Source: a virus. Taken from it: 35,628 bases of DNA. The stretch covers positions 1 to 35,628 of the IMG/VR virus record IMGVR_UViG_3300009151_000019; one strand, given 5' to 3'. Position 1 is the stretch's first letter, and every line of letters begins with the position of its first letter. The position numbers and the translations under genes are program-made. Shown in pieces: positions 1 to 35,628 of the stretch. Under the pieces are notes generated by a model that searched no databases, was not told the DNA's origin, and was given only the letters and a program-made list of their open reading frames with translations.

Positions 1-123
1 TAAAGACCCCATGCAATTGAAGTTGTAGCAGCTTGGATAGCTGAATCAATTTCTCTTGTAAGTGCTTTAATGAACGCGCCTTTTTCATTTTCAGAAGCTT
101 CAGCAGTTTCATTGTCAACAGAA
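1..123. repeat. 123-bp terminal direct repeat, left copy
   Basis: These bases are identical to 35506-35628. The repeat lies inside the major capsid gene, and the capsid frame runs through it without a break when the ends are joined. This shows the sequence is circular or circularly permuted. The likeliest explanation is overlap left by assembling a circular map, because a physical terminal repeat inside a capsid gene would be unusual. Confidence 0.95.
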
Positions 124-386
124 GCTAAAGCGTAATCTCTTACTCTTGTAAGAACAAAGTCCTTATATACAGAAGAAGTTTTGTTAGCTTGAGCTGTTGC
201 GAAAGAAGCTGAACGTCCCTGAGGATTTCCGATTTGAATAGGCACAGGCAACACTTTACCGTAAAAGTTTTTATCTTTTGGTAGCATTGCATATAAAGGA
301 AAATCCTTGTATGTCATGTTTTCTACACGTTGAGCCGTGTAATACTCTTTTAAAATTGGCGCTGCTGCTGCGATACTTAGACCCAT
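1..386 (-). CDS. major capsid protein, N-terminal part (continues at the right end)
   Basis: This is the start of the major capsid gene, residues 1-128. The ATG at 386 follows a strong GGAGG ribosome site and lies 12 bases after the scaffold stop. Translation runs off the left edge and continues at 35505 in the same frame (...SIAWGLYGDGSG...), giving a 406-residue protein. The length, the position after portal and scaffold, and the Ala/Gly/Ser-rich body suit an HK97-fold coat protein forming the icosahedral shell. The N-terminal helix and the long polar segment at residues 40-80 fit the N-arm and E-loop region of such proteins, though that assignment is inferred. It should be read together with the entry at 34671-35628. 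Confidence 0.85.
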   Translation of the reverse strand, partial: MGLSIAAAAPILKEYYTAQRVENMTYKDFPLYAMLPKDKNFYGKVLPVPIQIGNPQGRSASFATAQANKTSSVYKDFVLTRVRDYALASVDNETAEASENEKGAFIKALTREIDSAIQAATTSIAWGL

Positions 387-398
387 TTGGTCCTCCGA

Positions 399-1319
399 TT
401 AGATGTAGTTGTTAATAAGATAATTTAGTTCGTCTTGATCACTTGAAAACTTAGGCTTACCCGCTGGCTCCGTACCCGCGCGATGTCCGTTATTTGTCAA
501 AGTAACCGCTTCATCTTCTAACTGTTCATCTTCATCGTTTGACTGACTAGGTGCCTTTTCCTTAATTCCGTCTTCCTTGATGGCTTTAAGTATGAAATCA
601 CGTAGATATTTTGATTGTAACGCATCTTTAACATTTTTAGCAAGTGTCTCATCTGTTTTTTTAATTGCGTCATCAATACTCATCATGTTTTCTTGTGCGT
701 ACTCCTCACCATATTGCTCAACGTCAGCGTTAAACTGAGCGTTAATTAAATCAAAAGCAGCGTCTGATCCCTTAAGCGCATCAACCAATGGATGCTTTTC
801 TGCAAGAACTTTTGCTTGCTCACTAATTTTTACCTTAAAGTCTGCAACAGCTTTCTTGCTTGCTTCAGCTCCAGCTTCCTTTGCTTTTTCCGCGTCCATT
901 TGTTCGCGTACTAACTTGGCAATAGCTTCTGGAGACATGTCTTTAAGTTCAGCTTTCTTTTCTCCATCGGTTAAATCATCGTCCATTGCCTCAAGTGCCA
1001 TCTTGATAACATCGTCTTGAGTCATTCCTTTTTGTCTAGACAGTTCCTTGATGGGATTTTTAGCGTCTAGGATACTGGCTTTATTACTTGTATCTCCGAG
1101 TTTTTGCTCAAGTTCTTTGATTCGCTTTTGTTGGGCAAATAATTCTCGACGATGCTTCTGCTCTCTTTCGATTCTATCGAGCTGAGAGCTTTCTTCTTTT
1201 GGTTCGGTTGCTTTTTCTTGTGGTGCTGCTGATGCTTCTGTTCCTTTTCCTTCAATTAGTGCCTCGATTGTTGGAAGTGGACTTGATTCCACTGGCGTGT
1301 TTACTGCTCTGATTCCCAT
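399..1319 (-). CDS. putative capsid assembly scaffold protein
   Basis: This 306-residue, highly charged protein lies between portal and major capsid, the classical scaffold position. It is rich in Glu, Lys, Gln and Ala. Residues about 40-75 (ESSQLDRIEREQKHRR...) form a predicted coiled coil, and long helical stretches follow to about residue 250. No enzymatic motif is visible. Scaffolds line the inside of the procapsid, set its curvature and are lost or cleaved before DNA fills the head. The ATG at 1319 has an AAGGAT ribosome site, 13 bases after the portal stop. Sequence identity to a named scaffold family was not recognised; the call rests on position, size and composition. Confidence 0.7.
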   Translation of the reverse strand: MGIRAVNTPVESSPLPTIEALIEGKGTEASAAPQEKATEPKEESSQLDRIEREQKHRRELFAQQKRIKELEQKLGDTSNKASILDAKNPIKELSRQKGMTQDDVIKMALEAMDDDLTDGEKKAELKDMSPEAIAKLVREQMDAEKAKEAGAEASKKAVADFKVKISEQAKVLAEKHPLVDALKGSDAAFDLINAQFNADVEQYGEEYAQENMMSIDDAIKKTDETLAKNVKDALQSKYLRDFILKAIKEDGIKEKAPSQSNDEDEQLEDEAVTLTNNGHRAGTEPAGKPKFSSDQDELNYLINNYI

Positions 1320-1332
1320 TTAACTATCCTTG

Positions 1333-3204
1333 TTACTGTTGCGGCATTGGTGCCGGTGTTTGTGCTGATTGTTGCCCGGGCGTGATTGATGTTCCTGGAT
1401 TGCCTGGTTGTTGCCCTACTGTTACTTGAGCTTGTGGATTTCCAACTGGAGGCAGTGCCATTTGTTGAAGCATGTCCGCATCTTCTACCCAACGTAAAAG
1501 CATCTCTAGCTTTTCTGGCTCCAGGCTTTGGTGTTTCATTTTTAGCCATACTTGCTGGAATAGCTTTTTACCATAGTCTAATGCTTGTTGAGGCATAGGT
1601 GGATTATACTTACCTTCATCAATAATATCGTACATGACTGCCATAATGTCGTCAGTCGCAGCATTGTTGTATTGTGTAAATTGATCAAGGTCTGGAAAAT
1701 CCATTAAGCTTGAAGCCTGATTGCGATCTAACATTCCAATGGACATTAAATCTTTAATATCTTCAATTTTTCCTTCTGGAGTATTTTGTAAAAAGTTAGT
1801 TGGAAATACCCTCATACTCCACTGGTCACGCTGAAGATCAATTTCAGACCATTTGATATCTTCAATTTCTTTATTGTTAAAAGCAGTTACACTTAACCCC
1901 TTATCTTTTTTAGATACCAATTCAGACATAAGGATGAATTTTTTTGCACTTGAAACCATGAAGTGATCATAGTCCTGAGAAACAATTGAAAACCTATCTG
2001 CTTCGATATTGTTAAAAGTCCTTAATGCTTTACCAGAATCTAATCCAGCAGGCTTTTGACCTGTAACAGACATTTGAGACAATCCAACTAAATCAAAAGC
2101 ACGCTCATAAAGTCTTTGTAATTGCTCAAATAACACAGGAGGAATAGCCATTAATTGATCATAAGTTGGCTTCATACCTTGATAAGTAATAATTCCACCA
2201 ATTTCATTATTTAAATGTTGTTTAACAATCTTAGAGTTGGCATCTAAAAAGATTTTTGGAATCGATCCAAGGTGCATAGAAAGCTGAATAACTTTTAAAA
2301 GTTTATTAATTTCATACTGAATCCCAGTTAAGATCTCAGCAATACCTTGACCATAAAAACCAAAAGGTCTGCGATTCCATCTAAAGAATTCAAAAGGAAA
2401 CCAGTCGTGAGTCCATTCTTCAGATACAAGCTCTCCTGAATCACAAGAAATAATATGCAACCCATCGCCTGCATCGGGACCACTTGGAAGCTTCCAGGCT
2501 TCGATAACAACAGTCATTTGATCTAAACCTGAATAAAGATAAGTAATGTCGTTATCTGCTTTAGCATCGTCAATAATTACTGCTTTTTTTGGATACAACG
2601 CTTTGAGTGTACGGCGCGGAACAACCTTCATCTGATATAAAGAAATTGGGTCGTCGTACATACATTCAACTTCATCAACAACCAATTCATCAATAAAAAC
2701 TCGTTCTGCACATATTGCCGTTTTGTATCTGCCTTCTTTGACTAAACGTTTGCCTTTAAAAAACTTAACAGCTCCTGTTCCCATAATTGCAGCATCTTTA
2801 AAAACTCTTTGCCCAACTTGATACATATTGTTCTCTTCAAATGTTCCATCGGTATAGAGTTGAAGTTTCTCAGCTTCTTTTTTAAGTTTGTAATTACCTT
2901 TATAAGTTAAAAATTGCGGACGCGGCTTTGACTTTCCTATTCTTGCCGTAGCCGTATCAATCGCTGATTGAATAATATTCATAGTCAAGGTTCTGTCGGT
3001 TAACGTATTAGAGTACTGATAAGGTCTTAAGCCTGAAATCTCAGAGTTTCCATAAAGGCGAACATGTCTTAAATTTCTATCAGTCACACCGCCAGATTGA
3101 CGGTTTTTTAAAGCTGTGATGTGATCAAACAAAGCCTTAGCGCGCTCTTTCTTGTCTGTGTATTCCCACCAGATCTTTGATTGGTCGTTAAAAAGTATTG
3201 CCAT
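1333..3204 (-). CDS. portal protein (head-tail connector)
   Basis: This 623-residue protein lies between TerL and scaffold. The size fits the large portals of short-tailed phages, which form a dodecameric ring at one capsid vertex, admit DNA during packaging and join the tail. A typical portal pattern is visible: an N-terminal helical region with RNLRHVRLYGN (about residues 43-53), a central region of alternating strands, and a long helical section around residues 300-400 (YEINKLLKVIQLSMHLGSIP, LYERAFDLVGLSQMSVTGQ). The C-terminal 50 residues are rich in Gln and Pro and look disordered. The start at 3204 has a GGGAGG ribosome site. The call is by context and pattern, not by a short diagnostic motif. 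Confidence 0.82.
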   Translation of the reverse strand: MAILFNDQSKIWWEYTDKKERAKALFDHITALKNRQSGGVTDRNLRHVRLYGNSEISGLRPYQYSNTLTDRTLTMNIIQSAIDTATARIGKSKPRPQFLTYKGNYKLKKEAEKLQLYTDGTFEENNMYQVGQRVFKDAAIMGTGAVKFFKGKRLVKEGRYKTAICAERVFIDELVVDEVECMYDDPISLYQMKVVPRRTLKALYPKKAVIIDDAKADNDITYLYSGLDQMTVVIEAWKLPSGPDAGDGLHIISCDSGELVSEEWTHDWFPFEFFRWNRRPFGFYGQGIAEILTGIQYEINKLLKVIQLSMHLGSIPKIFLDANSKIVKQHLNNEIGGIITYQGMKPTYDQLMAIPPVLFEQLQRLYERAFDLVGLSQMSVTGQKPAGLDSGKALRTFNNIEADRFSIVSQDYDHFMVSSAKKFILMSELVSKKDKGLSVTAFNNKEIEDIKWSEIDLQRDQWSMRVFPTNFLQNTPEGKIEDIKDLMSIGMLDRNQASSLMDFPDLDQFTQYNNAATDDIMAVMYDIIDEGKYNPPMPQQALDYGKKLFQQVWLKMKHQSLEPEKLEMLLRWVEDADMLQQMALPPVGNPQAQVTVGQQPGNPGTSITPGQQSAQTPAPMPQQ

Positions 3205-3218
3205 AAATCCTCCCTTGA

Positions 3219-3494
3219 TTATCTAGCAGAAGCAAATAAAATGTCTTCGTCCATATTATCAAGATCTTCTGCCTTAGTGGTAGGAATTTCTGCCTGAGAA
3301 GGCGCAAAGTTCATTGATTTATCATCATAATAAGCCAATGGACTCATTTGAATCACTGTGCCATCGGGTAAATTAAGCTGACTGATTTTGTTTTTAACAC
3401 AAATGTCTACATATTCTTGAAGTTTGTTACCAGCTATCATCGCTGAGCGTTTCGTGACCTTCGAAAAAGTGGTCTTCGGTTCTTTGTTGTTCAT
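3219..3494 (-). CDS. small hypothetical protein overlapping the terL 3' end
   Basis: This 91-residue protein starts at the ATG at 3494, chosen because a GGAGG ribosome site stands 5-6 bases upstream. Longer readings would run back through terL coding sequence. The gene overlaps the end of terL by 68 bases in another frame and stops 14 bases before portal. The C-terminal third is acidic (TTKAEDLDNMDEDILFA). No family was recognised. Its place between terminase and portal suggests a packaging or head accessory protein, but that is inference only. Confidence 0.65.
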   Translation of the reverse strand: MNNKEPKTTFSKVTKRSAMIAGNKLQEYVDICVKNKISQLNLPDGTVIQMSPLAYYDDKSMNFAPSQAEIPTTKAEDLDNMDEDILFASAR

Positions 3495-4887
3495 CGTATT
3501 CCTCCATTTTGTTTGATAAATCTTGAAAGTATTCGGGTGTACCCAGTGCATAAGTTGGAAGCGGTAATTCAGCCATATATGAATAGGTCTTTCTCCAGGC
3601 GTAAAGAGTTCCATCTGATATGTGATTCTGGCAGCGTGGATCTTCTTTGTCCGTGATTTGTCCTTTAATAGACAGCCATTGCAAAGCTTTCCACTCTTCT
3701 TCAAGTGAGTTGCATGAATCTTTAATAAATTTAAGCGCACCCGTTATTACATCGTCTTTTAGCAAACGCAGATAAGTTGCCTTACCTAGCTTTTCGGCTA
3801 TTTCAATTTCAGGTAAACCCATTCTATTCTTCATTTCTTCGATACCTTGTTTGTTGGCACCGTCGATTACTAAATTAGTTATAGGATATTTAGTTTTTAT
3901 TTCTTTGATTGTGCTGGCAACGTCCGTGAAGTCTTGCTCTGTTTCTTTATGCGCATAGACAACAAACGCAGCTTTAACGCTATGTGAAGCCGCAACAACA
4001 GAGTAAGAAGAGGCATCATTAAAGCCAAGATCCACACCGAGAACATAATACCAATCTCTAGCGTGAGGTAATACGTCAACAAACTGCATCTTCTGAGCTG
4101 GGATAATAAGTAAATCGTCATCACTGCACCATTCGTTAAGATAATGGGTTCTAAACCAACTAGCTTTAATGATATCAGGATTTATGGTGGTCATTTCGTT
4201 TATTTCTTCAGTCCATTGCTTGACCATGAAGGGATTATCGTAAGCAGTCCATTTGTGAACAGACCAAGCGATAGACTTATCAGTTCCAGTCGTAACCTTT
4301 TCAAAATAAGTATTGGGAATGTTTTCGCAAGTCCCTAGCAATGTTAACCATGACTGCGGACGTAAATCGGCAAGGGCAGGACGTAGCTTCTGATTAACAA
4401 ATGACTCTAGATCTATGTTCATTGAGCCAGCTTCATCGATCGAAACCTTTCTAAGCTTTTGTCCAAGGACTTTAGCTAATTCTCTTGGAGAACTATCGAG
4501 ACCAAATAGCCTGGTCCTGCTTCCATTTGGGTAACGGATAATTGATTCAGTTTCATTAAAGATAAGTCCAAGTCCATGCTTTTCATTGATTCCTTTAAAT
4601 ACGTCCCAAATGATTTCTCGGACTGATCCAATAGTGAGTCCAAAGTAAACGGTTCTTGAATTTGGATATTCCAAACAAATTTCGACATGATCCATTGCCT
4701 CTGTATTAGATTTGCCACCTCTTCGGGTAGTATTAATTGCCTTAAATCTAGAGCCTCTATCGTCAAGAACAGCGTTTTGTTTAAAAAACATTGGCTCCCT
4801 AATAGAGATAGTCTTTTCGCCTTTCCTTTTTAGATACTCGGAAAGCAAAATCTCTTCGGGAATATCTTTGTGATGAAAATTAAACAT
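3427..4887 (-). CDS. terL: terminase large subunit (packaging ATPase and nuclease)
   Basis: This 486-residue protein is the DNA-packaging motor, which docks on the portal, pumps DNA with ATP and cuts the concatemer. The N-terminal ATPase shows a Walker A-like loop TTRRGGKSN at residues 53-61 and a Walker B, VSIDEAG, with D151 and catalytic E152. A coupling-motif candidate, LLGTCEN, lies at 183-189. The C-terminal RNase H-like nuclease has D286 (GVDLGFND), D342 (VIDGAN) and D425 (HISDGTLYAW), the three metal-binding acids expected. The length is usual for the family. The start overlaps the stop of the upstream ORF (TAATG). The C-terminal tail after residue 450 is acidic and overlaps the next gene. 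Confidence 0.93.
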   Translation of the reverse strand: MFNFHHKDIPEEILLSEYLKRKGEKTISIREPMFFKQNAVLDDRGSRFKAINTTRRGGKSNTEAMDHVEICLEYPNSRTVYFGLTIGSVREIIWDVFKGINEKHGLGLIFNETESIIRYPNGSRTRLFGLDSSPRELAKVLGQKLRKVSIDEAGSMNIDLESFVNQKLRPALADLRPQSWLTLLGTCENIPNTYFEKVTTGTDKSIAWSVHKWTAYDNPFMVKQWTEEINEMTTINPDIIKASWFRTHYLNEWCSDDDLLIIPAQKMQFVDVLPHARDWYYVLGVDLGFNDASSYSVVAASHSVKAAFVVYAHKETEQDFTDVASTIKEIKTKYPITNLVIDGANKQGIEEMKNRMGLPEIEIAEKLGKATYLRLLKDDVITGALKFIKDSCNSLEEEWKALQWLSIKGQITDKEDPRCQNHISDGTLYAWRKTYSYMAELPLPTYALGTPEYFQDLSNKMEEYDEQQRTEDHFFEGHETLSDDSW

Positions 4888-5165
4888 TATTTCTTTGTAT
4901 TCTTGCGGTGAGGTTTGCTGACAGGCGCAACAGAATCAGACTTGTCAAACGTCTTAACTACTTCTTTTCTTATAATTGCAAAGCGAATGTTGGCTGTAAA
5001 GACAAGAACATCTTCTAACCAATCGGGGTGTGAAACGGTTACAACGTGTTCATGAAGCACTAATTTCACACCAGGAATGATCTCTTCGCTAATAGTGTTA
5101 AGATTGATTTTCTTTTCAGTCGGCACTTGGATCGCTTGATAAACGGATATTTTGTCTAATTTCAT
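4887..5165 (-). CDS. hypothetical protein between GNAT-like gene and terL
   Basis: This 92-residue protein sits in the packaging cluster. Its ATG overlaps the upstream stop (ATGA) and its stop overlaps the terL start (TAATG), so all three are probably translationally coupled. The body reads as a small beta-rich domain (VKLVLHEHVVTVSHPDWLED, then VLVFTANIRFAIIR). The last 20 residues are basic (SKPHRKNTKK), which could contact nucleic acid. No family was recognised. Confidence 0.7.
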   Translation of the reverse strand: MKLDKISVYQAIQVPTEKKINLNTISEEIIPGVKLVLHEHVVTVSHPDWLEDVLVFTANIRFAIIRKEVVKTFDKSDSVAPVSKPHRKNTKK

Positions 5166-5611
5166 ATTCTTTCCCTTATTTGTTGCACGTAACTATCTAC
5201 AATTACTTTGTTATAATATTTCTTTAGCCTTGCTGGTCGGATGTCGTCTGAAACGTGAGAAATAGCTAGGCTGTCTTTTGTCTTAATAACTTCTACCAGG
5301 TTCTTTAATAAACCAAGACCGCGAAAGTCTCTTCTAATGTGTGCATAGTGGATAATGTCATATAAGCCCACTGACTGCTCAAATATGATAAACCCATATA
5401 TCAAGTCAGAATCTTCTGGATCGACTATCACAAGCGTTTTGGCATGGTCTAACAAGGCGTTTATAACCTTATTGTGACCAGTGAAAAAAGAATCTCTATT
5501 GTTTCTTCTTATACAGGTGGATGAATCGAAATAACTAAATAGAACCGTTTTGGCAATATAGTCACGATCGCTCTTAATCATTTCTCTTACTATGAACTTA
5601 GCTATTGACAT
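5162..5611 (-). CDS. GNAT-like acetyltransferase-fold protein in the packaging cluster
   Basis: This 149-residue protein starts at the ATG at 5611 with an AAGGAAGAT ribosome site, 14 bases inside the end of terS. The sequence HIRRDFRGLGLLKNLVEVIK at 91-110 matches motif A of GNAT folds (R-x-x-G-x-G/A before a helix), which binds the acetyl-CoA pyrophosphate. RLKKYYNKVIVDSYV near the C terminus matches the usual closing strand region. Related GNAT-fold proteins occur in virion clusters of T7-like phages, where their role may be structural rather than catalytic. A second GNAT-like gene lies at 29471-29842. Confidence 0.6.
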   Translation of the reverse strand: MSIAKFIVREMIKSDRDYIAKTVLFSYFDSSTCIRRNNRDSFFTGHNKVINALLDHAKTLVIVDPEDSDLIYGFIIFEQSVGLYDIIHYAHIRRDFRGLGLLKNLVEVIKTKDSLAISHVSDDIRPARLKKYYNKVIVDSYVQQIRERI

Positions 5612-6041
5612 GATCTTCCTTGAGTTCAATTCGCCTTTCTTCTTTAGCGGTAATAATTTGCTTAACTCGCTTTTCTAATTCTTTATCCGTTATCTTTGCA
5701 GCTGCCAATAATAAATCGTCCGCGTTATCGCGCCACTTGTAACGGTTTTTCATAATCAAATTAAAGGTTTGAAAGTTAAATGTTTTGACTTCTTTTATGT
5801 GCTTAGTATCTTCTATGGCTGCTTGCTCCCAGAAATAAAACGATTTCCAGTAAGCAACGCGAAGACATACTTCAAATTCTAAATGGCGCATTGACCATAA
5901 TGATAATGCTTCTGGTACATTATTAATTACAGCAGCAAAAGACTCTATTGAACCACCTTCGGCACAATGAGCTAATAACATTTCACAATATTTGGGATCA
6001 TATTTGGAAAGAAAATATTCTAAAGCATCGTCACTAATCAT
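5598..6041 (-). CDS. terS: putative terminase small subunit
   Basis: This 147-residue protein is the first gene of the leftward late operon, upstream of terL. The ATG at 6041 is preferred because it has an AGAGGAA ribosome site; a further-upstream TTG at 6083 has none. Residues about 25-55 (EGGSIESFAAVINNVPEALS) look like a helix-turn-helix segment. The following W-x3-H-x-EF and WKSFYFWEQ pattern is typical of small terminase or DNA-packaging proteins that recognise the packaging site. The C terminus is a charged helix (KRVKQIITAKEERRIELK) of the kind that forms oligomers. Confidence 0.7.
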   Translation of the reverse strand: MISDDALEYFLSKYDPKYCEMLLAHCAEGGSIESFAAVINNVPEALSLWSMRHLEFEVCLRVAYWKSFYFWEQAAIEDTKHIKEVKTFNFQTFNLIMKNRYKWRDNADDLLLAAAKITDKELEKRVKQIITAKEERRIELKEDHVNS

Positions 6042-6076
6042 AAATTCCTCTTTTAACTTTTTATAGGCTAGTAACT

Positions 6077-6126
6077 TGCCCAAATTACGTCAATCAATAT
6101 TTATATAGCACGCGCTGCCCAAATTA
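6077..6126. repeat. two 11-bp direct repeats in the late leader
   Basis: The 11-mer TGCCCAAATTA occurs at 6077-6087 and again at 6116-6126, 39 bp apart, within the leader of the late transcript between the candidate promoter and the terS start. The spacing is near four helical turns. Such pairs can bind a regulator on one DNA face, but no protein can be assigned. Confidence 0.6.
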
Positions 6127-6137
6127 TACTATTTTAT

Positions 6138-6166
6138 ATTATTTTATACTGAATTATATATTTCAA
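6138..6166 (-). promoter_or_regulatory. candidate leftward late promoter
   Basis: On the minus strand TTGAAA (6166-6161) is followed after 17 bases by AATAAT (6143-6138), each one base from the sigma70 consensus. Further TATAAA and TATAAT hexamers follow at 6121-6148 in an extremely AT-rich tract, so the exact -10 is uncertain. The next gene is terS, about 95 bases downstream. No phage RNA polymerase gene is present, so host polymerase is expected to act here. Confidence 0.5.
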
Positions 6167-6198
6167 TAACTTGTAGTGAATTATTTTTACACTTTTAT

Positions 6199-6227
6199 TT
6201 GACAATGAATGCGGATTAAATTAAATT
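6199..6227 (+). promoter_or_regulatory. candidate rightward early promoter
   Basis: A perfect TTGACA (6199-6204), 17-base spacer and TAAATT (6222-6227, 4 of 6) point into the early region. The first start codon is at 6264. The spacer holds the sequence CAATGAATG-CGGATTAAA, whose two halves recur in inverse orientation at 10461-10496. The promoter is back to back with the leftward late promoter. Confidence 0.55.
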
Positions 6228-6263
6228 ATCTTTATCAGAAAAACTTAACCATGGGGCATACTT

Positions 6264-6533
6264 ATGAAAATCGAATCTTTTGCAATTTACGCTAATAAAG
6301 ACACATTTAACGAGCGTGTAATCACTACTTTTTCTATTAAAAACGATGACATGAACAAAACTTCTGCTATTGAGCAATCAGATATTCTTGAAATGCTACA
6401 AGTTATTGCCGACGGTGGGACAATTTCAGCAACTTCCTTTTCAACTATTAATTCAAACGAGCAAGATGAAGAGTTTGACATTGCTCAAATGCAAAAAAGA
6501 ATGAATAAATTTCTTTACCTTGGGGGCTTATAA
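6264..6533 (+). CDS. hypothetical early protein
   Basis: This 89-residue protein is the first product of the rightward transcript. The start at 6264 has a GGGGC ribosome site, and the stop overlaps the next start (TAATG). The protein is mildly acidic with a central run EMLQVIADGGTISATSFS and a C-terminal charged stretch. No family or motif was recognised. The position suggests an early host-takeover or regulatory function, but nothing in the sequence proves it. Confidence 0.6.
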   Translation: MKIESFAIYANKDTFNERVITTFSIKNDDMNKTSAIEQSDILEMLQVIADGGTISATSFSTINSNEQDEEFDIAQMQKRMNKFLYLGGL

Positions 6534-6724
6534 TGACTAAAGAACATAGCTATCGAGTTAATGGAGAATCTTTCTTTGAGAAATCAGACCTAGAGGCAAT
6601 TGTTATTTACCTAGAATCGATTCCAGTTTCTTATGAAGATCAAAAACTTGATATTTTAGAACTTATTAATAAATGCAGACTTGAAATGCGTTACATTGAA
6701 TATACTAAGCAGCGCCCAGCTTAA
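6533..6724 (+). CDS. hypothetical early protein
   Basis: This 63-residue protein has its ATG overlapping the previous stop (TAATG), with GGGGGC as ribosome site inside the upstream gene, so the two are coupled. It is charged and predicted mostly helical (KSDLEAIVIYLESIP, DILELINKCRLEMRYIEY). No motif was recognised. Confidence 0.6.
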   Translation: MTKEHSYRVNGESFFEKSDLEAIVIYLESIPVSYEDQKLDILELINKCRLEMRYIEYTKQRPA

Positions 6725-6758
6725 ACACAACATGTTAATTATATTGAAAATTAGTCTC

Positions 6759-6774
6759 GGGGAGGGCGCTCCCC
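6759..6774 (+). other. GC-rich hairpin just before the HNH gene
   Basis: GGGGAG (6759-6764), a GGCG loop and CTCCCC (6769-6774) form a perfect 6-bp stem in an otherwise AT-rich leader. It has no following T-run on either strand, so it is unlikely to be a simple terminator. It ends four bases before the GGGAG ribosome site of the HNH gene and could control its translation or protect the processed RNA. Confidence 0.6.
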
Positions 6775-6786
6775 TTGGGAGATTTA

Positions 6787-7056
6787 GTGAAAAATTATAA
6801 ATCAGACTTACCCTGCATTGCCTGTGGCGACCAGGGTGAAGATAGAATCTGCCTTCATCATGTTAAAACCAGAGGATCCGGTGGATCGGACAACGCTTGG
6901 AACCTTATGTCTTTATGTCAAAAGCATCATAATGAAATCCACCAAAAAGGCACGCCTCACTTTATTGAAAAGTATTATAAGGCTGAATTATGGATGATAG
7001 CTAGTGGATGGAAATTTGATGAATATTTAAGGAAGTGGACACATGAAAAGGAGTAG
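6787..7056 (+). CDS. HNH endonuclease
   Basis: This 89-residue protein begins at the GTG at 6787, chosen because GGGAG lies 5 bases upstream; an upstream TTG at 6775 lacks a ribosome site and overlaps a hairpin. The sequence shows the zinc pair C10-x2-C13, the paired histidines H24-H25 followed by TRGSGGSDN, N39 in WNLMSLC, C44, H47-H48 and H52. This is a full HNH (beta-beta-alpha metal) nuclease core that nicks or cuts DNA with a divalent metal. Small phage HNH proteins of this form act in recombination or packaging. The gene overlaps the next by 14 bases. Confidence 0.82.
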   Translation: MKNYKSDLPCIACGDQGEDRICLHHVKTRGSGGSDNAWNLMSLCQKHHNEIHQKGTPHFIEKYYKAELWMIASGWKFDEYLRKWTHEKE

Positions 7057-7597
7057 GGCGGATTTTGTTTTGATAGTTATAAATTCATGTGATGCGGTTA
7101 AAGATAAGTTTGGACACTTTACTAGAAAAGAAGCATTTGGAAACATTATGGACTCTATTAGTAGAAGTGCCCGATTTAATAAAATATTCCAAGAACTTAT
7201 AGATTCTGGCGAAATTGTGTCGATTGGCGGAAAGGTTTACAAGTTAAATGAAACAATCTTAAAAAGCCAGGTTGTTAAACAAAAAGAAGCTGATTTAACC
7301 ATGAAGGTTGCGGATGTTTCTAGGACTGTAATTGATCACTTAAATAGGTCAATTGGATCTAATTTTAGAACAGGCGGCAAGACTCAGACCCTCGTAAGTG
7401 CAAGATTAAGGGATGGGTTTAAAATTAATGATTTCCTGCTGGTAATAGATAAGAAGGTCCTGGACTGGCGGGGCACTAAGTTTGAGCCTTATTTGCGCCC
7501 AATTACATTGTTTGGGACGAAGTTTGAAAGTTACTTGAACCAAGAATCAAAGGTTACTCGATTAGAGAATATGGATTTTGATAAATACTTTAAATAG
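7043..7597 (+). CDS. phage replication protein with Phg_2220_C-type C-terminal domain
   Basis: This 184-residue protein starts inside the HNH gene with the ribosome site GGAAG. Residues 95-166 match the conserved phage C-terminal domain (Phg_2220_C) of replisome organisers: VIDHLNR, then an RTGGKT segment, ARLRDGF, FLLVIDKKVLDW and the closing YLRPITLFGTKFESYLN. The N-terminal 70 residues look like a winged-helix segment (FTRKEAFGNI, IFQELIDSGEIVSIGGKVYKL). Such proteins bind the origin and load the host helicase through a loader protein. The N-terminal part is shorter than in most relatives. Confidence 0.75.
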   Translation: MKRSRADFVLIVINSCDAVKDKFGHFTRKEAFGNIMDSISRSARFNKIFQELIDSGEIVSIGGKVYKLNETILKSQVVKQKEADLTMKVADVSRTVIDHLNRSIGSNFRTGGKTQTLVSARLRDGFKINDFLLVIDKKVLDWRGTKFEPYLRPITLFGTKFESYLNQESKVTRLENMDFDKYFK

Positions 7598-7605
7598 GGG
7601 GAAAA

Positions 7606-7896
7606 ATGAGAGAGTTGATACCAGAAACAGATTCGGGCTTTTGTGCCATTACTGCACTGCCTACAAATTACAAATATAACGGAAGCTTTATTATGGTCAA
7701 TTTTTTGACATCGGCTAATAAGCTTTGCGAAAAGTACCCCGATAAAAACTTTGATGAAGCTTTAGAGATTATTCTAAGCGCTCAAGTCTATCGTGTCAGT
7801 TTTGGTGAAAATAGAATGAATCCAGAAGAGTTAAAAAAAATGGATAACGTGGAGTCTATATGGAAAACAAAAATAAAGAAATTGCTGGGAAAATAG
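7606..7896 (+). CDS. hypothetical protein in the replication cluster
   Basis: This 96-residue protein has a strong GGGGGA ribosome site and overlaps the start of the next gene by 37 bases. The C-terminal half (LKKMDNVESIWKTKIKKLL) is basic and helical; the middle shows KNFDEALEIILSAQVYRV. No family was recognised. It lies between a replisome organiser and a possible helicase loader, so a replication role is plausible. Confidence 0.6.
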   Translation: MRELIPETDSGFCAITALPTNYKYNGSFIMVNFLTSANKLCEKYPDKNFDEALEIILSAQVYRVSFGENRMNPEELKKMDNVESIWKTKIKKLLGK

Positions 7897-8321
7897 CTAG
7901 ATTGCTTCAACAGCTTGCGATTATTAAAAATGCAGATAGGTCTGAAGCGCAACTAGCAGCAATGGCAAAGTATTTATCTAATCACTTTACTTATGAAGAA
8001 ATAGCAAAGGCCTCGGAACACATATTACAAAGAAGCCCATATTTTCCAGGAATCGATAGCTTTTTCTCTATTCTTAAACCATTGGAAAGCGTTGAATCTA
8101 GGGCAATATCTTTAAAGTACGAACTTAAGCAAGTCATTAGCGATTCAGGGTTTAACTTTCTAACGTTTAAGCAAATGGCAAGCCCAGTACTTTTGGATTT
8201 TGTAAGCATTGTAGGGTGGAAAGGAAGTCACGACATTTACGACAAAGAAGCAGTTGAGCTTTTTAAGACAATAATAAACAAACGAGGGGCACAAAGTGAA
8301 AACGCGCAAATTGAATATTAA
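7860..8321 (+). CDS. possible replicative helicase loader
   Basis: This 153-residue protein starts inside the previous gene with a GGAG ribosome site. The N-terminal half (about residues 1-75) reads AAMAKYLSNHFTYEEIAKAS and then RSPYFPGIDSFFSIL. That layout resembles the N-terminal domain of small phage helicase loaders, where several helices precede a Phe-Pro-rich segment. The C-terminal half has no visible motif and no Walker A, so it is not a DnaC-type ATPase. The position after the Phg_2220_C protein supports the assignment, which stays tentative. Confidence 0.45.
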   Translation: MENKNKEIAGKIARLLQQLAIIKNADRSEAQLAAMAKYLSNHFTYEEIAKASEHILQRSPYFPGIDSFFSILKPLESVESRAISLKYELKQVISDSGFNFLTFKQMASPVLLDFVSIVGWKGSHDIYDKEAVELFKTIINKRGAQSENAQIEY

Positions 8322-8562
8322 TGAAATTTTTGAATTGATTGAGCATGAATTTTCTAACGACTTAGGCGAAATGTCTTTTTATGATTACCAGAAACTTGAG
8401 ACAGCAAAGAATAAAATTTCCTATATTGAATCTATGCCTAAGAAAAATAAACTTACTAAATGGATAGATAGAAATCAAACATCTTTATGGTTTTTTATAC
8501 TAATAACTTCATTTGCTTTTGCAGCTAAGATTGTTATAGAAAACTATTTTTACAAATATTAG
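8296..8562 (+). CDS. small membrane-anchored hypothetical protein
   Basis: This 88-residue protein begins with GTG at 8296 behind a GAGGGG ribosome site inside the preceding gene. Residues 1-60 are soluble and charged. A single hydrophobic helix, about residues 64-82 (SLWFFILITSFAFAAKIVI), lies near the C terminus with a short tail, giving a tail-anchored shape. No family was recognised. A tail-anchored protein between the replication genes and recT might tether replication to the membrane, but this is speculation. Confidence 0.6.
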   Translation: MKTRKLNINEIFELIEHEFSNDLGEMSFYDYQKLETAKNKISYIESMPKKNKLTKWIDRNQTSLWFFILITSFAFAAKIVIENYFYKY

Positions 8563-8571
8563 GAGGGCACA

Positions 8572-9195
8572 ATGAATGAACTTGATTTATCAGAATTAGA
8601 AACTGCACCAGTTGAAAAAAAACAACCAATTGCACCAAGAGAGCTATCGCCAGAAGCGAGAGAGTTTAACAGACAAATGCACGTAGCCCAAACATTGGCA
8701 AAATCGTCAATTGTTCCGACTCACTTTAGAGGCAAGCCTGATGATATTTTTGCTTGTGTTATGCTAGGTGCAGAACTTGGATTTCAGCCCATGCTGAGTT
8801 TAAACTCAATTGTTATGATTCAGGGAAATGCCACCCTTAAAGCACAAACCATGCTAGCAGTTGTTAAATCTAAATGCAAAGACGCTATTATTTCAATCGA
8901 AGTCGATGAAGAAAAGAAAATTGCAATTGTAAAAGGTCAAAGAGATGCCAGCGATCCAGGCTATACGTCTACGTGGGATTTATCAAAGGCAAAGTCTATG
9001 GGGCTATTAGGTAAAGATAACTGGCTAAAACAACCTACGACCATGCTTAGATGGCGTGCCGTCTCCGAGATGTGTAAAATGGTTTTTGCTGATATTTTGA
9101 TGGGTATTTATTCCACGGAAGAATTTATAGACATAAGCATCGAATCGGATCAAAGCAAGGCAGAACTCGCAACTGCTGCATTTTCAGGAAATTAA
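8572..9195 (+). CDS. recT: RecT-family single-strand annealing protein
   Basis: This 207-residue protein has a strong GGAGGG ribosome site. It matches the RecT/Bet superfamily core: PDDIFACVMLGAELGFQPML (residues 56-75), SIVMIQGNATLKAQTMLAVV, then a beta stretch and the TTMLRWRAVSEMCKMVF segment typical of the family. RecT coats single strands left by its exonuclease partner and anneals them to homologous DNA. A RecE-like exonuclease lies at 10528-11322, separated by two genes and a terminator. The product is shorter than E. coli RecT (269 residues) but contains the whole core. The last 29 bases are echoed after the next gene. Confidence 0.9.
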   Translation: MNELDLSELETAPVEKKQPIAPRELSPEAREFNRQMHVAQTLAKSSIVPTHFRGKPDDIFACVMLGAELGFQPMLSLNSIVMIQGNATLKAQTMLAVVKSKCKDAIISIEVDEEKKIAIVKGQRDASDPGYTSTWDLSKAKSMGLLGKDNWLKQPTTMLRWRAVSEMCKMVFADILMGIYSTEEFIDISIESDQSKAELATAAFSGN

Positions 9196-9197
9196 AA
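9169..9197 (+). repeat. recT 3'-end repeat, first copy
   Basis: The recT 3' end from GCAACTGCTGCA through the stop and following AAAAT recurs at 9416-9442, at the 3' end of the next ORF, with one substitution and a 2-base gap. In the first copy the segment also carries the AGGA ribosome site of the downstream gene. Confidence 0.75.
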
Positions 9198-9439
9198 TGA
9201 AACAATTAAAATTAGAAATATATCAAGACCTTTTAGAGAAACTTGAAGACGAGTTAGCAAGAGATCTAAAGTACATGGATTTTAGATTAAAAACGCACAA
9301 GGCAAGAATAAGTACCGCTGAATTTGAAGCATCTCTATATAAAGAAAGAAACAGCATTCTTGAGTCACTTCTTGTAAAAAGCTGCATGGCTCAAATAAGA
9401 AAAACTGCTGAATCGGCAACTGCTGCATCTTCAGATTAA
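9197..9439 (+). CDS. hypothetical charged helical protein
   Basis: This 80-residue protein starts one base after the recT stop with an AGGA ribosome site. It is almost wholly helical and charged (YQDLLEKLEDELARDLKYMD), likely a coiled coil. Its last residues, ATAASSD, repeat the LATAAFSGN ending of RecT because the DNA of both gene ends is duplicated. It is the last gene before the terminator at 9474. No family was recognised. Confidence 0.6.
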   Translation: MKQLKLEIYQDLLEKLEDELARDLKYMDFRLKTHKARISTAEFEASLYKERNSILESLLVKSCMAQIRKTAESATAASSD

Positions 9440-9442
9440 AAT
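9416..9442 (+). repeat. recT 3'-end repeat, second copy
   Basis: This is the imperfect second copy of the recT gene end, covering the end of the 80-residue ORF, its stop and the bases after it. The pair brackets that ORF exactly. Confidence 0.75.
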
Positions 9443-9473
9443 ATTATTGCAGAACATACGTCCAGTCTTTATT

Positions 9474-9497
9474 AGCCCCTTAACTGGGGCTTTTTTT
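9474..9497 (+). terminator. rho-independent terminator after the first early operon
   Basis: AGCCCC (9474-9479), loop TTAACT, GGGGCT (9486-9491) and a run of seven T ending at 9497 form a textbook intrinsic terminator on the plus strand. The minus strand has no T-run after the stem. It ends the replication/recT transcript, so the nuclease genes from 9993 on need a fresh start or antitermination. Confidence 0.9.
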
Positions 9498-9992
9498 CGT
9501 CTAAAAACGACAAAAGACCCTTGCGAGTCTTCCGAAGTAGTCTATTTTTTAAGTTATCTTAAGAGCATGGAACTCTCTTCTTGACAATAATACATATTTT
9601 AGGAAAAATCAATATGTCGAAACTAGTAATCTCGGCTTTTAAGTTATTTTTTTATCCCTTTTAAAATATAAAACTAAAAAGGCTACCTTAACGGGCTTAG
9701 TATTCTTTATTTATTAGATAAAGTTGGAAACTCTAAAAAATAGCTTTGTCGATTATCAGCATTGTATTGAGTCGACGACACCACGCAATTTCGAGGCATT
9801 TGCGAAACGGCTTCCTTTTTTAGACATTCTAGTAGAATTTCTTTTAGAATAGGACATTATTCCGGCTCGGAAAGGGTGAAACTCTGAAACAATGAATAAG
9901 AGGACAAGGATCGGAAGAAGTGTAGAACTAGAAGACGTTTGGCTCTCCGAGGGTAACTCACCCAATGCCTCGTCACGCTTAAAGGGAGACAC
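9498..9992 (+). other. gene-free region with several hairpins, possible structured RNA or origin
   Basis: This stretch of about 495 bp holds no convincing gene; the ORFs crossing it on the minus strand are shadows without ribosome sites. It carries a series of short perfect stems: CCTTTT/AAAAGG (9657-9682), CTTTAT/ATAAAG (9705-9723), TGTCG/CGACA (9747-9780), CGCAA/TTGCG (9784-9804), ATTCTA-G-TAGAAT (9826-9838), TTCCG-GCT-CGGAA (9860-9872) and CGAGG/CCTCG (9948-9972). The right half is less AT-rich than the left. A 16-codon ORF (9614-9664) behind AGGAAAAAT could be a leader peptide. It could be an RNA leader, an independent RNA or the replication origin. I recognise no known RNA family. Confidence 0.45.
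9581..9609 (+). promoter_or_regulatory. candidate promoter after the early terminator
   Basis: A perfect TTGACA (9581-9586) is followed after 17 bases by AAAAAT (9604-9609, 4 of 6 to the -10 consensus). It lies shortly after the terminator at 9474-9497 and would drive a transcript with a 5' leader of about 370 bases before the gene at 9993. The weak -10 keeps this tentative. Confidence 0.35.
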
Positions 9993-10451
9993 ATGAAACA
10001 TTTAGATGAAATTCTTTCTAGCATTAAAAAGCCAGCTAACAAAAAGATTTTACCCATTAAGAAAAAACATGTCCGAAAAAGCAATTCCTCTTGGGTTATA
10101 TGTGGAAATAAGAAGGCTTATTGCAGATCGACTTGGGAAGCTAACTATTTTAGATATCTTTACTATCTTAAGATAAGCGGACATATTTATGATTTTAACC
10201 ATGAACCTGAACGATTCTATTTTGATAAGATAAAAACAGGTACGACTTCTTATTTACCAGACTTTGAAGTAATAGAAAATACAGGCGAAGTTGTTTACCA
10301 TGAAGTAAAAGGGTTCAATTGTCCAAAATCTAAAACAAAGTTAAAGCGATTTTCAATATACTACCCTAGAAAAAAATTAATTCTCGTAACTGCTAAAGAA
10401 TACAAGCAAATTAAAGAAAACTTTTCCAGAATTATAGAAGGCTGGATTTAG
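9993..10451 (+). CDS. DUF1064-type PD-(D/E)XK phage endonuclease
   Basis: This 152-residue protein starts at an ATG with a GGGAG ribosome site. It matches the DUF1064 family of small phage nucleases: STWEANYFRYLYYLK at 46-60 with E49, then the EPERFYF segment at 71-77. The catalytic pattern is YLPDFEV (D90) and YHEVKG (E104-V-K106), the PD...ExK signature of restriction-like nucleases. The N-terminal 30 residues are very basic and probably bind DNA. Such proteins commonly sit among phage replication and recombination genes and may cut branched intermediates, although that substrate has not been shown here. Confidence 0.8.
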   Translation: MKHLDEILSSIKKPANKKILPIKKKHVRKSNSSWVICGNKKAYCRSTWEANYFRYLYYLKISGHIYDFNHEPERFYFDKIKTGTTSYLPDFEVIENTGEVVYHEVKGFNCPKSKTKLKRFSIYYPRKKLILVTAKEYKQIKENFSRIIEGWI

Positions 10452-10455
10452 CCTA

Positions 10456-10496
10456 TTGACTTTAATCCGCGCTTATACTAATTTACATTCATTGAA
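10456..10496. promoter_or_regulatory. intergenic element sharing two blocks with the early promoter
   Basis: Between the DUF1064 gene and the exonuclease gene, TTGAC is followed by TTTAATCCGC (10461-10470), and CATTCATTG lies at 10487-10495. On the opposite strand these read CAATGAATG and GCGGATTAAA, in the same order as in the early promoter spacer at 6203-6220, but separated by about 16 extra bases. TATACT (10474-10479) is too close to TTGACT to make a normal promoter. It may be an operator or a displaced promoter remnant. Confidence 0.4.
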
Positions 10497-10527
10497 GAAA
10501 TTAATCTTCACATAAAAGGGCATTTTT

Positions 10528-11322
10528 ATGACAATCCTAGGTAACATCCCAGACAGTCAATATTTTTCAATGAAGGAAATCAGTAATTCTGATTTAAAGC
10601 TAATTGAACGTTCTTACTCTCACTTTTTAAACAAACATGACCGCGAAGAAACAAGTTCTATGAACTTTGGACGCGCACTTCACGCTTTAGTATTAGAAGA
10701 GTCTAAATTCTATGAACAATTTATTATTGCACCTTTTGAGATGGATAGACGTACTACTGCTGGGAAAGCCACTTACAAGGCGCTTATGGACTCAGGACGC
10801 GAAATTGTCACCGCTCCCGAATGGGTCGAACTTAATCAGTTAAAGCAAAACATTTTAAATCATCCAATTGCGAAGAACATTCTTTCAGGTGCATCAATGG
10901 AAGGTGCAATTACTGGTGAAATTGAAGGCGTTCCAATGCGTGCCAAAATAGACATCATTAACAAAGGCTTTGTGATAGATCTTAAAACTTGCCAAGACGC
11001 TTCTAAGAATGAATTTATGCGCTCAATTGGAAAGTATTCTTATTATCAACAAGCGGCTGTTTATCTGGAACTTTGTAAGCAGAACGGACTTGAAGCCACT
11101 GGATTTCTTTTTATTGCAATTGAAAGAGGCGCTAAAAGCTGCGGAGTTGCTTGCTATAGTTTAAACCAGGAATCAATTGACATTGGTCTTGCTAAAGCCA
11201 GAAGAACACTTAAAAAATATAAAGATTATATAAATAATCCTCAAAGATATGTTGGTTATTCTGACGTAATTGAAGTTATTTCTGCTCCGAATTGGTCATT
11301 TTACGATGAAGCGGGGTTTTAA
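10528..11322 (+). CDS. RecE-like PD-(D/E)XK exonuclease
   Basis: This 264-residue protein resembles the C-terminal nuclease domain of RecE and phage exonucleases of the PDDEXK_12 type. Motifs are FGRALHALVLE (48-58, H52), GEIEGVPMRAKIDI (130-143, with E131 and D142), FVIDLKTCQDAS (148-159, D151-L-K153) and YYQQAAVYLEL (172-182), together forming the metal centre and the QxxxY motif. It would degrade one strand of double-stranded DNA ends to make single strands for RecT. The start at 10528 has an AAGGGC ribosome site. Full-length E. coli RecE is far longer, but its active domain is this size. Confidence 0.85.
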   Translation: MTILGNIPDSQYFSMKEISNSDLKLIERSYSHFLNKHDREETSSMNFGRALHALVLEESKFYEQFIIAPFEMDRRTTAGKATYKALMDSGREIVTAPEWVELNQLKQNILNHPIAKNILSGASMEGAITGEIEGVPMRAKIDIINKGFVIDLKTCQDASKNEFMRSIGKYSYYQQAAVYLELCKQNGLEATGFLFIAIERGAKSCGVACYSLNQESIDIGLAKARRTLKKYKDYINNPQRYVGYSDVIEVISAPNWSFYDEAGF

Positions 11323-11323
11323 T

Positions 11324-11545
11324 ATGAAAAATGATGATATTACACTTGCAAATCTTATTTTACTTATTGCCGTTATAACAATTTTACTTATGTATGGATT
11401 CTGGATTGAAGAAACAAAAAAAGACGTTAACGATATAAAGGGGTTATTAATTGAAACAGTATTTAGTGGGAAAAACGTTCGGACTATTAACAGCAATGGA
11501 GAAAATAGAATCGTATGTCGCACCTTCGGGAAGAAGAATTTCTAG
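11324..11545 (+). CDS. small single-pass membrane protein
   Basis: This 73-residue protein uses the ATG at 11324, one base after the exonuclease stop and behind a GCGGGG ribosome site. One hydrophobic helix spans about residues 8-25 (ANLILLIAVITILLMYGFWI), followed by EETKKDVNDIKGLL, a short amphipathic helix. The last 30 residues are encoded in sequence shared, in another frame, with the next gene. No family was recognised. Confidence 0.55.
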   Translation: MKNDDITLANLILLIAVITILLMYGFWIEETKKDVNDIKGLLIETVFSGKNVRTINSNGENRIVCRTFGKKNF

Positions 11546-11675
11546 GTACCTTTGTCTTTGTGTTTGCGGAAATACAATTATCAAAAAAGGCGATCAATTG
11601 AAAAGGAAAAATTCTTTGCATTGCGGTTGCCTTCCTTCAATGAAAGGAAAAAGTGGCAAGAAAAAGAACAAGTAA
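11451..11675 (+). CDS. small zinc-binding protein resembling the N-terminal part of AP2/HNH phage proteins
   Basis: This 74-residue protein starts with TTG at 11451 behind AAGGGG, overlapping the previous gene by 95 bases. It reads LVGKTFGLLTAMEKI, then RYLCLCVCGNTII (C-x-C-x2 pattern), GDQLKRKNSLHCGC. That layout (GxxFGxLT, CxCxCG, LxxG-xxSCGC) is familiar as the zinc-binding N-terminal part of phage AP2/HNH endonucleases. Here the nuclease part is missing, so it may be a stand-alone DNA-binding finger or a remnant. The C terminus is strongly basic. Confidence 0.55.
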   Translation: MKQYLVGKTFGLLTAMEKIESYVAPSGRRISRYLCLCVCGNTIIKKGDQLKRKNSLHCGCLPSMKGKSGKKKNK

Positions 11676-11868
11676 GCCTACGACTTATTGTACTGGTAGA
11701 CATGTTTGGAGCGCATGGGTCGCGGGCAGTAAGTCTCCTTTAAGGTTAATTAAAAAATGTAAAAATTGTTCTGAGGTAATGACTCTTAAAGAATTTATGG
11801 AATATAAAAAAGAAATGAATTTAAAAACAATTAAAGCAAATACGCACATAGATCTTTTTTGGAGTTGA
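11653..11868 (+). CDS. small cysteine-containing protein
   Basis: This 71-residue protein starts with GTG at 11653 behind GAAAGGA, overlapping the previous gene by 23 bases. It contains C13, H17 (TGRHVWSAW) and the pair C36-x2-C39 (KKCKNCSEVM), which could make a zinc site. The N terminus is basic. Codon and start usage match the neighbouring mini-genes. No family was recognised, and the reality of the gene rests on its ribosome site and tight spacing. Confidence 0.45.
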   Translation: MARKRTSKPTTYCTGRHVWSAWVAGSKSPLRLIKKCKNCSEVMTLKEFMEYKKEMNLKTIKANTHIDLFWS

Positions 11869-11869
11869 A

Positions 11870-12061
11870 ATGAAGTTAGACATAGATCAGGTAATTTACG
11901 AAGCTCCGATGCACAAAACCATGGCAAGCCTTGCTAGAAAGTTTAACGCTGAAATAAGCATGTTTAAGTACAGGTTAATGAAGGCGCACAAATTAATGCT
12001 TGTGAAAAATATAATAAGGATGAATAAAGGAAATAGTTATGAAGTTGAGGTTTTAAGATGA
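11870..12061 (+). CDS. small protein with a possible helix-turn-helix
   Basis: This 63-residue basic protein begins at 11870 behind a TTGGAG ribosome site. Residues about 13-40 (MHKTMASLARKFNAEISMFK then YRLMKAHKL) look like a helix-turn-helix in which ARKFN is the first helix end and the following helix would read DNA. If real, it is one of the few candidate regulators in the phage. The stop overlaps a tiny ORF (ATGA). Family not recognised. Confidence 0.5.
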   Translation: MKLDIDQVIYEAPMHKTMASLARKFNAEISMFKYRLMKAHKLMLVKNIIRMNKGNSYEVEVLR

Positions 12062-12102
12062 TTAGAGGTAAAAAACATAAATGGTCTGGGTCTTGGAAAT
12101 AA
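12058..12102 (+). CDS. possible 14-residue basic peptide
   Basis: An ATG at 12058 overlaps the previous stop (ATGA) and has GAGG seven bases upstream, giving MIRGKKHKWSGSWK. It is very short; it could be a real coupled micropeptide, a remnant of a deleted gene, or chance. Confidence 0.25.
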   Translation: MIRGKKHKWSGSWK

Positions 12103-12125
12103 TATAAACATAAGGAGAATTTAAA

Positions 12126-12491
12126 ATGGAAAATCTAGAAACAATTAAGCTGAACAATGTAGAGTATATGCGAAAAGACCAAATACAAGCCAATGCTTCT
12201 AACACAGAAGGGTTGAAAGCCGTCATTGTTAGAACTTACAGCGCAGGCGTTTTTTATGGTTATCTCGAATCACAAATCGGACAAGAAGTGGTTCTTAAGA
12301 ATGCTAGAAGGATGTGGCAATGGTTTGGTGCAAGCTTGTCAGAGTGTGCGCAGTCTGGAACTCCAGATGTGTCTAAATGCAAATTCCCTGAAGCCGTTAC
12401 GACTGTAAAGTTATTAAATGCCATTGAAATATTAGACCTTACACCTAAGGCACTATCGTCATTGAATTCGGTGGCAATATGGAAAGCTTAG
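12126..12491 (+). CDS. DUF6948-like phage protein
   Basis: This 121-residue protein has an AAGGAG ribosome site. The core VIVRTYSAGVFYGYLES (34-50), GQEVVLKNARRMWQWFGA (52-69), LSECAQSGTPDVSKCKFP (71-88) and LLNAIEILDLTPKA (96-109) matches a small family of phage and bacterial proteins I recognise as DUF6948; the biochemical role is unknown to me. From memory, members often end in a long Gly-X tail. Here the domain stops at 12491 (SVAIWKA), and a Gly-X coding stretch follows in the -1 frame as a separate overlapping ORF. Confidence 0.65.
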   Translation: MENLETIKLNNVEYMRKDQIQANASNTEGLKAVIVRTYSAGVFYGYLESQIGQEVVLKNARRMWQWFGASLSECAQSGTPDVSKCKFPEAVTTVKLLNAIEILDLTPKALSSLNSVAIWKA

Positions 12492-12709
12492 TTAATGATG
12501 GAAGTGGAGACGGAAATGGATACGGATACGGAAACGGAAATGGATACGGATACGGAAACGGATACGGATACGGAAACGGATACGGATACGGAGACGGAAA
12601 CGGAAACGGATACGGATACGGATACGGAGACGGAAACGGAAACGGATACGGAAGTGGAGACGGAGACGGATACGGAAGTGGAGACGGAGACGGAAACGGA
12701 AACGGATAA
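12479..12709 (+). CDS. Gly-X repeat protein overlapping the DUF6948-like gene
   Basis: This 76-residue ORF starts at the ATG at 12479, 13 bases inside the previous gene, with GGTGG four bases upstream. After MESLVND it consists of alternating glycine and N, Y, D or S to its end. The frame is -1 relative to the upstream gene. It may be translated by coupling, or it may be the C-terminal tail of the DUF6948-like protein separated by an indel. No standard slippery heptamer is seen at the junction. A competing ORF in the upstream gene's own frame (12495-12728) reads Thr-Asp/Glu repeats and cannot be excluded. Confidence 0.5.
   Translation: MESLVNDGSGDGNGYGYGNGNGYGYGNGYGYGNGYGYGDGNGNGYGYGYGDGNGNGYGSGDGDGYGSGDGDGNGNG
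12500..12706. repeat. hexanucleotide repeat tract GGANAC
   Basis: About 34 tandem units of the form GGA followed by TAC, AAC, GAC, AAT or AGT fill 207 bp. The GGA codon never varies, whereas the other codon does. Any unit gain or loss keeps all reading frames open. The opposite strand also stays open, encoding Arg-Phe/Ile/Leu repeats, as expected from the repeat rather than from a gene. Confidence 0.9.
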
Positions 12710-12724
12710 TCGGGAGAATTATAA

Positions 12725-13324
12725 ATGAGTGATAAACTACAAGATGATTTAATTTATAAACATGTAATGACTTTTTCCCATGAAGAACTTGCTGGAATGT
12801 ATACAATCATAAATAAACGAGAGCAAGAGCATTTAGAAGAGATTGAAGCTTTAAATTTAAGTTGTTCCACCATGGTTGAAATAAATTGCAAACAAGAGAG
12901 ACAGTTTCACCAAGATATTAAAAAGCTTGAAAAAGAAAACGCTCGATTGCGTGATGTTGTTAAAGGTAACATTGCTGTTATGGGAAAAATGCAAGAACGA
13001 GAAAATAAGATGATTAAACTTGAAAAAGAAAACGCTCGATTGCGTGAGGCTTTGGAGAGCCTAAAATTAACAATGGACGAGGAAAGAATGGGCAAATTAA
13101 CAAAAGAAGAAATTTCATGGTACTTAAAATATAACTGTACACTAGAGACTTTACCTAGATGTTCTAAATGTTATACCCAAAATGATGATATATACACCGA
13201 TGAATTAGATGGAGAAATGTTTTGCAAAGAGTGCCTAATAGATAGTCTCAACAATGATGAAGTCGCACTTAAAGAATTGAGAAGTTATATGAAAATCGAA
13301 ACACTAAAAGGAGGTGAAGAATGA
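12725..13324 (+). CDS. coiled-coil protein with a C-terminal zinc ribbon
   Basis: This 199-residue protein has a GGGAG ribosome site. Residues about 25-125 form a long coiled coil. Within it LEKENARLRD (68-77) and LEKENARLRE (99-108) are encoded by identical 29-bp DNA blocks, an in-frame duplication of 31 codons. The C-terminal part has CSKC (146-149) and CKEC (167-170), a likely four-cysteine zinc ribbon. Such proteins are common small early phage proteins that bind nucleic acid or host factors. The stop overlaps the next start (ATGA), whose ribosome site AGGAGGTGA is a near-perfect match. Function unknown. Confidence 0.65.
   Translation: MSDKLQDDLIYKHVMTFSHEELAGMYTIINKREQEHLEEIEALNLSCSTMVEINCKQERQFHQDIKKLEKENARLRDVVKGNIAVMGKMQERENKMIKLEKENARLREALESLKLTMDEERMGKLTKEEISWYLKYNCTLETLPRCSKCYTQNDDIYTDELDGEMFCKECLIDSLNNDEVALKELRSYMKIETLKGGEE
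12926..13047 (+). repeat. in-frame duplication with identical 29-bp ends
   Basis: The 29 bases at 12926-12954 recur exactly at 13019-13047, 93 bp (31 codons) apart. The sequence between them is diverged. Exact DNA identity over a coding repeat suggests recent duplication or gene conversion. Confidence 0.9.
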
Positions 13325-13566
13325 TTTGTGCTATTTGTGGTTGCAACGATAGGGAAAATTGTAAATATGCTATAGCAACTGATAATTATGTTTCAGCTTT
13401 TAAAAGAGCTTTATGCGGTGAAAAAATTATATGGTCAAAAACTTTAATTTTATCCTCCGCAATTATGAAAGAATTAGAAGAAAAACAAAAAGCACTAGCC
13501 AGCTCCAGTCATCACTTGGTAATCCTAAAACATCGTTGTAGCTCTTTAAAAGAAAGTGAAGAGTGA
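13321..13566 (+). CDS. cysteine-rich small protein with a captured C-terminal segment
   Basis: This 81-residue protein starts by ATGA overlap behind a perfect ribosome site. The N terminus, MICAICGCNDRENC, contains C3, C6, C8 and C14 and fits a small zinc-binding motif known in phage early proteins. Residues about 60-78 (SSHHLVILKHRCSSLK) are encoded by a 55-bp block that is 53/55 identical to part of the metallophosphoesterase gene at 14352-14406, read here on the opposite coding strand. The native C terminus of this protein has therefore probably been replaced. Confidence 0.6.
   Translation: MICAICGCNDRENCKYAIATDNYVSAFKRALCGEKIIWSKTLILSSAIMKELEEKQKALASSSHHLVILKHRCSSLKESEE
13498..13552. repeat. 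55-bp repeat, derived copy at the end of the cysteine-rich gene
   Basis: This copy matches 14352-14406 in the same DNA orientation, with two mismatches over 55 bp. The two copies bracket the two small minus-strand genes and the 3' part of the phosphoesterase gene. Confidence 0.92.
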
Positions 13567-13583
13567 GTGATGTTTTAGTAATT

Positions 13584-13787
13584 TTAAAGATCATACCAAT
13601 TTGATGCTTTTAAGGTGACAAATTCTTCTTCTTGGTAAGCTTCGATAACTTCTACGTCGCTAACAATTGGCTTTTCTTCATTGCTAATCAATTCGCAAGA
13701 ATATTCACCATAAATCCATTGGCAATTATAAACTTCAGTTGCCAGTATTGCCGTAAGAGGTATCAAAGCTAAAAGCCACCATTTCAC
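13584..13787 (-). CDS. small exported or membrane-anchored protein
   Basis: This 67-residue protein is the last gene of the three-gene minus-strand island, starting by ATGA overlap. Residues 1-17 (MKWWLLALIPLTAILAT) are a signal peptide or anchor, with AILA a possible cleavage site. The rest carries two cysteines nine residues apart (NCQWIYGEYSC), which could form a disulphide in the periplasm, and an acidic C-terminal part (EAYQEEEFV). No family was recognised. An envelope role such as superinfection exclusion is conceivable but unproven. Confidence 0.55.
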   Translation of the reverse strand: MKWWLLALIPLTAILATEVYNCQWIYGEYSCELISNEEKPIVSDVEVIEAYQEEEFVTLKASNWYDL

Positions 13788-14017
13788 AGCTTAGCCAAAT
13801 TTCTTTTTTTAGTTATTGTTGATTTTATAATGCTTACCATTTCCCTGTTAAGCTCTTCAGTTTCTTTATCAGTATTAATTATTTTCCACCAGGTGCCGTA
13901 AATTGTAGTTTTATCCTCTTTGGTTATCCATATTGTGACTTCGCAAATAAGAGTATCATCGCCTTTGCAATGATCTAAAAATTGGATAGTGTATTTTGAT
14001 CCTACTTTAAATTTCAT
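13784..14017 (-). CDS. hypothetical small protein
   Basis: This 77-residue protein is the middle gene of the minus-strand island and overlaps both neighbours by four bases (ATGA). The N-terminal two thirds read as a small beta barrel (VGSKYTIQFLDH, TLICEVTIWITKEDKTTIYG), and the C terminus is a basic helix (STITKKRNLAKL). No family was recognised. Confidence 0.6.
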   Translation of the reverse strand: MKFKVGSKYTIQFLDHCKGDDTLICEVTIWITKEDKTTIYGTWWKIINTDKETEELNREMVSIIKSTITKKRNLAKL

Positions 14018-14721
14018 ACCCTAGTTCCAATCCAGCGATTATTTTTATCAAGTGCCATTGGTACTAGTCTTGGTTCCGAGTTTTCAATAAAAGTTACACC
14101 GAGTATTGGGCGTTTAACTTGTAATTTGTTATATGAAAATGCCAATGATGTATCGTCAATTAAGCATCCTCCTGTAATTGCGAAGTGTAATCCGTTTCCG
14201 GCTGTCCAGTATCGTAATTCAAAAAGCTGATGATGGTGACCTTGGACCAAGGACATTCCAAAGGATTGTGAAGCGGCAAGTATATTTGACGAAATTCCAT
14301 GTACAAATTTACATTTTGTTCCGTTTGGTAGCTCAAGTATGATCGACTCATGCCAACTCCAGTCATCACTTGGTACTCCTAAAACATCGTTGTAGCTCTT
14401 TAAAAGGTGTCTAGGCATTCCTGCGTGCTTTGCGCGACGATAAGCCATGGACCCATGGTTTGAATGAAGCAATTGCATTTTTGGAAATAATTCATGAAGT
14501 GTATCTATATACCCAAGAGCCATTAATAGCTCCCTTCCTGAGCTGTCTAGGTCTGGATCGGAATCATGAAATGACATGGCTCCGTAGTCGAGTTCGTCCC
14601 CTAGGCAAATTATTCTTGTGGGATTTAATGTTTTTTTTATTTTGTGTAAAAAATCCAAACTGTCCACGTGACAATGGGGAAAGTGTAGGTCAGGAATGCA
14701 AAGTATTCTACTGTTGTCCAT
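14014..14721 (-). CDS. calcineurin-like metallophosphoesterase
   Basis: This 235-residue protein has the metallophosphoesterase motifs in order: PDLHFPH (D11, H13), GDELD (G41-D42-x2-D45), SNHGS (N88, H89), VHG (H141) and QGHHHQLFE (H162-H164). These residues hold two metal ions that hydrolyse phosphoesters. The substrate could be nucleotide, RNA end or protein phosphate; the sequence does not say. It is the promoter-proximal gene of a three-gene minus-strand island set against the surrounding plus-strand genes. The start at 14721 has an AAGGAT ribosome site. Residues 106-124 are encoded by the 55-bp block copied to 13498-13552. Confidence 0.85.
   Translation of the reverse strand: MDNSRILCIPDLHFPHCHVDSLDFLHKIKKTLNPTRIICLGDELDYGAMSFHDSDPDLDSSGRELLMALGYIDTLHELFPKMQLLHSNHGSMAYRRAKHAGMPRHLLKSYNDVLGVPSDDWSWHESIILELPNGTKCKFVHGISSNILAASQSFGMSLVQGHHHQLFELRYWTAGNGLHFAITGGCLIDDTSLAFSYNKLQVKRPILGVTFIENSEPRLVPMALDKNNRWIGTRV
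14352..14406. repeat. 55-bp repeat, parent copy inside the phosphoesterase gene
   Basis: This copy encodes phosphoesterase residues about 106-124 (region SYNDVLGVPSDDWSW) and is probably the original, because it sits inside an intact conserved gene. Confidence 0.92.
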
Positions 14722-14829
14722 CTCGCATCCTTGTTTGAGTTATTTAATTTTTGCACGGATTTATTTTTATTGCAATTTGTGAATTGTGAAATAATAATAG
14801 ACCAAACCAACCCAGTAAAAGGAGTATTT
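14722..14829. promoter_or_regulatory. divergent regulatory region between phosphoesterase and basic-protein genes
   Basis: The 108 bp between two divergent genes contain TTGCAA (14770-14775) and TAATAA (14792-14797), 16 bases apart, as a candidate rightward promoter. A dyad, CAATT-TGTG-AATTG (14773-14786), overlaps its spacer and may be an operator. On the minus strand weak TTCACA/TTGCAA boxes face the phosphoesterase gene. All are by-eye assignments. Confidence 0.35.
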
Positions 14830-14982
14830 ATGCCATTGAAAAAAGGCTCTAGTAAAAACACAATTTCAAAAAACATTAAAGTAGAAATTAAATCTGGAAA
14901 ACCGCAAAAACAAGCGGTTGCAATTGCTTTAAGTGTTGCCAAAAAAGCAAAAAAGAAAGTTGCTTCAAAAAAGAAGAAATAA
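14830..14982 (+). CDS. small basic phage protein (MPLKKGSS type)
   Basis: This 50-residue protein starts at the ATG at 14830 behind AAAGGAG; a longer reading upstream lacks a ribosome site. The pattern MPLKKGSSKNTISKNIK, SGKPQKQAVAIAL and a lysine-rich tail is one I recognise from many phage genomes, function unknown to me. The charge (about one third lysine) suggests nucleic-acid binding. It opens a three-gene group that ends at a strong terminator. Confidence 0.7.
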   Translation: MPLKKGSSKNTISKNIKVEIKSGKPQKQAVAIALSVAKKAKKKVASKKKK

Positions 14983-14983
14983 C

Positions 14984-15274
14984 ATGAGCGCAGTTTTTAT
15001 TTCAATAGCTGTTACTTTAATCACTTATTGGCTTTTTAAACCCTGGGAAAGCATTTACATGGTTGAAAATGAAATAATAGACGTTAAAACTTATGGTGAA
15101 ATTAATATTTTCAGAGCTCCATTTAGAAAAATTTACAGGAATAGAGTTTACTCTGAATTAGAGTATGATATTTTCTGCCTTAAGTCATGCAACAGATTAA
15201 CAAAAATAAATAAATATATTTTGGCAACTCTTGACGACGAACCAGAGATACTTAAACAAATAAAGGGGAATTAA
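14984..15274 (+). CDS. membrane-anchored hypothetical protein
   Basis: This 96-residue protein uses the ATG at 14984, one base after the preceding stop, with a weak AAGAAG ribosome site. Residues 1-17 (MSAVFISIAVTLITYWL) form an N-terminal membrane helix. The soluble part has a basic patch (FRKIYRNRVY) and two cysteines (FCLKSCN). It lies between two lysine-rich miniproteins. No family was recognised. Confidence 0.55.
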   Translation: MSAVFISIAVTLITYWLFKPWESIYMVENEIIDVKTYGEINIFRAPFRKIYRNRVYSELEYDIFCLKSCNRLTKINKYILATLDDEPEILKQIKGN

Positions 15275-15275
15275 A

Positions 15276-15389
15276 ATGGCTAAAGCGATGACAGCAAAAA
15301 AACAAGTAGCAAAAGCAAGCGCAAAAAAAGAAATGAAAGTAATTAAAAAAGCTTCAAAAAAAGTTGTAGCTAAGAAAAAAATAAAGTAA
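15276..15389 (+). CDS. lysine/alanine-rich histone-like miniprotein
   Basis: This 37-residue ORF begins at 15276 behind AAAGGGG, one base after the previous stop. It is built of Lys, Ala and Val (MAKAMTAKKQVAKASAKKEM...), like the C-terminal tail of histone H1 or of Hc1-type proteins, and has no acidic residue except one Glu. It is likely to bind DNA or RNA non-specifically. The terminator follows about 45 bases later. Confidence 0.6.
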   Translation: MAKAMTAKKQVAKASAKKEMKVIKKASKKVVAKKKIK

Positions 15390-15432
15390 TTTATTTTTTG
15401 TTCGAAGGTTAGTGCCCTAACTGAGAATAATT

Positions 15433-15465
15433 GGGGTTAAGTGTTAAAGCTTAACCCCTTTTTTT
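15433..15465 (+). terminator. strong intrinsic terminator between convergent operons
   Basis: GGGGTTAAG (15433-15441) pairs with CTTAACCCC (15450-15458) and is followed by seven T, a classic plus-strand terminator. On the minus strand the same stem is followed by AATTATT, so it may also stop late transcripts less efficiently. A second stem, GTTAG/CTAAC (15408-15421), stands just upstream. Confidence 0.92.
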
Positions 15466-15571
15466 ATGCCTTGGTTTGTTCTGTCCAGGTAAAGCCATCC
15501 TCATTTGCATAAGGCATGGCAACCCATAATTCATAAATTTCATCTAGAAAATAACATTCCCCTGTTTTCAT
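15464..15571 (-). CDS. small ORF coupled to the last fibre gene
   Basis: This 35-residue ORF (MKTGECYFLDEIYELWVAMP...) starts by TAATG overlap with the fibre stop, which implies reinitiation. It is acidic with several aromatic residues. It is the last gene of the late operon and ends in the bidirectional hairpin. It could be a fibre assembly helper, but this is inferred only from position. Confidence 0.45.
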   Translation of the reverse strand: MKTGECYFLDEIYELWVAMPYANEDGFTWTEQTKA

Positions 15572-17838
15572 TAATCATGTGCCTTAATTAGTACATACCC
15601 TGCGGTTACACCGACTCCAGCAGTTGAAACTCTTGCTCTTAGTGCGGCTGCATTTGTTCCGTTTACTGTTAACTGCACCGTGCTGCTTGCTACAGATGTT
15701 AAAGGTGTACCTATTGAATACCAAGTTGTCCCGAAATCATCACTTCCTTCTAATTGAAGAACAGGGGCAGTTGTTGCAGCTCCAATGTTTATCATTAATT
15801 GAATTCCGTTTCCGCAATCTCTTGCTAGAATAATTGCAGTCGTACTGTTTAAAGTAGTTAAAACAATAGTTCTATCGACTAATTGTCTTTGAGGAATTGC
15901 AGGATAACTTGATTGAAGTCTGTTTACCGCTCTTGTAAAAGATGGAGTTGTGCCCCCGACTGTTTGAACATATCTGACGCGGTTTCCAAGAAAAGGTATG
16001 GCAGGACTTCTATACATCCCTACAGCAGTAATTCTAGGAAAATCATAAACTTTGTACCAGTTTGTCCCAGTATCGTCTGATTCCTCAATTGAAAAATCGA
16101 GAGTTGGAGAAGTTCCAGAAACAACAGTTACCGGAATGTTTACTTCGTAAGAAATACCAAAAGTAGGCGTAAAGGCAGCCGTAGTTGTAGTCGTTGTCAG
16201 CGCAGCCGAAGCAACGTCAGCCACAATTGTTGGTATTGCCAGGTTGGCAGATGTTATAGCTGCAACAGTCGTAACGGTTGTAATCGTACCAGAAGTCACC
16301 GTCACAGCAGGAGAGTTTAACACAGTCACTGGTAACTGTGAGTTTTGTGACATGTTCGAAACAGAGTTTAAAGCTACGTTCTGGAGGGTCCTGTTTAAAA
16401 CAGCAGCCATACCCATTGTAAAAGTAGTTGTAGACGCTGGAGCAACGGTACCGTTTAGTACGTGAATTTGAAAAAATAATGCCGTGCTTTCTTCTGGAAT
16501 AGACTGAACCGTTTCAGCTCTTCTTGCCATTGGAACAGTAGCTGCGATTGCCTGAAGAGAATCTGCAAGCGACACTTGCCCATCCTCAATGGTAATTTCG
16601 GCAATATGCCCAGGGGAAGCAGTCGTGTTTATCGTTGAAATAAATGCAGTAGAGTTTGTGTTGTAACCTCTTCTTTGTGTTTCTAAGGTTACGTTTGTTG
16701 CAACTGCTGCCGTGTAGTTGGCGCGAACAGCATTCCAGCCAACTAATGACAAAGTACCAGTACCAGTTGCCGGAAAGCCAGCTACGGTAAAAGTGACTGC
16801 GTTTCCAGCTACAGAAGCAATTGCATACCTTCCAGGAATTGTTCCGGCTGTTCCAGTAATTGCCTGCATAATTAAAGATTGACCAGTATTTGCAGTGGTA
16901 AATGGGTTTGATGGAATTGTAACTGTAACTGATGTTGAAGAGTTGATCGTGTAGGCAAGATTATCTCCGATAACATCCACTAGTTCGATATAAAAGTTAT
17001 TATTGACAATTCTTTGAGATAATATTGCAGCCCATCTGAGAGCCATTGGTCCAGAAAATGATTGCGTTGATCTCAAAATAGTTTCATCGTTTACAGTTGT
17101 CCCTGTTGTGATTGCCAAGTTTCCGTTGTTTTGTGAAACTGTCATCCCGGCACCAGTTTGGATAACTGTAAAAAAAGCCGAATCTACTCCAGATGGAATT
17201 GCTGATGCAAACGTCGTTCTAAATGCTTTTTGAGGAGCTGGAGTAACAACAATAGAACTTGTGTTTCTTGCCGCTGGGTTTGTTGATTGCTGTACAATTC
17301 CAACTGAACCAGAAATTTGCTGTGTTGCTGGTAAGTTAGAAACAGAAACAGAGCCAGATACTGGCTGAGTTGCTTGAAAAAATGTACCTGTTACAGGAGT
17401 TGTTGGCATTGTTGCAATTGAAACAGGCTGAGTAGCTGGAAAATTGGACACTGTTACCGAACCAGATACCGGTTGCGTCACTGGAAAATTAGATACTGAA
17501 ACAGATCCGGAAACTGGTTGGGTTACAGGATAAAATGTTCCAGTTACGGACAATGGAGACGTTAATTTAGTATCTATTGAGGCAAGACTAGCATTTCCAG
17601 TTGTTTGAAGTGCAGAAGTTGAAACTTTTCCATCGATTGACGAAAGAGAAGCATTTCCAATTACTTGGTTTGCTGCTGATGCGTCACCACCACCACCACC
17701 TCCACCGCCACCCGAAACAGGCGAGACGTTTCCATTTCCATCAGTCGTATAAACAACAACAGCGGGATAAACTCGACCTGTATTGTCTAAAACCTCAACA
17801 GCACCTTTGTTTTTCGGGGTAATTATGTTATCTGACAT
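15571..17838 (-). CDS. tail fibre-like protein with repeat-rich N terminus
   Basis: This 755-residue protein is the last large late gene, with a strong AGGAGG ribosome site. Residues 43-51 are nine glycines, a flexible hinge. Residues 98-180 repeat the unit VSGSVSVSNFP-x-TQP about five times, typical of extended phage fibres. The C-terminal 250 residues hold two related beta-sandwich units marked EESDDTGTNWYKV and EGSDDFGTTWYSI. It shares the module LQTTGNASLASIDTK with the 523-residue protein at 22201-23772. It probably forms a receptor-binding appendage. Only one cysteine is present, unlike the neighbouring exported protein. Confidence 0.65.
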   Translation of the reverse strand: MSDNIITPKNKGAVEVLDNTGRVYPAVVVYTTDGNGNVSPVSGGGGGGGGGDASAANQVIGNASLSSIDGKVSTSALQTTGNASLASIDTKLTSPLSVTGTFYPVTQPVSGSVSVSNFPVTQPVSGSVTVSNFPATQPVSIATMPTTPVTGTFFQATQPVSGSVSVSNLPATQQISGSVGIVQQSTNPAARNTSSIVVTPAPQKAFRTTFASAIPSGVDSAFFTVIQTGAGMTVSQNNGNLAITTGTTVNDETILRSTQSFSGPMALRWAAILSQRIVNNNFYIELVDVIGDNLAYTINSSTSVTVTIPSNPFTTANTGQSLIMQAITGTAGTIPGRYAIASVAGNAVTFTVAGFPATGTGTLSLVGWNAVRANYTAAVATNVTLETQRRGYNTNSTAFISTINTTASPGHIAEITIEDGQVSLADSLQAIAATVPMARRAETVQSIPEESTALFFQIHVLNGTVAPASTTTFTMGMAAVLNRTLQNVALNSVSNMSQNSQLPVTVLNSPAVTVTSGTITTVTTVAAITSANLAIPTIVADVASAALTTTTTTAAFTPTFGISYEVNIPVTVVSGTSPTLDFSIEESDDTGTNWYKVYDFPRITAVGMYRSPAIPFLGNRVRYVQTVGGTTPSFTRAVNRLQSSYPAIPQRQLVDRTIVLTTLNSTTAIILARDCGNGIQLMINIGAATTAPVLQLEGSDDFGTTWYSIGTPLTSVASSTVQLTVNGTNAAALRARVSTAGVGVTAGYVLIKAHD

Positions 17839-17846
17839 GAGTCCTC

Positions 17847-18161
17847 CTATGGATTCACTGAATTAATTCTATTTTCCCATGATGCAATTTCTTTATTGCA
17901 ATCATTGTATTTTTTGCATTGCTTAAGGAAATATTCCTTTATTTTAACCCATGAATCAACAGGAACCAAGACAGATTCTATTTTAATATCTGTCCAAGTT
18001 TTGCCATTCAATAGGACTGTATCATTAATTATGATTTGCTTATCGCTTATCGTCCACGCACAAAAGCCAGTATTAGGCGTTCTTGGACGGCAAATTGGTA
18101 CATCTGGAAGACTTGAGCATGAACTAAGAAGTAAAAGAAACAAGACGCTTAAATGCTTCAT
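17847..18161 (-). CDS. phage lipoprotein, possible outer-membrane spanin
   Basis: This 104-residue protein uses the ATG at 18161 with a GGAGGG ribosome site, inside the upstream gene. MKHLSVLFLLLLSSC is a lipoprotein signal with the lipobox LSSC, so C15 would be acylated. The mature part has Pro-rich SSLPDVPICRPRTPNTGF, then GKTWTDIKIESVLVPVDSW and QCKKYNDC. Small phage lipoproteins of this design occur in lysis cassettes and may act as Rz1-type spanins, although it is longer than typical Rz1. Its overlap with another reading frame is also Rz1-like. The partner could be the 63-residue membrane protein at 18825. Confidence 0.65.
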   Translation of the reverse strand: MKHLSVLFLLLLSSCSSLPDVPICRPRTPNTGFCAWTISDKQIIINDTVLLNGKTWTDIKIESVLVPVDSWVKIKEYFLKQCKKYNDCNKEIASWENRINSVNP

Positions 18162-18450
18162 CAGCTGCCCTCCTAGCCTCTTCGGTTTGTAGTGATTCTG
18201 CAAGATGTGCGGCTTTTACATATGCAGCACCTTCTTCAGTTGTTCGAAGGTCAACATAGATAAAAAAAGAAATTAATTCCAAGCCATCTGCAACTTTTAC
18301 AATTAACCACTTTAACCCCTGAGCAATTAAAAAGTTAAATGGTGGAATGTTTAAATAAGGAAATGCAGAGAAGAGGGCAGCTTGAGCCACCCCCAAAGAA
18401 CTTTTGATGAAATAATCTTTGCTAATTTTAGCAAGATCAGTAGATAGCAT
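18124..18450 (-). CDS. lysis-cassette hypothetical protein
   Basis: This 108-residue protein starts one base after the upstream stop without a clear ribosome site, so reinitiation is likely. Residues about 20-65 are hydrophobic to amphipathic (QAALFSAFPYLNIPPFNFLI, LKWLIVKVADGLELISFFIY), and the C-terminal 45 residues are a charged helix. The shape could suit a holin or other membrane-associated lysis factor, but no clean transmembrane pair is seen. No characterised family was recognised. Confidence 0.5.
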   Translation of the reverse strand: MLSTDLAKISKDYFIKSSLGVAQAALFSAFPYLNIPPFNFLIAQGLKWLIVKVADGLELISFFIYVDLRTTEEGAAYVKAAHLAESLQTEEARRAADEAFKRLVSFTS

Positions 18451-18451
18451 C

Positions 18452-18679
18452 CTAAGCCAGTAGCGATGCTTTTAAAGCTTCAACTTCTTTTTTAATGAGT
18501 GCCTCTAAAGCTGGGTTAAGTGCAGGAAGAATCATTGCAACAGCTGCATCATCAATTGGAGTTGCTGTTTTTGCAACGGCTTCTTTCAAAGCTTCTTCTC
18601 CTAAATCTTTAACTAGTCCAATTACTAATTTTTCTAGGTCAATACACTCAACCAATAGTTTAACTAAATCTTTTTTCAT
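18452..18679 (-). CDS. amphipathic helical protein of the lysis cassette
   Basis: This 75-residue protein begins by ATGA overlap with the 50-residue ORF and has AAGGAAGG as ribosome site. It is almost entirely amphipathic helix (KLLVECIDLEKLVIGLVKDL, ALEALIKKEVEALKASLLA). No signal or cysteine pair is seen. The function is unknown; membrane association or a role with the neighbouring small proteins is possible. Confidence 0.55.
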   Translation of the reverse strand: MKKDLVKLLVECIDLEKLVIGLVKDLGEEALKEAVAKTATPIDDAAVAMILPALNPALEALIKKEVEALKASLLA

Positions 18680-18828
18680 TTTTCCTTCCTTTTTAGTAAA
18701 TTGCCAATAAGCTGAACTAGCCCATTGGATTTTATGTTTGGATTTAATGATAGCACTTCGGAATAAATTAACGCAATAAATGGTAAAATTGTTGCTTTGT
18801 TTTCAATGATAAATAATAAAATTTTCAT
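18676..18828 (-). CDS. 50-residue membrane protein in the lysis cassette
   Basis: This ORF starts at the ATG at 18828 behind GGAG and overlaps both neighbours by four bases (ATGA at each end). The N-terminal half (ILLFIIENKATILPFIALIY) is hydrophobic with one charged break, followed by a short basic tail. Tight coupling on both sides is good evidence that it is translated. It may be a holin-like or accessory lysis peptide. Confidence 0.6.
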   Translation of the reverse strand: MKILLFIIENKATILPFIALIYSEVLSLNPNIKSNGLVQLIGNLLKRKEK

Positions 18829-19016
18829 TTTTTCTCCAAGATCAAATAGTTTTTTATAAATCTTGTATCTGCTTTAATTTCTAAAATATCCGACTTAAGA
18901 TTAGAAACTTCTGCCTGGGACTGATAAGACGATGCCACAAAACTTATAAACCAAGCCAATAATGGAGCTATCATTGTGAATAAAATAGCCTCAAGCTTTA
19001 GTTTTTTTAAGTTCAT
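18825..19016 (-). CDS. small membrane protein with coiled coil, possible holin or inner-membrane spanin
   Basis: This 63-residue protein uses the ATG at 19016 with a perfect GGAGG ribosome site; a longer upstream reading lacks one. Residues 9-30 (EAILFTMIAPLLAWFISFVA) form one membrane helix, and residues 34-55 (AEVSNLKSDILEIKADTRFI) a coiled coil. An N-terminal helix followed by an outward coiled coil is the shape of an i-spanin, though far shorter than Rz. It could also be a holin. The stop overlaps the next start (ATGA). Confidence 0.55.
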   Translation of the reverse strand: MNLKKLKLEAILFTMIAPLLAWFISFVASSYQSQAEVSNLKSDILEIKADTRFIKNYLILEKK

Positions 19017-19029
19017 AGCGCCTCCTGTG

Positions 19030-19419
19030 CTATTTAAGTTTTCTTCCAATCTTGTACAAAAGAACTTCAATCTTATCTGCTTGATCGGCAAGTAAGTTTT
19101 GAGTTCCTAGGCTCTCCTTTGGAGAAAGCGTTTTAATTATGCTCAATACATGTACAAGTGCGTTTTTTGTAGTTTCAAAATGATCATCGTTGCTTTTAGA
19201 AAGCATGTCACTTGCCTTGCTTACAATGTCGTGAAGATTTAAACTATCGCTTTTTGTTCCGATATATCTTTCAATAACAGAATCATAAAAGTCATCCATT
19301 AAGGGATAAACTTCTCCGAAAAAAGCATGATCTTCAAAAAACGTTGCGCCTTTGCTTAAATTATGTGCATGGTGCGTAAATAGGTTTATTGCCCTGTAAA
19401 GTATTGCTAGCTCAATCAT
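19030..19419 (-). CDS. Dps/ferritin-like protein
   Basis: This 129-residue helical protein overlaps the endolysin stop (ATGA) and has a GGAG ribosome site. The stretch from H19 to E50 follows the Dps ferroxidase pattern. H19-NLSKGATFFED-H31 mirrors H51...H63 of E. coli Dps with the same 12-residue step, and D46 and E50 sit at +15 and +19 from H31, as D78 and E82 do. The remaining ligand (Dps D67) would be G35, with E36 adjacent. Dps proteins oxidise iron, form 12-mers and protect DNA. Here the protein is shorter than Dps at the N terminus. Its role beside the lysis genes is unknown. Confidence 0.6.
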   Translation of the reverse strand: MIELAILYRAINLFTHHAHNLSKGATFFEDHAFFGEVYPLMDDFYDSVIERYIGTKSDSLNLHDIVSKASDMLSKSNDDHFETTKNALVHVLSIIKTLSPKESLGTQNLLADQADKIEVLLYKIGRKLK

Positions 19420-19889
19420 TTTTTATCTCCTAAGAATAAATTTCTTTCTGCGGTTCTTCTACGAAGCAAGCCTTTGGAAGTTAGCTTTATACCCCATTTA
19501 GTGTATTTACAATATGTCATGAAGGCATCTGCAATTAAGTCAGGATGCTTAGAATAAATCGCATCTCCCATAGTAGTTCCAGGGTAACATTTACCAATCC
19601 CAACGTTGTATAGAAATGAAATTAAAGCATCGTATTGATTCTGATTTGGTTGCCAATTGATCTTGCCTAAGACTTGATTAAAATAAGCGCACTTTTCTGT
19701 CACTTCATGATCGAGCCACGTTTCAGCTTGCTCACGCGTACAAGTGTCATTTTTTGACACCTTTAAACCGTTTGGATATTTAATCGTGCCTATTCCAATA
19801 GTCCATATTCCAGCTTGATCTTGGTAAGCCGAGGGGAAAAACCCCTCGAACTCTGTTATGAAATTAAGACCATTTTGAGATATCTTCAT
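19416..19889 (-). CDS. GH24 endolysin (lysozyme/muramidase)
   Basis: This 157-residue enzyme hydrolyses the N-acetylmuramic acid-N-acetylglucosamine bond of peptidoglycan to release virions. The catalytic triad is visible: E15 in ITEFEG, D24 in AYQDQ and T30 in WTIGIGT, spaced as E11, D20 and T26 of T4 lysozyme. QYDALISFLYNVGIG and the closing GLLRRRTAERNLF are also family hallmarks. There is no signal peptide, so it should need a holin. Several cysteines are present. The start at 19889 follows the stop of the exported protein gene by three bases. Confidence 0.93.
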   Translation of the reverse strand: MKISQNGLNFITEFEGFFPSAYQDQAGIWTIGIGTIKYPNGLKVSKNDTCTREQAETWLDHEVTEKCAYFNQVLGKINWQPNQNQYDALISFLYNVGIGKCYPGTTMGDAIYSKHPDLIADAFMTYCKYTKWGIKLTSKGLLRRRTAERNLFLGDKK

Positions 19890-19892
19890 TAA

Positions 19893-22199
19893 TTAAAGCC
19901 CCATACAAATTATATTAAAAGCCGTATTTGGGTTATCTCCACCAGTAGTAGCAAGAGTTGTTCTAACGCTTATTGATGTGCTAGAAATCGATTGTATTTG
20001 AGGAAGCATATTGTTACCTACAAATACCGTTGAAACCGTACAGTTTGGAGTTGCTGTTAATCCTGATAATGTACATACTGTTGGGTTTGCGGCAGTACAT
20101 GAAGATATAACGTTTCCAATTTGATTTGATATTGTTCCACTTGTGCTTGCTAATATTGCTGAAAATGTTTTAATTGCCGATGAAGTTACACCTGGAACCG
20201 TTGGCACTCCAATAGATGAAGCAACTTTAGCAGTTTTTGGTTTGTAGTCTGAAGATCCCTTTTGGCATTTAATTATTGTTGGCTGAGCATTAGCTGCACC
20301 GTTTGTAGAGTTATAAGTTTGAAATGTAAAACTAGTTGTAGAGTTTGCAGTAAATCCATGTGCAATTGCGGCTCCTGCCTGATTGTTATCCACAACACAA
20401 TTCATAGTAGTAGTTAAACCACTTACGCCATCTTTTAAATTTGTATTTAAAGGACAGGTATAGTTTGATGTTGCAACCGTACAGTTTCCATTTATCCAAT
20501 CTAAATTCTCATTAGAAACTACACCAGTGCTTGAAATCTGAGCTGAAAAAGTATCAGTACACTCATAATCATTTGCGCACTTTTCAATACCAGCGAATGA
20601 GCCGATGATAGAGCCGTAGTCTGACCAGCCCGAAATTGGAGCATCTAGCTCAAGCCCCATACCAACATTTGTTCCAGACATTGGACTAATTACACCTCCC
20701 ATAAATGCCTGAGCTGTTCCATTATATGGATATAAGACTCTAAATTGTGTAGCACTATATGCAATTAAACTAATTCCCAAAGAAGGAGATGTGTCACTAG
20801 AAACTTTACCAGTACCCACATAAGATTTAGAATATGTGCCTATTGTTGCAGTACCAGCACCAGTGTAAAAACTAACCACGTTAGAATCAAAACTTAAACC
20901 GCTTGGTAGTGTAAATAAATAATCACCACTTCCTGCCGTCCCAGCAGTTGATTGCTCATATTGAAATTTAGCTTGTAATCTTTGTCCTTTTCTCGATGCC
21001 ATTATTCTATCAGTAACAATTGTCCCCTTTGTTGGTGCAGTTGTTGTTGCACCAATTGTAATTGTTCCCGCATTAGTGTATGCATAATCTTGACTAGCTT
21101 GAGAATAGATTTTAGATTCAGGTGGAAAGTACCAGACTTTGATTACTCCTGGTATAGCGGTTGTACCAAAAATAGTCGCCGTAGATGTTCCAGATTGTTT
21201 ACCTCTAATAGATAGAGTTACGTTACTTTGTGTTGTAGAATATGAAATTGTTTGACTCATTCCCGAAGCTTGATTTATTCCAGAGGCTGTACCATTGAAA
21301 ACACTTGTTTCTCTTGCGGTATTTATTCCATCCCAAAATTGAAAAGAAGCATTGTTACCTGTTCCACTAGAGCCAAGTAATCCTTCATATTCTAATCTAT
21401 AATCACCAGCCGGAAGACTTGCAAATTTTATTGATGGAATTTGAGTTGGTGGAGCGAGTGCTGCCCCAGTTGTGACATACGTACAACTACTTTGAAATCC
21501 GAAATCGGCAAATGTTGCAGATGTTGTTGTCCATCCTCCAATACATCCTGTTGTTGTTAATGTCCCAATTAGCTTTGCCCCAGTAACGTTCTGAAATGGT
21601 GCTGATGTTCCAACAAAAGCATCATCAATAATTACAGTTCCTGTTGTTCCTGAAGAAATGATAGCGATACCATTTGAAGTAGCTGTCATGATAAATGGAA
21701 TGTTAATATTCTTCCAAGTTCCATCTGCTACTACGTTAGCGCATAATGCTGTTACCGTTACTCCAGCATTTCTAGGGCACACTTGAAGTCCGGTAACGTT
21801 AGAGCTTTTAATTTTAACTGAAGCTACACCTTGAAGACCAACTAAGTTAGCCGCATTGATTGTAGAATCTTGAGTCGTTGCAAGTGCACCAGATAAAGCT
21901 AATGATAGAGCTTTTTTACCTTCAACTTGGTTACTTAAATCTGCTGTTCCCGTTGCATTGGTAATAGTCCAGCTTGTAGTAGCTGTATTATGTTCAAAGC
22001 TAGGGTTTGCTAAAAGATTAGTGTTCCCTGTCTCAATTCTTGATTGTACACCAAGAACTTGTGTCGCCTGATTATTTGGAGTTAAAGCCGTAAATGTTGT
22101 TGGCTTAAGTGTTTGCTGATCACCACTTAAAGTAGTTGGTGGAAGTGATGCTTGAACTGAAAAAGCCCATGTTATAATAAATAGTTTTATAAGTTTCAT
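19893..22199 (-). CDS. Sec-exported, cysteine-rich beta-structured protein in the fibre cluster
   Basis: This 768-residue protein starts with MKLIKLFIITWAFSVQA-S, a clear Sec signal peptide with cleavage expected after VQA at residue 17. Such a signal is very unusual for a tail protein. The mature chain is Ser/Thr/Gly-rich and beta-structured, with a carbohydrate-binding-like N-terminal segment (NTNLLANPSFEHNTATTSW). It has 14 cysteines, many in local pairs (KCANDYEC, NCTVATSNYTC, SCTAANPTVC), against one or two in the neighbouring fibres, as expected for disulphides formed in the periplasm. It may be a fibre assembled after export, or a secreted host-modifying protein. It lies between a fibre gene and the endolysin, with a GGGG ribosome site. 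Confidence 0.65.
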   Translation of the reverse strand: MKLIKLFIITWAFSVQASLPPTTLSGDQQTLKPTTFTALTPNNQATQVLGVQSRIETGNTNLLANPSFEHNTATTSWTITNATGTADLSNQVEGKKALSLALSGALATTQDSTINAANLVGLQGVASVKIKSSNVTGLQVCPRNAGVTVTALCANVVADGTWKNINIPFIMTATSNGIAIISSGTTGTVIIDDAFVGTSAPFQNVTGAKLIGTLTTTGCIGGWTTTSATFADFGFQSSCTYVTTGAALAPPTQIPSIKFASLPAGDYRLEYEGLLGSSGTGNNASFQFWDGINTARETSVFNGTASGINQASGMSQTISYSTTQSNVTLSIRGKQSGTSTATIFGTTAIPGVIKVWYFPPESKIYSQASQDYAYTNAGTITIGATTTAPTKGTIVTDRIMASRKGQRLQAKFQYEQSTAGTAGSGDYLFTLPSGLSFDSNVVSFYTGAGTATIGTYSKSYVGTGKVSSDTSPSLGISLIAYSATQFRVLYPYNGTAQAFMGGVISPMSGTNVGMGLELDAPISGWSDYGSIIGSFAGIEKCANDYECTDTFSAQISSTGVVSNENLDWINGNCTVATSNYTCPLNTNLKDGVSGLTTTMNCVVDNNQAGAAIAHGFTANSTTSFTFQTYNSTNGAANAQPTIIKCQKGSSDYKPKTAKVASSIGVPTVPGVTSSAIKTFSAILASTSGTISNQIGNVISSCTAANPTVCTLSGLTATPNCTVSTVFVGNNMLPQIQSISSTSISVRTTLATTGGDNPNTAFNIICMGL

Positions 22200-22200
22200 A

Positions 22201-23772
22201 TTAACCCCACGTTATTGAAATCATTTGAGCCGTTGCAGTAGATACCGCAATTACTGAAATTGTAGCAACTGCTGGAAAATCTTCCGATCTTCCCGGTGCA
22301 AATAAATGACCGTTAGTTGCTGTTGCAGTACCACCCATGCAAACTCTTAAGTTTACTGAGTTATTATCATCAGCTTGAATTTTTACCCATTTTGCTGTTG
22401 CTGGTGGAGCAAATGTTTGTGCTGTTACTCCGTCAAGAGTTACAGATTGCACATACGATGCTGCTGCTCCAAGAGATATGACCTTTAAAAGACCAGATGT
22501 ATTTACTGTTAATGGAGAAATATTTCCAGCCGTATAAGTCGGAGAAGTAGATACGACAGAAGCCTGTACCATTGGACCAGTGTTAGCCCCTAAGGCTGTG
22601 TTTGGGGTAATGTTTAGTTTTGATGCTGTTGCATCAAGAGCAAACCCTGTGATGGCTGCTGGAGGCGTTAAAGTGGTAATTTGAGCCGCTGGCAATACTA
22701 CTGGAACCGAAGAAACCGATAACTGTTGTCCAAGAGTAATTGCTGCACCAGCATTATCTTGAAGTTGAGCCTTTACAACGCTTGTGTTTGTTAATGGATT
22801 TATAGTTACTGTTGATAATGGCGTTAATGTTGATAATTGCGCAGCTGGTAATACCACAGGTACTGATGCTGCTGCCAATGCTTGTCCCAAAGCAGGAATT
22901 TTAGTATCAATAGATGACAATGAACTATTTCCAGTTGTTTGCAATGTTGAAGTTGCAGCAAGAGTTGGAAGTGTAATTGTTCCTGTAACATTGTTTATAT
23001 TTCCAATATTATTTGAACCAGCTGGCAATGGATTATCTAGCATTACATTAGAAACTTTATTGCTAGCAATAAAATTAACAAATGCAGTTCCTGATGATAC
23101 CGTTGCACCTTTAAGTCTAAAATAAGCATAGCCCACAACATTTGCTTGACCAGAAGTATTTGCCGTAAATGTATTTGAACTATTTCCAGTGGCAAGAGAA
23201 ACATAAGTCGTTGGATACCAGGTCGAATTGTCTTGAGAAAGTTCAACAGTTATAGTTCCAGTCCAAGTCCCTTCTACAGTAAATGCAACAGTTCCATAGT
23301 TTGTAGTTGCAATTTGAGCTGATGCTGTTCCAGTAATAGAACCAGATGCAGCCGTGTCTACGTTTAAAGCAGCGTTACTTACTGGCTGAGTTGTCCACGC
23401 GCTATCTACTTTTAACGCATTTAAAGCAGAAACGGCGGCTAAGTTTGTTCCATCGCCAATTCTAACTGATGAAGGGTCAGCTCCATTATGTTTAATTCCT
23501 ACTGAAATATCTCCAGCGTTAATTGTAACGTTTGTTGTTCCAGTAACGTCGGTAATGCAAACAGGAATTGGGGTATGATTGTATGGGCTTGTTGTATCTA
23601 AAGTAACTGGGTACCAATTGCCATCGTCTTTCTTAACCATCATTCCCGAAGGAAGTGGAAAATTGTTTATTGGTGCAGCATCGTCATTTCTAACAAATGT
23701 TAAAGAATCATTATCGTAAAAAGAAATTCCATCCGTTGTTAATTTTATTGGAGGATATACAAAAGTTGTCAT
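22201..23772 (-). CDS. tail fibre-like structural protein
   Basis: This 523-residue protein has an AAGGGG ribosome site and follows the 119-residue gene by one base. It begins with a compact beta domain and contains the sandwich marker ELSQDNSTWYPTTY at about 180-193. The middle carries two copies of ASVPVVLPAAQLSTLTP (second copy SSVPVVLPAAQITTLTP), and LQTTGNSSLSSIDTK, which is also found in the 755-residue fibre. This modular, Ala/Thr-rich make-up is usual for podoviral and uncultured-phage fibres. Receptor binding or attachment of other fibres is the likely job. Confidence 0.6.
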   Translation of the reverse strand: MTTFVYPPIKLTTDGISFYDNDSLTFVRNDDAAPINNFPLPSGMMVKKDDGNWYPVTLDTTSPYNHTPIPVCITDVTGTTNVTINAGDISVGIKHNGADPSSVRIGDGTNLAAVSALNALKVDSAWTTQPVSNAALNVDTAASGSITGTASAQIATTNYGTVAFTVEGTWTGTITVELSQDNSTWYPTTYVSLATGNSSNTFTANTSGQANVVGYAYFRLKGATVSSGTAFVNFIASNKVSNVMLDNPLPAGSNNIGNINNVTGTITLPTLAATSTLQTTGNSSLSSIDTKIPALGQALAAASVPVVLPAAQLSTLTPLSTVTINPLTNTSVVKAQLQDNAGAAITLGQQLSVSSVPVVLPAAQITTLTPPAAITGFALDATASKLNITPNTALGANTGPMVQASVVSTSPTYTAGNISPLTVNTSGLLKVISLGAAASYVQSVTLDGVTAQTFAPPATAKWVKIQADDNNSVNLRVCMGGTATATNGHLFAPGRSEDFPAVATISVIAVSTATAQMISITWG

Positions 23773-23773
23773 A

Positions 23774-24133
23774 TTAACACCCCTTATTTGTGCAAAAAAT
23801 GCTAATAGTTATGTTACCAGTCGCAGATACGCTTGTTTTTGTATAGGTTGGTCGCAAAAACTTAAAGCCTACTTCCGTTATTATTAATTGGTGCGAGCCA
23901 TTCTCAGGAGTAATTACTATTAATGCTCCAAAATCTAAAGTTGTCCAAGTTAAACCATCTTTAGAGTGTTCAATGATAACTTCTCCGTTTATAAAAGCCC
24001 CAGCACTCCAATGAATGTCATAGGTGATAGTATCAAACGGCGACACGTCTGTTTGTAGCCCGACTATTTGAGCCGTTGCCATGCTGCCATTGTCAATGGC
24101 TTTAAAGTTGTAAATGAGATTTTTTCTTGACAT
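23774..24133 (-). CDS. small beta-sandwich tail protein
   Basis: This 119-residue protein reads as one beta-sandwich (TITYDIHWSAGAFINGEVII, IEHSKDGLTWTTLDF, NGSHQLIITEVGFKFLRPTY). Its motif IEHSKDGLTW is the same signature seen in both larger fibre proteins, so it is probably a stand-alone copy of their domain. It is the first gene of the fibre cluster after the ejection proteins. A weak hairpin (AAGCC/GGCTT) at 24157-24172 lies just upstream. Confidence 0.55.
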   Translation of the reverse strand: MSRKNLIYNFKAIDNGSMATAQIVGLQTDVSPFDTITYDIHWSAGAFINGEVIIEHSKDGLTWTTLDFGALIVITPENGSHQLIITEVGFKFLRPTYTKTSVSATGNITISIFCTNKGC

Positions 24134-24170
24134 TTTTCACACTCCCTTGTGAGGTAAAGCCTGGTTGGGC

Positions 24171-27100
24171 TTAGTCCTTATTCATTATTGTTTGAGTTCC
24201 TATTGTACTATTTTGTTTTTGGTCGCTTAATTTTGCAACATTAATCGGTTGACCCATGTTGTTTTGTTGCGCTTCTTGTTGAATCATCATTGCCGCATTG
24301 CCCTGCATTTGACTAAAAAGGGCTGGAGTAGAAAAGCTATCTAGCGGCATTCCAAATACCTTGAAAAGAGTAACTCTTTTTTCTGCCGGAATATCTTTCT
24401 TTAAACTTGAAATAATTTCGTTTTTAAGGGCTTCTTTGGTTTGAGGGTAAATCATTGTCAAAACTTCAGTAGCCTCTGGGGTCACATAGCCATCTTTTAA
24501 TTGGTTTAAAATAATGCTTGGTTTTTCAACGGCTTCTTTATATCGATTAAATTTGTCTATTTCCATTTGACTAGGTTCCCACTTGTCGGCTCTCCATGGA
24601 ATATTTTCATAAGGATTTTTAGGAACCTTTGAGAGTAAAAAATCATTAGCCTTTATTGCAGTTTGGACAAAGCCGTTCATGGCTTCCGGCAAGACTGTAA
24701 AGGCGGCATTATTTCTGCTCATAAAATCATTGAAATAATTTGCTTGATTATTTTTTGATAACTCCAAGTTTTTTTTGTCTTTTTTAAGTTTGTCGTAAGA
24801 ATAGATTTTGTTTTCTTTAAACTGTGGATATTGGTTAGGTCTATTTGCTAAAATTCCTGCAGCTGCTTTTGAAATTAAAGATTGATGTTTTTCAACTGCT
24901 GCACTTAAAGATTCTTTTAATTGAATCGATGCGGCTTCTGACATTCTTCCAAATATTCCGTAATTTTCACCGCTTACAATTGCGCCTATTGCTGCGCCTG
25001 CTGGTCCACCAATTACATGACCTATTTTAGCGCCTAATAATCTTTTTAAAACACCGCCAGTACCTTTTTGCACCGATCTAAAGCTTGCCCCATCAATTAA
25101 AGTTTGAGCAGTCTTAGCCATGTGATAATTTTTTTTTGCTTCTGAATAAGAGTTTTTTAATTCTGGTGAATTTTTACCAAGAGTCTCTACTGCGTGGTTT
25201 TCAATTACCCCTCTTAGGGCTTCAGCCGCTTCTTGCATGCCAATTGGCGAACCACTTCCATAATTGGCAATTTTATCTAGTCTTAATCTTTGTGCTCTCA
25301 ATTCTCCAAAATCAAGTTTGGGATACTCTGTACCAAATTTAGTTTCTATTTTACCAGAATCTCTTAAATCTTTGGCATAAGTTTTAATTTCTTCATATTC
25401 TTTTTTAAATTCAGGAAATGGTTCTCCTGTTTTTGGATTTAAATATTTATCCAAGTGCTGATTCTCTAAAATATTAGCTAAATCATTTGTTGTGATTCTT
25501 GTATTAATTCCGCTTTTTTCAAGCTTGTTTTCAATGACAGTTAAAATATTTTCTATATCAGTGCCATATTTTTGCAAGTTTGCTGTGTTTTTATTGGCAA
25601 TAAAGTCAATTTCATGTTGACCTTGTGGAATTTCTTCGGGTGATTTTGGGAAAAGGTCATTAATATAATCAGCAGCAGTATTAACAAAACCAGGTCTTGT
25701 TTTCTCATAAGCTTTTTTCTTTACATTAATTTTCTCTAAAGCTTGTTTTGATTCTGCAGTTAATGGTTCACCGGTAACTTTTGTCAATTCTCCACTAATT
25801 GCTTCTGGATTTAAAACGTGCAACATTCCATCAACTGTTACATGATCTACATTTTTCATTATGCCATTAACATTTTTTTCAACATTGTTTACTTTTGTCT
25901 CGTAAAGTTTTTGTTCTTCAAGAGGAGTTTTACTAGCAATATCATCGGCTAAGTTTTCTATTTTTTGTTGTGATTTTCCATAAGATTCTATTAAGGTTGG
26001 ATCATTTGGATTTTTAACAATTCCATCTAGTAGTGATTGATGCTCTGTTAAAATTGCTTGCTCTTCAAGGGTTAATAAAAAAGAATTCTTGTATAAAAAG
26101 CTTTCTTTTTCTTGAATTATTTTTAATCTCTTCAGGGTGTTAATAGGATTTTCACCCAATTGTTTACTTGCACCAAACTTAGAATCAAGATCTTTAATGT
26201 TTGTTTTTTGACCAACGTCCTGTAATCCTGTTTTTGTATCCAAATCTATCCCATTTCCAGAAAGATTTTGATTGTTAATTTTTACAACGTCATTTCCATC
26301 TCTGTGAGTATAAATTTTTTGCTCAGGAATTCCTTCTGTTTCGGGTACAGTTTGCACTTTAAAAGTTGTCCCTTTACTTACAGGGGTTTGACTTCTTGGC
26401 AAATCTTCTGTTTTGATGCTTTTTATAGTGACAGGATTTTCAACATTGGCACCTAAAGAACCTGCTCCCTTTCTAAACATTTTCGCAGCATCGGATTTCA
26501 TTTGGTAAATACTACTAAGGGCTTCTAATGAAGAAGACAAAGCAAACGTGGGCAAAGCAAAGCCTAGTGCGTCTTTTCCAGTATGTTCAAAAATAGCATC
26601 CGCGCTCAATGGGTGATTTCTTATTATGTTTGGGGCAATTTCAGAAGTAGCACCATAGATAGCCCCAGTTCCTGCGGCTAAAGCTGTTTTTTGCATGGTT
26701 CTTGCTAAAGCCCCAGCAAAAGTTTTTTCTCCCAGCCCTGTTAATCCTGTGGCAATTTTTCCAGCTTGTTCAGCGGCACCACCCGGAACAAAAAAACCAA
26801 CTCCTCCACCCATAAAATTAGTGTAATAATTTTGCTCTGATCTTTTAGCTCTGTTTTCTTTATAAACATTGGCTTCAACTGGGTTTGCATTTTCAAGAGC
26901 CGTGTCAATTATTGCAGGCAATATTCCGGCTGTCGCGGTGTCCGCTGCTGCCTCTATAAATGTCTTTACTTTTTCTGTGGGAGTGCCATATGTAACGTAG
27001 TCTTTATAATCTTGAGCTTGCTGCTCTGTAGCTACTCTAAAGCCGCCAGATGGGTCTTTTAGCATTAGATCCGCTTGTTCTGCTGGATAAGCTTTAACTA

Positions 27101-27176
27101 CCCCAGAAACGTCTTGAAGCTGAATTGGTTCTTCTGGAGCAAAGGGCTGACCTGTGGTTTTATTTATAATTGCCAT
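24171..27176 (-). CDS. large internal virion (DNA ejection) protein candidate
   Basis: This 1001-residue protein follows two other candidate internal proteins after the tail hub, the usual place of podoviral ejection proteins. Residues 121-180 (MGGGVGFFVPGGAAEQAGK...) and about 709-736 (GAKIGHVIGGPAGAAIGAIV) are Gly/Ala-rich hydrophobic stretches of the kind that enter membranes. The middle, about 250-700, is charged helix and coiled coil. I see no lytic transglycosylase or other enzyme motif. In T7- and P22-like phages such proteins form a channel across the cell envelope for DNA entry. The assignment is by position, size and composition. Confidence 0.55.
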   Translation of the reverse strand: MAIINKTTGQPFAPEEPIQLQDVSGVVKAYPAEQADLMLKDPSGGFRVATEQQAQDYKDYVTYGTPTEKVKTFIEAAADTATAGILPAIIDTALENANPVEANVYKENRAKRSEQNYYTNFMGGGVGFFVPGGAAEQAGKIATGLTGLGEKTFAGALARTMQKTALAAGTGAIYGATSEIAPNIIRNHPLSADAIFEHTGKDALGFALPTFALSSSLEALSSIYQMKSDAAKMFRKGAGSLGANVENPVTIKSIKTEDLPRSQTPVSKGTTFKVQTVPETEGIPEQKIYTHRDGNDVVKINNQNLSGNGIDLDTKTGLQDVGQKTNIKDLDSKFGASKQLGENPINTLKRLKIIQEKESFLYKNSFLLTLEEQAILTEHQSLLDGIVKNPNDPTLIESYGKSQQKIENLADDIASKTPLEEQKLYETKVNNVEKNVNGIMKNVDHVTVDGMLHVLNPEAISGELTKVTGEPLTAESKQALEKINVKKKAYEKTRPGFVNTAADYINDLFPKSPEEIPQGQHEIDFIANKNTANLQKYGTDIENILTVIENKLEKSGINTRITTNDLANILENQHLDKYLNPKTGEPFPEFKKEYEEIKTYAKDLRDSGKIETKFGTEYPKLDFGELRAQRLRLDKIANYGSGSPIGMQEAAEALRGVIENHAVETLGKNSPELKNSYSEAKKNYHMAKTAQTLIDGASFRSVQKGTGGVLKRLLGAKIGHVIGGPAGAAIGAIVSGENYGIFGRMSEAASIQLKESLSAAVEKHQSLISKAAAGILANRPNQYPQFKENKIYSYDKLKKDKKNLELSKNNQANYFNDFMSRNNAAFTVLPEAMNGFVQTAIKANDFLLSKVPKNPYENIPWRADKWEPSQMEIDKFNRYKEAVEKPSIILNQLKDGYVTPEATEVLTMIYPQTKEALKNEIISSLKKDIPAEKRVTLFKVFGMPLDSFSTPALFSQMQGNAAMMIQQEAQQNNMGQPINVAKLSDQKQNSTIGTQTIMNKD

Positions 27177-27183
27177 TTAGACC

Positions 27184-28995
27184 CTATTTGTTTTTTTGTA
27201 CAACTTTATTAGCCGCTGGACCACCTTGGAGCCTGTAAAGCTTGTGCTTATTAACCCTGCTTTGTTGTAATTTATTAAGCGATTCGGGATTGTCAAAAGC
27301 AGAAGCAGTATTTGTTTTAAGAATTTTATCAAACTTATCTTCAGAATATCTGCCCGTGTTCATTTCTGCCAAAGTTGTTTGAATTGCATTTCTGTAATAT
27401 TCTTCAATTTTTCCAGCATTAGGATTATTTTTTACGTCATCTGGTAATATTTTTGACAATAAACTATCAATTGTTGCTGACGTTGCGCTCTTTCCAAGAT
27501 GACTTGCTGCAATTCTATTAAGAATAGTATTTGTTGTAACACTACTTAACTTAACTCCAGAAAGACCTCTTTCAAGCTCAGTCATTTTATCAATACCGGA
27601 ACCATATTGTTGAACACCAATCTGTGCTTTAATTCCTTCTTCTGTTGGATTTAAAACTTTTTGATTAGCTATTTGCGCTTCTAATTGCGTTTTAATATTT
27701 CCCGATTTTAATTTTGCGTTTTCGACCGCAGTTTCTTGCTTCAATTTGTTGTAATTGTTTTGCAATGCGCCTGCCTCTAGGTTTTGCTTTGCTTTTATTG
27801 AAATGTCTTTATTGTAAAGTTCTTGCGCTCTTTGGTTTAACGATTCGGGAGTTGCTTGTATTTTTAATAAAGCAAACTCATTGGCAGCTTGAACATATTT
27901 TTGTCCAAAGAGTCTTGTATTTTGAATTGCAGTTACAAGATCTTCCCCCTGCTTAATAAAAACATTTAGCAATCCGCGATTTCCTTCAATTCCGGCTTGT
28001 TGATCTTTTACTTGAGCCGCTATGTCATTATCAATTAAGTTTTTAAGCGCGCCTCCGTTTTGCAAACCGCCAAATGCGGCAGAAATTAGAAAGGATATTT
28101 TGTTACCAACAGAACCTTGATTCCAAACTCTATTTGGGTCAATTTTTGTAAAGTTTTTCACATTGTCTTCAGTTTCTCGCAATTTATTCATCGTGTCCGA
28201 ATAGCGCTTGTATAAATCAGGCTGTGTGTTTGAAATGTCTTCATAAAAATCCATTTCTGTTTTTTTTGCTGCAATCGCTGCATTAGCTTGTTGTTCTAGT
28301 ATTGGCTTTCTTTCTTCGGGTGTAGGAATTTTTTGAGAACCAATTTCTTTAACCGCTTCGTCTGTAGCTGCTGATTTTTCCGGCAATCCAACTTGTGGAG
28401 CTTTTTCAGCACCAACAAGCCTTACGGGGTAATCTAAAGGTTTTTCGCTTGCCGTTGTGCCGGACTCGGGCGTGGTTGGAATGATGTTTTCTGCAGTTGC
28501 ACCTTCGCTTGTTTTTAATGGTGCATTTGGTGTAATTGCTGTGCTTGATGGTTCGCTTGGAAGACCACTTCTGTTTTTTGTTAAAAAATCATAAGTGTCA
28601 AAATAAAGCTTTCCAAGTGGAGTTTGACCAATGTCTTCTCTAAGAGAAGTTCCAGTTGTAAAATCTGCCGGACCTCTTTTGATAGTATCAGCCCCACCGG
28701 GAATATCTTGCCCTGGCAATTGTCCAGCATCCCTAAGCATGTTGTAGTTTTCCGAGTTTCTTCTAAACTCCTCATCGCTATTTTCTTGTGGTGTTTTTTG
28801 TCTTGGAACTTCAACAGTTGTTTTATCGAATGGATTGTATTCCTCTGGGACTTGTGGAGCCGCTGCAAAATCTTGTCCTAAGTCTTCTGGTTTAACCATT
28901 GGAGCAGGAACATTTGAATGTATACGTTTGTTTTTTTCAGCAGCAGCATCTAAAACTAAATTTAAATATTTATCCGGTACACTTGATAATGGCAT
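27184..28995 (-). CDS. internal virion / ejection protein candidate
   Basis: This 603-residue protein is rich in Ala, Gln, Lys and Glu. The first 230 residues are Pro-rich and low complexity, probably disordered (VPAPMVKPEDLG, PEEYNPFDK). Residues about 230-460 are long helices (ANAAIAAKKTEMDFYEDISN, NLEAGALQNNYNKLKQETAV). A Gly/Ala patch, FLISAAFGGLQNGG, near residue 305 may be membrane-active. Neighbours on both sides are other ejection-type proteins. No enzyme motif was recognised. Confidence 0.5.
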   Translation of the reverse strand: MPLSSVPDKYLNLVLDAAAEKNKRIHSNVPAPMVKPEDLGQDFAAAPQVPEEYNPFDKTTVEVPRQKTPQENSDEEFRRNSENYNMLRDAGQLPGQDIPGGADTIKRGPADFTTGTSLREDIGQTPLGKLYFDTYDFLTKNRSGLPSEPSSTAITPNAPLKTSEGATAENIIPTTPESGTTASEKPLDYPVRLVGAEKAPQVGLPEKSAATDEAVKEIGSQKIPTPEERKPILEQQANAAIAAKKTEMDFYEDISNTQPDLYKRYSDTMNKLRETEDNVKNFTKIDPNRVWNQGSVGNKISFLISAAFGGLQNGGALKNLIDNDIAAQVKDQQAGIEGNRGLLNVFIKQGEDLVTAIQNTRLFGQKYVQAANEFALLKIQATPESLNQRAQELYNKDISIKAKQNLEAGALQNNYNKLKQETAVENAKLKSGNIKTQLEAQIANQKVLNPTEEGIKAQIGVQQYGSGIDKMTELERGLSGVKLSSVTTNTILNRIAASHLGKSATSATIDSLLSKILPDDVKNNPNAGKIEEYYRNAIQTTLAEMNTGRYSEDKFDKILKTNTASAFDNPESLNKLQQSRVNKHKLYRLQGGPAANKVVQKNK

Positions 28996-28998
28996 GTT

Positions 28999-29469
28999 TT
29001 ACCCATCTTGTTTTTTTGCGTAATCTTGTAAATCTTTTCCAAACATACCAGCACCAGCACCAGCACCGGCAAGCCCAGAAATTGTTCCAGCAAGTCTTTT
29101 TTGTTGTAGATTTTTTTGTTCTAAATCTTGCTTATTCATCCCCATCAAAAGATTGGTTGCCATGTTTTGATTCATTTGTTGTTCTTGTAGTCCCATTGCG
29201 CCAGCTTGCTGAGCCGCTTGACCTTGCATCCTTGAGCCTGCTATGTCCGCCATTGTTGCAACGGCTGAAGGACTAGCGCCCTTGGCTTGAGCTATCCCTG
29301 ATCTAACATTTCCAGCGGCTTCATTTGCCATGCCCTCAAAAGCCTTTGTTGCTATTCCGCTAGGGTTATTAGCTCTTTGCTGAAACATTTGTGACATTGC
29401 ATCTAGTTGTGGAGCGTATGGACTTTGGTTTTCAGTAATACCCAATGCCCCTGTAATTGTTGATCCCAT
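28999..29469 (-). CDS. small internal virion protein candidate
   Basis: This 156-residue protein has an AAGGAG ribosome site and is very rich in Gln, Ala, Met and Gly. Residues about 25-125 are helical (QMFQQRANNPSG, QGQAAQQAGAMGLQEQQMNQ), and the end has SGLAGAGAGAGMFG, a Gly/Ala hydrophobic segment. In composition and place it resembles the small ejection proteins (P22 gp7 or T7 gp14 type). No specific family was confirmed. Confidence 0.5.
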   Translation of the reverse strand: MGSTITGALGITENQSPYAPQLDAMSQMFQQRANNPSGIATKAFEGMANEAAGNVRSGIAQAKGASPSAVATMADIAGSRMQGQAAQQAGAMGLQEQQMNQNMATNLLMGMNKQDLEQKNLQQKRLAGTISGLAGAGAGAGMFGKDLQDYAKKQDG

Positions 29470-29470
29470 G

Positions 29471-29842
29471 TTATAACTCCTTTTTTAAAATTATAGCGTC
29501 ATTATTAGAAGAGTGGAAACTAAAACCTCTTTTTAGGCATATTTGCAAGGTTCTATCTGTGTTTCCGAGCGATCTACTTATTGTCGTTGTTAGCGTTTCG
29601 CATCCGTGAAACTCTTTAATCTTTAATTCTAACTGACTTAACAAGGATGTTCCTTTTTGAGATTTTCTAAATTCTGGGTAAATATAAAAGTTTTCCAAAT
29701 AGCATCCTTTGTCAAAAAGATAATAATTTGCCCACCCAAATTCATTTTCGAACACCTCTCCACCCCTTTCCTTAAAAAAATCCAATGGATTATTAATAAG
29801 TTTTTTCTGGGTTGAGCTTGGCTGGGTTTTTCTTAAGTCCAA
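29471..29842 (-). CDS. second GNAT-like protein, TTG start inside the tail hub gene
   Basis: This 123-residue protein starts with TTG at 29842, chosen because GAGGT lies five bases upstream; the start lies 50 bases inside the tail hub gene. YIYPEFRKSQKGTSLLSQLE (54-72) matches the GNAT strand-loop-helix that binds acetyl-CoA, although the glycine loop is degenerate (QKGTS). NTDRTLQICLKRGFSF (95-110) matches the last GNAT motif. T7 gp13-like proteins occupy this slot, between tail hub and ejection proteins, and may act in virion assembly. Catalytic activity is uncertain. Confidence 0.6.
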   Translation of the reverse strand: MDLRKTQPSSTQKKLINNPLDFFKERGGEVFENEFGWANYYLFDKGCYLENFYIYPEFRKSQKGTSLLSQLELKIKEFHGCETLTTTISRSLGNTDRTLQICLKRGFSFHSSNNDAIILKKEL

Positions 29843-32800
29843 CTGTGACCTCTATGTTTGAGAGTGCAAAAGACTCTCCTGTATTGTTAGCAACGTCTAG
29901 CGGGATATCTTCAATTTCTAACCTAAAAGCCTCACAATTCTTGCGAACCATGTCAATTAAAAGCTGATAAACTCCATCGTATTTTGCACCAGATTCTATG
30001 CTTGCGTCACTTGGTCGCACCACAACATTGTAATCAGTTGATGCAAGTGGGTCTAAAATGTAAACGTTTGAGGGATAAAGCTCATAATCGTAATAAAAAG
30101 AAACTTTTACTTGATGCGGTGTTTTATATCGCCCAAGAATCATTGTTTCGTAAACTTTTGCCCACGCTTGCTTGGCTTGAATCCTAACCCATGGAGTTGA
30201 TATTTTTTGAACAATTGCTGTACTTATCAAACCGTTAACTATTTTTTTATGAACTAAGCTTTCTTTGTATACTTTGCCACTGGTAAGAAGAACCATGTAT
30301 GATCCTTTCCACACACAGGCTGCAACCGCTGACATATTTGTAAACCATGACCAAGCTTGTGAATAATAGTTATATACCAAAAGCTCGCCATCAATTGTTG
30401 TAAACCTTATTTCGTTTACTTTTTCAAGCAATATAGCGCTCGTAATTGTGTTTGAATTATATCTTTCAACGGCAGCGCCAATGTATGTAACTTGTAATTT
30501 TCTATTTAATAAGTAAATCCCTTTATCAGAAAGAAACATAACGCCTTCTGGTCCAAGAACTATTGATTTTGTTGATATGCATCCAACATCTGTCGTGATT
30601 AATTGAGGAGAGGATAAATCATTTGAGGTATTTGCCCTACTTGGTCCAGCACCAGCAATGTATAAAATTGAGCGCTCTTTAAATATTAAGAGTCTTCCAT
30701 CCATTGATATAACACCAGTAATCTTATCCTCGTAAACCCCTCTTTTATCGTAAACGCTGGCATAAAAAATATCTTGATTAAACTCAAGCCCCCATGAAGG
30801 TAGTCTTGTTTGTGAAAAAATAATTGAATTCAGACTGTCTCTTGTAATACTATAGACGCGATCTTCATAAATTGCCGCTGTAACAGTATTGGTAAGTGGA
30901 GCAGTTGGATAGTCACCGCCTGCTGCAAAAGTAGCAGTAGCATATAAACCGCGATCTGGTATTGATAAAGATTGAGAACTGAGCGGTATATACTGAATTA
31001 TGGGTATTGTATAAACTCCCACTTGAGACGCATTTTGAGCATTATCAGTAAAAAACGACTGACATTTTGAGAACTCATCAGAGTCTTTTTTCATGTAAAT
31101 AATAACTTGTACAACTTTTTTATTTGTTAAGAGTGGCACGTAAACAGTTAAATTAAATGACCATGTTGTGACTGATCCAGAGCTTAAAATTAGCGGTGAG
31201 TTGTATCCAAGAATGTTAGATATATCACTGTAGAAAAAATCACCTGAAGCATCTTTGTACTTATATACAGCCACAAATTGATAGGTTCCATTGGTGATTA
31301 CTCCGCCAATGGGATAAGCGTTTGCCAAATAAAGAAATGGCTTGTTTGAAAAACCTAACTCTGCTAATTCGCTTCCATCAAAATAAGCTGGGCGCGCATT
31401 AAAAATATTACTTTTTCCAGACATTTCCAATTGAGTGTTTCTGGTTGAAGCGTTTAAGTTTAAAGAAAACAATTTTACAATTGGTGTTATCGGAAGTATT
31501 TCTCCTGCGTACACGTAAGTATAAACAGATGAATCCGTTTTTGATTTTGTAGGCAAGAACCAAGAACCAGATTCCTTATACATTTTTTTAATTGAGTACA
31601 TGTATTTAAAAGTAACGTCATTTGGAAGATTGTAAGATTGCATTCCTCCTGCTTTCTGACTTATCTTGGTTGCATCCATCACGGCAACAGTAGATCCATC
31701 ATCTATGTTTACAACAGAATAAACATGATCAACACCAATACCAGAATTTACTAATTGATAATAATTTCCATTTTCAAAAAATATTTCACCAACAGGGTGA
31801 ACTCCTGAAAAGTATTTTGATCCACCTGGGACTCCACCAAAATAAGCATTGCAATATAAAAAAGGGGCATAGTCAAATGTAGCAAGAAGCCCACCTGGTA
31901 TGAATACAAGTGGTGATATTGGATAATAAACCCACTTTGCAGTTGTGTCTGTTAAGGGGTAAGAGCAAAAGTGAGGGCTCGCTGAATCGTTAAAAGTAGT
32001 AATTACAGTTGAAGTCCCCAGGACTAGAGCTTTGGAAAGAACTATTTGCTTAAGTTCCACGACCACTGCTCCGTCGTACTTGCAGTAATTCACATACAGG
32101 TTTGATGCGTCTTTAATTGTTAATTTAAATGAGCTGTATACTTCGGATACAGGAAAGGAATAATTTCCTATGTATGCAAGAGCGCTATTTGAAAACTTGT
32201 AAACATAAGCATTTGATGCATTTATAACACTCCAGTAAACATTGCTGCCGTCGGTAATTAAATCTGAACTGCTTATTGCTGTGTAAGTTGTAGATGCAAA
32301 ATTTGCTAATGCGGAACTAACAAATTGGTTCGCCAAAGCATTGTATGTAAATTTTTCCAAGCAGCATTTTGTTGTATTATTTGGCTTAAAGACAAAAAAC
32401 TCATTGTTATATTCAAAAGTTTGGACCCATCTCATGGCTTCTGCTTGATTTAGCGTTAATGATGCTGCCAAAATTTCGCTTTGAATTGTATTTAAAACCG
32501 CCCCAGCTTTGTCTGTAAAAGTTTGTGTGATAAAAAATCTGCTTCCAAGTATTCCAGCAACGTCTAAGGTTCCGTAGGTAAATCCAACGTGCATATTAAA
32601 GCTAGTTCCAGCGCAAAAATACTCACCATAGCTGGTAGCTGCTTCAATTGAGGCTGAGCCAATATTAGAAATCTTTTTAAAAGTAGACAGGTTTTCAAAA
32701 TATTTATAACTCCCCTTTTCAGATTGTATAAGAAGATCGTTTCCCTTTGTGAACAAAGCAGAATAATATTCACCGGAATCAAGCTCTGCAATTCTATCGT

Positions 32801-32942
32801 AACCATTCATTTTCTTGGCAGTCATGTCACCACTAAAAACAACGTTTACCATGTCTTGAGGCTTATCGCTTATCTGTGAATTTATTTTTGTTTCAGCCCC
32901 ACTTACAAGGTCAATTGAAATTTGTTGTTTTTCTAATGCCAT
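29793..32942 (-). CDS. large tail hub protein (gp10/gp12-like)
   Basis: This 1049-residue protein starts at the ATG at 32942 with an AAGGAA ribosome site; a longer upstream reading overlaps the previous gene without support. It has the features of podoviral tail hub or packaged-DNA stabilisation proteins: many beta blades, and the segment AAIYEDRVYSITR, SIIFSQTRLPSWGLEF, VISMDGRLLIFKERSILYIA, then GVMFLSDKGIYLL and NYYSQAWSWFTN. Together these look like a beta-propeller in residues about 680-900. It would sit below the adaptor and keep the DNA in the head. It is larger than P22 gp10 (472) or T7 gp12 (794). Confidence 0.65.
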   Translation of the reverse strand: MALEKQQISIDLVSGAETKINSQISDKPQDMVNVVFSGDMTAKKMNGYDRIAELDSGEYYSALFTKGNDLLIQSEKGSYKYFENLSTFKKISNIGSASIEAATSYGEYFCAGTSFNMHVGFTYGTLDVAGILGSRFFITQTFTDKAGAVLNTIQSEILAASLTLNQAEAMRWVQTFEYNNEFFVFKPNNTTKCCLEKFTYNALANQFVSSALANFASTTYTAISSSDLITDGSNVYWSVINASNAYVYKFSNSALAYIGNYSFPVSEVYSSFKLTIKDASNLYVNYCKYDGAVVVELKQIVLSKALVLGTSTVITTFNDSASPHFCSYPLTDTTAKWVYYPISPLVFIPGGLLATFDYAPFLYCNAYFGGVPGGSKYFSGVHPVGEIFFENGNYYQLVNSGIGVDHVYSVVNIDDGSTVAVMDATKISQKAGGMQSYNLPNDVTFKYMYSIKKMYKESGSWFLPTKSKTDSSVYTYVYAGEILPITPIVKLFSLNLNASTRNTQLEMSGKSNIFNARPAYFDGSELAELGFSNKPFLYLANAYPIGGVITNGTYQFVAVYKYKDASGDFFYSDISNILGYNSPLILSSGSVTTWSFNLTVYVPLLTNKKVVQVIIYMKKDSDEFSKCQSFFTDNAQNASQVGVYTIPIIQYIPLSSQSLSIPDRGLYATATFAAGGDYPTAPLTNTVTAAIYEDRVYSITRDSLNSIIFSQTRLPSWGLEFNQDIFYASVYDKRGVYEDKITGVISMDGRLLIFKERSILYIAGAGPSRANTSNDLSSPQLITTDVGCISTKSIVLGPEGVMFLSDKGIYLLNRKLQVTYIGAAVERYNSNTITSAILLEKVNEIRFTTIDGELLVYNYYSQAWSWFTNMSAVAACVWKGSYMVLLTSGKVYKESLVHKKIVNGLISTAIVQKISTPWVRIQAKQAWAKVYETMILGRYKTPHQVKVSFYYDYELYPSNVYILDPLASTDYNVVVRPSDASIESGAKYDGVYQLLIDMVRKNCEAFRLEIEDIPLDVANNTGESFALSNIEVTVGLKKNPAKLNPEKTY

Positions 32943-32949
32943 AAATTCC

Positions 32950-33246
32950 TTAGTATAAAAAAACTGTAAAACTTCCTGGTGCTTTTGAAAAAGAAAGAGT
33001 TGCTGTATTGCTGTCTGATTTAACAAGAGTTGCTTTAATTGAGCCACTTGTTGCTTGCGTCAATATAACAAAGCCGCTTGCAGATTTTCCCAATGAGTGC
33101 TTAACAGTAAAGGTATTGTTGCCTTGATCAGAAGGCGTCTCGCCGACACACCCAATAAAAGACGCAGAGCTGTCAAACTTTCTTGCAACGTTTTCTTGAA
33201 ATCTTAAGTCGGTTACGTTATCAAGAACTTCTCGAATAAAGCTCAT
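32950..33246 (-). CDS. small tail/head-completion protein
   Basis: This 98-residue protein uses the ATG at 33246, one base after the adaptor stop, with a weak AGG ribosome site. The C-terminal two thirds are beta-rich (NTFTVKHSLGKSASGFVILT, ATLVKSDSNTATLSFSKAPG) and resemble short domains found in phage tail proteins. No family was confirmed. Its place between adaptor and tail hub suggests a tail completion factor. Confidence 0.55.
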   Translation of the reverse strand: MSFIREVLDNVTDLRFQENVARKFDSSASFIGCVGETPSDQGNNTFTVKHSLGKSASGFVILTQATSGSIKATLVKSDSNTATLSFSKAPGSFTVFLY

Positions 33247-33247
33247 T

Positions 33248-33943
33248 TTAATACCTGTAAACATCCCCAGAAGCATCGTTCCAATCTCTTTGAACGTCAT
33301 TGACGACAAATGAATGACCAATGTCTCTGTTTTCTGCCATTGTGTTAATTCTTTCTTTTAAAGCTGCCTTTTGCGCAAGAAAAACCGATACGTCTGATTC
33401 TTCTTTTTGAAGCATTTTAATTGCTGCGTCTACAATGATATATTCTTCCCAGCCGTTTATTCCATCGAATGTATCAGTATCTAGAATCATTTCTGGTAAT
33501 TCAGGGACATAAAACATATTCATTTTATATTGACCTGGAGGACTTGGGTTAAATTCAATTACATTGTTTTTTAAATGATATCTTGGTCCCTGAATAGCTA
33601 CAATTGCAGCCCAGTTAGAACCGTCTTGATAACGTCCACGCTCATTAAACATAAATTGCTTAAGAGTAATAAAACGACTTGGGTTAATGTAAAGATCAAT
33701 TCCTTCTAGTTTGTAAAAGTCTGAAGGTAGTGGGTATTCTCTATCTGTGTTATTTACCTGAAAAGTATAAGTTTTCATGTAGTAATCATTTCCGTATGCG
33801 CCTACAAGTAAATCGTAAAGTTCGGCGGCGGAATTGTTGATATATTGATTAAGCTCTGAATCTAAAATGTAGCCAGAATTTACTTTGTCTGCTCTTTGTC
33901 TTGCTTGAGTTCTTAACGATAAAAGGGTTACGTTTCGAGCCAT
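33248..33943 (-). CDS. head-tail adaptor protein
   Basis: This 231-residue protein starts at 33943 with an AAGGAAAT ribosome site just downstream of the capsid operon terminator. The pattern LRTQARQRADKVNSGYILDS, ELNQYINNSAAELYDLLVG, the strand-rich REYPLPSDFYKLEGIDLYIN and a C-terminal helix pair ending near VFLAQKAALKERINTMAENR fits podoviral adaptors (P22 gp4 and T7 gp11-like), which form a ring beneath the portal and receive the tail hub. It is followed directly by those genes, which supports the call. Confidence 0.7.
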   Translation of the reverse strand: MARNVTLLSLRTQARQRADKVNSGYILDSELNQYINNSAAELYDLLVGAYGNDYYMKTYTFQVNNTDREYPLPSDFYKLEGIDLYINPSRFITLKQFMFNERGRYQDGSNWAAIVAIQGPRYHLKNNVIEFNPSPPGQYKMNMFYVPELPEMILDTDTFDGINGWEEYIIVDAAIKMLQKEESDVSVFLAQKAALKERINTMAENRDIGHSFVVNDVQRDWNDASGDVYRY

Positions 33944-33954
33944 AAGATTTCCTT

Positions 33955-33981
33955 AAAAAAGGGGAGGTTTTTACGCTCCCC
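33955..33981 (-). terminator. intrinsic terminator after the capsid block
   Basis: On the minus strand GGGGAG (33981-33976), a nine-base loop and CTCCCC (33966-33961) are followed by six T (33960-33955). It lies between the last head gene and the adaptor, with the adaptor start directly after it. It probably lets capsid mRNA exceed tail mRNA, with partial read-through. Confidence 0.85.
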
Positions 33982-33989
33982 TGGCTGAA

Positions 33990-34244
33990 TTATAATTCAG
34001 GTGTTTCGTCAGACTCAAGGTCTTCTTGTTCTTCGTAATTATCGTAACACATTTTAATAAGCATCATTAAGGCTTTCTTGGCTTTTTCAGCTTTGTTTTC
34101 CTTAAACGCACTCATGAGCTCACGAACTATTTCTAATTCGGCAGCATCTTCATTAACCTCATCGACTGCAGGTGTCTTCATTGACAAAGGCACTTTTCCG
34201 ACAAGTACAGAAGCAATTTTGTGATTAGGGTCCATCATATTCAT
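33990..34244 (-). CDS. small acidic head protein
   Basis: This 84-residue protein begins with a clear TAGGAG ribosome site. It is strongly acidic, ending in YEEQEDLESDETPEL, with a helical middle (EIVRELMSAFKENKAEKAKK). It lies after the capsid-linked 121-residue gene and just before the terminator. It could be a capsid accessory or a chaperone; nothing specific was recognised. Confidence 0.6.
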   Translation of the reverse strand: MNMMDPNHKIASVLVGKVPLSMKTPAVDEVNEDAAELEIVRELMSAFKENKAEKAKKALMMLIKMCYDNYEEQEDLESDETPEL

Positions 34245-34252
34245 AATGACTC

Positions 34253-34618
34253 CTAGTTCGAAACTACAGTGTTTTTGTACATAAGCTCTACATAAAGAGC
34301 TGAACCAGATGGAAGATCAGCAGCAACACCAGCAGTTTTTGTAATAATTACAACAACGCCAGTTGCAGCGTTTACCGATTTAACCTGGTATGAATCATCA
34401 ACAACAGAAGATGATAAAAGAGAAAAGTTAGCACCAACAAATCTATTGAATGGTGGCATAACAATTGTAATTTCTCCCGTTGCAGATTTTGCAGCAGAGA
34501 TAATATTAATACCTCTAGCAATACTTACTGCCCCAGAAGCACCAATAGATAATTGGAAAAGCATTTTTTTAAGTGCTCTTTCGTTAGTTTGTGGATTGTG
34601 AAAATAAAGATTTGCCAT
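34253..34618 (-). CDS. small head protein, possible capsid decoration
   Basis: This 121-residue protein uses the ATG at 34618 (MANLYFHNPQTNERALKK) with an AGGAG ribosome site; a longer reading passes through a hairpin and lacks a site. It is beta-rich (SGAVSIARGINIISA, TGVVVIITKTAGVAADLPSG). Its place directly after the major capsid gene fits a decoration protein or head completion factor, but no family was confirmed. Confidence 0.6.
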   Translation of the reverse strand: MANLYFHNPQTNERALKKMLFQLSIGASGAVSIARGINIISAAKSATGEITIVMPPFNRFVGANFSLLSSSVVDDSYQVKSVNAATGVVVIITKTAGVAADLPSGSALYVELMYKNTVVSN

Positions 34619-34635
34619 AAAGACTCCTAAAATGG

Positions 34636-34657
34636 AGGCGACCCAAAAGCCGCCTCT
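34636..34657 (-). terminator. hairpin after the capsid gene, possible attenuator
   Basis: GAGGCG (34636-34641) and CGCCTC (34652-34657) form a 6-bp GC stem with a ten-base loop, 14 bases after the capsid stop. On the minus strand only CATTTT follows, so it may attenuate or stabilise capsid mRNA rather than fully terminate. The ribosome site of the next gene lies just beyond. Confidence 0.55.
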
Positions 34658-34670
34658 GTTCATTAATTTA

Positions 34671-35628
34671 TTAAGCTAATTTGATTACTACGTTATGTCC
34701 TGGAGCATCGCAACCAAGTTGGAAGTATCCACCAACGCGTAGTTCTACAGCGTCAGCAGTTGCTTCTCTTAGTACTTTGTTTCCATCTAGATCAAGGATC
34801 CTAACTGGCTCTTTCAAGCTGTAAAGTTTCCATGATTTCATAGTTAAACCGTAAGCATAGTTAATTGGGCAGAATGGATCTGCAACGCAATTAGAAACAC
34901 CTTTGTTTGTTTTAACTTGAATGCCTTCAAAACCGATATCGCCACGAGCTGCAGCAGTTGTAACCATATACTGAACTTTTGAACCAAGAGCAAGCTCAAG
35001 GTTTGACCAGTCAGTGTAGTTCATCATTACGATTTCTGGACGACCACCTTCTCTGTTACAACGAGTTAATCCTTTAACAAGTGCTTCTTCGATTGAGTAA
35101 GAAGAACCATCAAAACGTAATCCACCTAAACGAGTTGGATCAGCCGAACGGTCTACAGAAAAGAAGTTATCTCCTGAAGTTGGAGCAACGAAAGGAATCC
35201 AAGCTGATAAGCCTGAAAGTTTTGCGTTTCTATCGCCTTCAGTAAAAATAAAGTCACCAGCAGCGATTGAAGTGATTGAAGAAAGAGCAGCACTTAAGCT
35301 AATCAATCCGCTATCTCTGTTTACAGCTGTAATCTGAAGTGCTCCGCCTACTCTTAAGGCACCAGTTGAAGCTGCTGCAGCGAAAACGATCTTTTGACCG
35401 ATTTCAAACTTAACAACATCGTCTGCGTTAGAAAGAGTAAAGAAAGCGTTTGAAGTTGAAAATCCAGAAGCAGAAATATTAGCCAATGCTCCTGATCCGT
35501 CACCGTAAAGACCCCATGCAATTGAAGTTGTAGCAGCTTGGATAGCTGAATCAATTTCTCTTGTAAGTGCTTTAATGAACGCGCCTTTTTCATTTTCAGA
35601 AGCTTCAGCAGTTTCATTGTCAACAGAA
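34671..35628 (-). CDS. major capsid protein, main part (start lies at the left end)
   Basis: This is the larger part of the capsid gene: the window's right edge corresponds to about residue 89, and the stop is at 34671. Together with 1-386 it gives 406 residues. The segment around residues 290-330 (GDIGFEGIQVKTNKGVSNCV) and the C-terminal strand-rich end (AVELRVGGYFQLGCDAPGHN) look like the P-domain and spine of an HK97-type coat. The central MMNYTDWSNLELALGSKVQY segment also suits this fold. An apparent start at 35486 (MANISAS) is internal and should not be used. The family is inferred from context and pattern. Confidence 0.85.
   Translation of the reverse strand, partial: SVDNETAEASENEKGAFIKALTREIDSAIQAATTSIAWGLYGDGSGALANISASGFSTSNAFFTLSNADDVVKFEIGQKIVFAAAASTGALRVGGALQITAVNRDSGLISLSAALSSITSIAAGDFIFTEGDRNAKLSGLSAWIPFVAPTSGDNFFSVDRSADPTRLGGLRFDGSSYSIEEALVKGLTRCNREGGRPEIVMMNYTDWSNLELALGSKVQYMVTTAAARGDIGFEGIQVKTNKGVSNCVADPFCPINYAYGLTMKSWKLYSLKEPVRILDLDGNKVLREATADAVELRVGGYFQLGCDAPGHNVVIKLA
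35506..35628. repeat. 123-bp terminal direct repeat, right copy
   Basis: This is identical to 1-123. See the left copy; the true genome length is 35,505 bp when one copy is removed. Confidence 0.95.

Follow-up and report, generated by a model that had tools for sequence, protein, structure and literature searches.

A predicted exported, cysteine-rich phage protein with a tip domain homologous to that of a Bdellovibrio surface adhesin

Tail fibres and minor tail proteins of Caudoviricetes with CBM and C1q/TNF-like domains are assembled in the cytoplasm and are not known to carry signal peptides or paired cysteines, in contrast to what is predicted for P0001, a protein encoded among the fibre genes of the window examined here (the whole 35,628-nucleotide IMG/VR record IMGVR_UViG_3300009151_000019). 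What kind of protein is this, and where would it act? An earlier note, made from the sequence alone, had described 768 residues, a clean signal with a VQA cleavage site and 14 cysteines, and each of these was confirmed, with the coordinates exact on the minus strand. As judged from sequence, P0001 typifies a new and recurrent phage gene type that is built from a known predator-adhesin module.

The record bears a 123-bp direct terminal repeat, with exact copies at 1-123 and 35506-35628, so that the genome is probably complete, circularly assembled and about 35.5 kb long. A capsid gene spans both ends of the record (window 1-123 / 35506-35628), and the portal, adaptor and capsid proteins are similar to those of SU10/P22-like podoviruses. 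At window positions 12479-12728, 24-bp tandem repeats encode Gly-Asn-Tyr and Asp-Thr-Glu repeats in plus-strand open reading frames, and the opposite strand is open in an Arg-rich frame. The start codon of P0001 lies 1 base past the stop codon of the gene for a 523-aa fibre protein and is preceded by a Shine-Dalgarno-like stretch, GTGGGG. P0001 is followed in order by an endolysin, a Dps-like protein, a small transmembrane (TM) protein, two small proteins and a lipoprotein (loci compared with the window are cited by L number):

22201..23772, minus strand: fibre protein without signal, 523 aa, 2 Cys, upstream of P0001 (ORF)
19893..22199, minus strand: P0001, predicted signal-bearing, Cys-rich fibre-like adhesin, 768 aa (ORF and relatives)
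19416..19889, minus strand: endolysin (phage lysozyme; PF00959, 4e-26; phrog_7)
19030-19419: Dps/starvation-regulator-like protein, 129 aa, within the lysis cassette
18825..19016, minus strand: small single-TM protein, holin-like, from an internal ATG (look-alikes in L003, L004 and L006)
18452..18679, minus strand: 75-aa lysis-cassette protein (44% identity to a 71-aa protein of L003)
17847..18161, minus strand: lipoprotein with lipobox SSC, last of the lysis cassette (43% identity in L003)
15571..17838, minus strand: second fibre-like protein without signal, 755 aa, 1 Cys (ORF)

A Dps-like protein is also encoded near the adhesin gene in L004 (51%) and L006 (43%).

No match to P0001 was returned from Pfam or PHROGs, or from named phages by tblastn. 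A modular build is nonetheless discernible from alignments and structural models:

22149..22199, minus strand: predicted Sec signal peptide, residues 1-17 (MKLIKLFIITWAFSVQA; rule-based scan)
21585..22043, minus strand: CBM-like jelly roll (NLLxNPSFE; NLLANPSFE in P0001), residues 53-205, C141/C153
21126..21575, minus strand: TNF-like tip domain, residues 209-358, C219/C239, homologous to the Bd2734 tip (8OKW)
20610..21104, minus strand: beta domain, residues 366-530, common to phi1422 gp68 (hhalign A7 vs A8)
20220..20588, minus strand: module with three Cys pairs, residues 538-660 (alignments A3/A4)
19896..20174, minus strand: exchangeable C-terminal module, residues 676-768, C701/C709 and C720/C765

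The TNF-like domain connects the protein to predatory bacteria. The sole strong PDB match of P0001 by sequence is 8OKW (residues 209-355, phmmer E 2.9e-12), which is also found by a profile search (5.6e-19), ranks first in Foldseek (2e-10, TM to target 0.84-0.85, 27-28% identity), and is matched by the divergent relative in L017 (1.8e-4). The structure covers residues 691-843 of Bd2734, the tip of a surface fibre of the mosaic adhesive trimer (MAT) type in Bdellovibrio bacteriovorus HD100; loss of Bd2734 is reported to cause a slight defect in prey entry (PMC10769870). A figure legend in the same paper describes disulphides in TNF-like tips (PMC10769870), and both C219 and C239 of P0001 align with cysteines of the Bd2734 tip. 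The fold of the P0001 tip domain is thus one known from adhesive MAT tips. The MAT superfamily is marked by a conserved N-terminal domain of about 130 aa that follows the signal (NCBIfam Bdello_MAT_N), and this domain had no match in P0001 or any relative tested (positive control L039/L040, 2e-63); P0001 is therefore not itself a MAT. A candidate MAT match in L043 was rejected as a chance match around one peptide in a protein without a signal.

Of the remaining modules, the jelly roll resembles carbohydrate-binding folds both by profile (A2 against the galactanase 9fli, E 1e-4 over residues 51-115) and by Foldseek (CBM16 2zew, TMt 0.70). In L004/L006, another version takes the place of the beta domain. 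The module at 538-660 follows the pattern KC..EC..FSAxISxxGVVSxENLDWINGNC...CQK, with its cysteines at C541/C547, C573/C582 and C601/C645. The AlphaFold model of P0001 has an overall pLDDT of 60, with domains 1 and 2 and the module at 545-648 mostly at 60-90.

The N terminus of P0001 displays the parts of a canonical Sec signal, namely K2/K5, a hydrophobic core and the VQA site at residue 17, with cleavage predicted between MKLIKLFIITWAFSVQA and SLPP; a helix occupies residues 3-15 of the AF2 model. Signals were called by a simple n/h/c-region rule, and 2.9% of shuffled P0001 N termini also satisfy this rule, so that the call on this single sequence constitutes modest evidence and conservation provides the main support. 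The earlier note had proposed a search for homologues among uncultured phages, and searches of IMG/VR recovered relatives in L003-L011, L017 and L021-L023, all with signal-like N termini; in L008 and L017, a D/E close to the cleavage site made the N terminus fail the strict rule. The remaining matches to the rule in the relatives' loci are mostly lipoproteins or further exported genes. A similar gene is thus present in at least 12 other uncultured phages and in one isolated Bdellovibrio phage. Two further candidates, in L012/L013, were rejected as relatives, having no signal and only the CBM-like segment in common. A second signal-bearing, Cys-rich protein (185 and 240 aa, respectively) is encoded directly after the adhesin at L010:8664-9221 and L022:8690-9412.

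The cysteines offer a second indication of export. The 14 cysteines of P0001 make up 1.8% of its residues, and the fibre neighbours, to which the earlier note had ascribed one or two, were counted at 2 (523 aa) and 1 (755 aa); the mean content is 2.0% in the signal-bearing proteins compared to 0.4% in the upstream fibres. Among the full-length proteins checked, namely 12 members of the family together with phi1422 gp68 and the protein in L027, the number of mature cysteines is even in 14/14, compared to 16/24 of the other genes that have 4 or more Cys. With full independence of the proteins, which does not hold entirely, the chance of 14 even counts would be 2^-14 = 6e-5. Moreover, cysteines are conserved, gained and lost two at a time: C141/C153 are kept in all sequences having the jelly-roll domain, C219/C239 are kept or lost jointly save for a single column that is shifted in L017, and the same holds for C541/C547, C573/C582 and C601/C645 with the exception of C541/C547 in L023. 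Cytoplasmic proteins of the window also contain cysteines (10 in a 1084-aa tail protein and 4 in the lysozyme), so it is not their number but their pairing, and the loss of pairs together, that is diagnostic. Conserved signals, paired cysteines and the alignment with 8OKW together support the earlier proposal of export and disulphide folding, both of which are strongly predicted for P0001.

A predatory host of the Bdellovibrionota type, also suggested previously, gains support from three independent leads: the 8OKW match, the isolated Bdellovibrio phage and a provirus contig. Phage phi1422 is an isolated myovirus (PMC3391216), and a term search of its paper returned no mention of mass spectrometry (PMC3391216). 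Its gp68 (NC_019525), annotated as hypothetical, lies directly after the tail-fibre gene gp67, begins with the Sec-type signal MKFMIAFIIALFSVTMATAQ and contains 8 Cys. It has one beta domain in common with the P0001 family (hhalign E 1e-7, 94% probability), while the whole-protein profile comparison between the two was not significant; the AlphaFold model of gp68 has a pLDDT of 37, too low for the model to be of use. A further phi1422 product, gp75 (L025:44298-44810), is a signal-bearing protein of 170 aa encoded close behind gp73, which is annotated as a tail fiber. The closest relative of gp68, a protein in L027 with 40% identity over about 400 aa, likewise has a signal and resides on a provirus contig with a genuine MAT gene at its end (Bdello_MAT_N 2e-63). 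This MAT fibre gene (L040:1371-4466; 1031 aa), at the edge of the contig encoding the gp68 relative, may be either phage cargo or host flank. Two scans of genome contigs revealed no cellular relative, so that a single domain carries the connection to MATs, and searches with the terminase and portal returned very distant phages only, hence no host assignment from those genes. The phage in the window probably infects Bdellovibrio-like predatory bacteria.

Where, then, would the protein act? The explanation that we favour, although we hold it to be about evenly balanced between right and wrong, is that P0001 is an adhesin which the phage encodes for export and which would act either on the envelope of the predator cell under infection or inside the prey bdelloplast. 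A precedent for an exported protein whose gene lies directly behind that of a receptor-binding protein is T5 Llp (PMC9586334). P0001 would be made together with the lysis genes late in infection, exported by the Sec pathway with cleavage of its signal, and folded in the periplasm, where its cysteines would pair. The product would be a fibre-like and perhaps trimeric molecule, combining a jelly roll resembling a CBM and a TNF/lectin-like tip such as the predators display on their MATs with exchangeable beta modules, and it may bind glycans. It would act outside the phage-producing cytoplasm: since predator hosts multiply inside prey, both the envelope of the predator and the bdelloplast of the prey may be within reach of an exported protein. 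Its purpose would most likely be to mask phage receptors or debris, or to modify predator or prey adhesion. Against this explanation stands the absence from P0001 of a membrane anchor or lipobox to explain retention at the surface, as do the position of the gene directly after a fibre gene and the wholly signal-bearing fibre cassette of L007, which would suit virion fibres. Superinfection-exclusion proteins are also stated to be expressed early (PMC9586334), unlike P0001, for which the gene position suggests late expression.

In a rival explanation, possible but doubtful, P0001 is a receptor-binding fibre of the virion that is completed outside the cytoplasm: it would be exported, would fold and form its disulphides in the periplasm, and would attach to virions when lysis breaks the inner membrane, perhaps via the upstream signal-less fibre. 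Such a role is favoured by the gene's place immediately after a fibre gene at most of the loci, by its mosaic tip-like domains, by Foldseek matches among viral proteins to tail fibres and minor tail proteins, and by a collar-like tail-fibre segment in L011. Between its capsid and lysis modules, L007 (5684-9962) encodes three consecutive signal-bearing fibre-type proteins (390, 373 and 661 aa), of which the middle one has the same position as, and repeats in common with, the window's signal-less 523-aa fibre. A soil viral contig outside the family (L034:6222-10319) also encodes a signal-bearing fibre, of 1063 aa with 6 Cys. Two signal-bearing proteins of about 150 aa follow it, C1q-like by eye and with 2 Cys each. 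The theme of exported fibres may reach beyond phages of predators.

The patterns of gene sharing lean the other way. The virion types of the phages that encode the adhesin differ, with tape-measure proteins in L003 and L005 and podovirus-type genes in L004, L006 and L007. The window and the tape-measure phage L003 have in common only the adhesin (56%), the endolysin, the 75-aa protein and the lipoprotein, and in L005, L009, L010, L011, L017, L021 and L023 the adhesin is the sole gene in common with the window. Across virion types, the adhesin gene therefore moves either by itself or in the company of lysis genes, and not with the genes for the virion. Accordingly, of its earlier placement in a tail fibre cluster, the location within a fibre cassette stands, but the gene sits at the junction of fibre and lysis genes and is more often held in common with the latter. 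A fibre of the virion would need an N terminus that fits its tail, yet the N terminus of the adhesin is conserved across phages with unrelated tails, while the upstream fibres and virion genes are not in common; this portability would argue against a dedicated virion-attachment domain, and no known domain of that kind was found there in Pfam or PHROGs. Several of the loci also hold other fibre genes without a signal, and we know of no tailed phage shown to complete its fibres outside the cytoplasm. These patterns lean towards a secreted adhesin or effector over a virion fibre. A broader proposal, that tailed phages of predators assemble some of their receptor-binding machinery in the host periplasm, as Sec-exported, disulphide-bonded fibres that join the virion only at lysis and exchange tip modules with the predators' MATs, is somewhat more doubtful still.

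A narrower form of the exported adhesin, strict superinfection exclusion or receptor shielding in the manner of T5 Llp or Cor, appears unlikely. P0001 would here block the phage's own receptor and stop progeny from sticking to the debris of the lysed host. Like Llp, it is a predicted exported protein encoded next to a receptor-binding gene (PMC9586334), and it has adhesin domains and often lysis genes nearby. However, the known cases are small lipoproteins, whereas proteins of the P0001 type span 500-800 aa without a lipobox (Ser follows the predicted cleavage site of P0001), and the window encodes a separate lipoprotein at 17847-18161. Superinfection-exclusion proteins are also stated to be expressed early (PMC9586334), unlike P0001, for which the gene position suggests late expression.

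Two other explanations are very improbable. Were the N-terminal hydrophobic stretch not an export signal, P0001 would be an ordinary cytoplasmic tail fibre like its neighbours, and the passage of shuffled N termini through the signal rule allows for this, but the signal-like N termini of all relatives, the paired cysteines and the homology to an exported Bdellovibrio surface fibre speak against it. Similarly, the Bd2734-type domain could indicate a predator surface-adhesin gene carried as a passenger with no role in the phage cycle, yet the gene occupies a fixed site in many unrelated phages, has diverged and re-assorted within them, lacks the MAT N-terminal domain and has no close cellular relatives in the two scans of genome contigs. 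A chance signal and contamination were considered and rejected.

MAT fibres have been described as the molecules by which Bdellovibrio recognises prey, and they look similar to the tail fibres of phages. A family of phage genes whose products are predicted to be exported and disulphide-bonded, with a MAT tip domain, provides a concrete link between tail-fibre-like modules and exported surface proteins, and the isolated phage phi1422 makes this link between phages and MATs testable. Should P0001-type products be present in virions, it would no longer hold as a rule that tailed phages make their fibres exclusively in the cytoplasm; should they be absent, the phages of predators would be altering the surface of the predator or of its prey.

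Among known systems, the tail fibres and minor tail proteins of Caudoviricetes with CBM and C1q/TNF-like domains are comparable to P0001 in domain types and in their position within fibre cassettes; no papers on signal-bearing tail fibres were found in the open-licence literature. In T5, the exported protein Llp is encoded directly downstream of the receptor-binding protein (PMC9586334), much as the P0001 gene lies directly downstream of a fibre gene and encodes a predicted exported product, but Llp and Cor are small lipoproteins (PMC9586334) and P0001 would be a large multi-domain soluble adhesin. The gp68 of phi1422 is similarly placed directly behind a signal-less tail fibre gene and has a Sec-type signal, an even number of cysteines and the one beta domain, although this domain is its only detectable homology with P0001. 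From the MAT fibres, typified by Bd2734, P0001 differs in being phage-encoded and without Bdello_MAT_N, in the internal rather than terminal location of its TNF-like domain, and in its extra CBM-like and Cys-paired modules, but the two are alike in their signal peptides (that of P0001 called by rule), their mosaic, fibre-like build, their homologous TNF-like tips and the aligned cysteines within them.
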